In this document: piece after piece, positions 1-64,000 of the stretch
How the letters are laid out: each line of letters opens with the position of its first letter
How positions within the stretch are numbered: position 1 is the first letter of the stretch
Assembly (NCBI GenBank): GCA_016936555.1
Contig: JAFGXR010000080.1
Coordinates: 1-64,000, forward strand
DNA from: Spirochaetales bacterium
Lineage (GTDB): Bacteria > Spirochaetota > Spirochaetia > DSM-2461
Length of the DNA stretch: 64,000 nucleotides
Direction: 5' to 3'
Program-made: the position numbers and the translations under genes
Notes under the pieces: generated by a model
The model's database searches: none
Told to the model about the DNA's origin: nothing
What the model saw: the letters and a program-made list of their open reading frames with translations, nothing else

Positions 1-24
1 CGCCTCTCAAAGGCGCCTTTTTTA
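1..24 (+). terminator. 3' part of an intrinsic terminator
   Basis: CGCCT (1-5) pairs with AGGCG (11-15) and is followed by CC and six T. The left arm is probably cut by the window edge. It would end a gene lying upstream of the window. Confidence 0.6.
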
Positions 25-141
25 TCCCATCTCCTATCTCCGCTCCCTCCCCCGACGTACTGGCCGAGAGCAGAAATCATGAGTCATTCCTGAACCTTTC
101 GTGATATAATAAAAGAGGTCTTTGGGGAGGGAAATCACAAG

Positions 142-1110
142 ATGAAATTCAAATCATTTCCGCTGCTGGTCAGTATTATAATTCTCACGATCCTCGCCTT
201 TTCCTGCGGCGGCTCGTCTTACACTTATGATGTCTACACACCCGTATACATGAGCTTTGACACGCTCCGCTCTTCCGTCTCTGTCCGGAAAGCCGGCATG
301 CCGGATCTCGAAAATCCGGGAAAGATCTATCTTATCGGCAATCTTCTCTTTGTAGGAGAGAGGAACGCGGGCATTCACGTCATAGACATTGAAGATACGA
401 CATCTCCGCAACAGCTGGCTTTTATCGAAGTGCCGGGCAACAGCGATCTGGCGATCCTGGAGAAAGATAACCGGACGATACTCTATGCTGACAGCTTTAT
501 CGATCTGGTCGTTATGGAGCTCAATGCAGACCCTCTTGATTTCAGCGCCGACGAAATAAGCCGCCTGGAAGGCGTCTTTCCGAACGACCCCTACCAGTAT
601 TTCATCGACGATCCCGCCATGCCATGGTTCGCCGATGTCGATCTCGATGATCAGGTTGTCGTTTCCTATGAAACGGAAACGGTAACCGAATGGAGCGAAT
701 ACGGGACGGAATCGGTAGATTACGCCGTTGAGGACAGCTCCGGAGGGACATCGGGAACAGGTGGTTCGATGGCCAGATTCACTCTTTACGGCAATGATTC
801 AGATTTATGGCACCTGTATACGGTAGATGATACGAATCTGAGAGTCTTCGAGCTGAGCTCTCCCTGGTCGCCTTCCCCCGAAGTCAGCAAGAATCTCGGT
901 TGGGATATTGAAACGATATTTCCCTATAAAAATTATCTCTACATCGGATCTTCTTCAGCCATGTATCTCTACAGCCTTGAGAATCCGTCAAATCCTGTCG
1001 AAACCGCGACTGTTTCCCACTTTTCAAGCCGGGATCCCGTGGTGGTCGGCCCTGTCGGTCCGGAACTGCCAGGCACATTTTCCCTTCAGGGCTCGATTCC
1101 CGTTTATTAG
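142..1110 (+). CDS. LVIVD-repeat-like lipoprotein, probably C-terminally shortened
   Basis: Exported lipoprotein of unknown function. The N-terminus has a hydrophobic signal ending in LAFSC (lipobox, Cys about residue 22). The body resembles LVIVD-type beta-propeller proteins: blades such as GIHVIDIEDTTSPQQ and MYLYSLENPSNPVE occur near residues 75-90 and 270-285. A TATAAT -10 box lies at 105-110 and GGGGAGGG at 124-131 is a good ribosome site, so the ATG at 142 is well supported. After SSRDPVVV (about residue 300) the propeller pattern stops and about 22 unrelated residues precede the stop. Relatives as I remember them continue for roughly another 100 residues, so this copy may have lost its end. 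The family call is from pattern recognition only. Confidence 0.65.
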   Translation: MKFKSFPLLVSIIILTILAFSCGGSSYTYDVYTPVYMSFDTLRSSVSVRKAGMPDLENPGKIYLIGNLLFVGERNAGIHVIDIEDTTSPQQLAFIEVPGNSDLAILEKDNRTILYADSFIDLVVMELNADPLDFSADEISRLEGVFPNDPYQYFIDDPAMPWFADVDLDDQVVVSYETETVTEWSEYGTESVDYAVEDSSGGTSGTGGSMARFTLYGNDSDLWHLYTVDDTNLRVFELSSPWSPSPEVSKNLGWDIETIFPYKNYLYIGSSSAMYLYSLENPSNPVETATVSHFSSRDPVVVGPVGPELPGTFSLQGSIPVY

Positions 1111-1114
1111 CCTC

Positions 1115-1142
1115 TTGCAGAGACCGGCCCTGTGCCGATAAT
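1115..1142 (+). promoter_or_regulatory. Promoter with -10 six bases before the neuB-family start
   Basis: TTGCAG (1115-1120), 16-bp spacer, GATAAT (1137-1142), then six bases to the ATG at 1149. No Shine-Dalgarno sequence is visible, so the transcript is probably leaderless. Confidence 0.55.
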
Positions 1143-1148
1143 GAAAAA

Positions 1149-2219
1149 ATGAATCAGAAAACCTACATCATCGCCGAAATCGGAACGGCTCACCAGGGGG
1201 ATATCGGCAAAGCACAAGATCTTATCCATGCCGCCGCCGATGCCGGAGCAGACTGTGCCAAATTCCAGGTGGTCTTCGCCGATGAGATCATCCACAAAAA
1301 CACGGGGACCGTCCCTCTCCCCGGAGGGGACACACCTTTATACGATGTTTTTAAAAAACTGGAACAGGAAGAATCTTTTTACAGAGAACTTAAAACCCTG
1401 ACGGAAGGGGCGGGACTGGACTTTCTGGCCTCTCCTTTCGGGATAAAAAGCGCGGAAATTCTCAAAGTTATAGGATCGGATCAGTATAAAATAGCCTCGC
1501 CGGAACTCAACCACTATCCCCTTCTGGAAAAGGTGGCATCTTACAACAGAAAAATCATACTTTCTACAGGAGTTTCCACTCTGGGAGATATAGAGGAGGC
1601 TCTTAAAATTACCGGTAGAAAAAATGTTTCCCTCCTCCACTGCATCACCGCATATCCTGCCCCTCCTGAGGAATACAACCTGAAACTGATTCCACTCTAT
1701 AGCCAGCTTTTCGGTGTCCCCGCAGGGATTTCCGATCATTCCACCGACCCGGTACTCGTTCCCGCCCTGGCAACAGCTCTGGGTGCTGCCATTATTGAAA
1801 AACACTTCACCCTATCGAACGATACAGATGGACTCGATGATCCGATAGCTCTGGATCCGACCTCTTTTTCTGTCATGACAAAAACCGTCAGAGAAGCGGA
1901 AATGAGATCATTTGAAAGGACATACGGAAAATTATGCGCAGTTTACGGCACACAGCTGATTGATGCAATAATCGGAAACGGTGAAAAGAAACTCGCTCCT
2001 TCGGAAGCGGCAAACTACGAAAGAACGAACCGTTCTCTCCACGCCCTGACTGAACTGGAACCGGGCACAGTCCTGACCGAAGAGAACTGCGCGCTGCTGA
2101 GAACAGAGAAAATACTGCGCCCCGGCCTGTCCCCCCTCTACTTCAGGGAAGTCCTGGGCAGAACCGTTAAAGAAAAAATCCCCGACGGAGAAGGGATACG
2201 TTGGCAGGATATTCTATGA
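1149..2219 (+). CDS. NeuB/SpsE-family sialic acid synthase-like protein
   Basis: Predicted cytoplasmic synthase that condenses phosphoenolpyruvate with a hexosamine-derived sugar to give a nonulosonic acid (sialic, legionaminic or pseudaminic type). The 356-residue length is normal for the family. The NeuB barrel starts at once (IAEIGTAHQGD), with KFQ near 39, LASPFG near 92, KIASPEL near 115, STGVSTL near 138, the HCITAYP strand near 162 and GISDHS near 192. A C-terminal SAF (antifreeze-like) domain covers about 285-350, with RSLHAL and GRTVKEKIPDGE. No other nonulosonate gene is adjacent, so the exact sugar cannot be told. The start lacks a ribosome site and lies six bases after a -10 box. 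Confidence 0.88.
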   Translation: MNQKTYIIAEIGTAHQGDIGKAQDLIHAAADAGADCAKFQVVFADEIIHKNTGTVPLPGGDTPLYDVFKKLEQEESFYRELKTLTEGAGLDFLASPFGIKSAEILKVIGSDQYKIASPELNHYPLLEKVASYNRKIILSTGVSTLGDIEEALKITGRKNVSLLHCITAYPAPPEEYNLKLIPLYSQLFGVPAGISDHSTDPVLVPALATALGAAIIEKHFTLSNDTDGLDDPIALDPTSFSVMTKTVREAEMRSFERTYGKLCAVYGTQLIDAIIGNGEKKLAPSEAANYERTNRSLHALTELEPGTVLTEENCALLRTEKILRPGLSPLYFREVLGRTVKEKIPDGEGIRWQDIL

Positions 2220-2230
2220 TATCCTATACT
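2201..2230 (+). promoter_or_regulatory. Promoter inside the end of the neuB-family gene
   Basis: TTGGCA (2201-2206), 18-bp spacer, TATACT (2225-2230), then seven bases to the ATG at 2238. This would give a leaderless message for the HD-GYP regulator independent of the upstream gene. Confidence 0.5.
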
Positions 2231-2237
2231 GGAAGAA

Positions 2238-3770
2238 ATGTCTGATATAATTCATTTTGCAGAAGAAACAGAAGAGGATACGGATCTCCCCCCCCGGAAA
2301 AGCTGGAAAGTGCTTATTGTCGATGATGAAGAGGACATTCATCACATTACCAAAATGGTTATGGACGACTTCCTCTTTCAGGGAAGAAACATCGTTTTCC
2401 TCGATGCCTACTCGGGAAAAGAAGCCAGAACGATAGTCGGAGAGCACAGTGACATCGCCGTCATTCTGCTGGATGTAGTCATGGAGACCCAGACAGCGGG
2501 ACTGGATCTGGTAAAATATATCAGGGAAGACCTGGGAAACCGGATTACCAGAATTGTACTCAGAACCGGTCAACCGGGAAGCGCCCCGGAAAAAGAGGTG
2601 ATTGTTAACTATGATATTAACGATTACAAACAGAAAACAGAACTGACCAAATCCAAGCTGGACACGACTTTGATCGCGGCGATCCGGGCTTACCGCGATC
2701 TGGTCATTCTCGATAAAAGCCGCAAGGGGCTGAGGAAAATCATCGACGCCTCATCCGATATCTTCGAAGTCAACTCCATGAGGAAATTCATCGAGGGAAT
2801 CCTTCTTCAGCTGACAAGCCTCCTGAAACTGGAAGAAGATACCATGTACCTTGAAACTTCGACCGTGGCGGTCGATGAAAAAGACACCTCGCTCAAAATT
2901 ATTGCGGCCACGGGAAAATATGCCGGATATGCGAAACAACGGCTTATCGGGACTTTGCCGGATCCTGTATTCCAGCTGATCAAACGCTCGATGAACAATA
3001 AAGAATCGTTTTTCGAAGGTAACTACTATGTCGGGTATTTCCAGTCGGGGGACTCCCGCGAAAACATTCTCCTGCTGGAAGGTTCCTACGAACTGGAGTC
3101 GACGGACCGGTACCTCATCGATCTGTTCTCCTGCAATATAAATATCGCCTTTGAGAACAATTACAAACACCGCGAACAGGTAAACACCCGCGATGATATT
3201 CTCTTCACACTGGGGGAAGCCACGGAAAGACACCATGCCGCCCACACCAGCCATGTGAGGAGGGTCGGAGAGATAGCATTCCGTCTGGCCGACAGACTTG
3301 GAATGAATCAGGAACAGGCGGAAGAGATCAAAATCGCAGCGGCCATGCACGATGTGGGGAAGATACTACTCAACGACAACATACTCCGGAAAACCGGCGC
3401 CCTGACCAGTGATGAGCAGGAAGAGATGAGACACCACACGGAAAAAGGCGAGGAAATCCTCCGGAACAAGAAATACCAGCTTCTTGAGAATGCCGCGACC
3501 GTGGCAGCCCAGCACCACGAAAGATGGGACGGAACCGGTTATCCCAGAGGGCTGAAAGGCGGGGAAATCAGCCTGAACAGCCGAATTACAACTCTCGCCA
3601 TGATCTACGATGCACTCAGTCACGATCAGCCCTACCGAAAAGCCTGGTCGGAAGACGATGTGATGAAGTTCATTACAGACAACAGGGGAAAGATTTTCGA
3701 TCCGGACCTGGTCGACCTGTTCACGAAGCATTACGAGTTCATAAAAGACGTCAACAAGATATACCACTAG
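2238..3770 (+). CDS. Response regulator, REC-DUF3369-HD-GYP (probable c-di-GMP phosphodiesterase)
   Basis: Two-component output protein likely to hydrolyse cyclic di-GMP in the cytoplasm. Residues 24-150 are a receiver with acidic residues D29/D30 and phosphoacceptor D79 (ILLDVVM). Residues about 165-310 look like DUF3369, a common linker in such proteins. Residues about 325-500 are a complete HD-GYP domain: H371-D372 in AMHDVGK, the HH pair at 399-400, HHERWDGTGYPRG at 426-438, and a conserved LAMIYDAL segment. All expected metal ligands appear present, so activity is likely. No histidine kinase is adjacent. The start follows TATACT by seven bases. Confidence 0.9.
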   Translation: MSDIIHFAEETEEDTDLPPRKSWKVLIVDDEEDIHHITKMVMDDFLFQGRNIVFLDAYSGKEARTIVGEHSDIAVILLDVVMETQTAGLDLVKYIREDLGNRITRIVLRTGQPGSAPEKEVIVNYDINDYKQKTELTKSKLDTTLIAAIRAYRDLVILDKSRKGLRKIIDASSDIFEVNSMRKFIEGILLQLTSLLKLEEDTMYLETSTVAVDEKDTSLKIIAATGKYAGYAKQRLIGTLPDPVFQLIKRSMNNKESFFEGNYYVGYFQSGDSRENILLLEGSYELESTDRYLIDLFSCNINIAFENNYKHREQVNTRDDILFTLGEATERHHAAHTSHVRRVGEIAFRLADRLGMNQEQAEEIKIAAAMHDVGKILLNDNILRKTGALTSDEQEEMRHHTEKGEEILRNKKYQLLENAATVAAQHHERWDGTGYPRGLKGGEISLNSRITTLAMIYDALSHDQPYRKAWSEDDVMKFITDNRGKIFDPDLVDLFTKHYEFIKDVNKIYH

Positions 3771-3782
3771 AGATTTTTCTGT

Positions 3783-3788
3783 TAAAAT
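3783..3788 (+). promoter_or_regulatory. Candidate -10 box before the phosphohexomutase gene
   Basis: TAAAAT lies six bases before the ATG at 3795 and no ribosome site is visible. A convincing -35 is missing, so this is a weak candidate. Confidence 0.3.
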
Positions 3789-3794
3789 CTCCCT

Positions 3795-5687
3795 ATGCCA
3801 GTAATCAAAGATAATAATACAGATTTAACCATAATCGATACAGATCAAACTCCCTTTGAAAACAACCGCCCCGATCTGATAACAATAAAAGAGGCGCTCA
3901 AGTCCATGATCCTCTCCGCATCGGGATGGCGTAAAGTTTTTGCCCCTTCGGGAGATGAAGAGAGCCGGGACAGCCATTTGACAGAGGCTGACAAAGTCCT
4001 GGCAGGGGCCATGGCTTATGTTTTCTCCCCGTTCCTCAGAGAACAGAGCGGAAAAAAGCGCCCTGTTGTCACCATCGCCATGGACAGCCGGCCCACCGGT
4101 CCCGCCCTGGCCGATATTATGACCAGAGTGTTTCTTTCCCTGGAGATAGAGGTTCAATATCATTTTATCAGTGCCGCTCCCGAGACGATGGCCTGGGCGG
4201 GACGAAGCGGAAGAACCGACGGATTCGCCTATATTTCGGCAAGCCACAATCCCGTGGGGCACAACGGTATCAAATTCGGCCTCACCACCGGCGGCGTTCT
4301 CGACGGAGAGCAGTCGGCCCTGCTGATCGCCCGTTTCAAAGAGACCCTTTCGTCGGAAGAAGAAACCCGCAGAATTATGGACCTGGCCGATTCGGCAGAC
4401 CGGAATCTCCTTGAGGAAACCTGCCGCCGTTCATCCTACTGGAAAGCGGAAAGCTACGGCAATTACAGGGAATTTACTGATCGGGTTATCAGCGGATCGG
4501 AAAAGAGAGAAGAACAGCAGAAAGTTCTGCAGGCCATAAGAACTGCAGCAGGAAAAAGCCCGCTGGGGATTGTAGCCGAACACAACGGTAGCGCCCGCTC
4601 CCTATCCATTGACAGGGAATATCTCGAAAACCTCAATATGCTCGTTCAATCTCTCAATGACAAACCGGGACAATTCGTCCACCGCATAGTGCCGGAGGGC
4701 TTCTCGCTGGATCTCTGCCGGGAGGAACTGGAAAAAGCCCACAGGGAAAATCCCGCTTTCCAGCTCGGGTATGTTCCCGACTGCGACGGAGACCGGGGAA
4801 ACCTCGTCTACATGAACGAAAAAGGTAAAGCGAAAATACTCGAAGCCCAGGAGGTCTTCGCCCTCTCCGTTCTGGCGGAACTCTCATTTCAGGAATGGAT
4901 CGGAAAACCTCTGGAACGGACAGCCGTAGCGGTAAACGGACCGACATCTCTCCGCATTGATGCCATAGCCTCCGCCTTCGGCGCGGAGGTGCACAGAGCG
5001 GAAGTAGGTGAAGCCAACGTGGTAAACCTGGCCGTCTCTCTCCGGAAAAAGGGTTACAGCGTCCCCATTCTGGGAGAGGGATCGAACGGAGGAAACATCA
5101 CCTACCCCGCTGCGGTGCGCGACCCCCTCAACACCGCCGGGGCTATGATAAAACTCCTTTCGCTGAAATCCGAAAAGGGAAAACCGGGGCTCTTCGAAAT
5201 CTGGTGCCGCAGAAGCGGGCAGATGGAATCCTTTGTCAATGAATGCACCTTGTCGGATATAATTAAAACCCTTCCGGTTTACACAACCACATCGGCTTTT
5301 GAAGATCAGGCGATTATGCGCATCGAAACCGAGTCTCAAGGGGAATTGAAACAGCGCTACGAGGAGAATTTCCCCGGACAATGGGAAATCCGCAGGAATA
5401 CGCTGAACGCCCTCCTGGGTATCACCGGTTGGGAGGAGATCAACAACGAAGGAATTCACAGCCGGATAGGCGTGGGCTCCCGATTCAGAAGCGGCACGGA
5501 AAAAGGCGGCTTGAAGATACTCTTTAAAAATGAGAAATCGGAACCCATGGCCTATATCTGGATGAGAGGGAGCGGAACCGAACCGGTTTTCCGGGTGCTC
5601 GCCGACGTGAAAGGGGACAACAGGGAAGCGGAGCAGTTTCTGCTCAACTGGCTGAGGGAGATGATCGGCCTCGCCGATAGGAAATAA
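3795..5687 (+). CDS. Phosphoglucomutase/phosphomannomutase family protein
   Basis: Alpha-D-phosphohexomutase superfamily enzyme that would interconvert hexose 1- and 6-phosphates. The catalytic serine loop is SASHNPVGHNG (Ser about residue 150), the metal loop is DCDGDRGN (about 328-336), a sugar-binding-type GEGSNGG lies near 430, and the phosphate loop RGSGTEP near 591-597 completes the four-domain set. At 630 residues it is longer than typical bacterial PgcA or ManB (450-580), with extra sequence in the N-terminal and middle parts. The substrate (glucose, mannose or glucosamine) cannot be decided from sequence. A strong terminator follows directly. Confidence 0.88.
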   Translation: MPVIKDNNTDLTIIDTDQTPFENNRPDLITIKEALKSMILSASGWRKVFAPSGDEESRDSHLTEADKVLAGAMAYVFSPFLREQSGKKRPVVTIAMDSRPTGPALADIMTRVFLSLEIEVQYHFISAAPETMAWAGRSGRTDGFAYISASHNPVGHNGIKFGLTTGGVLDGEQSALLIARFKETLSSEEETRRIMDLADSADRNLLEETCRRSSYWKAESYGNYREFTDRVISGSEKREEQQKVLQAIRTAAGKSPLGIVAEHNGSARSLSIDREYLENLNMLVQSLNDKPGQFVHRIVPEGFSLDLCREELEKAHRENPAFQLGYVPDCDGDRGNLVYMNEKGKAKILEAQEVFALSVLAELSFQEWIGKPLERTAVAVNGPTSLRIDAIASAFGAEVHRAEVGEANVVNLAVSLRKKGYSVPILGEGSNGGNITYPAAVRDPLNTAGAMIKLLSLKSEKGKPGLFEIWCRRSGQMESFVNECTLSDIIKTLPVYTTTSAFEDQAIMRIETESQGELKQRYEENFPGQWEIRRNTLNALLGITGWEEINNEGIHSRIGVGSRFRSGTEKGGLKILFKNEKSEPMAYIWMRGSGTEPVFRVLADVKGDNREAEQFLLNWLREMIGLADRK

Positions 5688-5690
5688 TAA

Positions 5691-5732
5691 AAAAGGCTGT
5701 TGCAACCCTTAATGGAACAACAGCCTTTTTTA
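5691..5732. terminator. Bidirectional intrinsic terminator
   Basis: AAAAGGCTGTTG (5691-5702) pairs with CAACAGCCTTTTT (5719-5731), with A- and T-runs on both sides. It separates the convergent phosphohexomutase and trpS genes and serves both. Confidence 0.85.
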
Positions 5733-5733
5733 A

Positions 5734-6732
5734 TCAGATAACCCCGATAGCCCGTCTGAGCCGGTCCATCTTCGCGGAAGCCAGCTCTCTGGCTTTGGCC
5801 GCTCCTTCAGCCAGGACCTTATCGATATAGGATTTATCCTCCATCAGTTCATCGTATTTCTCTCTCATCGGGGATATGAAATCATTCAGAACAGAGAAAA
5901 GCTCACCCTTGGCATACCCCCAGCCCATTCCGCCGGCCCGGTAGGTTTCAGCCAGGGCCTTCTGTTGTTCTTCCGTGGCAAAAAGCTTATACAGCGCAAA
6001 GACGTTACAGCTGTCCGGATCTTTCGGTTCCTCGACAGCCTGTGAATTGGTCACGATCTTATTGCAGAATTTCTTCAGCTTCTTCTCCGGACAGAAGAGG
6101 GGAATATGATTGTCGTAACTCTTGCTCATCTTTCTGCCGTCCAGACCGTTGATTATCATGGTGGATTCATCGATATAAGGCTGTGGAATCGTCAGAAGAG
6201 GCTCCTTGTAATTCCTGTTGACCGCTTCGGCTATATCCGCCGCCATTTCGATATGCTGCACCTGGTCTTTCCCGACGGGAACAAGCTGGGCATCGAAGAG
6301 AAGAATATCAGCAGCCATTAAAATAGGATAGGTGTAGAGCCCCATATTGATATTGTGATCGTCGGGTTTGCCCTTCTCCCTGTTGACATCAACCTGGGCT
6401 TTATAGGCATGGGCCCGGTTCATCAGCCCTTTAGATGTAAAAGCGTTGATCAAAGTGGTCAGTTCAAATGTTTCGGGAACAGCCGACTGCTTGTAAATGA
6501 GGACTTTATCGGGATCGAGCCCGCTGGCCAGCCAGACAGCAGCGACTTCATAGATGTAATCTCTTAATGTGTCGGCTTCCTTGACAGTATTAAGAGAATG
6601 ATAATCGGCAATGAAATAGCGGGCCTCGTAGTTTTCCGCCAGTTTCAGAGCCGGTTTGATGGCACCGAGATAATTCCCCAGATGGGGCATCCCCGTCGGC
6701 TTGATGCCTGTCAATACGACTTTCTTTTCCAT
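5734..6732 (-). CDS. trpS: Tryptophan--tRNA ligase
   Basis: Charges tRNA-Trp with tryptophan in the cytoplasm. Class I synthetase signatures are clear: the HIGH-like motif PTGMPHLGNYLG at about 12-23 and GRKMSKSYDN (KMSKS loop) near 197-206. The 332-residue length fits bacterial TrpRS. The ATG at 6732 is preceded by GGGAG at good spacing. The gene is monocistronic between the terminator at 5691 and a divergent small gene. I see no T-box leader; only a short inverted repeat lies upstream. Confidence 0.96.
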   Translation of the reverse strand: MEKKVVLTGIKPTGMPHLGNYLGAIKPALKLAENYEARYFIADYHSLNTVKEADTLRDYIYEVAAVWLASGLDPDKVLIYKQSAVPETFELTTLINAFTSKGLMNRAHAYKAQVDVNREKGKPDDHNINMGLYTYPILMAADILLFDAQLVPVGKDQVQHIEMAADIAEAVNRNYKEPLLTIPQPYIDESTMIINGLDGRKMSKSYDNHIPLFCPEKKLKKFCNKIVTNSQAVEEPKDPDSCNVFALYKLFATEEQQKALAETYRAGGMGWGYAKGELFSVLNDFISPMREKYDELMEDKSYIDKVLAEGAAKARELASAKMDRLRRAIGVI

Positions 6733-6758
6733 AAATCACTCCCGTAAGGCAAATCGAA

Positions 6759-6780
6759 TGTAATAGAACCCAATATTACA
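6759..6780. promoter_or_regulatory. Short inverted repeat upstream of trpS
   Basis: TGTAATA (6759-6765) and TATTACA (6774-6780) form a perfect 7-bp inverted repeat with an 8-nt spacer, 27 bp before the trpS start. It could be an operator or chance in AT-rich DNA. Confidence 0.25.
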
Positions 6781-6874
6781 AAGAGATCGGGGAATTCACA
6801 AGCGCCGTGACCCTTTTTCTTGTATATGGAGTCGAGACTTGATAAAATTGGAGTATAGATTGGAAATTATCAGT

Positions 6875-7246
6875 ATGAAAGACGAAGAACTTCTGGCAAT
6901 TGGCGAATACGTAAAAAAGAACATCTCACGATGGATGGAAGAGAGTCAGATAATCCCCTTCAGAAATGACAGACGGGAAATAGATCTTGCCGAGAGAATC
7001 GTCCGGGTCGAAGAATCACTTAAGCACCAGGGAGAACTGCTGGAGAAATCCCTTGAGTTTATGGAAAAGCGGTTCGAGCTTATGGAAAAAAGATTTGAAC
7101 AGATCGATAAACGATTCGAGCAAGTCGACAAACGCTTTGAAGAGCTTCGCAGCGATATGGATAAACGTTTCAGCCAGCTCCAGTGGACAATGGGCCTTGG
7201 GTTTACCATAATGGCAGCCTTAATGGGAATATTCAATTTTTTCTGA
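6875..7246 (+). CDS. Bdr-like coiled-coil protein with C-terminal membrane anchor
   Basis: Function unknown. Residues about 40-100 form a coiled coil with repeated units MEKRFEL, MEKRFEQ, IDKRFEQ, VDKRFEE and MDKRFSQ at 7-residue spacing. One hydrophobic helix ends the chain (LGFTIMAALMGIFNFF). This architecture resembles Borrelia direct repeat (Bdr) proteins and DUF1640-type proteins: a cytoplasmic coil anchored in the inner membrane. The ATG at 6875 (MKDEELL) is preferred. An in-frame TTG at 6839 would add 12 residues, and neither has a strong ribosome site. Confidence 0.7.
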   Translation: MKDEELLAIGEYVKKNISRWMEESQIIPFRNDRREIDLAERIVRVEESLKHQGELLEKSLEFMEKRFELMEKRFEQIDKRFEQVDKRFEELRSDMDKRFSQLQWTMGLGFTIMAALMGIFNFF

Positions 7247-7249
7247 TTC

Positions 7250-7278
7250 TTGTCCTTTTTTAAAAGCCGTGTCATTAT
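7250..7278 (+). promoter_or_regulatory. Candidate promoter of the OmpR-family regulator
   Basis: TTGTCC (7250-7255), 17-bp spacer, CATTAT (7273-7278), then six bases to the ATG at 7285. No ribosome site is visible. Confidence 0.4.
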
Positions 7279-7284
7279 GATCCT

Positions 7285-7971
7285 ATGTCTCACGTTTTCA
7301 TAATAGACAGCGATGATGAAATCCGGGAAACCGTAGCGGGATACCTGAGGCTCTGGGAATTTGAAGTGACGGAGTACAGGGATCTGACCGGCGTCAAGGA
7401 CGGATTGAAATCCCGTAAACCGGACATCCTTATAATAGAGACGACCTTTGAAGAAGGCGACGGTTTTACCTTTATAAAGGAAATCCGCCAGAAATCGGAT
7501 ATACCGATCATCATTATATCCAGAAGGAATACCGAATCAGACCGCATAACGGGATTTGAAGTCGGTGCCGACGATTACCTGGTCAAACCTTTCTCCACCA
7601 AAGAGCTGGCTTTGCGAGTCATTGCCATTCTGAGAAGAATGAGTTGCTACATCCAGGCTGAAAGAGACAAAAAATGGAATCTGGGCGGAAATATACTCTC
7701 TACCGATGAAAATGCCCACAAAGCCATGTTGAACGGAACGACCCTGAAGCTCACCACGGCGGAGTGGAAAATCCTCATATATCTGACATCGAACGGTGGG
7801 GCCGTCGTTTCCCGGGAGCAGATTCTGGACCGCTGTCTGGAGTACTCCTTTGAGGGCTACGACAGAACCGTGGACACCCATATTAAAAATTTACGATCCA
7901 AACTGATCGATCCCCACTGGATAGAAACGGTCAGGGGTTACGGCTACCGTTTTGCCGGTACGGAAAAATGA
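7285..7971 (+). CDS. OmpR/PhoB-family regulator with atypical receiver (Glu at phosphosite)
   Basis: DNA-binding response regulator of 228 residues: receiver at about 1-120 and winged-helix domain at about 130-225 (LTTAEWKILIYL, VVSREQILDRC, VDTHIKNLRSKL and the terminal VRGYGYRF are typical). In the receiver the phosphoacceptor position, normally the Asp in LLDxxMP, is Glu52 (ILIIETTF), and the second acidic-pocket residue is Ser9 (IIDSDDE). Lys101 (LVKPF) and the Ser of IIIISRR are kept. Glu can mimic phosphorylated Asp, so the protein may be constitutively active or regulated otherwise. No histidine kinase is nearby. The next gene has phased direct repeats of the kind bound by this family. 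Confidence 0.88.
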   Translation: MSHVFIIDSDDEIRETVAGYLRLWEFEVTEYRDLTGVKDGLKSRKPDILIIETTFEEGDGFTFIKEIRQKSDIPIIIISRRNTESDRITGFEVGADDYLVKPFSTKELALRVIAILRRMSCYIQAERDKKWNLGGNILSTDENAHKAMLNGTTLKLTTAEWKILIYLTSNGGAVVSREQILDRCLEYSFEGYDRTVDTHIKNLRSKLIDPHWIETVRGYGYRFAGTEK

Positions 7972-8066
7972 AAAATTTATTGCTGCAAATAAAAAAGGGT
8001 AATAAAATAAGCAAAGATAAGGGTTATAAAGTACAGAAAGCACAATAAAGCCGCAGAAAAACCTTA

Positions 8067-8106
8067 CTCACCCCACGCTCACACTTTCTTCACACAATCT
8101 TCACAT
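8067..8106 (+). promoter_or_regulatory. Phased direct repeats, upstream cluster (OmpR/PhoB-type)
   Basis: CTCACC (8067), CTCACA (8078), TTCACA (8089) and TTCACA (8100) recur every 11 bp. Tandem 6-bp units at 11-bp spacing are the standard binding layout of PhoB/OmpR-family dimers. Confidence 0.65.
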
Positions 8107-8285
8107 ATTTATAATTTAAAATTACAGATTATTTACCTCTGTCATATTAAAATAGATATAGAGAAACTTTTACCTGCGCCCTCTCTGTTATTGACAGGCA
8201 GTTCACAGGGGAACCAGTTTTGGCGAAGAGCAGGATGCTGAAAAAGTTTCTCACGTTACAAAAAAAAGTGAACTTTTTTAATCCC

Positions 8286-8313
8286 TTCACACAATCTTCA
8301 CATTACATTCATA
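8286..8313 (+). promoter_or_regulatory. Phased direct repeats, downstream cluster (OmpR/PhoB-type)
   Basis: TTCACA (8286), TTCACA (8297) and TTCATA (8308) recur every 11 bp. The 18 bases 8286-8303 are identical to 8089-8106 of the upstream cluster. It lies about 85-110 bp before the start codon, suitable for activation. Confidence 0.65.
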
Positions 8314-8397
8314 GTTTCAACACAAAGTAGCCGTAACATCGATATATCTAAATAAAGTTTACCGACCTACGTGTCGGGAAAATTAGGAGAGAAATAA

Positions 8398-10248
8398 ATG
8401 AAAAAAGCTTTAATGCTTGCTGCTGCTATCGCTGTGGTAGCTGCACCTGTTTTCGCTCAGGATGAGGCTCCCACTCTCGGTGGTCTTCACGGAGCATCCG
8501 GAAGCGTTGAGTTCAGCTTCGGCGATTCCGACATCGGAAACGACACTGGATTCGGTTTCGGAAGCGGAATCAAAGGATCTACTACAGGTTCTGTAACGGC
8601 TTCTATCGCAACTGAAAAAGTTGAAGCTGGTGCAACAATCAGCCTCGTTCCTTCAGTTGCTCTTAACGAAAATGACAACACTGTAGACACAGATGACATC
8701 AACCTTGCTGCTTACGATGCAGCAATCGAGTGGTACAAAACTGCTGAAGGTGACAACTACGGTCCCTTTACTGTAGAAATCGACTGGGAAGCTGAGATTT
8801 ACGCAGCACTTCAGGTTCAGGGTTTTACACTGGCTGAAGCACAGGCAATGTACACAGAAGATGATGGATGGGATATCGACGGTGATGATATTGCAGACGC
8901 AGCTGACTTTGCGGCTATAAAAACTGCTCTTAATTCTGCTATTCTTACTTCTATTACTGATGAAATTGATGCTCTGAATACTCTTACTGCGCCGTCCGCG
9001 TATACAGCTTATGGTTATACTGCGGCTTCCGCTGATGCAACAAGATATACAACAGAAATTATTGCTGGTGAAAAAGTGCTTTTCTTAAATGGTGTTAACC
9101 AGAATACAGTTGTTACAGATGATGAAGCTGATGTCTTTACTGCAGTAAACGAAGCAACTGACGATTATACAGAAGCTTACGGCGGTGTTGACGGTGACGA
9201 TACTTATGACGTTACGTTCCCCGTTTCTGACGCTTACTTCAGACTTCTCGGTGTTGCCGGTGTTGTTGATGTTGAGTTCGAAGTTAACGGTAAAAACGTA
9301 ATGGTTGGAAGCAAATTCACTGAAGCTACAGATGACGATCCCCTCCACCTCGGTGTTGGTCTGGCTCTGACTTCCGGTGTTGTTGAAGGTCTTTCCGCTT
9401 CTATACTTTACACGAACTATCCTTCAGAAGCCGCTGATACAGATGACATTCTGACAATCGGTAGCGAAGCTGCTGATGCAGAAGACGCTGTAAACGCTAT
9501 TCAGGTTAATGCCGGATACGCAACAGATATGTTCAATGTAGCTGTTGATTTCGCACTTGCAAGCTTCTCTGACATTGACCCCTGGTTCTCTGTAAGAGGT
9601 GGAGTATCTCTTGCTGACCTCGCCGGCCTCGCTGCCAACGTAGAGTTCACAAAACAGAGCGCAGCTAACGGTATGGGTCTTGCAGCTGATGTAAGCGCTT
9701 CTATCCTCGGGATTTCTCCCTCTGTTGACTTCAGATACAACCTCGAAGGTGATACAACTACAGACACAACTACACTTGGTGTAGATTCTGACGACACAAC
9801 TGGCGACGGAACAGCTCTTGATTACTTCAAATCTGTTCTTACAAGCGGTGGTTACCTCGGAATCGGTCTTTCTGTAGATTTCGCTGAAATCATGGGCATG
9901 AGCCTCATCACTCTTGATGGTGGATTCGCAATGGTATTCGGTGGAGACAATGACTGGAACGTAGGTCTTGGTCTTGACTTTACAGAGCTTTTCGCTCCTG
10001 TAACACTCGACGCCGGATTCAGCTCAACTTACGATGCAGTAAGAGCATGGGACGTAGCACTTGGTGCTGAGTTCTTCGGTGTAACAGCTAAAGTTGGACT
10101 CGGTGATGACCTCGGCGATGCCGACACTCACCTGCTCTTCAACGCCGGACTCGGATACACTTATGACGCAGTTGCTCTTTCCGCAGATTTCGGAATCGAT
10201 GCTGACAACGTTAAGTCTCTGATGTTCAAAGCTAAAACTTCTTTCTAA
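8398..10248 (+). CDS. Major outer-membrane beta-barrel-like protein with acidic insertion
   Basis: Exported protein with a clear signal peptide (MKKALMLAAAIAVVAAPVFAQ) and no lipobox. The C-terminus ends in Phe (FKAKTSF), and alternating polar/hydrophobic strands (VNAGYATDMFNVAVDFAL, AGLGYTYDAVALSADFGI) are typical of outer-membrane barrels. Codon choice is strongly biased in the flanks, suggesting high expression. Residues about 92-280 are different: rich in Ala, Asp, Thr and Tyr, very acidic, with looser AT-ending codons (about 8700-9230). That looks like a large inserted surface loop. A good ribosome site precedes the start and a strong terminator follows. A porin role is an inference; no named family was recognised. 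Confidence 0.75.
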   Translation: MKKALMLAAAIAVVAAPVFAQDEAPTLGGLHGASGSVEFSFGDSDIGNDTGFGFGSGIKGSTTGSVTASIATEKVEAGATISLVPSVALNENDNTVDTDDINLAAYDAAIEWYKTAEGDNYGPFTVEIDWEAEIYAALQVQGFTLAEAQAMYTEDDGWDIDGDDIADAADFAAIKTALNSAILTSITDEIDALNTLTAPSAYTAYGYTAASADATRYTTEIIAGEKVLFLNGVNQNTVVTDDEADVFTAVNEATDDYTEAYGGVDGDDTYDVTFPVSDAYFRLLGVAGVVDVEFEVNGKNVMVGSKFTEATDDDPLHLGVGLALTSGVVEGLSASILYTNYPSEAADTDDILTIGSEAADAEDAVNAIQVNAGYATDMFNVAVDFALASFSDIDPWFSVRGGVSLADLAGLAANVEFTKQSAANGMGLAADVSASILGISPSVDFRYNLEGDTTTDTTTLGVDSDDTTGDGTALDYFKSVLTSGGYLGIGLSVDFAEIMGMSLITLDGGFAMVFGGDNDWNVGLGLDFTELFAPVTLDAGFSSTYDAVRAWDVALGAEFFGVTAKVGLGDDLGDADTHLLFNAGLGYTYDAVALSADFGIDADNVKSLMFKAKTSF

Positions 10249-10286
10249 TCAGTAACCAGTTTACGAACTTAGTTTGAGTTAACAAC

Positions 10287-10315
10287 AGACCGCCTTTCGG
10301 GGCGGTCTTTTTTTC
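10287..10315 (+). terminator. Intrinsic terminator of the outer-membrane protein gene
   Basis: AGACCGCC (10287-10294), loop TTTCGG, GGCGGTCT (10301-10308) followed by a T-run. Confidence 0.92.
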
Positions 10316-10482
10316 ATCCAGTATTTCGGATTATTTTTGATATACCTTTGAATTTCAACCAAACCTTCATCTTTGAATAGTGTCCGGCAATAATAAGACC
10401 TATGCCACTTGAACCCTGCAAATCCAGCCTGGTGAATCCGTTTAGACGAAGTTGTTTTAAATGCACCGATTCAATCATTCCC

Positions 10483-10500
10483 TGCGCAACCCTTTGCACA
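10483..10500. promoter_or_regulatory. LacI-type operator O1 (distal)
   Basis: TGCGCAA-CCCT-TTGCACA: the same half-sites and 4-bp spacer as the perfect palindrome before glgP (one mismatch in the left half). It lies 108 bp upstream of O2, a distance that could allow looping. Confidence 0.55.
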
Positions 10501-10558
10501 AATTCACGGCACCAATCTGATATACGCACAAAATTACGCACAAATTGCAAACTTTTTC

Positions 10559-10587
10559 TTGACTTAACCTATGAACAGGGAGATAAT
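10559..10587 (+). promoter_or_regulatory. Promoter of the malEFG-like operon
   Basis: TTGACT (10559-10564), 17-bp spacer, GATAAT (10582-10587). Transcription should start near 10594, inside operator O2. Confidence 0.75.
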
Positions 10588-10590
10588 CAC

Positions 10591-10608
10591 AATGCAACCG
10601 CTTGCACA
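10591..10608. promoter_or_regulatory. LacI-type operator O2 at the transcription start
   Basis: AATGCAA-CCGC-TTGCACA, with a central CG as usual for LacI-family sites. Its right part is nearly the same as the glgP operator read on the other strand (TGTGCAAGCGGTTGCA). Overlap with the start site implies repression. Confidence 0.65.
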
Positions 10609-10655
10609 GTGTGTTGTAAAAAAACAAGGTATTATTAAATATACAGGAGTAAATG

Positions 10656-11876
10656 ATGAAAAAAGTATTGGTTGCTTTACTTGTACTAGCCTCTGTTGCT
10701 GCACCTCTTATCGCAGGTGGACAGCAGGGCGGAGAATCCGATGGTCCCGTAACAATCTCTCTCTGGACAAAAGAAGGAGAATCTGACGGTGCTCTCCAGT
10801 GGGTTCAGTCTCTGGCTGCAGATTTTACTGCACAGCACGAAAATATTACTATAGAGGTCCTCAACAAAGAAGTTGAAGCTCTCAGAGAAGACTTTCAGAC
10901 AGCGGCTCTTGCCGGAACAGCTCCCGACCTCCTCTGGTCTGTTTCCGACCATGCCGGTCCTTTCACAACAGCAGGTCTTATTCAGCCCGTAGATGATTTT
11001 ATCGACACTTCCAAATATGTTGAGTCTGTTGTTATGAACGGTTCTACCTGGGCAGTTCCCATAGCTTCCGGTAACCACCTCATGCTCATGGCTAACAAAA
11101 AATATGTCAGCGAGCTTCCCAAGACAACAGATGAGTTTATCGCACTGGCCAAATCACTGACTAAAGGTGATATGTACGGTCTGGCATACAACCTCGGAGA
11201 AGCATTCTGGCTCGCTCCCTGGCTCGGTGGTTTCAACGGCAGTGTTTTCGCTGAAGACGGCGTAACTCCCACTCTCGACACACCTGCCATGCTCAACACA
11301 CTTAAGTTCCTCAGATCCCTCAAATTCGACCACGGCGTAACTCCCGTTGAATCTGACTATGCTGTTGCCGATACTCTCTTCAAAGAAGGGAAAGCTGCCA
11401 TGCTGATCAACGGTGACTGGTCTATCGGCGGATACAAAGAGGCTCTCGGCGATGACCTCCTGATCGGAAGACTTCCCAAAGTTTCCGCAACAGGAAAATA
11501 CCCTGCGCCCTACACTTCCGGTGTTTACTTCTTCATTCCTGCTGATCTTCCCGCAGAAAAAGAAAGCGCTGTAAAAATGTTCATCGAGTACGTGACTTCA
11601 GAAGAAGTTCAGTCTGAAATGCTTGCAAACCTCTCAAGACTTCCCGGTCTCAAGGCAGCTCTTTCAAGCCCCCTCATCGAGAACGATCCTCTAATGAAAG
11701 GTTCTGTAGCTCAGATGGAAGTTGGAACGCCCATGCCTACAGTACTCGAAATGAGAGCTGTCTGGGATGCAATCAATCCCGAACTCTCCGCTGTGATGGC
11801 TGGATCTGAAACTCCTGAAGAAGCTGTTAAGAAAATGCAGGAAGCTGCGGTTAACGGAATCGCAAACCTGAAGTAA
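10656..11876 (+). CDS. Extracellular sugar-binding protein (family 1, MalE-like)
   Basis: Substrate-binding component of a carbohydrate ABC importer. It has a signal peptide (MKKVLVALLVLASVAAPLIAG) and family-1 features: SLWTKEGESDG near 35, GTAPDLLWSVSDH near 90, a GNHLMLMANKKY segment, FKEGKAAMLINGDWSIGGY near 250 and PAPYTSGVYFFIP. The length (406 residues) is normal. AGGAG (10645-10649) is six bases before the ATG at 10656 but only three from the ATG at 10653, so the second ATG is preferred. It heads an operon with two permeases and a LacI regulator. Operator sharing with glgP suggests maltodextrin as substrate, which is an inference. Confidence 0.9.
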   Translation: MKKVLVALLVLASVAAPLIAGGQQGGESDGPVTISLWTKEGESDGALQWVQSLAADFTAQHENITIEVLNKEVEALREDFQTAALAGTAPDLLWSVSDHAGPFTTAGLIQPVDDFIDTSKYVESVVMNGSTWAVPIASGNHLMLMANKKYVSELPKTTDEFIALAKSLTKGDMYGLAYNLGEAFWLAPWLGGFNGSVFAEDGVTPTLDTPAMLNTLKFLRSLKFDHGVTPVESDYAVADTLFKEGKAAMLINGDWSIGGYKEALGDDLLIGRLPKVSATGKYPAPYTSGVYFFIPADLPAEKESAVKMFIEYVTSEEVQSEMLANLSRLPGLKAALSSPLIENDPLMKGSVAQMEVGTPMPTVLEMRAVWDAINPELSAVMAGSETPEEAVKKMQEAAVNGIANLK

Positions 11877-11908
11877 TCAGTTTTCCGACAGTGATTGTAT
11901 AGGATCAG

Positions 11909-11933
11909 AGACCCGGTTTCCTAATGGGGGTCT
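11909..11933 (+). other. Intercistronic hairpin after the binding-protein gene
   Basis: AGACCC (11909-11914) pairs with GGGTCT (11928-11933). It may protect the 3' end of the binding-protein message, as described for malE-malF regions. Confidence 0.4.
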
Positions 11934-11940
11934 GTTCCTC

Positions 11941-11973
11941 AAAGAGGAGAGGAGTCGTCCTCTCCTCTTTTTT
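11941..11973 (+). terminator. Intraoperonic (partial) terminator between malE-like and malF-like genes
   Basis: A 13-bp perfect stem, AAAGAGGAGAGGA (11941-11953) with TCCTCTCCTCTTT (11958-11970), a GTCG loop and a T-run. It sits just before the permease gene, so it probably lowers permease expression relative to the binding protein. Confidence 0.8.
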
Positions 11974-11989
11974 CAAGATGGAGGATCAA

Positions 11990-13000
11990 ATGAATTCACA
12001 AGTTGTTCTGACCGCATTGGGACAGGTATCGGGAACAGTGTTCTGGATGTTTGTCGGTTTCATGCTCATTGAAGTTTCCATATGGGCAGTGGGAAACAAG
12101 GTCCTAAAGAACAAGAATACGTTAGTTGCCATGCTGGTTACCCCGGCATTTGTGGGATTGGGACTGTTGCTTGTCTTTCCTCTTATTTATGAGGTAGTTC
12201 TGGCATTCAGTAACATGAATCTCTACCATTTCAGGAATCCGGAATTCAGCCTCCTTAACGGACTGGACAATTTCAAGAGGGTTTTTACTAAGCCCGTATT
12301 GCAGAGCACGACCTTTGTTCCTGTCCTCCTGAGAACCTTCTTATGGACATCTCAGGTCTTTATTCACGCATCATTCGGTATGCTTCTGGCCATGCTTCTC
12401 AACAGACCGGGTCTGAAATTCAAAAATGTCTACAGAGCCATTCTGATTCTTCCCTGGGCTATGCCTCAGGTTATTTCCGCTCTGACCTGGAGAAGCGAAT
12501 TTAACTTCGAATACGGTTTCCCCAATATTTTACTCAATAGAATCGGACTTCCGGGAATACAGTGGAAAGCAGACGCTGTCTGGAACTTTATCGCCATGGT
12601 CCTGACAAATGTCTGGCTTGGTATTCCTTTTATGATGGTCATTTCTCTCGGCGGCCTACAGAGTATTTCCGCTGAATTTTATGAAGCCGCCGATATGGAC
12701 GGCGCTTCCGGTTGGACTAAATTCCAGAATATCACACTCCCCCTGATGAAGCCGGTTCTCGCGCCCTCGGTCATGCTGGGTATTATCTGGACTTTCAATA
12801 ACTTCAATATCCCCTATTTCATTAACGAAATGAAGCTGGAATCTTCTGAGATTCTCGTTACGGCTCTCTTCAGAGCAGCCTTTAATTTCAGCCAGTACGG
12901 ATTTTCCGCTGCATTCGCACTTATCATTTTTGCATTGCTTTTCTCTATGACGCTTGTATATGTCAAATGGACGGGAGCTCTGAAAGGAGTTACAGACTGA
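11990..13000 (+). CDS. Sugar ABC transporter permease (MalF-like)
   Basis: Inner-membrane permease of the carbohydrate importer, 336 residues with several hydrophobic segments, including one near residues 10-32 and one near 44-65. The EAA loop that contacts the ATPase is present (EFYEAADMDGASGWTKFQNITLPLMKP, about residues 223-250). The ATG at 11990 is chosen because GGAGG lies seven bases upstream; the open frame extends back to 11924 but that part overlaps the terminator hairpin. It overlaps the next permease start by one base (TGATG), indicating translational coupling. Confidence 0.92.
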   Translation: MNSQVVLTALGQVSGTVFWMFVGFMLIEVSIWAVGNKVLKNKNTLVAMLVTPAFVGLGLLLVFPLIYEVVLAFSNMNLYHFRNPEFSLLNGLDNFKRVFTKPVLQSTTFVPVLLRTFLWTSQVFIHASFGMLLAMLLNRPGLKFKNVYRAILILPWAMPQVISALTWRSEFNFEYGFPNILLNRIGLPGIQWKADAVWNFIAMVLTNVWLGIPFMMVISLGGLQSISAEFYEAADMDGASGWTKFQNITLPLMKPVLAPSVMLGIIWTFNNFNIPYFINEMKLESSEILVTALFRAAFNFSQYGFSAAFALIIFALLFSMTLVYVKWTGALKGVTD

Positions 13001-13845
13001 TGAAAAAAATAGGACACCAGGACCCCCTTTGGGTCAAAGCAATAATTCACGCCCTTCTCATTACAGCCTGTCTGATCACCATATACCCCATATTGAGAAT
13101 TATGACTATTTCTCTGAGACCGGGAGACAGATTGATGTCCACATCACTGGCTATCATACCGCCCGATGCGACTTTTCTGAATTATAAAGCGGCTCTTTTC
13201 GAGAAGGACTTCCTTCTCTGGCTGTGGAACTCTCTGGTCATAACTCTGGCTACAGCAGTCATCGGTCTGTCATTGGCTTCAACATCGGCATATGCCATAT
13301 CGAGGTGGAAATTCCCGGGAAGAAACGCCATGCTCATCTTCCTTCTTGGAACGCAGATGATTCCGGCAGCCATGCTCATGGTACCGCTTTATCTTCTTGC
13401 CGCCAAATTCGGTCTGATAAACACATACCGCGGTCTGGTCATAGCCTATTCGGTCAGCGCGGTTCCCTTCAGCATCTGGATTCTCAAGGGATATTATGAT
13501 TCCATCCCGACGACTCTGGAAGAAGCCGCCATGATCGACGGAGCATCGAGAATGTACACCTTCTGGAAAATCATCCTCCCCTTGACAACTCCAGCCCTTG
13601 CCATTGCGTTTCTCTTCAATTTCATGAACTCCTGGAATGAGTTCATGCTGGCCAGGATCATGCTGCCCAAAGCGGGTATGTTTACCTGGCCGCTCGGCCT
13701 TCAATCGTTGCAGGGCCAGTTTACAACACAGTGGGGTGTTTATGCTGCATCATCCATGATGATCAGTGTTCCCGTTGTCGCTTTATTCCTCTACTCTTCA
13801 AAATGGCTCGTTAACGGGCTGACAGCGGGGTCGGTTAAAGGTTAA
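13000..13845 (+). CDS. Sugar ABC transporter permease (MalG-like)
   Basis: Second permease subunit, 281 residues, with about six membrane segments (first at about 12-35, LIHALLITACLITIYPILRI-type). The EAA loop is EEAAMIDGASRMYTFWKIILPL near residues 175-195. The ATG at 13000 overlaps the stop of the MalF-like gene, with AAAGGAG 12 bases upstream. No ATPase gene follows; the stand-alone MalK-type ATPase at 36693 is the best candidate partner. Confidence 0.93.
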   Translation: MKKIGHQDPLWVKAIIHALLITACLITIYPILRIMTISLRPGDRLMSTSLAIIPPDATFLNYKAALFEKDFLLWLWNSLVITLATAVIGLSLASTSAYAISRWKFPGRNAMLIFLLGTQMIPAAMLMVPLYLLAAKFGLINTYRGLVIAYSVSAVPFSIWILKGYYDSIPTTLEEAAMIDGASRMYTFWKIILPLTTPALAIAFLFNFMNSWNEFMLARIMLPKAGMFTWPLGLQSLQGQFTTQWGVYAASSMMISVPVVALFLYSSKWLVNGLTAGSVKG

Positions 13846-13853
13846 TATTGTAT

Positions 13854-13887
13854 ATACCCGGAAACGATGTATTCCGATTCCGGGTAT
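13854..13887 (+). other. Intergenic hairpin between permease and regulator genes
   Basis: ATACCCGGAA (13854-13863) pairs perfectly with TTCCGGGTAT (13878-13887). No T-run follows, so it is more likely a processing or stability element than a terminator. Confidence 0.5.
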
Positions 13888-13914
13888 TCACATTCGACAC
13901 ATAAAGGACTTGCC

Positions 13915-14922
13915 ATGGCTGTTACCATTAAGGATGTTGCCGATCGCGCGGGGGTTTCCCCGTCGACTGTTTCCCGGGTTATTCACAATAATCCCAAAAT
14001 AAGCGAGGAGACGAAAAAGATTGTCAACAAGGCTATGGAAGACCTGAAATACCATCCCAACGCCGTGGCCAGAAGTCTGGCCAACAGCTCAACCCAGACA
14101 ATAGGTCTGATTCTGCCGAACTCCTCCGACGATCTGTTTACGAGGCCCTTCTTTATCGAAGCTATGAGGGGAATAAGTATCTACGCCCAGAACCAGAAAT
14201 ACAACCTTATGTACTGTTTCAGCAACAGCGAAGAAGAAGAAGTCGGGTTTATCCGCAATTACATCAACAGCGGCTGGGTTGACGGGATCGTTCTCTTCAC
14301 GGCACGGAAAGAGGATAAGTGTATATCCTACCTTCGAAAAAGGGATTTTCCCTTCGTCGTAATCGGCGAACCTGAAGAGGGAGACGATATCCTCTGGGTC
14401 GATAATGACAATGTCCAATCCATGTACAATGTGACCAGCTATCTGGTCGAAAAGGGTTTTCGCCGTATAGGATTGATAACCGGTCCCGATCAGTTCGCCG
14501 TGACCCGGAACAGACGGGAAGGGTATCTGCAGGCTCTGAAATCGAGAAAAATCGATATTGACGAATCCCTGATAAGAACAGGAGATTCCTTTTCGGAAGA
14601 AACGGGCTACCGGTGCATGAAAGAACTCATCGAGTCGGAAAACCCTCCCCAGGCCATCGCGTCGGCCGATGACTACCTGGCCTTCGGAGCCATAAGTGCC
14701 ATGAAAGAAGCCGGTATTCTTTTACCCATTGTCGGCTTTAACAACAGTCCCAGAGCGGAATTTCTCTCCCCCGCCCTCTCATCTGTCGATATAAACCCCG
14801 TACTTCTCGGAGAAAACGCTGTGGAGCTTCTTATTAAGAGCCTCCAGAATAAAATTCTCCCCTTTAAAAATGTCATCGTCGGCACGCGTTTAATCGAGAG
14901 AGAGACAACTTCAAAGTATTGA
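13915..14922 (+). CDS. LacI-family transcriptional regulator
   Basis: Sugar-responsive repressor of 335 residues. The N-terminal helix-turn-helix and hinge are classical: VTIKDVADRAGVSPSTVSRV (residues 3-22), followed by HPNAVARSLA near 45-54. The rest is a periplasmic-binding-protein-like effector domain (TIGLILPNSS, DGIVLFTARK, VDNDNVQSMYNVTSYL, and AIASADDYLAFGA). The ATG at 13915 (MAVTIKDV) is the natural start; the upstream in-frame extension to 13867 overlaps a hairpin. Downstream of the malEFG-like genes, it is the likely ligand of the TGTGCAA-N4-TTGCACA operators before that operon and glgP. Confidence 0.93.
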   Translation: MAVTIKDVADRAGVSPSTVSRVIHNNPKISEETKKIVNKAMEDLKYHPNAVARSLANSSTQTIGLILPNSSDDLFTRPFFIEAMRGISIYAQNQKYNLMYCFSNSEEEEVGFIRNYINSGWVDGIVLFTARKEDKCISYLRKRDFPFVVIGEPEEGDDILWVDNDNVQSMYNVTSYLVEKGFRRIGLITGPDQFAVTRNRREGYLQALKSRKIDIDESLIRTGDSFSEETGYRCMKELIESENPPQAIASADDYLAFGAISAMKEAGILLPIVGFNNSPRAEFLSPALSSVDINPVLLGENAVELLIKSLQNKILPFKNVIVGTRLIERETTSKY

Positions 14923-14947
14923 ACCGGCCGGTCTCACAGGTTATACT
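14919..14947 (+). promoter_or_regulatory. Promoter of engB
   Basis: TTGAAC (14919-14924), 17-bp spacer, TATACT (14942-14947). The ATG at 14957 is nine bases further, so the leader would be only two or three bases long. Confidence 0.6.
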
Positions 14948-14956
14948 TTGCTTCAG

Positions 14957-15613
14957 ATGGCAAATATCAATTATAATAAAATAGAATTTCTTAAAAGCGC
15001 GGCTTATTTCAAAAACCTCCCGGAAGACAAAGGGATAGAAATAGCCTTTGCGGGCCGGTCCAACGCAGGAAAATCCAGCGCCCTGAACACGTTGACAAAC
15101 CGGAAAAACCTGGCGAAAACCAGCAGCAAACCCGGTAAAACTCAGCATATCAATTTATTCCGGCTCGATAAGCAGCGCGTTCTCGTCGATTTGCCGGGAT
15201 ACGGTTTTTCCAGAGTCAACCGCGCTGAAAAAAAGCGATGGGAAGAGGAGCTGACCAGATATCTGGAGGAAAGGCAATGCCTGAGAGGAATCGTTCTGGT
15301 AATGGATGTCAGACATCCCCTTACGGAGCTGGATAGAGCCATGGTGGACTTCGCCGAGTCGGCGGGACGTGATCTTCATATCATCCTGAGCAAATCGGAC
15401 AAACTGAATAAAGGAAAAATCGCTGCCTCTGTGTTAAAAGTCAAAAAAGACCTGAAGGATTATACTATCAACATCACAGTCCAGCCCTTCTCCTCCCTGA
15501 ACGGAAGCGGCCTGAAAGAGCTGAAACAGCAACTGGATTTCTGGTACTCAAAAGAAGAAGCCTCCATCGGAACAGATCCAATTCAGCAGCCTGAAAACGA
15601 AGCGGAGGAATAA
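14957..15613 (+). CDS. engB: Ribosome biogenesis GTPase YsxC/EngB
   Basis: Essential-type GTPase involved in assembly of the 50S subunit. G1 is GRSNAGKSSALN (about residues 34-45), G3 is DLPGYGF near 78-84, and G4 is the SKSD variant near 144-147. The 218-residue length is slightly above the common 190-210, with a short acidic tail. ATG 14957 (MANINYNK) is preferred over the upstream TTG at 14948, which touches the -10 box. It is followed by a convergent OmpA-like gene with only eight bases between stops. Confidence 0.93.
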   Translation: MANINYNKIEFLKSAAYFKNLPEDKGIEIAFAGRSNAGKSSALNTLTNRKNLAKTSSKPGKTQHINLFRLDKQRVLVDLPGYGFSRVNRAEKKRWEEELTRYLEERQCLRGIVLVMDVRHPLTELDRAMVDFAESAGRDLHIILSKSDKLNKGKIAASVLKVKKDLKDYTINITVQPFSSLNGSGLKELKQQLDFWYSKEEASIGTDPIQQPENEAEE

Positions 15614-15621
15614 AGGATGCA

Positions 15622-16815
15622 TCAATCCTCCATGATCAGCAGCTCGACCCGCCGGTTTTCCGCTCTCCCTTCATCTGTATCGTTTGAAGCGACCGGCTCT
15701 GTCCCTCCCATCCCCATATAAAGAAAGCGGTCTTCAGCAACTCCCCGTTTGATAAGCTCATTGACAACCATCAGAGCGCGATCGATGGAGAGCTCGAATT
15801 GGGATTCCCTCGTTCCCACATCGGCCGTATGTCCTTTGACAAGAAACGATCTGTTATCAATCTTTTTCAGTGATTCGGCCAGTGAGTCCAGGAGCGGAAT
15901 ATCATCGGGGAGAAGAATCGCCTGATCAGCTTCGAAATGGAGATTTTTAAGAGTCAGGAGCAAACCGTCATCCCCTTCCGAAAGAGAAATATCGTCGGAA
16001 ATGTTGTCACCTAGATCCTTTTTCAGATCATAAATCAGCTTCTCGGCCATATCAGCCTGATCCATACCGGTCACCCCTTTAAAGAAGGTGAGGATAAATC
16101 CGTTTTTCTCCAGAGACTGCCCGTCAGTAAAGCTGTGAATTTCCCTCATCGTATCGCGGATCAGAATAGGTTCGCCGTTCTGTGCCGAAATGATAATGGA
16201 CACATCGTGTGTTCCCGAGATATTTTTCAGAAGAGGATTTCCGTCGGGGTCATCCCCACGTCTGTACCGGACGGCGTATTTCGCCCGTATCGAGTGAACG
16301 TCCTCTCCCTGGTAGCGGCTCATTCCTTCATAGATATATTCACAGTAAACGGGAAACCTGGTAACCGTCCCTTTGTGAAGAACAACTTTCTCGCTGAAAG
16401 CCAGCCAGCTGTCCCCTTTCATCAGCGGGTCCGATGTGTAGCTGGGAAAGGAACGGATCAGGGGATAGACCTCATCGCGGCCGATAATCATTTCTCCGCT
16501 GGTATAGAGCGTGTATTCCGACCGGTTTATTTCATCGATTTTCGATGCCTTTTTAAAGCCGTCTCTGGTCAACTCCTCAAAGACATAATAGTTTCCTGAA
16601 ATCCTGTAGGAGCCGTCATCCTGTCTGGAAGCATTGAGAATTCCCCGGTTCTCGTTGTAGATATGTCCCTTGTAGATTCCGTTTTCCTTCAGCCTGTAAT
16701 CGGAACGCTCGATAATTCTGAATTTTCCCGCGGGAATGAAGCTGAAATAAACTTCTGCTCCGGAAAAAACATTCGCAAAAAGAATAAAAAGTAATGACAG
16801 CAGTCCTTTTTTCAT
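15622..16815 (-). CDS. Exported OmpA-domain protein
   Basis: Envelope protein of 397 residues with a signal peptide (MKKGLLSLLFILFANVFSGA) and a C-terminal OmpA-like peptidoglycan-binding domain at about 285-395: LHFEADQAILLPDD, VKGHTADVGTRESQ, LSIDRALMVVNEL and the closing GRAENRRVELLI with the conserved Arg. The N-terminal 270 residues look like a beta-rich domain that I cannot assign. ATG 16815 is chosen because the signal peptide starts there; the frame extends upstream to 16869. A TATACT box (16823-16828 on the plus strand) ends seven bases before the start. Confidence 0.85.
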   Translation of the reverse strand: MKKGLLSLLFILFANVFSGAEVYFSFIPAGKFRIIERSDYRLKENGIYKGHIYNENRGILNASRQDDGSYRISGNYYVFEELTRDGFKKASKIDEINRSEYTLYTSGEMIIGRDEVYPLIRSFPSYTSDPLMKGDSWLAFSEKVVLHKGTVTRFPVYCEYIYEGMSRYQGEDVHSIRAKYAVRYRRGDDPDGNPLLKNISGTHDVSIIISAQNGEPILIRDTMREIHSFTDGQSLEKNGFILTFFKGVTGMDQADMAEKLIYDLKKDLGDNISDDISLSEGDDGLLLTLKNLHFEADQAILLPDDIPLLDSLAESLKKIDNRSFLVKGHTADVGTRESQFELSIDRALMVVNELIKRGVAEDRFLYMGMGGTEPVASNDTDEGRAENRRVELLIMED

Positions 16816-16822
16816 ATCATTA

Positions 16823-16828
16823 AGTATA
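16823..16828 (-). promoter_or_regulatory. Candidate -10 box of the OmpA-domain gene
   Basis: TATACT on the minus strand, seven bases before the ATG at 16815. The -35 is not clear. Confidence 0.35.
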
Positions 16829-16852
16829 ATCATTCTATTTCCCTGATAGCAC

Positions 16853-16880
16853 TTGATTTTTTCCTTCATGCAAAGAAAAT
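16853..16880 (+). promoter_or_regulatory. Candidate promoter of aroK
   Basis: TTGATT (16853-16858), 16-bp spacer, GAAAAT (16875-16880), then six bases to the ATG at 16887. No ribosome site is visible. Confidence 0.4.
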
Positions 16881-16886
16881 AGAAAC

Positions 16887-17414
16887 ATGCGCAGAATCAT
16901 TCTTTCAGGAATCAAACACAGTGGTAAGTCGACCGTGGGCTGGGCCGTTGCCTCACAGCTGGGTCTCTTTTTTGCAGATCTGGACGATCTTATTTTAAGA
17001 GACGCGGAACACTTCAGCTCCGTCAGGGAATTGTTCCGGTCACAGGGGGCTGATGGTTTCAAAAAACAGGAATACGAAAGCCTGAAACATTTTCTACTGG
17101 GAAATGAAGGCAAGGAATTTGTTCTCTCACTCGGTGGGGGCACCATTGAAAACAGCCCGGCACTGACTTTATTGAAGAGGAATGATATAACAACCTACTA
17201 TCTCGACGCCGATGAAAGAGATCTGTACAACAGAATCGTCCGGGGAGGAATTCCTCCTTTTCTTGAAAGTGAAGATCCCGGGGAAAAATTCGGCGAGCTC
17301 TATAAGAGACGAGCGGAATTGTATAAAAATTGGGCTTCCTGTATTATTGATACGCGGGGAAAAACTCCGGCTGAAATCACCTCGCAGATAATATTGTCCC
17401 AGAACTATACGTAG
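16887..17414 (+). CDS. aroK: Shikimate kinase family protein
   Basis: Would phosphorylate shikimate in aromatic amino acid synthesis. Walker A is GIKHSGKST (residues 8-16), DLDDLI near 33-38 gives the shikimate/Mg-binding Asp pair, SLGGGTI near 86-92 is the typical substrate loop, and KRRAELY near 147-153 includes the lid-side Arg. The 175-residue length is right. Other aro genes are not adjacent. The stop codon overlaps the 3' end of the convergent glycosyltransferase gene by about ten bases. Confidence 0.88.
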   Translation: MRRIILSGIKHSGKSTVGWAVASQLGLFFADLDDLILRDAEHFSSVRELFRSQGADGFKKQEYESLKHFLLGNEGKEFVLSLGGGTIENSPALTLLKRNDITTYYLDADERDLYNRIVRGGIPPFLESEDPGEKFGELYKRRAELYKNWASCIIDTRGKTPAEITSQIILSQNYT

Positions 17415-18799
17415 TAGTTCTTTTTGCTTTTTTCCAGTCTCTTGCCGGAAGCCCTGATTTCGTCGCCGTAATCGCTAAGGATTTTCTCCAGGCTCTTTTT
17501 CAGGATTTTAAAACTGAATTCTCTTGAAGCGACCTTGAAATTGTGATCCACCATCTCCTGACTAAGCTTTTTGTTATTCAGCACCTTATTCATATCAGCC
17601 AGGTTTTTTTCCGTGATAATCAGCTCTCCGTCACGGCTGTAGTGATCCCGGATCTCAATATTGCGGAAACCGCACATTTTTATATCTGTTTTATAGACAA
17701 GATAGGTCGTCGTGACGATGGGGACCCGGGCGGCGACAGCCTCAAGCAGAGCATTTCCGAACCCCTCCCATACGGGAAGATAAGTAACCAGATCGGCATT
17801 GACAAGTACATCGCGGTTCGTGTAAATCCTCCCCTTTTCCGGATCCTCTCTTCTGACCGATTCCACGCGTTCGGCGATAAAGTGAAGGCGAACGCCCCTT
17901 TTCTGAGCCAGTTCTCTTAATTCCTGAAGGTAGGAATTGTCCGTCTCATCTCCCTCATAAAGAGAAACAATAAAATGAACCCGCGGGGCATCTTCTGTAA
18001 ATCTCTCCATGTAGCGGGCGACCAGTTCGACCGAATCTTCGATCCTCTTTCGCGGAACGACCCTTGTGGGCTGTATAAACAGCAGATCATCCTCTGAAAA
18101 TCCGAAATCTTCGCGGAAACGGCTGTTGTACTCGTCGCGGACCGGGGGATGGTCAAAATCCTCGCAATTATAGACGACATGGGGAATCACCCGTTTTATG
18201 GAACGGAGAATATGTTCCGCATAGGAGGAGATGACGACGTGCTCAACCCCCAGGTCCGTCGGCGGCATGATCTGGTTGAGAAAAGACTCGATGTGATTGT
18301 GGCTGAACCGGCTCCGTTCCCACCAGAAATCATGATGATGAAAAATGACGGCCATGCGCTTCTCCGTAGCCAGTTTATGAAGGGCCGCCCCGGCGAGAAG
18401 GCTCATGGGCATGGCGTTGGTATTTTCTCCGATCAGCACGTCTATTTCATTTTTCTGGATAAACTCGTAGATACGGGAAGCGACCTCCGAACCCTTCTCG
18501 ACAAGTTCTTCCAGAAGAGAGACTTTCCGCTCCAGAGAGAGATGGGGCGGATGCTTGGAGAGATGGGGAAAAACCATTTTTTCCAGATATCTCTGCTCTT
18601 CCGAATCAAAACGTATGGAGGGCAGCTCCAGACAGCGATCCTGTGCCACATGCTTCAGCGCTGAGGAAAACGCCCCTGCTACGGCAAAAATATCATGTCC
18701 CATGGCATTGAGGATTTCAATCCACTTATCGACTTCCAGAGAAACTCCGTCCACATCGCCCAGCTTCCCGCTGATAAAACAGATCCTGAATCTTTCCAT
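17405..18799 (-). CDS. Glycosyltransferase family 4-like protein
   Basis: Probable GT-B fold glycosyltransferase of 464 residues. The N-terminus has a typical acceptor-side opening (CFISGKLGDVDGVSLEVDKW), the middle has FIQPTRVVPRKRIEDSVELV (domain linker and nucleotide-sugar side), and the donor-binding segment is PVWEGFGNALLEAVAARVPIV, near residues 345-365, with the E-x7-E pattern. Sugar and acceptor are unknown. It starts two bases after the stop of the Crp-like gene, so the two form an operon. Confidence 0.85.
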   Translation of the reverse strand: MERFRICFISGKLGDVDGVSLEVDKWIEILNAMGHDIFAVAGAFSSALKHVAQDRCLELPSIRFDSEEQRYLEKMVFPHLSKHPPHLSLERKVSLLEELVEKGSEVASRIYEFIQKNEIDVLIGENTNAMPMSLLAGAALHKLATEKRMAVIFHHHDFWWERSRFSHNHIESFLNQIMPPTDLGVEHVVISSYAEHILRSIKRVIPHVVYNCEDFDHPPVRDEYNSRFREDFGFSEDDLLFIQPTRVVPRKRIEDSVELVARYMERFTEDAPRVHFIVSLYEGDETDNSYLQELRELAQKRGVRLHFIAERVESVRREDPEKGRIYTNRDVLVNADLVTYLPVWEGFGNALLEAVAARVPIVTTTYLVYKTDIKMCGFRNIEIRDHYSRDGELIITEKNLADMNKVLNNKKLSQEMVDHNFKVASREFSFKILKKSLEKILSDYGDEIRASGKRLEKSKKNYYV

Positions 18800-18801
18800 T
18801 T

Positions 18802-19425
18802 TCAGATCATCTCCCGCAGAGCCGGTTCATTGAGGATTTCAAAGTATCCCTTTCCCTTGCCGATCAGTTTCTGATCAATAAGGCTGTCGGCGGCATAGTA
18901 GAGATTTCTCCGGCTCACATTGAATACAGCGGCCAGAGCTGTCATGCTCTTGTAGTAATAGCGACCTTTCAGCTGATCGGTCAGAATGATATAGGCAAGA
19001 TAGTTTTCAAGCTTATAGGTATTGCGCCTGGCCATTTTATCGGCCAGAGATAAAAGGTTCTCATTAACTTTTCTAAGCATGAAAATAAGAAAATCCCTGT
19101 TTTCCTCCAGTTTGCGGAAAACATTCAAAGGAACTTCAAGAAGGGTCGAATCCTCAAGTGCGAATATATCTGAAATAACACGGTCATGATAGTAATGCAG
19201 TTCTCCGATGCTGTTGAACGACCGGGCTATTACGACCTGATAGGGAATTCCCTCTCTATCGCTATAGGTGAAAGATACGGTTCCGTCCATGAGAAACAGC
19301 ACTCCGTCGGGAAGCCGGATCCGCGACCCCTCCACATACGAGCCGATTCGGACGCGGTCTTTTATTTCCTCATTAAAATAATCTTCCAGGGGCGACCCTG
19401 AAATCAATTCATCAATACTTGCCAC
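18802..19425 (-). CDS. Crp/Fnr-family transcriptional regulator
   Basis: Regulator of 207 residues with a cyclic-nucleotide-binding-type beta barrel at about 10-120 (VRIGSYVEGSRIRLPDG, LFLMDGTVSFTY, FNSIGELHYYHD) and a helix-turn-helix near 160-190 (LAAVFNVSRRNLYYAADSLI). No iron-sulphur cysteines are present, so it is not a classical Fnr. The start is taken as GTG 19425 because GGAGG lies five bases upstream; an in-frame TTG at 19446 would be too close to the ribosome site. Its only operon partner is the glycosyltransferase, which it may regulate. Confidence 0.82.
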   Translation of the reverse strand: MASIDELISGSPLEDYFNEEIKDRVRIGSYVEGSRIRLPDGVLFLMDGTVSFTYSDREGIPYQVVIARSFNSIGELHYYHDRVISDIFALEDSTLLEVPLNVFRKLEENRDFLIFMLRKVNENLLSLADKMARRNTYKLENYLAYIILTDQLKGRYYYKSMTALAAVFNVSRRNLYYAADSLIDQKLIGKGKGYFEILNEPALREMI

Positions 19426-19500
19426 TCGAACCTCCGAAGCAGTCAAATTTAATTATTATTCAGAGGGGATTGAAATAAAAGAGCCAATTCGCATCTCCAT

Positions 19501-19529
19501 AAAAAAAGGACTACCCCGGAGGGCAGCCC
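19501..19529 (-). terminator. Terminator of the hydrogenase operon
   Basis: On the minus strand GGGCTGCCC (19529-19521), loop TCCG, GGGTAGTCC (19516-19508) pair with two G-U wobbles, followed by seven T. Confidence 0.75.
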
Positions 19530-19551
19530 AGAAGAACTATCACAAAGCGAC

Positions 19552-21300
19552 TTACTTGGAGTAAATCGGTCTTTCCTGGTATTTGGTGTGAAGAAGCTCA
19601 TGAGATTTGTGGCTCATGGGAGCCCCGAGGAAGTCCTTGTAGATCTTCGCGATTTCGGGGTTGTCATGAGACCGTCTGGTGACGCTCTTCTCATCATCGT
19701 TATAGAGTCCGGCGACACGCTGGGCTCTCACCGTATCGTTTGTATTGTAGGGCTGACCTCCACCGGCGATGCATCCTCCGCGGCAGGCCATCACTTCGAT
19801 AAAGTGATAAGGAGGCTCTTCCCCTTTTGCCTTCGCTTCACGCACCTCATTGAGAATCTCTTCCACATGAGCCATACCGTGGGCAACGGCCACTTTGATA
19901 TCGGTTCCGGCAAAGTCCACAACGCCTTTTCTCACGCCGGCCATGCCGCGGACGGCATGAACATTAAGGTCTTCCAGCTCATTGTCCGTAACCAGTTTGT
20001 AAGCGGTTCTCACCGCCGCTTCCATAACACCACCGGTTACCCCGAAGATCGTACCGGCCCCGGAATATGCACCGATCGGGCTGTCAGCATCTTCCTCTTC
20101 AAGACAGTCGAAACAGATACCTGCCGCCTTGATCATTCTGGCCAGCTCTCGGGTTGTCAGAACGAGGTCCATGTCCTGTTCCCCGGATGCCCACATATTG
20201 TCATCTCTGGTAATCTCGTATTTCTTGGCTGTACAGGGCATGATGGCAACGGTGTAGATGTCCTTGGCTTTTGTCCCGATCTGATCGGCGTAATACGTTT
20301 TCGTCATGACGCCCTGCATCATCATGGGAGATTTGGCCGTTGAGAAGTGGGGAATCATATCGTTGGCATATTTCTCCATGTAGTCCGTCCAGGCAGGACA
20401 GCAGGAGGTAATCTGGGGGAGGATTCCGCCGTTTTTGATTCTGTGTACCAGCTCGCTCCCCTCTTCCATAATGGTGAGGTCAGCCGAGAAGTTGGTATCG
20501 AATACCGAATCGGCACCGAGTTTTCTCAAGGCGGCGTAGATTTTACCGGTTACAAGCGTACCGGGCTCCATTCCGAACGCTTCTCCCAGGGCGACGCGGA
20601 CGGCGGGAGCGATCTGTACGGAGACATGCTTGCTCTCATCGCGGACAGCCGCCAGGAATTTTCTGGTTTCATCTTTCTCGTAGATAGCTCCGACGGGACA
20701 GTGAGCGGAACACTGACCGCACTTGATACAGGGACTCTCATTGAGGAGTACACCGCCGGCGGGAGCGATTCTGGTCTTGTGACCTCTTTCGAGGAATTCG
20801 AGGGCCCAGACGTTCTGAAGCTGCTGACAGACAAGGGCACAGCGGCCGCAGCTGACACATTTACGGGGGTCCAGAACGATCGAGGGAGTCGATTTGTCCG
20901 CTTCGATATCCTTGATATCCATTTCATAGGGGATTTCCCGGATGCCGAAGTCTCCTGCCAGGCTCTGCAGCTCACAGGTGTTGCTTCTACCGCAGGTGAG
21001 ACATTCCTGGGGATGATTGGAAAGAATCATCTCAAGGACAGTCGTCCTGATCTCCTGCAGTTCAGGATCGTGAGTGATATAGTTCTGGCCTTCCACGACT
21101 TCAGTGGCACAGGCTCTGACCATTTTGGGCGATCCCTCGACCTTGCAGACACAGAGTCCGCAGGCCGCCCAGGCGTCCAGGTCATCGTGGGCGCAGAGGG
21201 CGGGAATTTTTATTTCATCTGTCAAAGCCGCTTTCAGGATGCTAGTACCTGCTTTAACCTGAAGGGGCTTACCGTTTAATTTAATATTTACCATTTCCAC
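19552..21300 (-). CDS. hydA: [FeFe] hydrogenase catalytic subunit, NADH-dependent trimeric type
   Basis: Catalytic subunit that produces H2 from NADH and ferredoxin electrons, or the reverse. In order: 2Fe-2S site C36, C47, C50, C64; His/Cys 4Fe-4S site H96, C100, C103, C109; two 4Fe-4S sites C148/151/154/158 and C191/194/197/201; H-cluster motifs TSCCPAW (C300, C301), MPCTAKK (C356) and EVMACRGGC (C506, C510). All H-cluster ligands and the proton-relay Cys are present. The 582-residue length matches bifurcating HydA proteins. The GTG at 21300 is eight bases after AAGGAG and is preferred over the ATG two codons in. Last gene of hydC-HATPase-Fd-hydB-hydA. Confidence 0.96.
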   Translation of the reverse strand: MEMVNIKLNGKPLQVKAGTSILKAALTDEIKIPALCAHDDLDAWAACGLCVCKVEGSPKMVRACATEVVEGQNYITHDPELQEIRTTVLEMILSNHPQECLTCGRSNTCELQSLAGDFGIREIPYEMDIKDIEADKSTPSIVLDPRKCVSCGRCALVCQQLQNVWALEFLERGHKTRIAPAGGVLLNESPCIKCGQCSAHCPVGAIYEKDETRKFLAAVRDESKHVSVQIAPAVRVALGEAFGMEPGTLVTGKIYAALRKLGADSVFDTNFSADLTIMEEGSELVHRIKNGGILPQITSCCPAWTDYMEKYANDMIPHFSTAKSPMMMQGVMTKTYYADQIGTKAKDIYTVAIMPCTAKKYEITRDDNMWASGEQDMDLVLTTRELARMIKAAGICFDCLEEEDADSPIGAYSGAGTIFGVTGGVMEAAVRTAYKLVTDNELEDLNVHAVRGMAGVRKGVVDFAGTDIKVAVAHGMAHVEEILNEVREAKAKGEEPPYHFIEVMACRGGCIAGGGQPYNTNDTVRAQRVAGLYNDDEKSVTRRSHDNPEIAKIYKDFLGAPMSHKSHELLHTKYQERPIYSK

Positions 21301-21320
21301 GTGTATTTCTCCTTAAGTTC

Positions 21321-23105
21321 CTACGATACAAGCACAGCGCCGAACTTACAGCTGTCATAACAGGCACCGCATTTGACACATCTGCTCTGATCGATAACAT
21401 GAGCCACTTTTCTGTCTCCGGAAATACAGTTGACGGGACATTTTCTGGCACAGACCGTACAACCGATACATTTGCTCTCATCGATGGAGTACTGTACCAG
21501 ATCCTTACACTTACCGGCACGGCATTTGCCGTCATTGATGTGCTCGAGAACTTCTTCCTCGAAGGCGTTAAGAACCGAAAGAACGGGGTTGGGAGCCGTC
21601 TGCCCCAGACCGCAGAGAGAGGCTTTTTTCATGGCCTGACCCATATCCTTCATTTTCTGAAGGTCTTCGATCTCCCCTTTGCCCTGGGAAATCTTACTGA
21701 GGATTTCGTAGAGTTTCTTGGTTCCGATTCTGCAGGGGGCGCATTTACCGCAGGACTCTTCCACACAGAAGTCGAGGTAGAACTTGGCGACGTCGACCAT
21801 ACAGTCGTCTTCGTCCATTACGATCATACCGCCGGACCCCATCATGGAACCTACGGAGATAAGGCTGTCAAAATCGATCGGCGTATCGAGAAAGTCTTCC
21901 GTAAGCACTCCACCCGAAGGACCTCCCGTCTGAACGGCCTTGAATTTCTTACCGTTCGGAATTCCCCCGCCGATATCGAAAACGATCTCTCTTAGAGTCG
22001 TCCCCATGGGAACTTCGATCAGCCCGGAGTTTTTAATTTTTCCGGTCAGAGCGAATACTTTGGTCCCCTTGGAACCTTCCGTTCCGTACCGGGCGAACCA
22101 GTCCCCGCCTTTGGAAATGATAACGGGAATATTGGCATAGGTTTCAACGTTGTTGATAACCGTCGGCTTTCCGAAAAGACCTTTCGCCGCGGGAAACGGC
22201 GGCTTGGGTATAGGCATACCTCTTTTTCCCTCGATGGAGGCGAGAAGAGCTGTTTCCTCACCGCAGACGAAAGCACCCGCTCCGAGCCTGATTTCAAGAT
22301 CGAAGGAAAAATCGGTCCCCAGGATATTGTCTCCCAGGAGACCTCTTTCCCGGGCCTGATCCATGGCGATTTCAAGCCTCTTGATGGCCAGGGGGTATTC
22401 CGCCCTGATATAGATGGCTCCTTTATCGGCTCCGACACATTTTCCGGCGATAATCATCGCTTCGATGACCGAATGGGGGTCGCCTTCCAGCGTCGCTCTG
22501 TCCATGTAGGCACCGGGGTCTCCCTCATCGGCGTTACAGACGACGTATTTCTGATCGGCATCGATCCTCTGGGTGAAACTCCATTTCAGCCCCGTGGGGA
22601 ATCCCGCGCCACCCCGGCCTCTCAGACCGGATTTTTTCAGTTCATCGAGAATCTGCTGGGGAGTCAGCTCGAACAGAGCTTTTTCCAATCCCAGATATCC
22701 GTCCCGGGCAATGTACTCATCAATGCTTTCCGGATCGATGAGACCGCAGTTGCGGAGAACGATTCTCTTCTGTTTCTGATAGAACTTGATATTTTCAGGC
22801 TTGTATTCCTTCTTGCCCTCTTCTTTATAAAGGAGTCTGTCGACCATTCTCCCTTTTACGATATTTTCGGAGATGATGTCTTCGGCATCTTCCGGTTTCA
22901 CTTCGACATAAAACGCTTCATCGGGCAGGACCTTGACGATGGGCCCCTTTTCACAAAATCCGAAACAACCTGTTTTGACAATCTGCAGATCATTGCTGAC
23001 GCCCTGAACCTCAGCCTGGTGGAGAAGGGATTTGTAGATATCGTTTCCCTTTGCAGATTCACAGGCAGATCCGCCACAAACTAATACATAATTCTTTACG
23101 GCCAT
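21321..23105 (-). CDS. hydB: NuoF-like NADH-binding hydrogenase subunit
   Basis: Flavin- and NADH-binding subunit of the trimeric hydrogenase, 594 residues. An N-terminal thioredoxin-like 2Fe-2S domain (CGGSACESAKG and TGCFGFCEKGP) is followed by the NuoF core: GLRGRGGAGFPTGLKW (NADH/FMN loop) near 158-173, CNADEGDPGAYMDR near 189-202, and ESCGKCAPCRIGT near 470-482 as the 4Fe-4S ligand motif. A C-terminal two-cluster ferredoxin domain (CIGCTVCARKC and CVKCGACYDSCK) completes the architecture seen in electron-bifurcating hydrogenases. The ribosome site GAGAGGA precedes ATG 23105. It is 20 bases upstream of hydA. Confidence 0.96.
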   Translation of the reverse strand: MAVKNYVLVCGGSACESAKGNDIYKSLLHQAEVQGVSNDLQIVKTGCFGFCEKGPIVKVLPDEAFYVEVKPEDAEDIISENIVKGRMVDRLLYKEEGKKEYKPENIKFYQKQKRIVLRNCGLIDPESIDEYIARDGYLGLEKALFELTPQQILDELKKSGLRGRGGAGFPTGLKWSFTQRIDADQKYVVCNADEGDPGAYMDRATLEGDPHSVIEAMIIAGKCVGADKGAIYIRAEYPLAIKRLEIAMDQARERGLLGDNILGTDFSFDLEIRLGAGAFVCGEETALLASIEGKRGMPIPKPPFPAAKGLFGKPTVINNVETYANIPVIISKGGDWFARYGTEGSKGTKVFALTGKIKNSGLIEVPMGTTLREIVFDIGGGIPNGKKFKAVQTGGPSGGVLTEDFLDTPIDFDSLISVGSMMGSGGMIVMDEDDCMVDVAKFYLDFCVEESCGKCAPCRIGTKKLYEILSKISQGKGEIEDLQKMKDMGQAMKKASLCGLGQTAPNPVLSVLNAFEEEVLEHINDGKCRAGKCKDLVQYSIDESKCIGCTVCARKCPVNCISGDRKVAHVIDQSRCVKCGACYDSCKFGAVLVS

Positions 23106-23116
23106 TCTATCCTCTC

Positions 23117-23509
23117 TTACTGCTCTATTATATCCGCTGCCGGCTTGTCATAAACATGCTTGTTGACAAGACGCCCGTCCATGATATGCTGCCGGACAAT
23201 CTTTCTGGCAACTTCCCCATCGACATTTCCATAAATGGTATTGGGAATCCCGGGAGACCGGACTTCAACCGTAGGCTCTACATGACAAAGCCCCATGCAT
23301 CCGGCCTGGCGGATAATGACATTCTCATTTCCCACTTTTTTAAGCTCGTCAAGCAGAGCGTCAACCACATCCTTGGCTCCCGCGGCTATACCGCAGGTCC
23401 CCATTCCCACAATGACAAGGGTATCTTTACCCTCTGTATCTCTCTGAGCGGCTTCCTGTTTTTTAGCCTCTCTCAATTTTCTCAATTCTTCCAAAGTCAT
23501 TTTTGACAT
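23117..23509 (-). CDS. Thioredoxin-like [2Fe-2S] ferredoxin in the hydrogenase operon
   Basis: Small electron-transfer protein of 130 residues. After a charged helix (TLEELRKLREAKKQEAAQ) comes a thioredoxin-like ferredoxin fold with a first Cys in GMGTCGIAAGAK (about 35-46) and GCMGLCHVEP near 70-79. These give three visible Cys of the expected four, the fourth position being less certain. It lies 11 bases before hydB and 11 after the ATPase-domain gene, in one operon. Its role is presumably electron transfer or assembly for the hydrogenase. Confidence 0.85.
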   Translation of the reverse strand: MSKMTLEELRKLREAKKQEAAQRDTEGKDTLVIVGMGTCGIAAGAKDVVDALLDELKKVGNENVIIRQAGCMGLCHVEPTVEVRSPGIPNTIYGNVDGEVARKIVRQHIMDGRLVNKHVYDKPAADIIEQ

Positions 23510-23520
23510 TTTTCAATCTC

Positions 23521-24075
23521 CTAAGATAGCAAGTCTTCTTCCTGGCTGTTGATATAATCCCGCAGAAGCCCCAGCGATGCGGCGCTCTCGAGATCCCCCA
23601 GGACATCCAGCATCTCTTTCCTGTTCACCTGATAGGACTGCTCCTCTGTGCCTTTCGACAGAGACCGTACAGCCGTCAGATCATAATCTCCCTGAAAACA
23701 CATCACCTGATAGAGCAGTGCAACCGGATCACCCAGAGGCGGCGTATCGATATGGACCGGATTGAACCGGATATCGATTTCCGTTCCCCGCCCCTTTTCA
23801 GACCTTATGTCAAACCTTCCGTCTGTCATGGTCACAGTCTGAATCAGGAAAGGCAGGCCCAGCCCCACTTTCCGGTGCTTGTGCTTCACTCCGTCGGAAT
23901 AAAAGGGATCGGTAGCCCTTTTAAGCTCATCATCTGTCATGCCGCAGCCGTTGTCCCGGATTGAGACATCAAGGCTGTCTGCCGACTGTTTCATATTCAG
24001 TTGAATAAGGGATGAACCGGCTTCGACGGAATTCTGGATCAGATCCATTACACAGTCACACAGGGTGTAGTGCAT
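23521..24075 (-). CDS. Histidine-kinase-like ATPase domain protein in the hydrogenase operon
   Basis: 184-residue stand-alone GHKL ATPase. The N box is DLIQNSVEAGSS (N15), G1 is DNGCGMTDDE near 41-50, and G2 is KVGLGLPFL near 69-77. There is no dimerisation/phosphoacceptor His helix or sensor domain, so it is not a classical sensor kinase; an RsbW-like kinase or a pure ATPase is possible. It starts two bases after the hydC stop, so it is cotranslated with hydrogenase subunits. Similar genes occur in hydrogenase operons of Firmicutes and Thermotogae, as I remember; their role is not known to me. Confidence 0.82.
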   Translation of the reverse strand: MHYTLCDCVMDLIQNSVEAGSSLIQLNMKQSADSLDVSIRDNGCGMTDDELKRATDPFYSDGVKHKHRKVGLGLPFLIQTVTMTDGRFDIRSEKGRGTEIDIRFNPVHIDTPPLGDPVALLYQVMCFQGDYDLTAVRSLSKGTEEQSYQVNRKEMLDVLGDLESAASLGLLRDYINSQEEDLLS

Positions 24076-24077
24076 CT

Positions 24078-24554
24078 CTATTCGGTGTATTTGGCAACAA
24101 CCGCCGGAAGATCATCGGTACTGAGCTTTCCGTAAACTTCACCGTTAACCGTGAGAACAGGTGCCAGACCGCAGCAACCGATACAGCGGACAGCTTCCAG
24201 TGAAAACTGGCCGTCCTCCGTCGTGCTGTTAACGCCTATGCTGAGCAGGTTTTCCAGTTCCTTAATGAGGTCTTCCCCCCCCTTCAGGTAACAGGCCGTA
24301 CCCATACACACGGCAATCTGGTTCTTTCCAGGTTTTTCGAGTTTGAAAAAATGGTAAAAAGTGATAACTCCGTAGATTTTCGCGAGGGGAACATCAAGCA
24401 TGCGCCCCAGTTCAATGGCAATAGTCCTCGGTATAAAACCGTACTCTTCCTGTGTTTTGTGAAGAATCATGATAAGATTTCCCGGCTTATCTTTCCATTC
24501 TTCCACAAAGGCTGCCAGAGCATCAGTAATCTTATACTCTTCAGTAGTCTGCAT
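24078..24554 (-). CDS. hydC: NuoE-like [2Fe-2S] hydrogenase subunit
   Basis: Third subunit of the NADH-dependent hydrogenase, 158 residues. It has the thioredoxin-like 2Fe-2S motif C83-x4-C88 (CMGTACYLKG) and C124-x3-C128 (CIGCCGLAPV), and the NuoE helical N-terminus (KPGNLIMILHKTQEEYGFIP). First gene of the operon, preceded by GGGAGG and a clear promoter at 24591-24619 with a palindrome at the start site. Confidence 0.95.
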   Translation of the reverse strand: MQTTEEYKITDALAAFVEEWKDKPGNLIMILHKTQEEYGFIPRTIAIELGRMLDVPLAKIYGVITFYHFFKLEKPGKNQIAVCMGTACYLKGGEDLIKELENLLSIGVNSTTEDGQFSLEAVRCIGCCGLAPVLTVNGEVYGKLSTDDLPAVVAKYTE

Positions 24555-24573
24555 GGAACCTCCCTAAAGTCCT

Positions 24574-24591
24574 TTTGTAATAGTGTACAAA
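24574..24591. promoter_or_regulatory. Palindromic operator at the hydrogenase operon start
   Basis: TTTGTA-N6-TACAAA. It begins at the last base of the -10 and covers the expected transcription start. The N6 spacing is as in Crp-family sites (TGTGA-N6-TCACA); it does not fit the Rex consensus. Confidence 0.5.
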
Positions 24592-24619
24592 TATTATGTT
24601 GATTCGATAAATTTTTCAA
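24591..24619 (-). promoter_or_regulatory. Promoter of the hydrogenase operon
   Basis: On the minus strand TTGAAA (24619-24614), 17-bp spacer, TAATAT (24596-24591). Confidence 0.7.
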
Positions 24620-24711
24620 GAATAAATCCTATAAATATATAAAAGTTTATCAATTGTTTACATTTTTTCCTCCCGATGATAGAATTTGATGCCCAGATGA
24701 GGAGAAATAGT

Positions 24712-25047
24712 GTGAAGCTGAAGAGCATTAACAAAATTCTAGGTTATGAGACAGTTGTTGAAAATAGTGAAAATGATTTTTTTTCCAGTGCGTATACTTC
24801 TGATCTGTTAAGCGATGTCATGGGCAACGCACCATCCGATTCGGTTCTGATAACCATACAGGCCCACAAGAATACAGTTGCCGTGGCGACTCTCGCGGAA
24901 ATACGGGCGATTATCCTCTGTAACGGCCGGACGGCACCGGTCGAGATGATAGAAGCTGCCGCCGGAGAAAATATCTCGATATTCAGAACAGAGGACAACC
25001 AGTATGAAGCATCGTGGAAGATAAAAGGACTTCTCGACGGGGAATGA
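24712..25047 (+). CDS. DRTGG-like domain protein
   Basis: Small protein of 111 residues resembling the DRTGG/HPr-kinase-N-like family: opening KLKSINKILGYETV, then YTSDLLSDVMGNAPSDSVLIT, AEIRAIILCNGRTAPVEMI and a closing NISIFRTED. The GTG at 24712 is preferred because AGGAG (24699-24703) lies eight bases upstream; the ATG at 24676 has no ribosome site and the shorter start fits the usual family N-terminus. It is divergent from the hydrogenase operon and overlaps the PHP gene by four bases (ATGA). Stand-alone DRTGG proteins commonly accompany trimeric hydrogenase genes; the biochemical role is not established to my knowledge. Confidence 0.78.
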   Translation: MKLKSINKILGYETVVENSENDFFSSAYTSDLLSDVMGNAPSDSVLITIQAHKNTVAVATLAEIRAIILCNGRTAPVEMIEAAAGENISIFRTEDNQYEASWKIKGLLDGE

Positions 25048-25769
25048 TCCTAAAATGCGACCTCCATATCCATTCCTGTCTCAGTCCCTGCGGATCTCTG
25101 GGAATGTCGCCTTCTGCTATTGTCCGGACCGCTCTTGAAAAAGGACTCGATGTCATTGCCGTCGCGGATCATAACACAGCTCTGAACAGTCCCGCTATCG
25201 AAAAATTATGCAGGGACACAGATCTGACACCTCTTTTTGCCATTGAAGTAACCAGTTCCGAAGAGTTTCACTCCCTCTGTCTCTTCCCGACAGCGCAAAA
25301 AGCGATAAGCTTCGGACACATGCTCTACGACAATCTGGTTTCGCTTCCCAATAATCCGGAAAAATTCGGAGATCAGGTCTATGTCGATGAAAATGACAAT
25401 ATACTCGGAGAACTGGATAAATATCTTACAGGAGGGGCCGTCAGTTTATCCAGCGACTGCCTTCTGGACCTTGTTCACAGGGAGGGAGGGCTTTTTATCC
25501 CCGCTCATATAGACAGAGCCGCCTTCAGCCTGACAAGCCAGCTGGGCTTTGTCCCCCCCGATCCTTACGACGCTCTTGAAATAACGACCTGGCCTCCCCC
25601 CTCAGGATGCGGGGACATCCCCCTGATATGTAATTCCGATGCCCATTACCCGGAGGATATCGGCAGACGCTTTTTTTCCCTCGAATGCGAAAGCCGAAAA
25701 GCGGAAGCTCTTTTCAGCGCGATCAGGGAGGGATGCGCAATCCCTTCCATAAAGAAAAATCATCATTGA
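25044..25769 (+). CDS. PHP-domain metal-dependent phosphoesterase
   Basis: Predicted phosphoesterase of 241 residues. Metal ligands of the PHP fold are visible: DLHIHSCLSPCG (residues 6-17, HxH), VADHNTALN near 43-51, IEVTSSEEFH near 73-82, FIPAHIDRA near 150-158 and CNSDAHYPED near 194-203. The ATG at 25044 overlaps the preceding stop (ATGA), giving translational coupling with the DRTGG gene. The substrate is unknown. Its place next to the hydrogenase operon suggests a related regulatory or maturation role (inference). Confidence 0.87.
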   Translation: MILKCDLHIHSCLSPCGSLGMSPSAIVRTALEKGLDVIAVADHNTALNSPAIEKLCRDTDLTPLFAIEVTSSEEFHSLCLFPTAQKAISFGHMLYDNLVSLPNNPEKFGDQVYVDENDNILGELDKYLTGGAVSLSSDCLLDLVHREGGLFIPAHIDRAAFSLTSQLGFVPPDPYDALEITTWPPPSGCGDIPLICNSDAHYPEDIGRRFFSLECESRKAEALFSAIREGCAIPSIKKNHH

Positions 25770-25922
25770 AATAAATCGGGAAATAATAATTTTTGTAATT
25801 TTCTTATGATTCGGAACACTTGTTGAAAAAAAAATTGTTATAGAGTTTGAATCCTGTCTCCGGCAGCGTTAAAATGTTAAGGTGACAGAGTTATACAAAC
25901 TCTTATCAAGGAGATTAAAAAA

Positions 25923-26501
25923 ATGAAAAGAAAAGGGATTTACTTATCCGTACTTGCAATGTTTCTGCTGATTACTTCCTGTGCTACGACTGCATATAAT
26001 AACGCACCGGTGGCTGAGGAAATGGATATGAGGGATGTTCCGGAATGGCTTATCAACCCTCCCATGTATGAAGACCAGATTGTCGGAATCGGTATCGCAA
26101 AAATGAGCAATCTGAATATGTCCAGAAATACGGCTGCCGTCAGGGCGAGAACCGACATAGCTTTTCAGATGAGTTCCAGAGTGGAATCCATGTTGACCGA
26201 TTATTACCAGGAAGCCGGAACCGAATCAACACAGGCGATCCAGTTCGTTGAATCCATTACAAAACAGATCGCCGAGTATGATCTTAAAATGGCTCAGAAC
26301 GCCGATTTCTACCTTGCCAAAGACGGTACGGTCTATCAGATGGTTCTCTATCCCAAGGGCAATTTAATGTCCGAGATAAACAATCTTTTTGAAAGGAATG
26401 AGGAAGCTGCTTTCGCGGAATTCAAGGCTGATGAAGCCCTGAGAAGACTGGAAGCCAATATCGATGACAAACCTCTCGTTTCCACTGGACGTGATGAATA
26501 A
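25923..26501 (+). CDS. LPP20-family lipoprotein
   Basis: 192-residue lipoprotein of unknown function. The signal ends in LLITSCATT (lipobox Cys about 20). The typical LPP20 pattern follows: DVPEWLINPP near 38-47, VGIGIAKM, then an Ala/Arg-rich helix (AAVRARTDIAFQM). The ribosome site AAGGAG (25909-25914) precedes the ATG. The next gene carries a similar domain, so the cluster seems to have arisen by duplication and divergence. A hairpin terminator follows. Confidence 0.82.
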   Translation: MKRKGIYLSVLAMFLLITSCATTAYNNAPVAEEMDMRDVPEWLINPPMYEDQIVGIGIAKMSNLNMSRNTAAVRARTDIAFQMSSRVESMLTDYYQEAGTESTQAIQFVESITKQIAEYDLKMAQNADFYLAKDGTVYQMVLYPKGNLMSEINNLFERNEEAAFAEFKADEALRRLEANIDDKPLVSTGRDE

Positions 26502-26527
26502 ACTGCATTGACATGGCATTTTGTATA

Positions 26528-26556
26528 AAGGTACAGTTAAACTGTACCTTTTTTTT
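26528..26556 (+). terminator. Intrinsic terminator
   Basis: AAGGTACAGTT (26528-26538) with AACTGTACCTT (26540-26550) and a following T-run of eight. It separates the LPP20 gene from the next lipoprotein gene. Confidence 0.85.
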
Positions 26557-26566
26557 GGAGTAAGGA

Positions 26567-27400
26567 ATGAGAAAGATTTTCATTATCTTCTGTATTATCA
26601 TATATTTATCCGGCTGTACGACCATGGCGGGAAATGTGGTTGATAATGAATCGTCGAATCATGATTCTTCTGCCATCCAAAAGAATTCTCAGGCGATTCT
26701 ATCGGAAAACGATCTTTATGAATTAATGCTCAATACGGCGCCTGTAGATGGAAAACTGCTAATCGTTGCGTTCAGCCCCAGATTTAAAAGCCATGATGAC
26801 GAGCTTCAGGTCATCTTGCTCAATGCCGCCAGACAAGCCTCTATTCATGACGGTGCAAATGTCAGTTATATCAAGATGATCGATGAAGATGTAAGCAGAA
26901 CGCTTCAGGCTCAGAAAATTGAAATCGATTACGATAAAAACAGGTCTTATTCGATTCTGGATAAGCTGGAAATAACTGATGAGTTTACAGGCAATGATTA
27001 TTTCGCCGCAATTGTAACGTATCCCCGGAATGATATACCCGCTTATCCGGTAGAAAATACATGGACGGGGCAAGAGCCATCCTGGCTGAGGAAACCACCT
27101 CAATCACCTGATTTTTATTGGGGCGTGGGAATTGCACAGAGAAGAGGCTCCGAACTGGAGTCGTGGCTACAGGCCGATAAGCAGGCTGTAGCCGAAATCG
27201 CCGATTCAATTGAAACAACCATGATTTCGCGGACCGGAACAATCAGTAAGGCAACTGCAAACAGCTCAGAAACTGTGACAAAAACCCAATCAATTTCCCG
27301 TACAGATGTTTATATCAAAGGCCTCTATATTATAAGCCGCTGGAAAGAGCCGGACAGCAGTTATTATTACTCACTGGCTGTTGTCCGAAAACAGGAATGA
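26567..27400 (+). CDS. Lipoprotein with C-terminal LPP20-like domain
   Basis: 277-residue lipoprotein; lipobox IYLSGCTT with Cys about 17. Residues 50-150 form an unassigned domain (GKLLIVAFSPRFKSHDDELQ). Residues about 165-275 resemble the LPP20 pattern of the previous gene: EPSWLRKPPQSPDFYWGVGIAQ, then ADKQAVAEIADSI. It has a ribosome site (GGAGTAAGGA) just after the terminator loop. The stop overlaps an in-frame upstream ATG of the FecR gene. Confidence 0.72.
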   Translation: MRKIFIIFCIIIYLSGCTTMAGNVVDNESSNHDSSAIQKNSQAILSENDLYELMLNTAPVDGKLLIVAFSPRFKSHDDELQVILLNAARQASIHDGANVSYIKMIDEDVSRTLQAQKIEIDYDKNRSYSILDKLEITDEFTGNDYFAAIVTYPRNDIPAYPVENTWTGQEPSWLRKPPQSPDFYWGVGIAQRRGSELESWLQADKQAVAEIADSIETTMISRTGTISKATANSSETVTKTQSISRTDVYIKGLYIISRWKEPDSSYYYSLAVVRKQE

Positions 27401-27441
27401 AAACTTGTATAATAGTTATTCGGAGATATAATGGTATTATT

Positions 27442-28581
27442 ATGAAAATAAAATCTTATACTTTGCTCATTCTGCTCCTGATTTCCCTGCCCCTGGCGGC
27501 TCAGACACAGAATACGAAAGCCGTCATTCTCTACCTGGAGGGGACCGTCGATATCAGCCGGAACGGGGATTATCTTGACTGGGCCGATGTGGATATGGGA
27601 ACGGAAATCGAAAACTACGACCTAGTTGAAACAGGAATCGACGGATATGTTGAAATTGAAGTCTCAACTCCTGTTTCTCCCGGTGTGATTGTCAAAATCC
27701 AGCCCGATACAGCCTTTTACTACGACACGAAGAAGATGAACGGATCGACCAGGACCAGTTTCGAACTTCTGGCCGGCAGCATGGGAATGAAAGTACAGAA
27801 ACTCTACAACGACAGCGAGCTGGAAGTTCAGGTCAACAGCAGTGTTATGGGTGTGCGGGGAACAGAATTTATGGTAACCTCCACTGTAGATGGATCGACA
27901 CTGGTAACCACAACAGAAGGAAGAGTCTCCTGTCAGGATGACAGCGGAGAAGAGTGGTTCTCCACACCGGGAACTGTTTGCCAGACCACGGACAGCGGAA
28001 AGTACAGAGAAGTTGCCGTACCGGTCGAAGAAGTTGAAACCTACAGAAAAAACTGGCAGAAAGAGAGAATGGATATTCTCCGTTCCAATCTGACGGTTTC
28101 CCTGAACCACTATACGGAACTCTACAACAATTACTACAACCGCTTCGACAGAAGCTGGCGCAATCTCGAAAGCAAAGATGACATATTCAAGAAATGGTCA
28201 CGGTATCTTATAAACGGTACCCGTCCCTCCTTGTCGGAAGCGGTCCTCAGCAAACAGTCTATTTCCAGAGAGATCATGGAACTCCGGTCCGTCCTTCCCA
28301 TTTTCCAGCATGCATTCTATGTTCTGGAAGAACTGGGAGAGGCCTATAACCAGGGATATGGGCAGGATATCAGCCGTCAGCGCAAGAGCCTGATGAATCA
28401 TTACTTTGACAACTACAGAGAGACAAGGAGAAGACTGACAAAATCCCTCTTTTATTTCAGAATCTATCTGGAAATGGGCAAAAGGATAACAAATTCAGAC
28501 TTCAATTCGGAGGGACTTCTCGATGTGACTTCCGGTTCCAACATGCTTATGGGACCGCCGACACCGAACGCGCCTTTTTAG
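27442..28581 (+). CDS. Exported FecR-domain protein
   Basis: 379 residues with a signal peptide (MKIKSYTLLILLLISLPLAAQ) and a FecR-like domain at about 27-165: AVILYLEGTVDISRNG, WADVDMGTEIENYDLVETG, and VNSSVMGVRGTEFMV, the hallmark of the fold. The C-terminal 200 residues are helical and charged with no assignment. ATG 27442 is chosen for the signal peptide; the frame opens at 27397, overlapping the previous stop by ATGA. FecR-domain proteins of this kind are not necessarily anti-sigma factors; there is no sigma factor gene here. Likely part of the envelope cluster with the two LPP20 proteins. Confidence 0.8.
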   Translation: MKIKSYTLLILLLISLPLAAQTQNTKAVILYLEGTVDISRNGDYLDWADVDMGTEIENYDLVETGIDGYVEIEVSTPVSPGVIVKIQPDTAFYYDTKKMNGSTRTSFELLAGSMGMKVQKLYNDSELEVQVNSSVMGVRGTEFMVTSTVDGSTLVTTTEGRVSCQDDSGEEWFSTPGTVCQTTDSGKYREVAVPVEEVETYRKNWQKERMDILRSNLTVSLNHYTELYNNYYNRFDRSWRNLESKDDIFKKWSRYLINGTRPSLSEAVLSKQSISREIMELRSVLPIFQHAFYVLEELGEAYNQGYGQDISRQRKSLMNHYFDNYRETRRRLTKSLFYFRIYLEMGKRITNSDFNSEGLLDVTSGSNMLMGPPTPNAPF

Positions 28582-28599
28582 AATGAAACCCTGATAGAA

Positions 28600-28643
28600 A
28601 GCCGGAGCAGGATTCGGTATAACTGCCTGTCCCGGCTCTTTTT
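28600..28643 (+). terminator. Intrinsic terminator after the FecR gene
   Basis: AGCCGG (28600-28605) and CAGG (28608-28611) pair with CCTG (28626-28629) and CCGGCT (28632-28637), then C and five T. Confidence 0.65.
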
Positions 28644-28663
28644 CAAACTCTTCCGGAAAAACT

Positions 28664-29608
28664 TTATGACTCAGACCTTTTAGGTCCCAGAAGAAAATCG
28701 ACAGCATCGGTTAGAATAGAGGATTCGCGTATATTGGTCGGCGACAGAGACTTTCCCTGCTCCCTGAAGGTCAGGAGCTCTTTTCTCATACGCGTCCAGT
28801 TGGCATTGATCTCTTCCTGGCTGTAATTCTCGAAATGGTCGACGGCGGATATGGCCTGGTCAATCTGGTAGGGCGTGGAGAGCTTGGTGACAATAGTGCT
28901 GATATAATCGTTTGACATAAAGAAATGAATGGAGGCTTCCAGAAAAGTCTGATTTTCCGACGTGCGGATAAAATCAAAAAGCTCCTGACGAGACTCAAAA
29001 AAATCAGTTCCGAAAGGGTTTAGAACGGCGAGTCCCATATTATATCCGGTAAATGACTGAACCACATCCTTATTGAAGAGGAGACGGATGCCCGAATGCC
29101 CCAGAGTGATCCCGTCAAAGGGGTGATTGTCCGCCAGACCGGCTATATCCTGTTTTCCCATGTTGGTGGATATAACGGCATGACGGATCAGTCCCTGATC
29201 GACAGCTTTTCTGACTCCGGCCAGGAGAGATGAATCGCCTCCCGCCGTCAGCTGCTCTTCCGAGCAGATCCGCCAGATCTGGTAGAAATCAATGGTTTCC
29301 ACATCGAGTCTGCGGAGAGAACCCTCGAGATCGCGCAGCAGCTCGTCTCCGTTTACAGCCATTGTCCGGGAAGCGAGATTAAAGGGATGTCCCGTTGTTT
29401 TCATTTCCGAGAGAGCATGGGCCAAAGCTCTTTCCCCGATTCCTCCGAATGCAAAAGGAGAGGAATCGAAGTAGTTCACACCTTTGTCAAAAGCGTGAAA
29501 AATCGATGAACTGTATTTGCCCATTTCCTTTTCATCGTGAAATGCTGTTGTGGAAATTCCGAGAATCGAAACCATTCTGCCCGTCGAGCCGTAAGGTCTG
29601 AACTGCAT
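28664..29608 (-). CDS. Aldo/keto reductase-like protein with altered catalytic tetrad
   Basis: 314-residue protein with the AKR barrel (FDKGVNYFDSSPF, SLRRLDVETIDFYQI, GVRKAVDQGLIRHAVIS). The standard tetrad looks changed: Asp is kept (YFDSSP), the Tyr position reads Ala or Phe in SPFAFGG, the Lys of the ATK motif is Arg (LASRTMA), and the His of LYQIH is Trp (FYQIW). If the alignment by eye is right, it may not be a normal NADPH oxidoreductase. It starts nine bases after ychF and is probably cotranscribed with it. Confidence 0.78.
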   Translation of the reverse strand: MQFRPYGSTGRMVSILGISTTAFHDEKEMGKYSSSIFHAFDKGVNYFDSSPFAFGGIGERALAHALSEMKTTGHPFNLASRTMAVNGDELLRDLEGSLRRLDVETIDFYQIWRICSEEQLTAGGDSSLLAGVRKAVDQGLIRHAVISTNMGKQDIAGLADNHPFDGITLGHSGIRLLFNKDVVQSFTGYNMGLAVLNPFGTDFFESRQELFDFIRTSENQTFLEASIHFFMSNDYISTIVTKLSTPYQIDQAISAVDHFENYSQEEINANWTRMRKELLTFREQGKSLSPTNIRESSILTDAVDFLLGPKRSES

Positions 29609-29617
29609 AAATCTGCC

Positions 29618-30727
29618 CTAAACGTTGAATTTGAAGTGCATAACATCGCCGTCCTGCACGACATATTCCTTTCCTTCGATGCGGAGTTTCCCGGCGGCTT
29701 TGATTTTCTGCTCCGAACCTTCCTGAAAGAGATCGTCAACATGATAAACCTCAGCCTTGATGAATCCCCGCTCAAAGTCGGAGTGAATAACACCAGCCGC
29801 CTGAGGGGCTTTAAATCCCTCCTGGAATGTCCAGGCACGGTTTTCTATATCACCAACCGTAAAAAAGGTTCTCAACCCCAGTTCACTGTAGGCTGTCCGG
29901 ATCAGTTTCGAAAGACCGGACTCCTCGAGACCGGCTTCTTCAAGAAACACAGCTCTTTCCTCAGCATCATCGATTGAAGCTATATCCGCTTCGAGCTGTC
30001 CGCAGAGAACAATGGCTCTGGTCTGTTCTTTCTCTGCAATCGCTTTGACGGCTTTGACGTAATCAGATTCACCATCCAGACCGTTTTCATCGACATTGCA
30101 GACAAATATCTGCTTTTTCTGAGTGATCAGGTGCAGATCGTAAATAAGACTCATTTCATCATCAGTCAGTCCCATGGACCGTACAGGTTCACCGTTCTCC
30201 AGATGCGCCTTCAGCCGCTCCAGAAGCGGTACCATATCCAGAGCTTTTTTTCTCACATCTTTATCGCCGCTTCTGGTAAACCGCTCGTTTTTCTGTATCC
30301 TGTTTTCAACAGTGGCCAGATCGGCGAAAGCCAGTTCGATATTGATCGTCTCGATATCTCCGGCGGGATCAATTTTATTATTGACGTGAACAATATCGTC
30401 ATTTTCAAAACAGCGGACCACATGGACGATCATCCCCGTTTCCCGGATATTGGCCAGAAACTTATTGCCTAGTCCCTCTCCCTGGGAAGCCCCTTTAACC
30501 AGACCGGCTATATCGACGAATTCCACAACCGCGGGAACCTGTTTCTTCGCTATTACGAGATCAGCTATCCTGTCCAGCCTCTTGTCCGGAACACTCACAA
30601 TCCCGACATTGGGATCAATCGTACAGAAGGGGTAATTGGCCGCTTCGGCAGGAGCGGAAGTTAAAGCCGAGAAAATAGTCGATTTCCCCACATTGGGAAG
30701 TCCCACTATACCGCAATTCAAACCCAT
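29618..30727 (-). CDS. ychF: YchF/OLA1-family ATPase
   Basis: Ribosome-associated P-loop ATPase of the Obg-related family, 369 residues. G1 is [11 protein letters not shown] (9-19), G3-type [21 protein letters not shown] near 72-92, and the NVDE motif near 203-206 replaces NKxD as usual in YchF and explains ATP preference. The TGS domain is C-terminal ([17 protein letters not shown] and [16 protein letters not shown]). TTGAAA-N17-TTATAT lies immediately before the ATG, and AGGA at about ten bases may be the ribosome site. Confidence 0.95.
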
Positions 30728-30815
30728 ATATAATTTTCCTTTATTTCTACTTTCAATTTATTTTCAGGCGATACTAACATAAAACCGCCGTCGGGGCAAA
30801 CAGAGAGAAAGCGGT

Positions 30816-30998
30816 TCAATCGCGAATTCTTTTCGATTTAACAAAAGAGGGGCAGTCCCTCCCCGTATTCTTTTTGACTTCCACGGCGGGAAACTGCACC
30901 GCCTTGATTCCGAACATCTTACACCCCCTGGGAAAAGACAGATCCCATGTTACATAATAATGTTCGCACTGCAGGCAGTTCGGGGCTCTGTCAGCCAT
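30816..30998 (-). CDS. Small four-cysteine protein, spirochaete-type
   Basis: 60-residue protein of unknown function. Four Cys are arranged as CLQC, GCKMF and RDCPSF, suggesting a metal site; YYVTWDLSFPRGC is a striking aromatic segment. The ATG at 30998 overlaps the end of the DUF5312-like gene by eight bases (ATGGCTGA), so the two are translationally coupled. A longer open frame reaching 31157 exists, but the overlap and the Cys-rich core support the short form. Confidence 0.65.
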   Translation of the reverse strand: MADRAPNCLQCEHYYVTWDLSFPRGCKMFGIKAVQFPAVEVKKNTGRDCPSFVKSKRIRD

Positions 30999-32553
30999 CG
31001 ACATTCTTGACATAACCCTGGAGAAGCTGAACAAGGTAGTAAATCTGTTTGTAGTGTTTTGATATTTCCTGCTCGATGCTGAAGTCGGCATGTGATTCCA
31101 GTTCTTTCCAGTTAACGACGACCTCTCCGGTATTCTTTTTATAATCGTTGAGCGCATTTTTCAGGTTTTTGCCGATATTGATCAGGCCGTTGGCTGAACG
31201 GTTCAGAATATCTCTCGCCTGGTTGTTCACATCCTCAAGAACCGTTATAAGGGCATTCATGGCAAGGGAATCCCGATCGGCGGTACGGATGGATTTTTTG
31301 ATTCTGTTGCCGTAGGAACCGTCATCACTGAGAGATTCGTCAAAAGCCAGCAGTTCATCGGAAAGGGCCATTAATTCATGAAACGTTTCGGAAAACTGCT
31401 GGGAGAGAAGATTTGTTGTCCATTTCCCCTGAATTAACAGCAGATCCACAACCTTCCGCGTCTGTGACTTGAAGTAGTCGAGAAAATAAGCTTTCAGACA
31501 GTTGATCGGCTCGACATAGATAAAACCGCCCATAACCTTCTTCTGAAAAGTGAGATTGGCTTTCTCTGTGTAGTACTTGGTACGGAATATATCGGTCCTG
31601 TTAAATACGGCCATGAGAAGAGAATCGATTTTGCGCGCTTTCTTCTCGTTCATAATGCCCTTCATCGTCTCTTCCGCTTTTTTGCGGATCTCGTTGAGGT
31701 AGGGCTCGACAATTTCCTGCTGGGATTTCGAGATTTTCACAGCATAATAGGGATCTTCATCAAGGTGTTTGATTAAGAGGTCGAGAAAACCGGACCTCTG
31801 AAAATCCTTCTTTCTCTGGAGCACCTTTTTCCAGCCGGGAAGACTGATGATATCGATATTCCGGTAGGTCTTGAGAATTTTAAATATGGTCTCCCAGTCG
31901 ACTGAATCATCGATGAGCGGAAGGAGAACGTTGAAATCCTTCAGGTCCTCAAGAATGTATTCTCCGCTGATTTCATCAAATTTCGGAATATACTGAAACT
32001 CCCGTTCCGGCATGCCCGAATCAAATTTTTTCAGAAGGAAATAGTAATCATAATTTATAAAATCCTGAAAGAACAGGAGATTTGTATAAAGGGTATTAAT
32101 AGTTTTGACAAGGCTCATATCGAAAAGTGAAAAGAGTTGGACCAGTTCCTCTTTTACCATGGGAACAAGCTCTTTTACGTCAACAGTCTCCCCTCTTTTT
32201 CTCAGAGACTCTTCACTGAGATTCTCCAGGAGTTCCAGCTGTTTTTCACTCATGAAATTGACGATAAAGGCTTTCTTCAGAACACCGGATTTATTGATGT
32301 TTTCCAGAAAAACCTGTGCCGGACCGACAACCTGATAAATTTCATGAAACATTTTAGCCAGTGAAGGCTGAACGGAGTCTCCGCGCAGTTTGAAATACTT
32401 GCTGTGCTTTTTCAGTTCCTTTCGGAGATCCTTGAGCAATCTTTTCTTTTCCCTGTCCGGGTCATTGTTGCCAAAAAGGATATTGATAATTTTCTGAAAA
32501 AAACCCGCCCCGTCACTGTCATCATTCTGTAGAGAAAGATTGTCATTACTCAT
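30991..32553 (-). CDS. DUF5312-like spirochaete-conserved protein
   Basis: 520-residue, mostly helical and charged protein with no signal peptide or membrane segment. I associate it with DUF5312, a family known to me only from spirochaetes; this is recognition rather than a search result. Notable segments are FFQKIINILFGNND (about 18-31) and FNVLLPLIDDSVDWETIFKIL near 212-232. ATG 32553 is chosen because TACATT ends six bases upstream with TTGACT at 18-bp spacing; the in-frame extension to 32589 has no ribosome site. Confidence 0.65.
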   Translation of the reverse strand: MSNDNLSLQNDDSDGAGFFQKIINILFGNNDPDREKKRLLKDLRKELKKHSKYFKLRGDSVQPSLAKMFHEIYQVVGPAQVFLENINKSGVLKKAFIVNFMSEKQLELLENLSEESLRKRGETVDVKELVPMVKEELVQLFSLFDMSLVKTINTLYTNLLFFQDFINYDYYFLLKKFDSGMPEREFQYIPKFDEISGEYILEDLKDFNVLLPLIDDSVDWETIFKILKTYRNIDIISLPGWKKVLQRKKDFQRSGFLDLLIKHLDEDPYYAVKISKSQQEIVEPYLNEIRKKAEETMKGIMNEKKARKIDSLLMAVFNRTDIFRTKYYTEKANLTFQKKVMGGFIYVEPINCLKAYFLDYFKSQTRKVVDLLLIQGKWTTNLLSQQFSETFHELMALSDELLAFDESLSDDGSYGNRIKKSIRTADRDSLAMNALITVLEDVNNQARDILNRSANGLINIGKNLKNALNDYKKNTGEVVVNWKELESHADFSIEQEISKHYKQIYYLVQLLQGYVKNVDG

Positions 32554-32559
32554 AGAATA

Positions 32560-32589
32560 AATGTAGTATAAAACCTGATATGCAGTCAA
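32560..32589 (-). promoter_or_regulatory. Promoter of the DUF5312-like gene
   Basis: On the minus strand TTGACT (32589-32584), 18-bp spacer, TACATT (32565-32560), then six bases to the ATG at 32553. It overlaps the start of queG. Confidence 0.55.
32567..32572 (+). promoter_or_regulatory. Candidate -10 box of queG
   Basis: TATAAA, seven bases before the ATG at 32580. It has no clear -35 and lies inside the divergent promoter. Confidence 0.35.
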
Positions 32590-33587
32590 TTAAAACTACA
32601 ATCGGACTTAAAATGAATTCTAAAGAGGACATTAGCGAATATTTCAGAATTGAAGGATTTTCCTCTCCCCGTTTTCTGAAAAATCCGGAAGGACCGGGAA
32701 CTGTGATTATTGCGGCATTTCCCGTAAGGATCCCTGTAGAAAAGGCTCCGAAGGGGTTGAGAATAGCGCCTTTCGCCGCGGCGAATCACTACGGGGAAGC
32801 GGTTCTGAGAATGAAAAGGATTTCAGGGGTCCTGAGAGAGAAGACCGGGATGAGCAAAAGCGATATCAGGCTGTTCTGCAATTCGACTCTGGAGGAAAAG
32901 CGCTTCGCCGCCCTTTCCGGGCTCGGTTTCACCGGGCGGAACAGTCTGGTCATAACGCGGGAATGGGGCTCCCGGGTCATTCTGGCCGGCATGATCATCC
33001 CCTTTGAAACAGAAACAGATTCTCCTCTGGAAAACGGATCGAAAGCCGGAGCCTTATGCGGCAGCTGCCGCCGGTGTATGGCCGCCTGTCCCACAGGTGC
33101 CATCGAATCAAGCGGAGTGGTAAACCGGGATAAATGTCTCCAGTCGCTTACGACAGACAGCCGGAGAATTCCCGAATGGATTATGGAAAAATGGGGCAAC
33201 CGCCTTTACGGATGCACAATATGCCAGGATGTATGCCCTTTCAATAAAAACGTTGTCTCTCCCGAACCGGATGGAATTGCGGGAGATCTCGGGATGACAC
33301 TCTCATTCGAAGAGGTACTCGTACCCGATGATCCTGTCCTGAAGAAAAGCCTGAAAGGGACAGCGCTGGGAATGTCCTGGATTACCGCGGAAAACCTCAA
33401 ACGGAACGCGATGATATCAGCGTCTTTCTGCCGGAACCGGATTGAAGCGGAGAGTCTTATTCCTCTCGTGGAACCCTATACCGGACACCCTGTCATCTCC
33501 TATGCGGCGATCTGGTCCCTGAAGAGACTGAGAAAAACAGCCGGGCAGCAAGAATCCCCGCTCCTGCCCCCAGTGTATCGGCAATAA
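32580..33587 (+). CDS. queG: Epoxyqueuosine reductase
   Basis: Last step of queuosine synthesis in tRNA: reduction of epoxyqueuosine with a cobalamin and two 4Fe-4S clusters. Family signatures are TLEEKRFAALSGLGFTGRNS (about 101-120), and the paired cluster motifs CGSCRRCMAACPTGAI near 160-175 and YGCTICQDVCPFN near 208-220. The C-terminus is shortish, with a single HEAT-like segment (HPVISYAAIWSLKRL). The start may be ATG 32580 or 32613; the first is seven bases after a -10 box. Its last 95 bp are antisense to the VanZ gene end. Confidence 0.9.
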   Translation: MQSIKTTIGLKMNSKEDISEYFRIEGFSSPRFLKNPEGPGTVIIAAFPVRIPVEKAPKGLRIAPFAAANHYGEAVLRMKRISGVLREKTGMSKSDIRLFCNSTLEEKRFAALSGLGFTGRNSLVITREWGSRVILAGMIIPFETETDSPLENGSKAGALCGSCRRCMAACPTGAIESSGVVNRDKCLQSLTTDSRRIPEWIMEKWGNRLYGCTICQDVCPFNKNVVSPEPDGIAGDLGMTLSFEEVLVPDDPVLKKSLKGTALGMSWITAENLKRNAMISASFCRNRIEAESLIPLVEPYTGHPVISYAAIWSLKRLRKTAGQQESPLLPPVYRQ

Positions 33588-33873
33588 AATCCGCCCACTC
33601 CATGGTTCGGCCGACATGGGACTGAATGATCTCCAGCCCGCCGCCGAGAGCAGCACAGTAAATAAGTACGGGAAGAAAGCTCATGGAACCATAGCCCCAG
33701 GCCTTCAGCGCGAGAGTGGCGAATAAAGCCAGAACCATATAGGCCAGGGCATGTTCCGCCTTGTCCAGATCGGAGATATCCGGACCGGGAGGTAATCTGT
33801 TTACAAGTGAGAGAATAACAATGGCAAGTGTTACCAGAAGAGTTATTCCCGAATAAAGATGTTTCCTCATCAA
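33493..33873 (-). CDS. VanZ-family membrane protein
   Basis: 126-residue membrane protein with about four hydrophobic segments. The VanZ-like signature is visible: LDKAEHALAYMVLALF near 36-51 and GGLEIIQSHVGRTMEWADFIADTLGAGAG near 77-105, with the Glu, Arg and Asp-Asn-type residues that typify the family. The start overlaps the preceding gene stop (ATGA). Its 3' end runs 95 bp into queG on the opposite strand. Confidence 0.8.
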   Translation of the reverse strand: MMRKHLYSGITLLVTLAIVILSLVNRLPPGPDISDLDKAEHALAYMVLALFATLALKAWGYGSMSFLPVLIYCAALGGGLEIIQSHVGRTMEWADFIADTLGAGAGILAARLFFSVSSGTRSPHRR

Positions 33874-34349
33874 TCGGAAGTCAGCAGCTGCCCCAGAGTC
33901 TGAAGCTCGGGCATTCTCTCATATACAGGAGGCTTGACCTTATGGGATTCCTTATCGAGCTGAACGACTCTCATATAGAGATCGCTGACGTCATCGGCTA
34001 AAACGCTCATATTGGTTCTGAGATTGTCAACGGCCAGCATCTGAAGGATTTTTTCATCACCGGGAGCCTTTCCGTTGAGTGAGCCGCGCAGGTAGGGGTA
34101 GACCTCTTTTCGGACCTTATAGATATAAGTAGCCAGAGCCAGGATGCCCAAATAAAGTTCATCAAACCGGTACCCGTGCAGTTTAAAAGAATCGACTTTC
34201 TCCGTGAGAGGCTGCATAGCCATTCTCGTATTGGGAGGCAAATCCATAGAAATGAGAGCAGTGCGAACGTAACTGTTATTTATACTGCTTTTAAAATGCT
34301 CAGACAATCTCTCTATTACTGAGATTGTCTGCATATCCGATACGGGCAA
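33870..34349 (-). CDS. Conserved-looking hypothetical protein
   Basis: 159-residue soluble helical protein that I do not recognise. It has ISVIERLSEHFKSSINNSYV near 9-28 and KVDSFKLHGYRFDELYLGIL near 51-70. The TTG at 34349 has GGAG seven bases upstream; the alternative ATG at 34334 has none so placed. It overlaps the VanZ gene by four bases and lies 45 bases after the radical-SAM gene, so the three may be one operon. Confidence 0.6.
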   Translation of the reverse strand: MPVSDMQTISVIERLSEHFKSSINNSYVRTALISMDLPPNTRMAMQPLTEKVDSFKLHGYRFDELYLGILALATYIYKVRKEVYPYLRGSLNGKAPGDEKILQMLAVDNLRTNMSVLADDVSDLYMRVVQLDKESHKVKPPVYERMPELQTLGQLLTSD

Positions 34350-34394
34350 TTTCCGACTCCAGTGCTTTTTTGAAAAACAGTATATAGTATAGTA

Positions 34395-35315
34395 CTAAAA
34401 AAAAACACCCTGTTTTGTTCCCCTCCTCAGTAATTCTTCACGGAGCCTGTTGTATATGATAGTTTTATCGAGCATGGCTCCGGGAACGATGTGGCGCTGC
34501 CGCGGTGTATCGGTCGTCAGGCGCATCACGACTGTATCGGGGGGGATCCTCTCAATGGCATCGGCCAGATAGCGGACATGGCCTGCACTGGAGGGGATAG
34601 CCATTTCCCCGGCTTCGAGCTCCCGGAACATAGCGGTATCAGAGGGGATATGAAGGTTGTGGAATTTGATTCCTTCCGGTTTTAAAGAAGCGACATAGCG
34701 TACCGTTTCCATCATCATGCCGTGATCTTCGCCGGGGAGTCCGAATATAAGGTGAACAGCGATTTTCAGCCCATGATTCCGCAAGCGGCTGAAAGCCTCC
34801 TCGAATTGATCCCGGTCGTGCCCCCTGTTGATCCTTTTCAGGGTTTGTTCATGGGCGGACTGAAGTCCCAGTTCAACCCAGACATCGAAATCATCTCTCC
34901 TGTAAGAGGCGAGCAGGCGGCATGTGGCATCGCTGAGGCAGTCCGGCCTTGTCGAGACAATCAGTTCACGGAATCTCCCCAGAGCCAGACTGTCATCATA
35001 GAGCTTTTTCAGTTGTCTCACAGGAGCCCATGTGCTGGAATAAGCCTGAAAATAGAGCATAAAGATCCGGGCATCATAACGGGATTTAAGGACCTTCAGA
35101 TTTCTCTCGATCTGTTCTCGGACATCCTGCTCCGTCTCGCCGATATAAGCGGACCGGGATCCGAAACTGCTGCAGTAGGAACAGCCCGGAAGATTCCGGT
35201 CGACACCCCGGTTGGGACAGGAAAATCCTCCGTCAATAGAGACCCGGTAGGCGGTTTCCCCGTATTTCTGCCGCAGATAACGACTGTAATTCAAAAATGG
35301 TTCATCTGGCTTCAC
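34395..35315 (-). CDS. YhcC-type radical SAM protein (TIGR01212-like)
   Basis: 306-residue radical SAM enzyme. The N-terminus YRQKYGETAYRV-like segment is followed by SIDGGFSCPNRGVDRNLPGC and YCSSFG, giving the cluster Cys triad with the long first gap that marks YhcC-type enzymes (C33, C45, C48 approx.). SAM-binding strands continue (FMLYFQAYSSTWAPV, VWVELGLQSAHEQTLKRINRGHD, AVHLIFGLPGED). The product is unknown. The start is GTG 35315, six bases after GATAAT. Confidence 0.9.
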   Translation of the reverse strand: MKPDEPFLNYSRYLRQKYGETAYRVSIDGGFSCPNRGVDRNLPGCSYCSSFGSRSAYIGETEQDVREQIERNLKVLKSRYDARIFMLYFQAYSSTWAPVRQLKKLYDDSLALGRFRELIVSTRPDCLSDATCRLLASYRRDDFDVWVELGLQSAHEQTLKRINRGHDRDQFEEAFSRLRNHGLKIAVHLIFGLPGEDHGMMMETVRYVASLKPEGIKFHNLHIPSDTAMFRELEAGEMAIPSSAGHVRYLADAIERIPPDTVVMRLTTDTPRQRHIVPGAMLDKTIIYNRLREELLRRGTKQGVFF

Positions 35316-35321
35316 AGTTCC

Positions 35322-35351
35322 ATTATCTTCTCATTAGGCGATGCTGTGCAA
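35322..35351 (-). promoter_or_regulatory. Promoter of the YhcC-type gene
   Basis: On the minus strand TTGCAC (35351-35346), 18-bp spacer, GATAAT (35327-35322), then six bases to the GTG at 35315. Confidence 0.5.
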
Positions 35352-35357
35352 GCGGGA

Positions 35358-35386
35358 TTGACAGATCATAATCTCCTGCATACATT
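35358..35386 (+). promoter_or_regulatory. Promoter of the binding lipoprotein gene
   Basis: TTGACA (35358-35363), 17-bp spacer, TACATT (35381-35386), then seven bases to the ATG at 35394. A TGTGCAAGCG half-site (35345-35354) identical to half of the glgP operator lies just upstream. Confidence 0.6.
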
Positions 35387-35393
35387 ATCTCTT

Positions 35394-36599
35394 ATGAAAA
35401 AGCCGTTCCTCCTCTTTATTCTTTTACCAGTCCTCTTATTCGCGTGCAGCGACAGTAAATCCATTGTACTCTGGAGCGACAGGCAGGAAGTGGCCGATGC
35501 GGTAGAGTTGTACAATATGAGCGGAACGGAATACCGCGTCATTTTTCAGTACAAAAAAGAACTCGTCTCCTCATTCTTCAAGGAGGAGACAAAGCCCGAC
35601 ATTATAATTGGTACGGATCTTTCGAACAGCCTTGTAAAAAATAATCTTGCAGATCTGAAGGAAGCCTTGAAAACAGATGAGTCTTTTTCGGAACTGCTCA
35701 TGTCCCCTTTGATTTCAGGAACAGAACAACACAAGGAATTCCCTCTCGTGCCTCTCTCCTTTTCCCCCCTGACAGCCGTATTCACAAAAGAGAGCAAGAG
35801 AATGCCCCGCAGCTCACTCTATATAGAGATTGAAGAGATGCGGGATCTGGGGATTCAGTTCAACAGTGAAAAGAAAAGAGGATATTCCCCTTACTGGGAT
35901 GAAAGTTTTCTTCTGGCATTTCTCGATTTAAGCGGTGCGGGATTCCGGGAAGACAGCGAAGATCTTCTAGGTTGGAACAGAGAAGAACTGGCGCAGGCAA
36001 CAGACTCCCTTAAGGAATGGCGCGATCTCAATGGCGGCCTGGAAACCATGGATGCCTTTGATGGCAAATACATGTACGATAACCCTGTCAAACTCTTGAA
36101 GGAAGGGAGAAACCTTTTCCGATCTTTCAATCTAGGCGATTACATGACACTTTCAGATTCCATGAACCGGAGTCTCGACTTCTTTTATATTACATTTGGG
36201 TCGAAACTGTACCCGGGAACCGTAATCTACGGCGGAATAAACAGAAACAACCGCTCGATCGATCAGTCGGTACTTTTCATGAAGTGGATCCTTGATAAAA
36301 AAAGCCAGGGGAATATTATTGCTTCAGCATTGAAAAACAGCACGGGAACGTTCGGCTTTCTCGGAGGACTCTCCTCTTTAGATGATGTAAACCGCGAAAT
36401 ACTGGTTTCATACTATCCCGGACTTGAGGGAAAGATTCCCTTGACATCCTACATTCATCGGGAACCGGAAAAACCGGTTGAATACGGAAAAATAAAAGAA
36501 GAACTGCTCGTTCCATGGCTCAGAAATAGCCGCAGAGAGAACGGGGAAACTCTCGAAGAGGCCCTGGAAAAATGGAAAAAACTGAGAATTCCCTTTTAA
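35394..36599 (+). CDS. Extracellular solute-binding lipoprotein
   Basis: 401-residue lipoprotein; signal LLPVLLFACSDSKS with lipobox Cys about 17. It resembles family-1 sugar-binding proteins: KSIVLWSDRQEVADAVELYN near 21-40, KPDIIIGTDLSNSLV near 65-79, EFPLVPLSFSPLTAVFTKES, and a C-terminal YGGINRNNRSIDQSVLFMKWIL. The open frame extends far upstream, but that part is the antisense of the radical-SAM gene. ATG 35394 fits the lipoprotein signal and the promoter. No permease genes are adjacent; the stand-alone ATPase gene follows 90 bases later. Confidence 0.85.
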   Translation: MKKPFLLFILLPVLLFACSDSKSIVLWSDRQEVADAVELYNMSGTEYRVIFQYKKELVSSFFKEETKPDIIIGTDLSNSLVKNNLADLKEALKTDESFSELLMSPLISGTEQHKEFPLVPLSFSPLTAVFTKESKRMPRSSLYIEIEEMRDLGIQFNSEKKRGYSPYWDESFLLAFLDLSGAGFREDSEDLLGWNREELAQATDSLKEWRDLNGGLETMDAFDGKYMYDNPVKLLKEGRNLFRSFNLGDYMTLSDSMNRSLDFFYITFGSKLYPGTVIYGGINRNNRSIDQSVLFMKWILDKKSQGNIIASALKNSTGTFGFLGGLSSLDDVNREILVSYYPGLEGKIPLTSYIHREPEKPVEYGKIKEELLVPWLRNSRRENGETLEEALEKWKKLRIPF

Positions 36600-36628
36600 G
36601 GCAATATCTCCGAACGCACTTTAAATAT

Positions 36629-36657
36629 TTGACAACCTCATTTTTTCGTTATATGAT
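36629..36657 (+). promoter_or_regulatory. Promoter of the stand-alone ABC ATPase gene
   Basis: TTGACA (36629-36634), 17-bp spacer, TATGAT (36652-36657): near consensus. Confidence 0.8.
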
Positions 36658-36692
36658 TCTCAACTATAAGATAAATAATATGGAGGTATACC

Positions 36693-37793
36693 GTGGCAGA
36701 AGTAATTCTGGAAAATGTATCCAAGGTATACGACGGTAATGTAAAAGCTGTCGACAAAGTTAACATTCATATCAACGATCAGGAATTCGTAGTACTGGTC
36801 GGGCCTTCCGGATGTGGAAAATCAACAACATTGAGAATGGTTGCCGGTCTCGAGGACATCACAGATGGTGAACTCAGAATTGACGGCAAGAGAATGAACG
36901 AAGAGGCACCCAAGGACAGAGACATAGCTATGGTATTCCAGAACTACGCGCTCTATCCCCACATGTCAGTTTATGACAACATGGCCTTCGGTCTCAAGAT
37001 CAGAAAGTATCCCAAAGACCAGATTGAAAGCCGTGTACAGGAAGCCGCTCATATCCTCGACATCGAAGAGCTTCTGGAAAGAAAACCCAAAGCCCTTTCC
37101 GGTGGACAGAGACAGAGGGTTGCCGTAGGTCGTGCTATCGTACGTAAACCTAAAGTATTCCTTTTCGATGAGCCCCTTTCAAACCTCGATGCCAAACTGA
37201 GAGTACAGATGAGAGCGGAAATATCTTCCCTCCACACAAGACTCAGCGCAACAATGATCTACGTAACCCACGACCAGGTTGAAGCTATGACCATGGGTGA
37301 CAAAATCGTTGTTATGAAAGGCGGAGTTATCCAGCAGATCGGGTCTCCTCTGAAACTGTACAACGAACCGGTGAACAGATTCGTTGCCGGATTCATCGGA
37401 TCTCCCCCTATGAACATCGCCGTATCCAAGATCGTCGAGGAAGGCGGGAAGCTTATTTCTAAGGAAGCCGGTTTCGAAGTAACTCTGACTGGTGCCATTG
37501 CTGAAAAAATGAAAGCTTATGTCGGCAAGGAAGTTCTGATGGGAATCAGACCTGAAGATCTCGAGTTTACAACAAAGCCCGAAGCAGGAAACAACCTGAA
37601 GGCAACTGTTGAAGTTATCGAGCCCCTCGGTGCGGAAACTCATCTCTTCGTCAACACAAAAGACCACTCAGTTATTGCGAGAACCGCTCCCGATAATATT
37701 TTCAAAGTCGGAGATGAAGTAAACTTCACACCGAATCTCGAAAAGATTCATTTCTTCGATCTTGAAACAGAAACTTCCATTCTTTTCGCATAA
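36693..37793 (+). CDS. Sugar ABC transporter ATPase, UgpC/MsmK/MalK type
   Basis: 366-residue ATPase energising carbohydrate importers at the inner membrane. Walker A is GPSGCGKST (about 36-44), Q loop FQNYALYPHM near 82-91, signature LSGGQRQRVAVGRAI near 134-148, Walker B VFLFDEP near 154-160, and switch His in YVTHDQ near 190. The C-terminal regulatory/TOBE region (EVLMGIRPEDLEF onward) is complete. The start is GTG 36693 with GGAGG nine bases upstream. It is its own transcription unit with a strong promoter and terminator. As in other bacteria with one shared ATPase, it probably serves several importers including the one at 10656-13845. Confidence 0.95.
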   Translation: MAEVILENVSKVYDGNVKAVDKVNIHINDQEFVVLVGPSGCGKSTTLRMVAGLEDITDGELRIDGKRMNEEAPKDRDIAMVFQNYALYPHMSVYDNMAFGLKIRKYPKDQIESRVQEAAHILDIEELLERKPKALSGGQRQRVAVGRAIVRKPKVFLFDEPLSNLDAKLRVQMRAEISSLHTRLSATMIYVTHDQVEAMTMGDKIVVMKGGVIQQIGSPLKLYNEPVNRFVAGFIGSPPMNIAVSKIVEEGGKLISKEAGFEVTLTGAIAEKMKAYVGKEVLMGIRPEDLEFTTKPEAGNNLKATVEVIEPLGAETHLFVNTKDHSVIARTAPDNIFKVGDEVNFTPNLEKIHFFDLETETSILFA

Positions 37794-37808
37794 AATTGAT
37801 GATGATTC

Positions 37809-37839
37809 AAAAAGCCGGTTCCATACCGGCTTTTTTTTT
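37809..37839 (+). terminator. Intrinsic terminator of the ABC ATPase gene
   Basis: AAAAAGCCGGT (37809-37819), loop TCCAT, ACCGGCTTTTT (37825-37835) and further T. Confidence 0.92.
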
Positions 37840-37915
37840 ACCCTTCTCTTTCAAAGGAAATTTAAAGTCCATTGATTTCCCCCCGATATTAAGTTAAAAT
37901 TCAACTGAGCTCAGA

Positions 37916-39700
37916 ATGAAAGATGACATACAGCAAATCAAAGAGAAACTGACAAAGCGGTTAAATGAACTTGTAACAAAAACCGAACAGATTTACCTCG
38001 ATCTCGGCAGAGACTACCCGCAGCTGTTGCAGGAATTGAATAGAAGCATTAGCGAGTCATCCAGTTCGGTAAGCGGAGCCGGCAGTTGTGCATCAACCGG
38101 TTCCATTGATACCATCATCGCCGAAGCTACAGAGATATCAAGTCAATTTAAAGATTCGCTCGCCGCTTTGTATAAAAGGGATGGTGAGCTTTTTGAAATA
38201 ATCGATCGGGGAATAGCGGAAATGGGTGTACTTTCCGGAGTTATTTCCAATATCAAGGAAATCTCGATTGAAATGGAGTTGATTTCCCTCAACGCCATGA
38301 CTGTGGCACTCAAATCCGGATCTGCCGGTAAAGCCTTTTCCTTTATTACCGACGAACTGAAGAAATTATCTGCCCAGACTATCCGCCTCACCGACCAGCT
38401 GACGGAAATCGGCACGTCACAACTGGAAAGCTTTGAAAACTACAGAAAGAAAATCTCTGAAGCCGGGCAGAAACAGAGCGATCTGAACTCCAGATTGAAC
38501 AGTCACCTGGAACAGTCTTTTACGACCTCAAGTATGGCATTGAAAGATTCCAGCGAAATAATGCTCTCTCTTTCCCGCAGCTCAAAGGACATACAGCCTC
38601 CCCTCATGAGAATTATGGAGGAGATACAGCTGCAGGATATAATCAGGCAGTCCATCGATCACATTTATATCTCCCTTGATCAGTTCAAACCCATAGAGGA
38701 CAGCTGGTCAGAAGAAGAGAAGCTCGATGAGCTGGCGTTCCGTAAAATGCTTCCCGATTTGTGCTTTTCCGTTCTCGAAGATGTCAAAAAAGAGATAGAA
38801 GGAAGCCAGATTGTATTCGAAGAACAATCAGCTTCGGTAAAATCCATGCTGGATTCGCTGGAGCAGCGGAGAAGGGATTTCATTGACTCCAGCCTCGATT
38901 CAACGGGAAGGGAAAACAAAAGCATTACAGCACTCAGGGAGGAATCCGTTGAAAGAATTGAAGAACTGATTCACGATGTCAACCTCTCAATAAAAATGAG
39001 TCAGGAGATTTCAGAAGAGGGGATTCAGCTGATAAGGGATCTTCTTGTTCTGCAGAGACAATTCCTTTCTTTTGAGCCCATAATTACCAGATTCCACAAT
39101 ATTATCGTCGCTTCAAAAATCGAAGTTGCCAAACAGGCGGCTCTGGGAGACATGAAGGGAACTGTCTCGAATATGACAAATCTGACAGAGGGGATTGATA
39201 ATGATATATCCAGAGCCCTCGATACGATTAAGCATTTTTTGAAAACAACGGAGAAAACGATAGGCGATTACTCCCTTGTTATCCGCAAAGAGATGCCGGA
39301 GCTGAAAAATCTGACGGCTAGAACTGATGAAAACCAGACGAGGCTCAATGAAAATACCGAATCGCTGATCAATTGCCTCCGGACATTCCGTCTCTTTACA
39401 CCGCGATTCTTCACGCTTTACGGAGAGACAGAGAGAAACCGGAAGAAGCTGAAAGAACTGGAGCAGGGAATATCCCACATGGAAACCCTGTTAAGTACGA
39501 TCAGAAATAATGCGGAAGATGGGTACCACCAGCTGGGCGGAAAAAAAGACATTGAGAGCTGGACCATCCAGAGTCAGCGTTTAAAGAATATTATCGATAA
39601 GTTTACTATTTTTACCCATAAAAAAACAGCCTCCGATCTGGCAGGAACTGTAGTCGAAGCAGAGGAAGCCGCCGAGAGCGGCGAAGTGACATTCTTTTAA
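37916..39700 (+). CDS. Soluble MCP-like coiled-coil protein
   Basis: 594 residues without signal peptide or membrane segment. The segment IKEISIEMELISLNAMTVAL near 113-132, followed by KAFSFITDELKKLSAQT near 140-156, resembles the signalling hairpin tip of chemoreceptors. Most of the rest is coiled coil. The usual receptor sensor domain and HAMP are absent and the tip differs from the canonical NLLALNA-type core, so CheA/CheW coupling is uncertain. The chain ends in GEVTFF. TTGATT-N17-TAAAAT (about 37868-37896) is the likely promoter. Function is not assigned. Confidence 0.7.
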   Translation: MKDDIQQIKEKLTKRLNELVTKTEQIYLDLGRDYPQLLQELNRSISESSSSVSGAGSCASTGSIDTIIAEATEISSQFKDSLAALYKRDGELFEIIDRGIAEMGVLSGVISNIKEISIEMELISLNAMTVALKSGSAGKAFSFITDELKKLSAQTIRLTDQLTEIGTSQLESFENYRKKISEAGQKQSDLNSRLNSHLEQSFTTSSMALKDSSEIMLSLSRSSKDIQPPLMRIMEEIQLQDIIRQSIDHIYISLDQFKPIEDSWSEEEKLDELAFRKMLPDLCFSVLEDVKKEIEGSQIVFEEQSASVKSMLDSLEQRRRDFIDSSLDSTGRENKSITALREESVERIEELIHDVNLSIKMSQEISEEGIQLIRDLLVLQRQFLSFEPIITRFHNIIVASKIEVAKQAALGDMKGTVSNMTNLTEGIDNDISRALDTIKHFLKTTEKTIGDYSLVIRKEMPELKNLTARTDENQTRLNENTESLINCLRTFRLFTPRFFTLYGETERNRKKLKELEQGISHMETLLSTIRNNAEDGYHQLGGKKDIESWTIQSQRLKNIIDKFTIFTHKKTASDLAGTVVEAEEAAESGEVTFF

Positions 39701-39758
39701 TATTACACTATATTTGACGAGGCAAATTGAACATGATAGACTTCCACCGGAGGGCGAA

Positions 39759-41180
39759 ATGAAAAAAAACTGGATTTATGTGACCCTTATCTTAGTGATG
39801 CTCATTCTAGCAGGATGTACATCCGATCCCGAAACGACACCGGAAGAACCGGTCGAGGAAACAGTTACTGAAGAGCCTGAACTCCTTTTAGAAGAACCGG
39901 AGGAAACACCGGCTCCTGAAGAACCTGTCGCAACCGCAGAACCTGTCAGCGCGGAAGAGATAAAAGCTGCGGAAGATGCAGTCGAGCGAGCCGATCTTGC
40001 CGGAGCGAAAACCTATGCGGCGGATAAGTTTCTCGAAGCCAACGAAAAACTGGAAGAAGCCAGGACTCTTTCAGAATCGGATCCTGACAAATCAAGAGAA
40101 CTTCTGGGAGCAGCCGTTTCGAAAGCCGATGAAGCTTACCGCCTGTCCGTTGACAGCCAGGTAGCGGAAAAAGTAGCAAAATTGAGACTTCTGGAAAAAC
40201 AGCTCAATGACATAGAAGCGGAAAAATATGCTCCCGATGATTTTAAAATCGTTAAGGAAAGAGCGGATCTTCTTGTATCCTATCTGAATAACGAAGAGTA
40301 TGAAAAGGCCGATAAGCAGTATCATTCGACGCTCCGGGCCATGCAGAACCTCTATGACACAATTGACAATAATATTCGCTGGGTTAAAATCCTTGACCGG
40401 GATACACAGGCCTATATGAGCGATGCCGAAGAAAAGGAAGCCTTTCTCTGGGCTCCGGAAGAACTGGAGAAAGCCAATTACAACTATTCCGACGGCCTGT
40501 CTTATTTCCACAACTACAACCTGTCCGACAGTGAAAAGTCTCTAAAAGAGGCGAAATACTGGGCTTTCACGGCTATACGGCTCAGCGAGAAGCGAAAGAG
40601 ACTCAGCCAGACCGACGAGCTTATGATGTCCGCACTGGAAGAACTGGAAAAGGCTTCGAGAAACCGGGTGATAGAGAGCGATGGAACAATCAGAGAAGCC
40701 TCTCCCTGGGAAGGCGGTCAGTTTATTGATGAGAACCCCGCTGAAAGCACCAGGCCGGACGAATTTTCCGATGACGGTTCATCTCTGAAGGAATACAACC
40801 CCGATGAGCAGCTGAATGACGAAAACGCTATGATAATTGACGGAGAGACAACTGTTCTGGGAGATGAGCAGGAAATGACTCTTCTGGAACAAGCCATAGA
40901 ACTATGGAAACAGGGAGTCAAAGCAAGAGCAGAAGGAAAATACGATATTGCCGATGAGTACTTCAAACAATCAAAAGCCTATTCCGAAGCCTACTCGGCC
41001 AATGCGGTTGCCAACGAATACATTGTCAAAAAAAGAGACACTCTGTGGGCTATATCAGCTATGAAAGAGCACCTGGGCGACCCTTTCCTCTGGACAAAGA
41101 TATGGAGAAGAAACAGTCTCATCATAGAGAATCCTGATCTGATCTATCCCGGTCAGAAACTGATTATTCCACCTAAGTAA
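39759..41180 (+). CDS. LysM-domain lipoprotein
   Basis: 473-residue cell-envelope lipoprotein. The lipobox is LMLILAGCTS (Cys about 20). A Pro/Glu/Thr-rich linker (about 22-75) is followed by helical TPR-like repeats (SAEEIKAAEDAVERAD, AADKFLEANEKLEEA), an acidic linker and a C-terminal LysM domain (YIVKKRDTLWAISAM to NPDLIYPGQKLIIP, about 420-472) for peptidoglycan binding. ATG 39759 has GGAGG seven bases upstream and matches the signal; the frame opens at 39714. Confidence 0.85.
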   Translation: MKKNWIYVTLILVMLILAGCTSDPETTPEEPVEETVTEEPELLLEEPEETPAPEEPVATAEPVSAEEIKAAEDAVERADLAGAKTYAADKFLEANEKLEEARTLSESDPDKSRELLGAAVSKADEAYRLSVDSQVAEKVAKLRLLEKQLNDIEAEKYAPDDFKIVKERADLLVSYLNNEEYEKADKQYHSTLRAMQNLYDTIDNNIRWVKILDRDTQAYMSDAEEKEAFLWAPEELEKANYNYSDGLSYFHNYNLSDSEKSLKEAKYWAFTAIRLSEKRKRLSQTDELMMSALEELEKASRNRVIESDGTIREASPWEGGQFIDENPAESTRPDEFSDDGSSLKEYNPDEQLNDENAMIIDGETTVLGDEQEMTLLEQAIELWKQGVKARAEGKYDIADEYFKQSKAYSEAYSANAVANEYIVKKRDTLWAISAMKEHLGDPFLWTKIWRRNSLIIENPDLIYPGQKLIIPPK

Positions 41181-41188
41181 AATCTATT

Positions 41189-41219
41189 AAAAAGCAGCCT
41201 GAAACAGGCTGCTTTTTAT
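41189..41219. terminator. Bidirectional intrinsic terminator
   Basis: AAAAAGCAGCCTG (41189-41201), loop AAA, CAGGCTGCTTTTT (41205-41217), between the convergent LysM and LPP20-like genes. Confidence 0.92.
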
Positions 41220-41228
41220 TTCACAGTT

Positions 41229-42251
41229 TTATTGAACGAAACTGTCAAAGTATTCGGTCAGCTGTCCGATCAGCTCTTTTTTTATGGCTTTTTCAATTTC
41301 CAGATAGGCCCGGTTCCTTACATCGGAAAGAGATAACGCTGAGACTCTGTCATTTTCTTCCAATGAGACAACAGGTCTACCCTGCTCATCGACAACATCA
41401 ATCGTGAGATAGTATTTCAGATTTTCGTAGCTGTTATCAAGTTCCACCTTTTCGAACAGGAGAGAACCGGTAACAGAAAGCAAGCCAGCAGGATCTACGA
41501 CAAACCCCAGAGATGTAAGTTCATCGGCTATAACAGATGAAACCTTTCCTTCATCGTCATTTCCGATAAACAGCCGGAATGCCATGGACTGGGACGTATC
41601 TCTCCGGCTGTTACGGATCTCATCCATATCATAGGATATCATGATAGTCCGGCTTATCATAAGATTTATGATTTCCAACTGTTCCATCAGGTTTCTGTTT
41701 GCCTGAGCGACAACGTAAGCCGCATCGAGATAGGCATATTTTCTGATAAGAGAGTCCTGCTTACCGGCCCGGGAGAGGAATGAGTTGACAGTCTGCTCGT
41801 TCTCCATAATTCTGCCGCGGTAAATCTGCGCCGTCTCATGTCTGTCGATATAGGCTAGAACATGTACCTGACCCAGTTCGTTGGTCCAGGATTCTCCGAA
41901 ATTGACGTTGATCAGCTCCTGTTCCGCCAGCTGGATAATATTTTCGTTATAGTCGGTTTCTTCCGAGGATTGGACCGAGCCTCCCGAAGAAAACTCTTTG
42001 TATCTGGTCTGAATCGATGTTTCAACCTTGATACTGGTCCTGAAAATCTGAGCCATCGATGCCGCAGCATTCCTCCTGGCATCTTTGAGGGAAGATCCCT
42101 GACCGATTTCGACCAGATAATCGCTCTCAGGATAAGCACTGTATTTATCATCCATCCAGCCCGGCCGGCGGCCTGTAGAACCGGATGTGGTAACACAGGA
42201 AAAAAGAAGCAGCAAAAGGACTGCTATCCCTGCAATTTTAACTATTTTCAT
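41229..42251 (-). CDS. LPP20-like lipoprotein
   Basis: 340-residue lipoprotein; signal LLLLLFSCVTT with lipobox Cys about 19. The start of the mature protein (RRPGWMDDKYSAYPESDYLV) and a conserved DARRNAAASMAQIFRTSIKVE helix near 57-77 match LPP20-type envelope proteins. The rest is a second, unassigned domain. AGGA lies eight bases before the ATG. Last gene of the LpoB-like/COG3014-like/LPP20-like operon, nine bases after the preceding stop. Confidence 0.75.
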   Translation of the reverse strand: MKIVKIAGIAVLLLLLFSCVTTSGSTGRRPGWMDDKYSAYPESDYLVEIGQGSSLKDARRNAAASMAQIFRTSIKVETSIQTRYKEFSSGGSVQSSEETDYNENIIQLAEQELINVNFGESWTNELGQVHVLAYIDRHETAQIYRGRIMENEQTVNSFLSRAGKQDSLIRKYAYLDAAYVVAQANRNLMEQLEIINLMISRTIMISYDMDEIRNSRRDTSQSMAFRLFIGNDDEGKVSSVIADELTSLGFVVDPAGLLSVTGSLLFEKVELDNSYENLKYYLTIDVVDEQGRPVVSLEENDRVSALSLSDVRNRAYLEIEKAIKKELIGQLTEYFDSFVQ

Positions 42252-42260
42252 AAAACATTC

Positions 42261-43646
42261 CTATTGAAAGACAAAGCTCTGAACCAGATTGAGTGTCTGT
42301 GGCTGAATATCAATCATCCCCTTGTAATCCCTGAAGATTTCCATACCGTTCGAGTAATAGACGAGCTGGATATCATGCATTCCCGGCGTGACGCTGATTT
42401 CCCCGGTATAGGCATGAGCGGGAAAAAACTGAGAGAGCCTGGTATCGGCATTTTCAGTGGCGTCAACCGCTACATCGGCAGCGATACCGACCAGGAGGCC
42501 ACCCCAGAATCCCAATTGGTTATTCGCCACATCCTTTCCGGTTTCCTTGGCAATCATTTTTATGACCGAACGAATAACTGTCTTACCGACGACCAGAGGC
42601 TGTTTCAGCTTGAAGGTTTCCTCGGCGATTCGCTCCATATTTTCCGTAAATGCCAGGGAACCGGCTTCTACACCATCAACAAGTACGGAGATATTGCTTA
42701 TATCGGACCCCCGTAGCGACAGAAAAGGCAACTGCAATTTAAAATGGAGCCCCGGCTTAACGATGGGCATAAAGATCCTGTCAAAACCTATCATCCTGTT
42801 AATATAATCATCCCCTTCTCCCGTATAGGAAAGCTGGACAAAACCACCGAAGCTGTCAATATAAAGGGTTTTCGCCATCTTCGCCGGAGATCGGCCTGTA
42901 AAAGCAATAATATTAAGAAGTCCCGTTTCGCCGTATTCAAGGACGGGAAGAGGCGGGATTTCAAAATTGTAGAGCTGCCCCTGCTGTAAAAACGCATCTT
43001 GAATTTTCTCACTGTCGATACGGGCTCCGTCAAAATCCTCCTCGTCCCGATAAAGTAAGAGACTCAGATAACGGGCAAGCACATCATTGTGAAACTGGCT
43101 TTCAACAGGCTGAAGTTGCCCCTCTGCATTACCGGAACTGTTATACTCATCGATCTGTTTTCTGTACTTATCCTCAAGTATTCCCAATTTGATGTTGACC
43201 CGGCGCAACTCGACCATCGCTTCATCAAAATTGCCATGGACGAGAAAAGATAATCCTTTAAACAGATTGAGATAGATATCCTCGTAATCCTCTCCGCTAT
43301 AATCCAGTGCATTATCATTGAGAAGACCGGACGCAATGGCCTTGCCGACACTTTTGGTATAGAGTTCCTCAATACCGGATTCAGCGGCGCTCAGATTATC
43401 GATGCTCTCGCTGTATGAACCGTTGTAGTAGTTAAGCATACCTATATCAAGATAATAGAGGACTTTATCCTTCTCCGTGTATTTACCATTTTCCTTAGCA
43501 TCTCTGATAACTGTTTCCGCCTGGGGAAAATTCCTTCTGGCCAGAAGTTCATCCATATCTTTGTAATGATCATTCGAGGTCTTCATACTGGCACAGGAAC
43601 CGAGAATAACTAAAATTACTATATACAGACTTACCGCTCTTTTCAT
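42261..43646 (-). CDS. COG3014-like TPR lipoprotein
   Basis: 461-residue lipoprotein; lipobox ILGSCASM. The N-terminal half is TPR-like (DELLARRNFPQAETVIRDA, YLDIGMLNYYNGSYSESIDN, NLFKGLSFLVHGNFDEAMVE). The C-terminal half is beta-rich with AKTLYIDSFGGFVQLSY and GGLLVGIAADVAVDAT. It looks like the COG3014 family, which sits with LpoB-like and LPP20-like genes in Vibrio too. The ATG at 43646 overlaps the previous stop by one base (TGATG); a GTG directly before it is an alternative. Confidence 0.72.
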   Translation of the reverse strand: MKRAVSLYIVILVILGSCASMKTSNDHYKDMDELLARRNFPQAETVIRDAKENGKYTEKDKVLYYLDIGMLNYYNGSYSESIDNLSAAESGIEELYTKSVGKAIASGLLNDNALDYSGEDYEDIYLNLFKGLSFLVHGNFDEAMVELRRVNIKLGILEDKYRKQIDEYNSSGNAEGQLQPVESQFHNDVLARYLSLLLYRDEEDFDGARIDSEKIQDAFLQQGQLYNFEIPPLPVLEYGETGLLNIIAFTGRSPAKMAKTLYIDSFGGFVQLSYTGEGDDYINRMIGFDRIFMPIVKPGLHFKLQLPFLSLRGSDISNISVLVDGVEAGSLAFTENMERIAEETFKLKQPLVVGKTVIRSVIKMIAKETGKDVANNQLGFWGGLLVGIAADVAVDATENADTRLSQFFPAHAYTGEISVTPGMHDIQLVYYSNGMEIFRDYKGMIDIQPQTLNLVQSFVFQ

Positions 43647-44248
43647 CACCAGCTCGCTTTAGCCTGTTCGACCAGTTTTTTTATTCCCTTTTCACCCAGC
43701 CAGACAATTTCATTGGACCGCAGGTCTACCAGCTCCAGATTGGTCTGGTAAAGAACGACTCTCTTCCCATCAACCGCATCCACGGTTGTAGTGATAACAC
43801 CCTGCAGCATGAAATCCGCTCCTGTTTCGTCTGCCAGTTTCGTAGCCGTATCTTCAGAGGCATTGGATTGCTGATCCTCTCTCTCGGACCTGATTTCCTC
43901 TCTGGCCTTGGCATCAGCCACAAACTTCACTTTTCCGCTGTTGATCAGCTCCATCTGAAAGCTTTTAATCAGAGGAAGAAGATCGATATGCTCGGAACTC
44001 TTATTCCTTACAGAGCCGATTATCACAACAGGCTTTGTGCTTTCCTCTTCCACAAAATTGAGAAGCCAGGGGCGGGACAGGACATCATTGATGAGAACTT
44101 CCGCTGTCAATCTGGCATCAGTATCATTCCAACGACCGCTTAAATCAATAACTTCATCGGTCGCGGTTCGGGAAACGCTGGTGGTGACGCATCCGGCCGA
44201 TAAGAAAATAGCCGTTGCTGCTACAAGTATTATTTTTGTTCTTTTCAA
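43646..44248 (-). CDS. LpoB-like lipoprotein (penicillin-binding protein activator family)
   Basis: 200-residue lipoprotein; signal IILVAATAIFLSAGCVTT with lipobox Cys about 20. The domain at about 40-195 matches the LpoB/PF13036 pattern: DLSGRWNDTDARLTAEVLIND, KPVVIIGSVRNKSSEHID, ETGADFMLQGVIT and NLELVDLRSNEIVWLGEK. In E. coli LpoB activates PBP1b from the outer membrane. The TTG at 44248 is taken as start because AAGGAG lies seven bases upstream; the frame runs further upstream without a ribosome site. First gene of a three-lipoprotein operon. Confidence 0.8.
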   Translation of the reverse strand: MKRTKIILVAATAIFLSAGCVTTSVSRTATDEVIDLSGRWNDTDARLTAEVLINDVLSRPWLLNFVEEESTKPVVIIGSVRNKSSEHIDLLPLIKSFQMELINSGKVKFVADAKAREEIRSEREDQQSNASEDTATKLADETGADFMLQGVITTTVDAVDGKRVVLYQTNLELVDLRSNEIVWLGEKGIKKLVEQAKASW

Positions 44249-44411
44249 TGAAATACTCCTTAAACAATGATCTATCCGCAAACTGTAAATCTTGCGTTTC
44301 ATTCCGGGATACACGGACGTGGATAACTGCCCGGACCCCGATGCGGGTTTCCCCATTACTATATATTCCTATTTTAGTCTATTGTCCTTTCTTTTCCATC
44401 ACTTTGCCCTA

Positions 44412-44440
44412 TTGACAGTCAACTTTTTTATTCCTATGCT
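44412..44440 (+). promoter_or_regulatory. Promoter of glgP
   Basis: TTGACA (44412-44417), 17-bp spacer, TATGCT (44435-44440). The start of transcription is expected near 44447. Confidence 0.8.
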
Positions 44441-44453
44441 TTAAGAACACGCT

Positions 44454-44471
44454 TGTGCAAGCGATTGCACA
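44454..44471. promoter_or_regulatory. Perfect LacI-type operator before glgP
   Basis: TGTGCAA-GCGA-TTGCACA with central CG, at about +8 to +25. It matches the operators of the transporter operon at 10483 and 10591, so binding here would block glgP transcription. Confidence 0.75.
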
Positions 44472-44485
44472 AAAAGGAGATCAGG

Positions 44486-46924
44486 ATGACTATCGATAAA
44501 GAAAAGTTTTTACAGGAAGTAAAGCGCTCCTTAAGCCAGAGTTTTGACAAAGAACTCGATGAAGCTTCCAGCTACCAGCTTTATTTCGCAATTTCAAAAG
44601 CTGTTCTGGGCTCAATATGGCACCACTGGGAAAACACCAGGGAAGCCTACAAAACAAAAGACATAAAAGAAGCCTATTACCTCTCTGCGGAGTTCCTCAT
44701 GGGACGCGCCATGAGCAATAACCTTGTTAATCTCGGTATTGAAAATGAAATCAGGGAAGTTCTCGACTCCCTGGGACTGGATTACAACCTGATTGAAGAT
44801 ACGGAACCCGATGCAGGTCTGGGTAACGGAGGACTCGGTCGGCTCGCGGCCTGTTTTCTCGACTCCCTGTCAACACTGGATCTGCCAGCGACCGGTTACG
44901 GAATCCGCTATAAGTACGGAATGTTCAAACAGATCATCCAGGACGGATACCAGATCGAGAAACCCGATGCCTGGCTGGAACATGATAATCCCTGGTCCAT
45001 TAAAAGACCCGATTATTCCGTAACAGTAAAATTCGGTGGTGAAATCGTCGCGGAAAGAGACGCAGAGGGACGGATCAACTACAAAAGGATCAACACTGAA
45101 GATGTTCTGGCCATACCTTTCGATATGCCCATAATCGGTTACGGAACCGACACGATCAACAACCTGAGACTCTGGGAAGCCCAGTCCCCCGATGGTTTCG
45201 ACCTGCAGCTCTTTAACAACGAACAGTACCTGAAAGCCGTGGAAAAAGCCAATTCCGCAGAAGATATCTCCCGGGTCCTCTACCCCAACGACATGGGTCC
45301 GCTCGGGAAGACCCTTAGATTGAAACAGCAGTATTTCTTTGTTTCCGCATCGCTTCAGGATATATTCCGCAAATACAAAGTCAAAATGGGCAATGATTTC
45401 TCCCGGTTCCCCGAACTGGTGGCTATTCAGCTGAACGATACACATCCCGTTGTCGCCATTCCCGAGCTTATGAGGATTTTCCTCGATGTTGAGGGAATGA
45501 GCTGGACCGAAGCCTGGGGGCTGACAACGAAGACTTTTGCCTACACGAACCACACGATTCTTGCGGAGGCACTGGAAAAATGGCCTATCGATATATTCCA
45601 GAATCTTCTTCCCAGACTCTATCAGATCGTCGAGGAAATTAACAGAAGATTCCTCGAGTTCGTAAGAGGGATGTATCCCGGAGACTGGGAAAAACAGAGC
45701 CGCATGGCCATCATCCATAACGGCATGATAAAAATGGCCTGGCTTGCCATCACCGGCTCCCATTCGGTTAACGGTGTGGCCGCGCTCCATACGGAAATTC
45801 TCAAACACGAAGCTCTGAAGGACTGGTACGATCTCTTCCCGGAAAAATTCAACAACAAGACCAACGGTGTAACCCAGCGCCGCTGGCTCCTGAAATCCAA
45901 CCCGGAACTGGCGGATTTTATCACGTCCAAAATCGGGAACAAATGGATCGCCGATCTCAGCGAGCTGGAGAAGCTGAAGAAGTTCGCCGACAATAAAACC
46001 GACCTTAAAAAGATCGAAACAATTAAGAACAACAACAAAGCGGCGCTGGCTGCATACATTAAGGAACACAATGGTATCGAGGTAAATCCCGATTCGATCT
46101 TCGATGTGCAGATCAAGCGCCTCCACGAATACAAAAGACAGCTTCTCAATGTTCTCCATATTCTCTATCTATACAGAAAGCTCAAAGAAGATCCTTCCGC
46201 CGACATTGTTCCCAGAACTTTCATCTTCGGAGCTAAAGCGGCTTCGGGATACAGAATGGCGAAACTGATCATCAAATTGATCAACGATGTGGCTGATCTG
46301 GTCAACAACGACGAAAGCACAGGCAATAAAATCAAAGTCGTCTTTATTGAGAACTACCGCGTTTCAGTTGCTGAGAAGATCTTCCCCGCCTCGGATATTT
46401 CCGAGCAGATTTCCACTGCCGGAAAGGAAGCATCGGGTACCGGGAACATGAAGTTCATGATGAACGGCGCTCTGACGATGGGCACGCTGGACGGAGCAAA
46501 CATCGAGATTGTTGAAGAAGCCGGAGAGGAGAATGCCTTTATCTTCGGACTCACATCGGAGGAGATCAGCCGGATCAGAACGGAGCACTCCTACAGACCC
46601 CATGAGATCCTTGCGGCGGACAATGATCTGAAAATGATCCTCAACATGCTTATTGACGGAACCTTCGGTTCATATGATATATACAGAGAGATTTACGACT
46701 CTCTTGTCTACGGTATCGAAGGAAATAAACCTGACACATATTTTGTTCTGAAAGATTTCAGGTCATACGTTGAAGCACAGGCACGGGCGGCAGAAGTTTT
46801 CAAAGACAGGGATAAGTGGAACCGAATGGCCTTTATGAATATCGCCAGCAGCGGTAAATTCTCTTCGGACCGGACGATCAGGGAATACGCCTCTGAAATA
46901 TGGGATATTAAACCCAGAAAATAG
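44486..46924 (+). CDS. glgP: Glycogen/starch/maltodextrin phosphorylase
   Basis: Cytoplasmic PLP enzyme of 812 residues releasing glucose 1-phosphate from alpha-1,4-glucans. The substrate-side GNGGLGRLAACFLDSL lies near 114-129, and the PLP site EASGTGNMKFMMNGALTMGT near 648-667 contains the PLP lysine in NMKF. Length and the LHEYKRQLLN segment are typical of the family. The ATG at 44486 has AAGGAG eight bases upstream; the frame reaches back to 44453 but that covers the operator. Sharing operators with the malEFG-like operon suggests that it degrades imported maltodextrins as well as stored glycogen. Confidence 0.97.
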   Translation: MTIDKEKFLQEVKRSLSQSFDKELDEASSYQLYFAISKAVLGSIWHHWENTREAYKTKDIKEAYYLSAEFLMGRAMSNNLVNLGIENEIREVLDSLGLDYNLIEDTEPDAGLGNGGLGRLAACFLDSLSTLDLPATGYGIRYKYGMFKQIIQDGYQIEKPDAWLEHDNPWSIKRPDYSVTVKFGGEIVAERDAEGRINYKRINTEDVLAIPFDMPIIGYGTDTINNLRLWEAQSPDGFDLQLFNNEQYLKAVEKANSAEDISRVLYPNDMGPLGKTLRLKQQYFFVSASLQDIFRKYKVKMGNDFSRFPELVAIQLNDTHPVVAIPELMRIFLDVEGMSWTEAWGLTTKTFAYTNHTILAEALEKWPIDIFQNLLPRLYQIVEEINRRFLEFVRGMYPGDWEKQSRMAIIHNGMIKMAWLAITGSHSVNGVAALHTEILKHEALKDWYDLFPEKFNNKTNGVTQRRWLLKSNPELADFITSKIGNKWIADLSELEKLKKFADNKTDLKKIETIKNNNKAALAAYIKEHNGIEVNPDSIFDVQIKRLHEYKRQLLNVLHILYLYRKLKEDPSADIVPRTFIFGAKAASGYRMAKLIIKLINDVADLVNNDESTGNKIKVVFIENYRVSVAEKIFPASDISEQISTAGKEASGTGNMKFMMNGALTMGTLDGANIEIVEEAGEENAFIFGLTSEEISRIRTEHSYRPHEILAADNDLKMILNMLIDGTFGSYDIYREIYDSLVYGIEGNKPDTYFVLKDFRSYVEAQARAAEVFKDRDKWNRMAFMNIASSGKFSSDRTIREYASEIWDIKPRK

Positions 46925-46934
46925 CAAAACACCA

Positions 46935-46962
46935 ACGGGGAGGCTCTTCCATGCCTCCCCGT
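46935..46962 (+). terminator. Hairpin after glgP, possible terminator
   Basis: ACGGGGAGGC (46935-46944) pairs with GCCTCCCCGT (46953-46962). It is strong, but followed by CTCTCTGTT rather than a T-run. Confidence 0.5.
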
Positions 46963-47030
46963 CTCTCTGTTATAGTACCTCTAAGGACGCGGAAATTAGT
47001 AAATCAATCTAAAAAAGTAAGGAGGACCGC

Positions 47031-47336
47031 ATGGCAGATGATATCCTTGACGATGATGATTTGTCTTTGGATGAAGACAAAATATATTGTGCCAACTGTA
47101 TAAACTGTAAATTGATCAGGGTGAGCAACGGCAATGAAAACCAGTACCAGTTGAGGGTGAGATGTACGGCCGGGAAATGGAAAAAGAAACTCGGCGACGA
47201 AAAATACTACAAGTATTTTACTGTTGCCAGAAGAAGCCTGGACGAATGCGATGCCTATGAGCCAATGGGAGAGACTAAACAGTACATCAAGGAGCTCAAG
47301 AAAAACCTCCCCATAAAAGACGAAGTTTATCTTTGA
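47031..47336 (+). CDS. Small cysteine-rich protein of unknown function
   Basis: 101-residue cytoplasmic protein. An acidic start (DDILDDDDLSLDEDK) is followed by CANCINCKLI near 20-29, VRCTAGKW near 43-50 and DECDAYEP near 71-78. The five Cys suggest a metal-binding (zinc-ribbon-like) fold. AAGGAGG eight bases before the ATG is an excellent ribosome site. It lies in its own transcription unit with a terminator after it. I do not recognise a named family. Confidence 0.75.
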   Translation: MADDILDDDDLSLDEDKIYCANCINCKLIRVSNGNENQYQLRVRCTAGKWKKKLGDEKYYKYFTVARRSLDECDAYEPMGETKQYIKELKKNLPIKDEVYL

Positions 47337-47386
47337 AGCCCCCGGGTTTCATTCGTATAGATTTTAGACTTGAATTTACAAAGATT

Positions 47387-47438
47387 GCCGGATACCATTT
47401 TATCTGTTGCGGATAAACGGTATCCGGCTATTTTTTTT
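47387..47438 (+). terminator. Intrinsic terminator
   Basis: GCCGGATACC (47387-47396) pairs with GGTATCCGGC (47419-47428), an inner TTTATC/GATAAA extends the stem, and a T-run of eight follows at 47431-47438. Confidence 0.9.
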
Positions 47439-47482
47439 GAAACCCCGGTCTTGATCCGGTGTTTACTAGATAAGGAAGCAAC

Positions 47483-47923
47483 ATGAAAAGAAACTTGATT
47501 TTAATTGTGATATCAGCCTTTGCGGCATCAGTCTTTTTCTCCTGTGCCTCTGTCCCTGCTGAAATTGACCGGCAGATGACGGAAGAGATGTTTTTCAAGA
47601 ATGCCCAGGAAGCGATGGATCAGAACCATTACAATGTCGCGCTCTATTATTACGAAGTGTATCTTGTCCGGTATCCGGAGAATCATCATAAAACGATCGG
47701 CGCCGAGTATGAAAGAGCTCTGATCTATTACAAAATGAAAGACTATGATTACTCGAAAGTTCTTTTCCAACAGGTTCTCGATAAATACGAAAGCAGTCCC
47801 TTCGCGGTCATGTATCCCGAGAGATACAAAGTACTGAGCCGGAAGATTCTGGATAAAATTGATGAAATCCAGAACCCTCCGAGAAAGACAAAAGAAGAGA
47901 AACCTGCTTCCGGAGAAGCGTAA
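47483..47923 (+). CDS. Small TPR lipoprotein
   Basis: 146-residue lipoprotein; lipobox SVFFSCAS with Cys about 21. A TPR pair covers about 35-115 (FFKNAQEAMDQNHYNVALYYYEVYL, AEYERALIYYKMKDYDYSKVLFQQVL), similar to but much shorter than BamD. The ribosome site AAGGAAG precedes the ATG. A charged C-terminal tail ends the chain. The function is unknown. Confidence 0.78.
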   Translation: MKRNLILIVISAFAASVFFSCASVPAEIDRQMTEEMFFKNAQEAMDQNHYNVALYYYEVYLVRYPENHHKTIGAEYERALIYYKMKDYDYSKVLFQQVLDKYESSPFAVMYPERYKVLSRKILDKIDEIQNPPRKTKEEKPASGEA

Positions 47924-47942
47924 TTCCGAACAGGAGTAAATA

Positions 47943-47981
47943 AGGGGGGCGCAATAGTTTTTCGACTTTAGCGCCTTTTTT
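47943..47981 (+). terminator. Weak terminator-like hairpin
   Basis: GGCGC (47948-47952) pairs with GCGCC (47971-47975) around a long loop, extended by G-U pairs, with T-run 47976-47981. It lies between two convergent genes. Confidence 0.4.
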
Positions 47982-49097
47982 CTATTCTGCTGGAAGCAGA
48001 ATGGGAAAAATGGATATCCCCAGAGCTCTCGCCTCATCGAATACCATTTCTTTTGTTATAGCGCCCCTCGGTTCCTCATGGGGAAGCGCATCTCCGACCT
48101 GGATGATAAGCCGGGATGAAGCCTTCCAGTCGAAATTTTCAACGGCATCATAGAGCCCTTCATAAACGGCTTCAGGTAAATCCCGACCGCCGGCGACGGT
48201 AATGCGGTTCAAACGGCCCTGCACGATGCTCAGATCCGATTCGAACTGGAAATGCCTGGTCAGATATTCCTCTTTGTAATCGCGGTAAAGAACGAGGCCG
48301 ATTCTGAACTCCTCAAATGAAGCTATTTTGGTTTTGACGATAGGAACCAGCTTGTTCCGGATAAAGCTCACATCGTCTTTCATGCTGACTGTCGTATCAA
48401 CGACCAGCACCAGATCAATATCAGGGCCGGGAGTACGGTCGAGAAGATCGGCAATTTTGTCCACCGCGTCATCCCCATCCTCCGCGATATTGAATTCGCC
48501 TTCCGTCCGGGAAGCCATTTCATCAAAAACACCTTCCTCTTCCTCTACTTCCATGGGAACCGGGGGCAGAGGGGGCAGCTCCTTCATATTCAGAATAAAT
48601 GGATTATCCCGATAAAGTCCGTCATAATCACCAAAAGGTTTTTCGAAAGCTCTGATATTGAGCCACGATCCCCGGCCGATAGCCAACTGGCCTTCCCGGC
48701 TCCAGGGATAGCCGTAGGTAACCGTCTCCGGTACATAGATCCTGAAAGCCTCTTCTTCAAAAACAGGGCTTCTTTCGGTTGTGGAGTCGATAAGAAAGTA
48801 ATAACCTTTTTCACTATCGAGAAACTCGCCGTTGAGCAGCCTTTTCTCATTGCCGTTTACCTCATTGTAATCGAAGGAACGGAGAGTGAAGGAATCCTCA
48901 CGGCCGTCGGGGTCTCTGGACGAATCGGTGAGCATGATGGAACCAATCCCATCCTTCGCTTTTATCCAGAGAGAGAATCCGCCATCGGGAACCAATTCGA
49001 TATACGCATCGCCGGGAAGAATCTGAAGAGCATCCTGTGCCGCTGCGTATGACAGGGAAATCAGAATAAATACCGGAATAAGAAACTGAACTTTCAT
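47982..49097 (-). CDS. Exported von Willebrand factor A domain protein
   Basis: 371 residues with a signal peptide (MKVQFLIPVFILISLSYAAAQ). The C-terminal vWA domain is at about 225-370: DLVLVVDTTVSMKDDV gives the MIDAS motif with Thr at the third position (DxTxS), and later IGLVLYRDYKEE and GGRDLPEAVYEGLYDAV supply the other metal-site residues. The N-terminal part is beta-rich and unassigned. GATAAT ends six bases before the ATG at 49097, with no ribosome site. Confidence 0.82.
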   Translation of the reverse strand: MKVQFLIPVFILISLSYAAAQDALQILPGDAYIELVPDGGFSLWIKAKDGIGSIMLTDSSRDPDGREDSFTLRSFDYNEVNGNEKRLLNGEFLDSEKGYYFLIDSTTERSPVFEEEAFRIYVPETVTYGYPWSREGQLAIGRGSWLNIRAFEKPFGDYDGLYRDNPFILNMKELPPLPPVPMEVEEEEGVFDEMASRTEGEFNIAEDGDDAVDKIADLLDRTPGPDIDLVLVVDTTVSMKDDVSFIRNKLVPIVKTKIASFEEFRIGLVLYRDYKEEYLTRHFQFESDLSIVQGRLNRITVAGGRDLPEAVYEGLYDAVENFDWKASSRLIIQVGDALPHEEPRGAITKEMVFDEARALGISIFPILLPAE

Positions 49098-49103
49098 AAT
49101 ATT

Positions 49104-49109
49104 ATTATC
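49104..49109 (-). promoter_or_regulatory. Candidate -10 box of the vWA gene
   Basis: GATAAT on the minus strand, six bases before the ATG at 49097. The -35 is weak. Confidence 0.35.
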
Positions 49110-49154
49110 GGAGCCGGAACAAAAAGAATAAGAGAGGGATACAGGGTTTTTCTT

Positions 49155-50195
49155 CTATCGCTTTTTCTTGTTATAGAGATTTCTATCAGCCAGAGAGAGG
49201 ATCTCATCGACAGTTTTATCTCCGCTCTCCGCGATACCCCAGCTGACCGACAGTCCCAGGTTATTATATTGCTCAGTAAAATTGCGGAATATCCTGTCCA
49301 GCTCTTTCATGCGGACTTTCGCCTCCGCCTGATCGGTCTCGGGAAAAATAATGATAAACTCATCTCCTCCGTACCGCGCGGTAATATCATAACTCCTCGT
49401 GTTCTCCAGAAGAATATCTGAAAGACCTTTGAGAACCCGGTCGCCGGCCAGATGCCCCATGACATCATTGATCTTTTTAAAATTATCCAGATCGATAAAT
49501 ACGAGAGAGAAATGCCTGCCGTGCCTCTCCGACCGGTTTTTCTCCATCTCTATAAATTTCATCAGATACCTTTTGTTGTATAAACCGGTCAGATCATCGA
49601 GAACGCTCAAATCGTAAAGCAGAAGGTTGATGTGATTGTATTTATTCATCATGAATATGACGGTGAAAACAATGGCGCTTATGGCGACGGTAAAATTCAT
49701 TGTCAGATCGTTAATGCGGTAAAGCGGATCGGAATAAGTCATAAAAAGCCCGGGATACCAGATTTCCAGATGAAACAGAACCGGCATTTCGATAATCATC
49801 AGGACAGGGAAGAGATATTCCCATGTGTTTCGGACGACAACGGAAAGGATAAAAGCCGCCATGATAACCAGATAAGGCATGGCACTGTAGGATCCGGGAG
49901 ACGTCAAATATCCCAGAGGGAGCCAGATCAGAGAGAAAACGAATAGAAAAGAGATTCTGGCAAAACCGTAATGTTTGTAATTCGTAGACATGAGGAACCA
50001 GAAAACGCAAAGGGCAAAGGCGGCCAGACTGGTGATGTAGTTAACCGGCGGCCTTCTGTTGATTAAATGAATGATACTGAACGCGATAGCGAGAATCGAT
50101 GAAATAACGATATAAGCCCGGAACAGATGATAGCGTATATCGCTGTTGAGAAAAAAGGCTCTTTCATCTTGATTCATTTTTTTCAGGGAACTCAC
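49155..50195 (-). CDS. Membrane-bound GGDEF diguanylate cyclase
   Basis: 346 residues: about six membrane helices in the first 190 residues form an input module, then a GGDEF domain at about 195-345. The active site is YGGDEF near 274-279; the inhibitory I-site RSYD lies five residues before it, so product inhibition is likely. It makes cyclic di-GMP, the substrate of the HD-GYP protein at 2238. The GTG at 50195 follows TATAAT by seven bases; ATG 50177 is an alternative. Confidence 0.92.
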   Translation of the reverse strand: MSSLKKMNQDERAFFLNSDIRYHLFRAYIVISSILAIAFSIIHLINRRPPVNYITSLAAFALCVFWFLMSTNYKHYGFARISFLFVFSLIWLPLGYLTSPGSYSAMPYLVIMAAFILSVVVRNTWEYLFPVLMIIEMPVLFHLEIWYPGLFMTYSDPLYRINDLTMNFTVAISAIVFTVIFMMNKYNHINLLLYDLSVLDDLTGLYNKRYLMKFIEMEKNRSERHGRHFSLVFIDLDNFKKINDVMGHLAGDRVLKGLSDILLENTRSYDITARYGGDEFIIIFPETDQAEAKVRMKELDRIFRNFTEQYNNLGLSVSWGIAESGDKTVDEILSLADRNLYNKKKR

Positions 50196-50202
50196 ATTTA
50201 TA

Positions 50203-50230
50203 ATTATACCTATAGGGACCGGCCTATCAA
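50203..50230 (-). promoter_or_regulatory. Promoter of the GGDEF gene
   Basis: On the minus strand TTGATA (50230-50225), 16-bp spacer, TATAAT (50208-50203), then seven bases to the GTG at 50195. It is the strongest example of the leaderless layout. Confidence 0.65.
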
Positions 50231-50331
50231 GTAAAAGCCGGAAATGATCAATTTATAAAATTCTTCCTATCCGGTCTCCGAATTGAATTCACACACTCTT
50301 TTTTTCCGTAAGAGCATAAAGGGGGCAATCC

Positions 50332-51333
50332 ATGATCTTAATATTTTTTCTGATGATCTCATTTCTTGTATCCTGCAGCGAGACATTAACCACTGAACTG
50401 CTGCCCGATCTGGCACCGCCGGAACTTGCCGAGATCACATTGACCGGAAGCCGGTCTCTTACCTTCCGCTTTAACGAAGCAGTATCATTCGATGAAAGCT
50501 CTTTTTTTTCCGAACCGGCACTGGATCTGGAGAGCTGGTCCACCGATCAGAACACCCTTACAATCAACTTCAGCGAAGAACAGACAGCGGGGAAAATGTA
50601 TAAATGCCGGAGCGATGTTCTCGATGAAAAAGGCAACCGGCTCTCCTTTCTTGTCCGGTTTTATGGGTGGAACGACAACCTCCCCGATCTTCTTATCAAT
50701 GAGTTTAATCCCGAGGGAAGCGGGAATAATCCCGATACGGTTGAACTCTATGTCCGGAAGGAGGGCAATACAGCCGGAACGGCACTTTTTCTGGGGACAT
50801 CCCGGTATTTCAGCAGCTATTATGTTTTACCGGAACTCGATGTTTCCCCCGGCGACTATATAATCATCCATCTTCGTCCCGAAGACATTCCCGAAGAGAT
50901 AAACGAAAGCACCGGCAAGGGTGTTTCGGGAGGTAAACTGGCTTCCGATCTCGCCTGGGATCTCTGGGCCGATGAGGATATGCCTCTATCGGGGAGCAAC
51001 GGATTGATCTGCCTGTACACAAATCCCTTCGGGGAAATTATCGATGCCGTTCCCTATTCCGATAGAATAACGGCGGACAGCGAGGAATACCGGGGATGGA
51101 CTGCCGCAACATTCGATATGATAGAAGAGCTTTCCTTTATGGAGATCTGGAAAACGGCGGGAGAATTTATCAGGCCTGAAGACGCGGTGTCCTCTAATGG
51201 AACGACCGGAACAAGATCACTGTGCCGGGACAGTTTATCGACAGACAGCGACAGTCCCGGGGACTGGCATCTCGTCCCGACGGGAGAAAAGAGTTTCGGG
51301 GAAGTCAATTCCGACAATATCTATGCGCCCTGA
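50332..51333 (+). CDS. Lipoprotein with Ig-like and lamin-tail-like domains
   Basis: 333-residue surface-type lipoprotein; signal LMISFLVSCSE (Cys about 15). Residues 30-115 have an Ig-like strand pattern (PPELAEITLTGSRSLTFRF). Residues about 120-235 resemble a lamin-tail domain (PDLLINEFNPEGSGNNPDTV, ELDVSPGDYIIIHL, GLICLYTNPFGEIIDAV). It has a GGGGGC ribosome-site-like sequence before the ATG. Function is unknown. Its end is 21 bases from the convergent thioredoxin gene. Confidence 0.7.
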   Translation: MILIFFLMISFLVSCSETLTTELLPDLAPPELAEITLTGSRSLTFRFNEAVSFDESSFFSEPALDLESWSTDQNTLTINFSEEQTAGKMYKCRSDVLDEKGNRLSFLVRFYGWNDNLPDLLINEFNPEGSGNNPDTVELYVRKEGNTAGTALFLGTSRYFSSYYVLPELDVSPGDYIIIHLRPEDIPEEINESTGKGVSGGKLASDLAWDLWADEDMPLSGSNGLICLYTNPFGEIIDAVPYSDRITADSEEYRGWTAATFDMIEELSFMEIWKTAGEFIRPEDAVSSNGTTGTRSLCRDSLSTDSDSPGDWHLVPTGEKSFGEVNSDNIYAP

Positions 51334-51354
51334 TGAAGGGACGCATAAGATCTG

Positions 51355-51675
51355 TCAGATAAGATCAGCAAACAGCTTGACGATATTGGGTTTGGGCTGG
51401 GCTCCCAGAGTCTGTGTCACCTGCTCGCCCTTGTTGAAAACCATAACGGTGGGAATGCTCTGCACACCGAATTTTCCCGCTGTAGACGGGGCATCGTCGA
51501 CGTCGAGCTTACAGACTTTCAGTCTTCCGGCGTACTCTTCCGCCAATTCCTCTATAACCGGTCCGAGCATCTTACAGGGGACACACCACTCCGCCCAGAA
51601 ATCGACGATAACAGGTATATCCGATTTGAGTACTTCCTCTTCGAAGTTCTCATCAGTCAGTTTAACATAAGCCAT
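51355..51675 (-). CDS. trxA: Thioredoxin
   Basis: Cytoplasmic disulphide reductase of 106 residues with a complete thioredoxin fold: DIPVIVDFWAEWCVPCKMLG (about 19-38), DVDDAPSTAGKFGVQSIPTVMVF with the cis-Pro near 74, and a GAQPK end loop. The active site is WCVPC rather than the usual WCGPC, which may shift its redox potential. AGGAG precedes ATG 51675. Confidence 0.93.
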   Translation of the reverse strand: MAYVKLTDENFEEEVLKSDIPVIVDFWAEWCVPCKMLGPVIEELAEEYAGRLKVCKLDVDDAPSTAGKFGVQSIPTVMVFNKGEQVTQTLGAQPKPNIVKLFADLI

Positions 51676-51710
51676 ATATCACTCCTGCAATAATGGATTT
51701 GAACCGGATA

Positions 51711-52502
51711 CTACCGGTTCGTCAAATCCTTGATTCTGAAATCACTAATGATATTCTGGACAAAATCGAGACTTTTTTCAATATTCGAACCGTCGATTCC
51801 CTTTTTCATGATCTCTTTACAACACCAGAGTATGTCGTTCAGTATAAAAGCCGCAGATTTGATACATTGCTGTGCTTCTATGGATTTCTCTTTCAGCGTC
51901 ACAGTCCTGGAATCGAGAAGGAGGCAGTATTTTTCCAATACGATAGGAATCCCTTTATCGCCGGAGGGAGTAAAACGCCACAGCTCTGTATTGAAATCGC
52001 TATTCTCTCCGCGGAGAGCCCAGCTCCGATGCTCAGCAATGAAATTGTCGAGTACCGGCCAGTGGAGTTTCTCGAACTGGCTGATGGCACCGTAAAGATG
52101 TTCTATTTCATAGGAGGCATCGTTGTGTATCTTGATTCGCGGATAGGCTGTAATTTTCTGTTTGAACTGCTCGAGAACCCTGTCGGCGAAATCGGGCTGC
52201 TCTTTCCGCTTTTCTTTGAGGCGGGCTTTTTCGATCTGAGCCAGCTGGTCTTTTTTCAACTGATTCTGATGGTGGAAAATGGATTTTACTGCGACAATCT
52301 CCTCGTTGAGAAAGTTTTCCAGATCCCGGGATTCGATCAGGGCGTTTCGGTAACGCCTCTCGAACTCGTCTTTCAAAGCGGCCGACTTATGGAACGTGAC
52401 AATGTATTTGTCATATTCCCCGCGGATTTTCGAGAGAGCCGCTTCGATTTCTTTTTCAGAGAGTTTCTGTTTCCGCCGGGAGAAAGGTTTGAGTACAGCC
52501 AT
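51711..52502 (-). CDS. Helical hypothetical protein
   Basis: 263-residue soluble protein, charged and helical, not recognised. An N-terminal coiled-coil-like part (KLSEKEIEAALSKIRGEYDKY to about 105) is followed by a globular part with FEKLHWPVLDNFIAEHRSWAL and LNDILWCCKEIM. There are two ATGs, 52505 and 52502; GATAAT ends six bases before the second, which is preferred. No ribosome site is seen. Confidence 0.65.
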   Translation of the reverse strand: MAVLKPFSRRKQKLSEKEIEAALSKIRGEYDKYIVTFHKSAALKDEFERRYRNALIESRDLENFLNEEIVAVKSIFHHQNQLKKDQLAQIEKARLKEKRKEQPDFADRVLEQFKQKITAYPRIKIHNDASYEIEHLYGAISQFEKLHWPVLDNFIAEHRSWALRGENSDFNTELWRFTPSGDKGIPIVLEKYCLLLDSRTVTLKEKSIEAQQCIKSAAFILNDILWCCKEIMKKGIDGSNIEKSLDFVQNIISDFRIKDLTNR

Positions 52503-52508
52503 CATGTT

Positions 52509-52514
52509 ATTATC
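52509..52514 (-). promoter_or_regulatory. Candidate -10 box of the helical hypothetical gene
   Basis: GATAAT on the minus strand, six bases before the ATG at 52502. Confidence 0.3.
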
Positions 52515-52594
52515 GGCGGGTGTTCTGGGATTTATTAAATACTATTATTGAAGTCGCCATGGAGCAAAAAATAATTGTTCCATGGCGCTATTGA

Positions 52595-53323
52595 TTAATC
52601 AGCCAGAGATTCAAAGGCGGAAGTCATATTAGAAATAAATCCGGCTTTATCGATAGTTCCTTTTGCGAAATCGTAATAGATTGGGGCAAGCGTACCATTC
52701 CTGAAAGGAGGTCTTCGGTCAAAGATAGATCTCCATAAGCCAGTCCGGATGAAAGCAATGAGTTAAGATTGTGATGCGCCGTAACCCATTCCATTCCGGA
52801 ATCCAGAGACGAAGCCATTGAAACCACAGCATCCAGTCCCAGCGTTTCTTTCTGGGTATCCAATTGTAAAAATGCTGTTTGGAAAGCCGAAAAGTTCGTC
52901 AGATCCGCAGGATTGATATCTGCGGATTCCAGGAGATCAGCATTGTAAATCAGTCCCCAGCCTTCAATAGAAAAAGGGAAACCCAGAACAGAACCTGATT
53001 CTTCATATGCCAGAGTTGTATGTTCCACCCAGTCTTCATTGGATAGGTCGACTACACTTTGTGAAGGAGTTCCCTCGAAAGGAAACATCGTCGAACCTGC
53101 AAGAGCTGAACTGAAACCGGATGTCTGGGTGTTGACTTCAATCCGGTAGAGATTGTTTCCCTGATTCCAAAGATTGGCATAAGTCTGTAATTGCGAATCA
53201 ATTTCAACCTTACCATTCAGCAGTGTAATGACAGTCCGGGTGTCTTCTTCATCGGGGGGGGAACTGATCCTCACAGCTTAACAGGAATGCAGCGAAAAGA
53301 AGTAATATAGCATTTTTTTTCAT
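52595..53323 (-). pseudogene. Decayed sugar-binding lipoprotein gene
   Basis: Remnant of a family-1 sugar-binding lipoprotein. A good ribosome site (AGGAG) and ATG at 53323 start MKKNAILLLFAAFLLSC, a normal lipoprotein signal. The frame then breaks at a run of eight C (53261-53254): with seven C it would continue into PPDEEDTRTVITLLNGK. The middle (residues about 25-200) is intact family-1 sequence (FSIEGWGLIYNADLLESADI). A second frame change near 52730-52710 leads to a normal family ending (APIYYDFAKGTIDKAG to ESLAD) and stop TAA 52597-52595. Total length is about 240 codons against 400 or more for the family, so about 150 residues were lost internally. Confidence 0.82.
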
Positions 53324-53587
53324 GTTTGCTCCTTTGCCTGATATTGATCTACATTAATTTTAAATTATTAAATTATTTTAAACAAAGGAAATACATGCCG
53401 GATTACTGAGTGTAATACGATTTAAAACGGACTGTTGCAAAAGTCCATTTATTCAGCCCTCCCCCGGTATCTCCCTAGACATCCTAGAGGTTTATCTACC
53501 GTGCTTCCGACCGGCCCGAAGGGAGAAGGGTTGGGATTGAGGGACAAAATAGAATTATTCAAGTTTTGCAACAGCCTCGTTTTTCAA
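53324..53587. other. AT-rich and repeat-containing intergenic region
   Basis: 264 bp between the pseudogene start and the ssb stop. The first 100 bp are very AT-rich and would hold the old promoter. The remainder is the 148-bp element bounded by inverted CTGTTGCAAAA copies (53429-53576). No gene is seen. Confidence 0.6.
53429..53576. repeat. Short element with IS-end-like inverted repeats
   Basis: GGACTGTTGCAAAAGTCC (53429-53446) and, inverted, TTTTGCAACAG (53564-53574) bound 148 bp without coding capacity. The core CTGTTGCAAA recalls the ends of IS6-family elements. It may be a MITE or a deleted insertion sequence. Confidence 0.45.
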
Positions 53588-53977
53588 TCAGAAAACCGGC
53601 TCCTTATCCTCCTCGACAGCCGATTCAGCAGGCTCCTCTTCATTTTTCTTGAACTGAGGCTTGAACTCCACATGCTCCCCGACGATCTTCACCTTGGTGC
53701 GCCCCTTCCCTTCTTCATCCTGCCAGCGGTCCTGCTTCAGACGTCCGACAACCCGAACGCCCCGTCCTTTCTCCAGATTGGCATAGCAGTTTTCAGCCAG
53801 TTTGGACCAGACTTCCACATCGAAATAGGAAACTTCATCGACACGGCTGCCCTCCTGTTTGTAAAAGCGGTTGGAAGCAATGGAAAACCGGCAGAATTTT
53901 GTCCCTTTCGCCGTTTCTCCCGTTTCGGGATCCCGGACCAGATTGCCTTCCAGTAAAATTGAGTTTAATGAGTTCAC
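53588..53977 (-). CDS. ssb: Single-stranded DNA-binding protein
   Basis: OB-fold protein of 129 residues: LNSILLEGNLVRDPE, KFCRFSIASNRFY, EVSYFDVEVWSKLAENC, and GRGVRVVGRLKQDRW follow the family order. The acidic tail ends in EEDKEPVF, a variant of the DDDIPF tip that recruits partner proteins. The start is GTG 53977 with GGAG six bases upstream. The gene is shorter than usual SSB (about 160-180) and lies between IS-end-like repeats, so it may be a second, acquired copy. Confidence 0.88.
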   Translation of the reverse strand: MNSLNSILLEGNLVRDPETGETAKGTKFCRFSIASNRFYKQEGSRVDEVSYFDVEVWSKLAENCYANLEKGRGVRVVGRLKQDRWQDEEGKGRTKVKIVGEHVEFKPQFKKNEEEPAESAVEEDKEPVF

Positions 53978-54087
53978 TTGTTTCTCCTCTATAGGTATTT
54001 ACTTATACATACAGAGTTTTTTTACGCCGTGCTTCATATTCCTTCTGCATTTTCCTTCATCAATTCCCTGTTTTCAGCTCAACAGAA

Positions 54088-54105
54088 GGGTCTGTTGCAA
54101 AAGTC
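54088..54105. repeat. Third copy of the IS-end-like repeat
   Basis: GGGTCTGTTGCAAAAGTC shares 14 bases (CTGTTGCAAAAGTC, 54092-54105) with the copy at 53432-53445, in the same orientation, so the two flank ssb as direct repeats. Confidence 0.5.
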
Positions 54106-54239
54106 GATTAGTTCTATTCCACCCTTTCTTTTTTCAACAAGTTAGGAGGGGGATTTCTGAGCAGGACCAGATAGAATCTCAATCAGAAGGGAATGATGAG
54201 CCGGTTGCTTACAGAAGCCGTCCCGGCGGGACTGGAAGC

Positions 54240-57200
54240 TCAGGAATCAAAAAGGACATCGTCCACATTGAGATGAATCGTCTCATCCATCTCCACGCGG
54301 TAACCGCCGGCATCGAGAATATTGTCATTTTCTCTTGAAAGATACTCCTCCGCTGAATCATATGTTTCAGGAGGATTAGCCCGCGCTTTCGTATCTCTGT
54401 CTCTTGTGAGCAGATCGGCATAATCGGAAGCCCGGGTAAAGCTGACCATAGCCTGAGCCGTCTTGTCCACATCAGAGCTGCTCCTGGCCAGATTGAAATA
54501 GGCTACGCCGAGATTGTTGTAGGCTTTACTGTACATTTCAATCAGCGCGCGGTGCTCATCCTTCTCCTCGATCTGAAGATAACCGATGTTTTTTTCAACC
54601 TCTTCCAGTTGATGTATAACCCGGATAAAGGCACTTTGGGCACCGAAATAATTACCGCGCTTGAGCATAGTGTTACCAAGGGCATAAAGGATGTTCCGGT
54701 TCCCCGGCATTCCCTGCTCAGCATTGTAAAACTCCACAAGGGCTCTTTCATAGTTTCCCGTAATATAGGTACAGTAACCGCGGTGATACTCAATCTGAGG
54801 AGTAATATAGCGGTTTTTTTCCGCCTGATCGTACATATTCAGAGCCGCCATATAATCCTGGTTACCGTAATAGAGACTCCCCAGATCGGCATAGAGCTTT
54901 CCGCCTGTGGAAGAAGCACCGATCAGATTTCTGTTAATACTGTTTTCATATAAAGCGATTCCCTGCCTGTATTCGTTTTCTGCATCGAGATAATCGCGCT
55001 TCCGGAATTTGAGTTCCCCCCGTCTCCGGTGGGTATCGAGTTTCATGAAAATTTTATCTTTCTTGAGAGGAGTCTGCCGATCCAGATAGAAAAGGACTTT
55101 TCTGAGAGCCAGCTCCTCCATATTGTCATCCTCATTTACGCGGAAATAACGGGCCAGCTGATAGTGGACATCGGGGATCTCATCATATACCTCTTCCGCT
55201 CTGAAAAGAATGGAAAGAGCTTCAGCAGGCTCTCCTTTATCGAGAAGATAACCGCCCAGTTCGGAGAACACTTTCGAGAAATATGCCGGATCAGCCCCGG
55301 TCTCTTTCGACTTGGCAAATGTCTCCTTCAGCTGCCGGATATTCAAATCGTCTTTTCTCTTAAGGAAGTAACGGAGCATACGAAGCAGGATTTCATCGCG
55401 CCCTCCTACGGAGTCCAGTATCGTCGCATAGACGAACCGCGCATCTTCCAACCGGGCGGGATCTTCATCGGACCACTCGAAATAATTGTCGCCATAGGCG
55501 AGCATGGCTCTGAAATCGTTAACCTTAAAACTGAGAACCTGCCGGAGTATTTCCTCAGCATGACTGTAATTGGCCGTATCATAAGTTTCCATGTGAGCGT
55601 ATTCCATCATCCCTTTAATATCATCGGGATAGAATGTCATCAGTTCATCATATTTCCGTGCAGCTTCAATAAACTGGCGGCGGTCCCTGTACGCATCGGC
55701 ATATTTATAAAACCAGTTTTTATTTCTCCAGCCCTCAATAAAAAAGGGGCCCATTTCCCAGCCGTTCCATGCTGTTTCAAAAAGCGAATTGGCTTCATCG
55801 TAAAGATCGGAATAAATATTCTCATACCCCTGTTTGTAAAGGCTATCCGCTTTAATGGGCCTGTAAAGGAAGAGAAGTGAAAGCATTCCGAGGATCCAGG
55901 CGGCCGTAATTCCCAGAAGAACCCACCGGAGGACCGGCCAGGTCTGATGAGTGAATATGTAAAGGAAACCGGATTTGCTCTTTTCCAGAGCCAGACCGCT
56001 CCTTTTCATATATCCGGAGGGAAGTTTTATTTTCCTGTTAATTGTCTTCAGCAGGTAATCGGCGATCTCCCGGGGGCTGGCTCCATTTACGAGAAGCATA
56101 ATAAACTTCTCGTATTTTTCTTTCTTCAGCTTCTGTTCGGCGATTACTTCCTCGACAGCCATCTTCAGATTGCGAGGAAGAGTTGACAAGGTGATTTTCA
56201 GAGCCAGGAACTGATCCTCTGTCAGAGAGAAATCGCCATCATCCCGGACTTCTTCCTTCATTTCATCAATGGCATCAAGCTCATCGCCGAAAGAATAGTC
56301 CCCCATATCATCCATATCTCCGAAATCGCCGGGAGACATGTCGAAGTCTTCCAGATCACCGGATTCAAAATCCAGACTGCCGAGTTCTTCAACCTCTTCT
56401 ATTTCTTCTCCGAAAGAGATTTCCTGTTCATCGCTCAGATCAAAATCATCATCGAAAGCGGGAAGCTCCTCTTCCACCTCGTCCAGGGGCTCATCGGCAA
56501 TATCATCAACATCTTCCAGGGGGAGCAGATCTTCCGCCTCATCGGAATCGGAATTGGAATTGGAAGGCTTTATTTCTTCTGTATCTTCAATATCAAGAGT
56601 AAAATCATCAAAGGATAGCTCTTCCTCTTCCGCTTCCTGAGCGACGAAATCGGGAATGGCTTCTTCCGAACCATCCTCGAAAAGATCACCCATAGTCGAA
56701 GGGAGTCCTGTATCCACATCGTGAGGTTCCTCATCGGAAAAAGAAAAATCATCAAGAGATTCATCACCGGAATAGGAAAACTCGTCCTCCACAGATGGAA
56801 GATCCTGAAAATTAAAATCATCCTGTTCAACACCCGGTCCACCGGCATCTCCGGGAACCGGGACGGGAGCGTCAGCCTCTTCATCAAAGAGATCTGTCAT
56901 ATCTCCAAAACCGGAATCCTCCTGTTCATCGGAGAATGAGCTATCACTGATAAGGCTTTCCATTTCCTCAAGACCCGATTCATCGGAAGACCTGACGTCT
57001 TCAAAAAGAGCATCCATATCGCCGAAGCCCTTATCCTCTTCAGAAAAATCCGAGTCTATTGCGGAATCTTCCTGCAGAGAGCTATCTTCCATGGGAAAAA
57101 AATCATCCATGGATTCACCGGACTCATAGGGAGCATCCCCTGATTCATCATCAAGGGTAAAATCGCCCAGATCTCCGAAGGGGTTATCATCATCGTCATC

Positions 57201-57443
57201 GGCAAAATCGAAACCATCCAGATCGGGGACAAGCTCGTCATCATCGAGAACCTGGTTCAGTCTATCATCCAGGTTGAAATCATCAGGAGAAGCAGCCGTT
57301 CCGAAAAAGTTCTGCTCGGATCCTTCCGGGGGAACAGCGGGAACATCTTCAATGGAACCTCCTTCTCTGGCTACGATTGAAGGCTCTTTCCCAAGTGAGT
57401 TAACAAGTAATTTGAAATCTTCTATAGTTCCGAGATCGGGCAT
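54240..57443 (-). CDS. Large acidic TPR membrane protein, flagellar-collar-like
   Basis: 1067 residues in three parts. Residues 1-400 are extremely acidic and probably cytoplasmic and disordered, with recurring short motifs (FGDMDALFEDV, FGDMTDLFDEE, TMGDLFEDG). A membrane helix lies near 500-530 (WVLLGITAAWILGMLSLLFLY). Residues about 540-1060 are a periplasmic TPR array (DEANSLFETAWNGWE, AARKYDELMTFYPDD, AALNMYDQAEKNRY, YNNLGVAYFNLARSS). This layout recalls the TPR proteins of the spirochaete periplasmic flagellar collar (Flc proteins). The family link is from memory and not checked. No flagellar gene is adjacent. A TATAAT lies about 45 bases upstream of the ATG. Confidence 0.72.
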   Translation of the reverse strand: MPDLGTIEDFKLLVNSLGKEPSIVAREGGSIEDVPAVPPEGSEQNFFGTAASPDDFNLDDRLNQVLDDDELVPDLDGFDFADDDDDNPFGDLGDFTLDDESGDAPYESGESMDDFFPMEDSSLQEDSAIDSDFSEEDKGFGDMDALFEDVRSSDESGLEEMESLISDSSFSDEQEDSGFGDMTDLFDEEADAPVPVPGDAGGPGVEQDDFNFQDLPSVEDEFSYSGDESLDDFSFSDEEPHDVDTGLPSTMGDLFEDGSEEAIPDFVAQEAEEEELSFDDFTLDIEDTEEIKPSNSNSDSDEAEDLLPLEDVDDIADEPLDEVEEELPAFDDDFDLSDEQEISFGEEIEEVEELGSLDFESGDLEDFDMSPGDFGDMDDMGDYSFGDELDAIDEMKEEVRDDGDFSLTEDQFLALKITLSTLPRNLKMAVEEVIAEQKLKKEKYEKFIMLLVNGASPREIADYLLKTINRKIKLPSGYMKRSGLALEKSKSGFLYIFTHQTWPVLRWVLLGITAAWILGMLSLLFLYRPIKADSLYKQGYENIYSDLYDEANSLFETAWNGWEMGPFFIEGWRNKNWFYKYADAYRDRRQFIEAARKYDELMTFYPDDIKGMMEYAHMETYDTANYSHAEEILRQVLSFKVNDFRAMLAYGDNYFEWSDEDPARLEDARFVYATILDSVGGRDEILLRMLRYFLKRKDDLNIRQLKETFAKSKETGADPAYFSKVFSELGGYLLDKGEPAEALSILFRAEEVYDEIPDVHYQLARYFRVNEDDNMEELALRKVLFYLDRQTPLKKDKIFMKLDTHRRRGELKFRKRDYLDAENEYRQGIALYENSINRNLIGASSTGGKLYADLGSLYYGNQDYMAALNMYDQAEKNRYITPQIEYHRGYCTYITGNYERALVEFYNAEQGMPGNRNILYALGNTMLKRGNYFGAQSAFIRVIHQLEEVEKNIGYLQIEEKDEHRALIEMYSKAYNNLGVAYFNLARSSSDVDKTAQAMVSFTRASDYADLLTRDRDTKARANPPETYDSAEEYLSRENDNILDAGGYRVEMDETIHLNVDDVLFDS

Positions 57444-57566
57444 ACTGTTCTGTGTTTCAACCTCTCGTTATTCGATTCCCATTATAATCCAGATAAGGGC
57501 TTCTGTATAATGATCGGCATCCTTTAGCTTCATTTAATAATAAAGAACCAATAAAATACGCCGAAT

Positions 57567-57572
57567 TATAAA
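57567..57572 (+). promoter_or_regulatory. Candidate -10 box before the CBM48-like gene
   Basis: TATAAA, seven bases before the ATG at 57580. There is no clear -35 and no ribosome site. Confidence 0.35.
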
Positions 57573-57579
57573 GTGACAT

Positions 57580-58272
57580 ATGAAAAAAGCAGCTATATAC
57601 TCCGTACTTTTTATTATTCTGGCCGGCTCTTCCCTCTGGGGACAGAGCAATCTTCCTCTACACCTCAAAATTATGCAGCTTTCCACGGTGGAAGAACCGC
57701 AAATATGGAACGGTATGATATTTCTCACGGCAAGACCGGAGAAATCTGTCCGATTCATAGGAGTTGCTTTCGATTATGAATCGTACAACACAATCCACCC
57801 TTTTCAAATCAACGAAAAGGGAATATATGTCTTCACAGCTCCCGTACCCGAGAGAGAAGAGATAAAATACCGCCTGATTATGGACGGACTCTGGATGGCT
57901 GATCCTCTGGGCCGGCGAAACGGGAAAGATAGTTTCGGAATCGAAGTATCACGACTGACAATTCCCTTGCAAAGTTATATAAAAGTGACCGGTCCGTCGA
58001 GCGATGCATCAGGTAAAACGGTCTTCTCCCTGAGAAGCCGCCCCGATGCCACGGTTTCCATTGTCGGAACTTTCAATGGCTGGGACCCCTACATGACCCC
58101 GATGGCCGAGACCTCATCAGGAGTCTATTCCACGGAGATGAAGCTCCGGGAGGGTTCCTATTTCTACTACTTCATAGTCGACGGCAAGAAAGCCATGGAT
58201 CCCCAGAATTTTCTCAGAGCCAGAAATACTGAGGGAGAGGAAGTCTGCCGGATCGATATCGACAGGTCCTGA
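57580..58272 (+). CDS. Exported protein with tandem CBM48-like domains
   Basis: 230 residues with a signal peptide (MKKAAIYSVLFIILAGSSLWGQ) and no lipobox. The C-terminal domain (about 145-228) is a clear CBM48/AMPK-type glucan-binding fold: ATVSIVGTFNGWDPYMTPM, GVYSTEMKLREGSYFYYF and IVDGKKAMDP. The N-terminal domain (about 50-125) repeats the pattern more loosely: VRFIGVAFDYESYN, GIYVFTAPVPEREEIKYRLI and DGLWMADPLGR. No catalytic domain is present. Glucan binding outside the cytoplasm is odd for glycogen, so another role such as protein-protein binding is possible. Confidence 0.78.
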   Translation: MKKAAIYSVLFIILAGSSLWGQSNLPLHLKIMQLSTVEEPQIWNGMIFLTARPEKSVRFIGVAFDYESYNTIHPFQINEKGIYVFTAPVPEREEIKYRLIMDGLWMADPLGRRNGKDSFGIEVSRLTIPLQSYIKVTGPSSDASGKTVFSLRSRPDATVSIVGTFNGWDPYMTPMAETSSGVYSTEMKLREGSYFYYFIVDGKKAMDPQNFLRARNTEGEEVCRIDIDRS

Positions 58273-58281
58273 TTCATCCTC

Positions 58282-59244
58282 TTAAGGGTTTACTTCATAA
58301 GGTGCCGAACCGGTTTCCAGAACGGAAACGGCATTGGCGGCGCATTTTTCCTTAAGCAGTGCGATGGAGTCCTCGCTGTAATAAGCTCTGTGATCCGTGA
58401 TAATGACATTTTCCAGTTCCGACAGGTAAAATCCGTCCCCCGGAGGTTCATGGGAAAGAACATCGAGAGCAGCGCCTCTGATCTCCCCTTTCTCCAGAGC
58501 GGCTTTTAATGCCGGTTCATCTATGATTGCTCCCCTGGCCGTATTGATCAGAACGGCTGTTTTCTTCATTTTCATCAGGGAGTCTCTATCAATAAACGAT
58601 CGTGTTTCGTCCGTCAGCGGCAGATGTATGGAAATATAATCCGATTCCCTGAGTAACTCTTCCTTTGTTACGGAGTAGACTGATTGATCGATTTCAAGTC
58701 CCGGCTCAAGCCCCCTGCTGTGAATCAGGATCCTGGAAAATCCGAAACCTTCAGCCATACTCTTTAAGGCAAGGCCGGTTTTCCCATAACCGATAATCCC
58801 CAGAACCGAGCCGTTTATTCTTCTGATACCGGGCGTCTGGACATCCCGCCAGCGCCCTGCCCGTACAGCTGCGGCTCTCTGGGCAATCTGCCTTTCGAAG
58901 GAAAGAAGAAGAGCGAAGGCATGTTCCGCCACTTCATGAACACAATAATCGGGCACAATGGCCACTTTTATTCCGGCACCGGCGGCCGCTTTGACATCGA
59001 CATTGTCATAACCCACTCCGTATCTGGATATGACTTTGCATTTCTTCATAGAAGCGATGACTTCAGAATTGATTTCAGTCATATCGACGAGAACCGCATC
59101 GGCATCTTCCACAGCCCTGCAGAGCTCATCGCCATGGAGTTCTCTGAAAATATGAACTTCAGCACCGATAGACTCGAGAATTCCCTTTTCTATATGACAA
59201 TTTCCATTTAAATTATCTGTAATAACGACTTTATACTTGTTCAT
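58282..59244 (-). CDS. D-isomer-specific 2-hydroxyacid dehydrogenase
   Basis: 320-residue NAD-dependent dehydrogenase. The Rossmann motif is LGIIGYGKTGLALKSMAEGF near 147-166. Catalytic residues fit: Arg in LINTARGAIIDEPAL, Glu in AALDVLSHEPPGD, and His in VIITDHRAYYSEDS, close to the CtBP/phosphoglycerate dehydrogenase-like branch. The substrate is uncertain. ATG 59244 (MNKYKVVITDN) is chosen; TATAAT ends six bases upstream, and the in-frame extension to 59301 has no support. Confidence 0.87.
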   Translation of the reverse strand: MNKYKVVITDNLNGNCHIEKGILESIGAEVHIFRELHGDELCRAVEDADAVLVDMTEINSEVIASMKKCKVISRYGVGYDNVDVKAAAGAGIKVAIVPDYCVHEVAEHAFALLLSFERQIAQRAAAVRAGRWRDVQTPGIRRINGSVLGIIGYGKTGLALKSMAEGFGFSRILIHSRGLEPGLEIDQSVYSVTKEELLRESDYISIHLPLTDETRSFIDRDSLMKMKKTAVLINTARGAIIDEPALKAALEKGEIRGAALDVLSHEPPGDGFYLSELENVIITDHRAYYSEDSIALLKEKCAANAVSVLETGSAPYEVNP

Positions 59245-59250
59245 AGCTGG

Positions 59251-59256
59251 ATTATA
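59251..59256 (-). promoter_or_regulatory. -10 box of the hydroxyacid dehydrogenase gene
   Basis: TATAAT on the minus strand, six bases before the ATG at 59244. The -35 is weak. Confidence 0.45.
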
Positions 59257-59287
59257 CCCTGAGGAATAAGATAAATGAAGGATAGCC

Positions 59288-59812
59288 ATGTTTTTTTTCA
59301 ATTTGAAACTGATAAGGAAATCGGAAGATCTCTATATCCTCACGATCCCTCTGCATACCCGTTTGATAATGGGTTTTTTTTCTCTGGCCGTCGCCTATAC
59401 TTTTGTTCTGGATCCGGCATTTTCCATTGTTCCGGCTTTTTTCCTTGCTGTACTGCTTCTGACTACCTTCTATAAAGAATCGTGGGTTTTCGATAAAAAA
59501 GAGCAGACAGTTGTCTACGGCTTCGGACTTCTTTTTCTCTACAAAAAAACAGTCGTATCCTTCGATTCCATAGAGAATTTCCTCTTTGAGGGATTCGTAA
59601 AAGGGTCATTGACGGCCAAACCGGAGAGCGGGGAGGAAAATCCCCTCTCGAAGAAACCGAAGCTCCGCTCGGAATTCTGGAAGCTGACTCTGCAAAACAG
59701 CAAATACGGAGAATTGACAATTCATACGGTTAAGGGAAAACAAAGAGATGTTCTTCTGGAAAAAAGCAGGGAAATAGCCCGTTTGTGCGGAAAAAGACTC
59801 CTGGAGAAATAG
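59288..59812 (+). CDS. Small membrane protein of unknown function
   Basis: 174 residues with two membrane helices near 25-65 (LIMGFFSLAVAYTFVL, IVPAFFLAVLLLTTFY) and a C-terminal cytoplasmic part that looks like a small beta-rich (PH-like) domain: SWVFDKKEQTVVYGFG and VVSFDSIENFLFEG. GGATAGCC before the ATG is a moderate ribosome site. Divergent from the hydroxyacid dehydrogenase gene. Confidence 0.68.
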   Translation: MFFFNLKLIRKSEDLYILTIPLHTRLIMGFFSLAVAYTFVLDPAFSIVPAFFLAVLLLTTFYKESWVFDKKEQTVVYGFGLLFLYKKTVVSFDSIENFLFEGFVKGSLTAKPESGEENPLSKKPKLRSEFWKLTLQNSKYGELTIHTVKGKQRDVLLEKSREIARLCGKRLLEK

Positions 59813-59835
59813 TTCCGGCTATTCAGGAGACAAAA

Positions 59836-59861
59836 AAAACCGCAGACCTAACTGCGGTTTT
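59836..59861. terminator. Bidirectional intrinsic terminator
   Basis: AAAACCGCAG (59836-59845) pairs with CTGCGGTTTT (59852-59861), A-run on the left. It ends the membrane-protein gene and the opp operon. Confidence 0.88.
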
Positions 59862-59875
59862 CTCTATAAAGCATC

Positions 59876-60862
59876 TTATTCATAAAGGAAACAGGCCACC
59901 TGATGGTCACCCTTAACTGCTTTGAGCTCGGGTATACTTCCTTTACATTTCTCCATTCTCTTTGGACATCTGTCGTAAAAATAACAACCGTGTCTTTCCG
60001 TATCGGGTGAAGGCACGTCGCCTTCGAGAACGATTCTCTCCCTGGTTCTTTCGATCTTCGGATCCGGTATGGGGACAGCGGAAAGAAGAGCCTGGGTATA
60101 GGGGTGGAGAGGTTCCACATAAAGATCGTTGGCCGGAGAGAGTTCAGCAATGATTCCGAGATACATTACAGCAACCCTGTCGCTTATGTGCTCGACAACA
60201 GCGAGATCGTGAGCAATAAACAGGTATGTCAGATCGAACTCTTTCTGAAGATCGTCCAGAAGGTTGAGAACCTGCGCCTGGATTGATACATCAAGGGCTG
60301 ATACGGGCTCGTCAAGAAGCAGGAGCTTGGGGTTGAGAGCCAGAGCCCTTCCGATACCGATTCTCTGTTTCTGTCCGCCGGAAAACTCATGGGGATATCT
60401 GTTCTTGAAGAATCGGGACAACCCGACGATTTCCATAAGCTCATCGACGCGACGGGAGATCTCCTCTTTTGTCATGTTGATGATTTTTCTCTGCGAATAG
60501 ATCTGAAGTGGTTCGGAGAGGATCTGCGAAACTGTCATTCTCGGGTTCAGGGAACCGTAGGGATCCTGAAAAACCATCTGCATATTTTTTCTGGCCGCGA
60601 TAAGGGGCTTCTGTTTTAAAGTTGCAAGATCCACGCCCTCGAACAGGACATTTCCCGCTGTGGGCCGGTAGAGCTGGTCAATAGCACGTACAGTGGTGGA
60701 TTTACCGCATCCCGATTCTCCTACGAGACCGAGTGTTTCACCTTTGTACAAATCAAATGAGACACCGTCGACAGCTCTGATGACGTTGCGGGAACCTTTT
60801 ATGGGAAAATGCTGCTTTAAACCCTGAACCTGAAGCAGGACTTCTTTATTTTCTTTTGCCAT
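59876..60862 (-). CDS. oppF: Oligopeptide ABC transporter ATPase OppF
   Basis: 328-residue ATPase of a peptide importer. Walker A is GESGCGKST near 52-60, signature [15 protein letters not shown] near 160-174, Walker [13 protein letters not shown] near 180-191. The C-terminal Opp-type region with [14 protein letters not shown] (cysteine pattern) is present. The ATG overlaps the oppD stop by one base (TAATG). Confidence 0.95.
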
Positions 60863-61845
60863 TATTTATTCTCCTCATAGAGCCAGCAGGCTACTTCTCT
60901 CTTTCCTTCCAGGCTGACGACAGGCGGATATTTGCGGGTGCAGACATCCATGGCTTTTTCGCATCTCGGGTGGAAAGGACAGCATTCGGGGAGATCGATT
61001 ACGTTCGGCGGCTGACCGTCTATGGAGAAAAGTCTTCCCGATCCCTTTTCATCCAGTCTGGGAATAGACTGAATAAGACCATTGGTGTAGGGATGTTTGG
61101 GAGATTCGAAAAGATCATCAACCGGCGCTCTTTCGACGATACGGCCGGCGTACATAACGCAGACATTATCGCACATGCCGGCTACGACTCCGAGGTCATG
61201 GGTGATCATGATTACAGCTGTTTCCAATTTTTCGGAAAGGTCCTTGATCAGGTCGAGGATCTGGGCCTGAATGGTAACGTCGAGAGCTGTGGTAGGCTCA
61301 TCGGCAATGAGGATTTCCGGGTTACAGCTGAGAGCGATCGCGATCATAACCCTCTGTCTCATACCACCGGAAAACTGATGGGGATAGGCATCGATTCTTC
61401 TCTCCGCAGCGGGAATCCCTACGAGTTTGAGCATCTCAATGGCTTTCTTTCTCGCCTCGGCTTTATCGAGCCCCTGGTGTAGCCTGATAGTCTCGATCAG
61501 CTGGGTCGAAATTCGCAAGTACGGGTTGAGCGCCGTCATGGGGTCCTGGAAGATCATGGAGATTCTGTTCCCCCGGATCCGGCTCATCTCTTTCTCATTG
61601 AGCTTGAGAATATCAACTCCGTCGAGAAGAACTTCACCACCGACGATTTTTCCGGGAGGCATGGGAATCAGCTTCATGATGGACATATTGGTTACGGACT
61701 TTCCGGATCCGGACTCACCTACCAGGCCGAGGGTTTCCCCTTTATCGAGCCTGAAGCTGACGCCATCCACAGCCTTAACGATTCCGGCATCGGTTCTGAA
61801 ATATGTTTTGAGGTCCTTGACCTCTAAGATCGTTTTGTTTTCCAC
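60862..61845 (-). CDS. oppD: Oligopeptide ABC transporter ATPase OppD
   Basis: 327-residue ATPase partner of OppF. Walker A is GESGSGKSV near 42-50, signature FSGGMRQRVMIAIAL near 158-172, Walker B ILIADEPTTALD near 178-189. The C-terminal cysteine motif is CCPFHPRCEKAMDVC. The start is GTG 61845 with GGGGAAG upstream, and it lies 11 bases after oppC. Confidence 0.95.
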   Translation of the reverse strand: MENKTILEVKDLKTYFRTDAGIVKAVDGVSFRLDKGETLGLVGESGSGKSVTNMSIMKLIPMPPGKIVGGEVLLDGVDILKLNEKEMSRIRGNRISMIFQDPMTALNPYLRISTQLIETIRLHQGLDKAEARKKAIEMLKLVGIPAAERRIDAYPHQFSGGMRQRVMIAIALSCNPEILIADEPTTALDVTIQAQILDLIKDLSEKLETAVIMITHDLGVVAGMCDNVCVMYAGRIVERAPVDDLFESPKHPYTNGLIQSIPRLDEKGSGRLFSIDGQPPNVIDLPECCPFHPRCEKAMDVCTRKYPPVVSLEGKREVACWLYEENK

Positions 61846-61856
61846 TTGTCTTCCCC

Positions 61857-62954
61857 TTAAACTCTGTTTTTACTCTGAGGATCGAAAGCATCTCTGAGTC
61901 CGTCTCCAAGGAAGTTCATACTGAAGAGGAACAGAGCCATTGCGAAAGCCGGCCAAATCAGTCTCCAGGGGAAATTCGTCATGCCCTGCATGGAGTCCTG
62001 AATGAGAGATCCCCAGGAAGCATAAGGAGCGGAAACTCCCAGGCCGAGGAAGGAAAGGAAAGACTCAAGCATGATAAAGGCTGGAACTCTCAGCGTTGCG
62101 TATACGATGATGATGCCCAGGGTGTTGGGAACCAGATGTTTGAAAATGATTCTACCGGGGCTGGCCCCCATGGAACGGGCCGCTTCTACGAAAACCGAGT
62201 TTTTCAGAGACATGATCTGTCCCCTCATAACTCTTGCCGTCGTAAGCCAGCTGACCACGGAAAGGGCAATAAACAGGTTGAAAATGTTTTTTCCGAAAAT
62301 AGCCATGAGGATGATAACCAGGAGCATGTAGGGCAACCCGTACATAACCTCGATAAACCGGGAGATAAAGTAATCGACTTTACCTCCGACATATCCAGCA
62401 ATCGCTCCGATAACGATTCCGATAATGACCGAAGTAATCGTACCTATAAGGCCGATGGCCATGGAGACCTGTCCGCCGTAGATGATGCGGGAAAGCATAT
62501 CCCGGCCGAGGTCATCGGTCCCGAGAAGATAACGCATCTTGTGAACGAGAATCTCTTTACCGTCGATAACCATGGTCTGATGGTCGACATCATATTCCAT
62601 CTGGGCGATTCTCTCTTTCTCTGCCTCATTCATTTCAGATCGCTTTTCTTTCGCCATCAGGCGCCCGATCAGATCGATCTGTCTCTCGATCATCAGCTCG
62701 CCGGCTGTTTTTGTAAGAGAAGGCGGAAGATACTGATGATCCAGGATCTGTCTGTCATAGGCGTGAATAGGGAGGATAGGCGCCAGTGATGCCAGAAGAG
62801 CATAAAGGGCGACCATGACCAGCCCGAACATGGACATTTTATTCTTTTTGAGTCTTTTCCACGCATCAGCTGTCAGGCTTTCCCCTTTCAGCGTCTGATT
62901 GAACTCATTTACAGCTTCGTGCTTGTTTGTATTTTTGACTTTATTGTCACTCAT
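61857..62954 (-). CDS. oppC: Oligopeptide ABC transporter permease OppC
   Basis: 365-residue inner-membrane permease. The first helix is near 40-60 (MSMFGLVMVALYALLASLAP). A long periplasmic loop (about 65-145), rich in charged residues (RQIDLIGRLMAKEKRSEMNE), precedes the core, which begins at LGTDDLGRDMLSRIIYGG. The EAA loop is VEAARSMGASPGRIIFKHLVP near 250-270. ATG 62954 has GGGGG upstream; the open frame extends to 63014 into oppB. The loop is larger than in common OppC. Confidence 0.92.
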   Translation of the reverse strand: MSDNKVKNTNKHEAVNEFNQTLKGESLTADAWKRLKKNKMSMFGLVMVALYALLASLAPILPIHAYDRQILDHQYLPPSLTKTAGELMIERQIDLIGRLMAKEKRSEMNEAEKERIAQMEYDVDHQTMVIDGKEILVHKMRYLLGTDDLGRDMLSRIIYGGQVSMAIGLIGTITSVIIGIVIGAIAGYVGGKVDYFISRFIEVMYGLPYMLLVIILMAIFGKNIFNLFIALSVVSWLTTARVMRGQIMSLKNSVFVEAARSMGASPGRIIFKHLVPNTLGIIIVYATLRVPAFIMLESFLSFLGLGVSAPYASWGSLIQDSMQGMTNFPWRLIWPAFAMALFLFSMNFLGDGLRDAFDPQSKNRV

Positions 62955-62967
62955 CAAAAGCCCCCGA

Positions 62968-63897
62968 TTATTGGTAGGAAATTCTGGGATCAAGGAATGA
63001 ATAGAGGATATCAACGAGAAAGTTCATTAAGATAACCACTGTTGAATAAACGATGATAACACCCATAATCATTGTGTAGTCCCTGTTTAGAGATGATTGA
63101 ACGAAAAAACGTCCAAGACCGGGGATTCTGAAAATCTGTTCTATGACAACTGAACCGGTTATGATACCCGAATAGGCGATACCGAGGTAGCTGACTACGG
63201 GAAGCATGGCTCCCTTGAGAACATGCTTGAGAATAATCATTGTCGGTGACAGACCTTTTGCCTTTGCCGTTCTGACATAATCCGATCTGATAACTTCCAG
63301 AACGCTGGAGCGTGACAGACGGGCTATGCTGGCGAAGTAGGACATGGACAATGCGATAAGCGGCATAAGTACCGTTTTCCAGCCGTCAGGTCCGGTTATC
63401 CATCCGGATGTGGGAAGAATTTTCAGCTTCATGGCAAAAATAAGCATTAGAACCGGTCCGATGACAAAAGCCGGAACCGATACACCGAAGACGGCGATGG
63501 ACATGGCTGTGTAATCAAGCCAGGTATTCTGGTTCAAAGCGGCGATAATTCCGGCCAGAACACCGAAAAACGTCGCAGCCATAAGTGCTAGAGTTCCGAG
63601 GAGAAGAGAATGAGGGAGACTGTTGGAAATAAGATCTGTAACGGTCTGATCCTTATACTTGTAGGAAGGCCCGAAGTCTCCACGGATGATTCCGCCCAGA
63701 TAGCGGAAATATTGTTTGATCAGCGGCTCGTCGAGGTGATATTTCGCCTCTATGTTAGCCTGAACAGCCGGAGGAATAGCTCTCTCTCTATCGAAAGGAC
63801 CACCGGGAGCGATTCTCATTATTATAAAAGCAACTGTGGTAATAATGAGCAACGTCGGTATCATACCGAGAAAACGTTTTAAGATATATTTTGTCAT
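62968..63897 (-). CDS. oppB: Oligopeptide ABC transporter permease OppB
   Basis: 309-residue permease with about six membrane helices, starting MTKYILKRFLGMIPTLLIIT. Family marks are RIAPGGPFDRERA near 28-40, and the EAA-type loop VRTAKAKGLSPTMIILKHVLK near 208-228. It ends with LDPRISYQ as typical. GAGG precedes the ATG. Any oppA gene would lie beyond the window end. Confidence 0.95.
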   Translation of the reverse strand: MTKYILKRFLGMIPTLLIITTVAFIIMRIAPGGPFDRERAIPPAVQANIEAKYHLDEPLIKQYFRYLGGIIRGDFGPSYKYKDQTVTDLISNSLPHSLLLGTLALMAATFFGVLAGIIAALNQNTWLDYTAMSIAVFGVSVPAFVIGPVLMLIFAMKLKILPTSGWITGPDGWKTVLMPLIALSMSYFASIARLSRSSVLEVIRSDYVRTAKAKGLSPTMIILKHVLKGAMLPVVSYLGIAYSGIITGSVVIEQIFRIPGLGRFFVQSSLNRDYTMIMGVIIVYSTVVILMNFLVDILYSFLDPRISYQ

Positions 63898-64000
63898 TGA
63901 AAAACCTCATTGACGATTTTTGTAACCTGAAAACTCAGGCTCATCAATCGAGTAATAAATTTTCTGTTTTTAAATCGGAAAGAATTCAGTAATTACTCAA

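Follow-up and report, generated by a model that had tools for sequence, protein, structure and literature searches.

The window (the whole 64-kb stretch of DNA analysed) contains a porin-type gene preceded by two arrays of TTCACA-like direct repeats, with an OmpR/PhoB-family response regulator gene adjoining them upstream. The best explanation, to which we give a probability of about 70%, is that both are activator arrays of the PhoB/CreB type, bound by that regulator and driving the porin-type gene, and that the regulator, with its Glu52, is probably largely constitutive. The features are as follows.

7285–7971, + strand: OmpR/PhoB-family response regulator, 228 aa, with Glu52 at the phospho-acceptor position and no kinase gene after it.
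8067–8105, + strand: distal array, CTCACC-N5-CTCACA-N5-TTCACA-N5-TTCACA, 11-bp pitch (sequence, shuffles and same-genus comparison).
8110–8115, + strand: TATAAT, putative second promoter 4 bp past the distal array, also in G002.
8286–8324, + strand: proximal array, TTCACA-N5-TTCACA-N5-TTCATA-N5-AACACA, 11-bp pitch, predicted regulator binding site (two dimers).
8334–8339, + strand: -10-like hexamer TAACAT, 9 bp past unit 4, without a good -35.
8362–8377, + strand: hairpin CCGACCTACGTGTCGG in the 5′-UTR, between the predicted transcription start and the ribosome site.
8385–8389, + strand: Shine-Dalgarno AGGAG (sequence).
8398–10248, + strand: 616-aa exported protein, predicted outer-membrane barrel (signal peptide common to relatives, C-terminal Phe, relatives are porins).

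A sequence-only reading of this DNA had placed repeat units at 8067, 8078, 8089 and 8100 and again at 8286, 8297 and 8308, always 11 bp apart, and all seven are found there (CTCACC, CTCACA, TTCACA and TTCACA in the distal group; TTCACA, TTCACA and TTCATA in the proximal group), with an exact TTCACA in just four. An additional proximal unit (AACACA, 8319–8324) gives a 4+4 layout, both arrays having four units at 11-bp pitch. The two arrays do share an identical stretch, although it is 19 bp long (8088–8106 and 8285–8303) and not the 18 bases (8089–8106 and 8286–8303) first reported. Similarly, the 197-bp distance from which cooperative binding or looping had been suggested exists as a shift that pairs distal units 3–4 with proximal units 1–2, but it is in the wrong register as an array spacing; the arrays are offset by 219 bp. 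Cooperation or looping is possible. Directly upstream of the proximal array there is an A-tract/T-tract inverted repeat, AAAAAAGTGAACTTTTTT (8262–8279), the centre of which is GTTCAC in G002, i.e. the reverse complement.

Among the four-unit TTCACA arrays with 11-bp pitch that the 64-kb window contains, the distal and proximal arrays are the two best (3/24 mismatches each), and none of 60 dinucleotide shuffles of the window contains any four-unit array with three or fewer mismatches. Other pitches (6–10 and 12–23 bp) yield no comparable TTCACA arrays in the window. A profile of the proximal promoters, searched over the whole 4.73-Mb genome (G000), gives a single strong match (E=4e-14), which lies at this locus; up to E=10 just one other match appears, the distal array.

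The window's genus (g1) comprises G000, G001, G002 and a fourth species, G003. Regulator orthologues are present in 19 of the 26 genomes of the family, and an exported-protein gene lies downstream of the regulator locus in G000–G002, in six genomes of g4 and in four of g2 (G004, G009, G019 and G023), which provide the 13 promoters compared. All 13, from three genera, have four units at 11-bp pitch, a 9-bp gap and a TAnnnT hexamer with no insertions or deletions, and the CA core is invariant in each of the four proximal units. This comparison is partly circular in that the best window was picked for each promoter, and two independent checks were therefore made, one with a whole-genome profile and one with a unit matrix from other genera.

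The profile covers 57 bp of the proximal promoters, was built with G003 left out, and was searched over 26 whole genomes. In each of 14 genomes, which belong to three genera, it has a single strong match, always before a porin-type gene, and finds the proximal element of the held-out G003 at E=3e-8, also before a porin-type gene; all remaining matches within the family are at E=0.01 or weaker. The unit matrix was made solely from other genera and identifies a distal four-unit array in all four species of the window's genus, lying 219, 218, 209 and 218 bp ahead of the proximal one (shuffles as good: at most 1/2000). An array at the distal position is absent in g4 and g2; weaker arrays are situated 73–84 bp upstream in three g4 genomes (G022, G018 and G020). 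This comparison covers genomes other than G011 and G004, whose upstream sequences are too short for a verdict, and G024 and G041, in which the contig breaks off too soon. By sequence comparison, then, the proximal array is common to other genera and the distal array specific to the window's genus. Lack of conservation in orthologous promoters had been named beforehand as evidence against control by the repeats, and the repeats are conserved there. TTCACA is a short motif with two-unit versions elsewhere in the genome, but given the shuffles, the fixed spacing and the conservation over three genera, the last of which already refutes it, an origin as chance or functionless low-complexity repeats can for practical purposes be dismissed.

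In genus g5 (L074, L075 and L086) the gene after the regulator orthologue encodes a membrane protein, with neither an adjoining porin nor a strong box, so the target of the regulator must differ there. In G003 (L191, contig C439) both arrays and the porin are kept, and the upstream neighbour encodes a 356-aa exported protein, not the regulator.

The prediction of the promoter itself is made from conservation; generic sigma-70 and terminator scans of 7950–8450 give nothing above chance. The T, the A and the final T at the TAACAT position are invariant across 13 genomes, and the spacing to unit 4 is always 9 bp; this arrangement of 11-bp direct repeats upstream of a -10-like hexamer bears out the PhoB/OmpR-family site geometry proposed by the sequence-only reading. 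A leader hairpin is present in all eight sequences folded, with stems of 5–8 bp, differing sequences and z-scores of -0.8 to -3.3, which suggests a stabilising 5′ stem-loop; Rfam has no matches in the region around 7900–8600.

The regulator was correctly assigned from sequence to the OmpR/PhoB family, as its two Pfam domains, Response_reg at 75 bits and Trans_reg_C at 82 bits, both score over cut-off. The best NCBIfam match is CreB (161.4 bits, cut-off 273); PhoB (153.5 bits, cut-off 296) and CseB are also among the best matches, OmpR scores 109.3 bits (cut-off 331), and the closest solved structures are BaeR, RegX3 and Mycobacterium tuberculosis PhoP. Every curated cut-off is missed, so that an identity as CreB, PhoB or OmpR cannot be claimed for it. 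An ORF at 6839–7246, between trpS and the regulator, encodes a coiled-coil-like product with a C-terminal hydrophobic stretch; G002 has no counterpart listed there, and its DNA does not align at that place.

Several known systems resemble this locus in part. OmpR/EnvZ is a two-component system that controls the porins ompF and ompC through proximal and remote sites, and the present locus is similar in having a two-component regulator, a porin-type target and both classes of site; it differs in the OmpR score, the half-site and the loss of the kinase. Osmotic control of the OmpR kind, one of the two conditions offered by the sequence-only reading, gets no support from that score. The pho box array occupies the -35 region directly upstream of the -10, as the proximal array does here. 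Pho boxes also consist of two 11-nt direct repeat units (PMC4415409), and together with the match of the PhoB model to the regulator this would accord with a PhoE-like, PhoB-controlled porin induced by phosphate starvation, the other condition offered. However, the pho box consensus is CTGTCAT and serves a phosphate regulon, the PhoB cut-off is missed here, the partner kinase is absent, and no further site occurs in the genome up to E=10 and therefore no regulon; phosphate control is very improbable and was dropped on account of the missed cut-off and the lack of other genomic sites.

The closest likeness is to the cre/blr tag, TTCAC-N6-TTCAC, which lies upstream of creD and is bound by CreB/BlrA (PMC4689548); the sequence-only reading does not mention it. 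The half-site and the 11-bp pitch are the same, the tag itself can be read at 8089–8104 and 8286–8301, and the Stenotrophomonas maltophilia version, TTCACACTCGCTTCAA, is nearly the same string as the proximal units of related genera. CreB differs in that the score here is under its cut-off, there are four units and not two, the target is a porin and not creD, and the genus has no kinase; the creC/creD neighbourhood is absent at the locus, where the neighbours are trpS and the porin-type gene, with a kinase in sister genera. M. tuberculosis PhoP also recognises a TCACA core in an 11-bp direct repeat, binding as a tandem head-to-tail dimer with strict spacing, and such tandem dimers have been solved on TCACAGC-N4-TCACAGC (PMC4832192), but PhoP governs a large regulon, whereas there is one strong target per genome here. 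By analogy, the arrays would work on the principle of the cre/blr tag and the pho box, with a regulator that scores below the cut-offs for CreB, PhoB and OmpR.

In g4 and in G009, G019 and G023 the regulator gene is followed first by a histidine kinase gene and then by the porin gene, and in most of these genomes trpS lies upstream. The kinase is gone from the locus in G000, G001 and G002, and a search of all four genomes of the window's genus found no kinase orthologue (best 25–30% identity). At the phospho-acceptor position, residue 52, the three regulators found in the genus (G000, G001 and G002) all carry Glu in place of Asp, and the 16 other regulators examined carry Asp; G000 and G002 additionally have Ser at one acidic-pocket position. 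The sequence of G004, which has lost the adjacent kinase and kept Asp52, shows that such a loss is possible with Asp retained. The DNA-binding domains of the window-genus regulators are 83–84% identical to those of g4 and g2, and their receivers are 53–66% identical, versus 72–75% between g4, g2 and g5. In five of the six g4 genomes (G006, G022, G018, G020 and G015) the regulator gene is itself preceded by an array with 11-bp pitch (shuffles as good: at most 5/1000), probably reflecting autoregulation; in the window's genus autoregulation was considered and set aside, as no array lies upstream of the regulator gene.

OmpR-family regulators with a pseudo-receiver (e.g. HP1043 and ChxR) likewise have no partner kinase and a replaced phospho-Asp (here Glu52 in G000, G001 and G002), with Glu described as the commonest replacement (PMC12632262). 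The present case differs in that kinase-bearing orthologues with an intact Asp occupy the same locus in sister genera, which opens the two states to comparison.

The downstream gene is of the outer-membrane porin type, in keeping with the outer-membrane protein named in the sequence-only reading, and its relatives are porins by fold and Pfam. The G006 orthologue matches Pfam Porin_4 (35 bits, cut-off 27), and its model (pLDDT 68, pTM 0.64) is all-strand with about 18 strands and finds matches in OmpC, Campylobacter MOMP and further porins (E about 1e-10); TM-scores are only about 0.5, which makes this porin model a rough one. The 616-aa protein of the window itself can be aligned with its relatives only at the signal peptide and over roughly the first 40 residues, shares the C-terminal Phe, has no Pfam match and gives a single-sequence model with pLDDT 33; it is predicted to be an outer-membrane barrel. 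G000 and G002 have regulators that are 90% identical and, from 8280 to the start codon, DNA that is about 98% identical versus 75–87% in flanking aligned blocks. The similarity ends just past the signal peptide and returns at 10480 (differing span 8460–10480), and neither genome contains the porin type of the other elsewhere. On these alignments, the barrel body appears to have been replaced, or to have diverged beyond recognition, behind a kept promoter, leader and signal peptide.

Binding of both arrays by the adjoining regulator is predicted from sequence, and by analogy to PhoP the binding would be by tandem dimers. The arrays might instead be bound by another regulator, such as the 38%-identical paralogue G000:C27:123907, their linkage to the 7285 regulator being historical. 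Two observations that count against the best explanation point this way: the paralogue lies beside a look-alike two-unit motif, and therefore another protein could bind the arrays, and G003 keeps its arrays with a different adjoining gene and no regulator detected in its 88%-complete assembly. Moreover, several genes for small exported or membrane proteins, one of them adjoining the paralogue, have TTTACATTTGCTTCACA-type sites with the same 11-bp pitch in front of them. Set against this, linkage of the arrays to the 7285 regulator holds across three genera and 13 genomes, conservation of its DNA-binding domain is high, and genomes without it, except G003, have no strong box, and we regard a different binding protein as unlikely. 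The TTTACATTTGCTTCACA-type pairs are located 33–95 bp before their genes in G000 (L206 on C14, L207 on C45, L208 on C77 and L210 on C27), one of these genes being followed by a paralogous regulator-kinase pair, and likely constitute a second regulon.

With the adjoining regulator as the binding protein, two tandem dimers would occupy the proximal array (8286–8324), where they would stand in for a -35 element, and would activate a promoter of the sigma-70 type, with the -10 at 8334–8339 and a predicted start near 8346, for the gene at 8398. Related genera have an ordinary two-component circuit of kinase, regulator and porin, to which g4 usually adds a weaker array ahead of the regulator gene. 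The window's genus has lost the kinase, has Glu for Asp52, lacks an array ahead of the regulator gene and has a second four-unit array ~219 bp upstream of the first. Through Glu52 the regulator would be largely constitutive and independent of phosphorylation, and the distal array would set the output through cooperative or looped contact or a second promoter.

Two readings concern the role of the distal array alone, and the data do not separate looping or cooperation from a second promoter; tandem promoters are as possible as looping. In the first, the distal array drives a promoter of its own, with either the TATAAT at 8110 or an AT-rich hexamer 9 bp past the array as -10, and gives a longer porin transcript. 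The distal arrays of the four species share the four-unit build and stand 9 bp from TTTAAA, TTTAAA, TATCTT or TAATTT, and the perfect TATAAT lies 4 bp past the array in G000, with TTATAATTTAAAATTACA kept in G002. However, the 9-bp-spaced hexamers of G000 and G002 are poor -10s, and the offset of the arrays varies by about one helical turn (209 versus 218–219 bp), which suits phased contact too; we consider a distal promoter a real possibility at somewhat less than even odds. The second reading, which we hold only tentatively, makes the distal array a looping or repression site acting in cis on the proximal promoter, comparable to the remote site of Escherichia coli ompF. The porin target and an offset kept at about 20–21 helical turns in four species agree with it, but these are four data points, and with the weak g4 arrays of G022, G018 and G020 at just 73–84 bp the offset is no family rule.

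The window-genus regulator may be stuck 'on', although G000 and G002 lack one acidic-pocket residue and G004 keeps Asp52 after losing its adjacent kinase, both of which count against a constitutive reading. In many regulators, though not in every one, Glu acts as a partial mimic (PMC12632262), and a creB(D55E) change left creD unraised in Stenotrophomonas (PMC4689548). We put forward, as less likely than not, the broader proposal of a 'locked-on' two-component porin switch, in which the kinase was deleted, Asp gave way to Glu, autoregulation disappeared and an additional operator arose, so that output would be set by operator architecture alone, with exchanged porin bodies. No published reports on this locus were found in the open-access literature.

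Pseudo-receiver regulators are common, and how they arise and stay controlled is an open question (PMC12632262). Here kinase-controlled and kinase-less states of one regulator are found in sister genera at the same locus, in front of one shared target and with operators that are almost alike. The pair allows a direct test of whether Asp-to-Glu replaces a lost kinase, the comparison of the genera may show what the added operator compensates for, and the arrays give this group a precisely defined candidate operator for controlling a porin. If the 'locked-on' proposal is true, the locus would represent a natural conversion of a two-component switch, in which a promoter-leader-signal-peptide cassette carries exchanged porin bodies.
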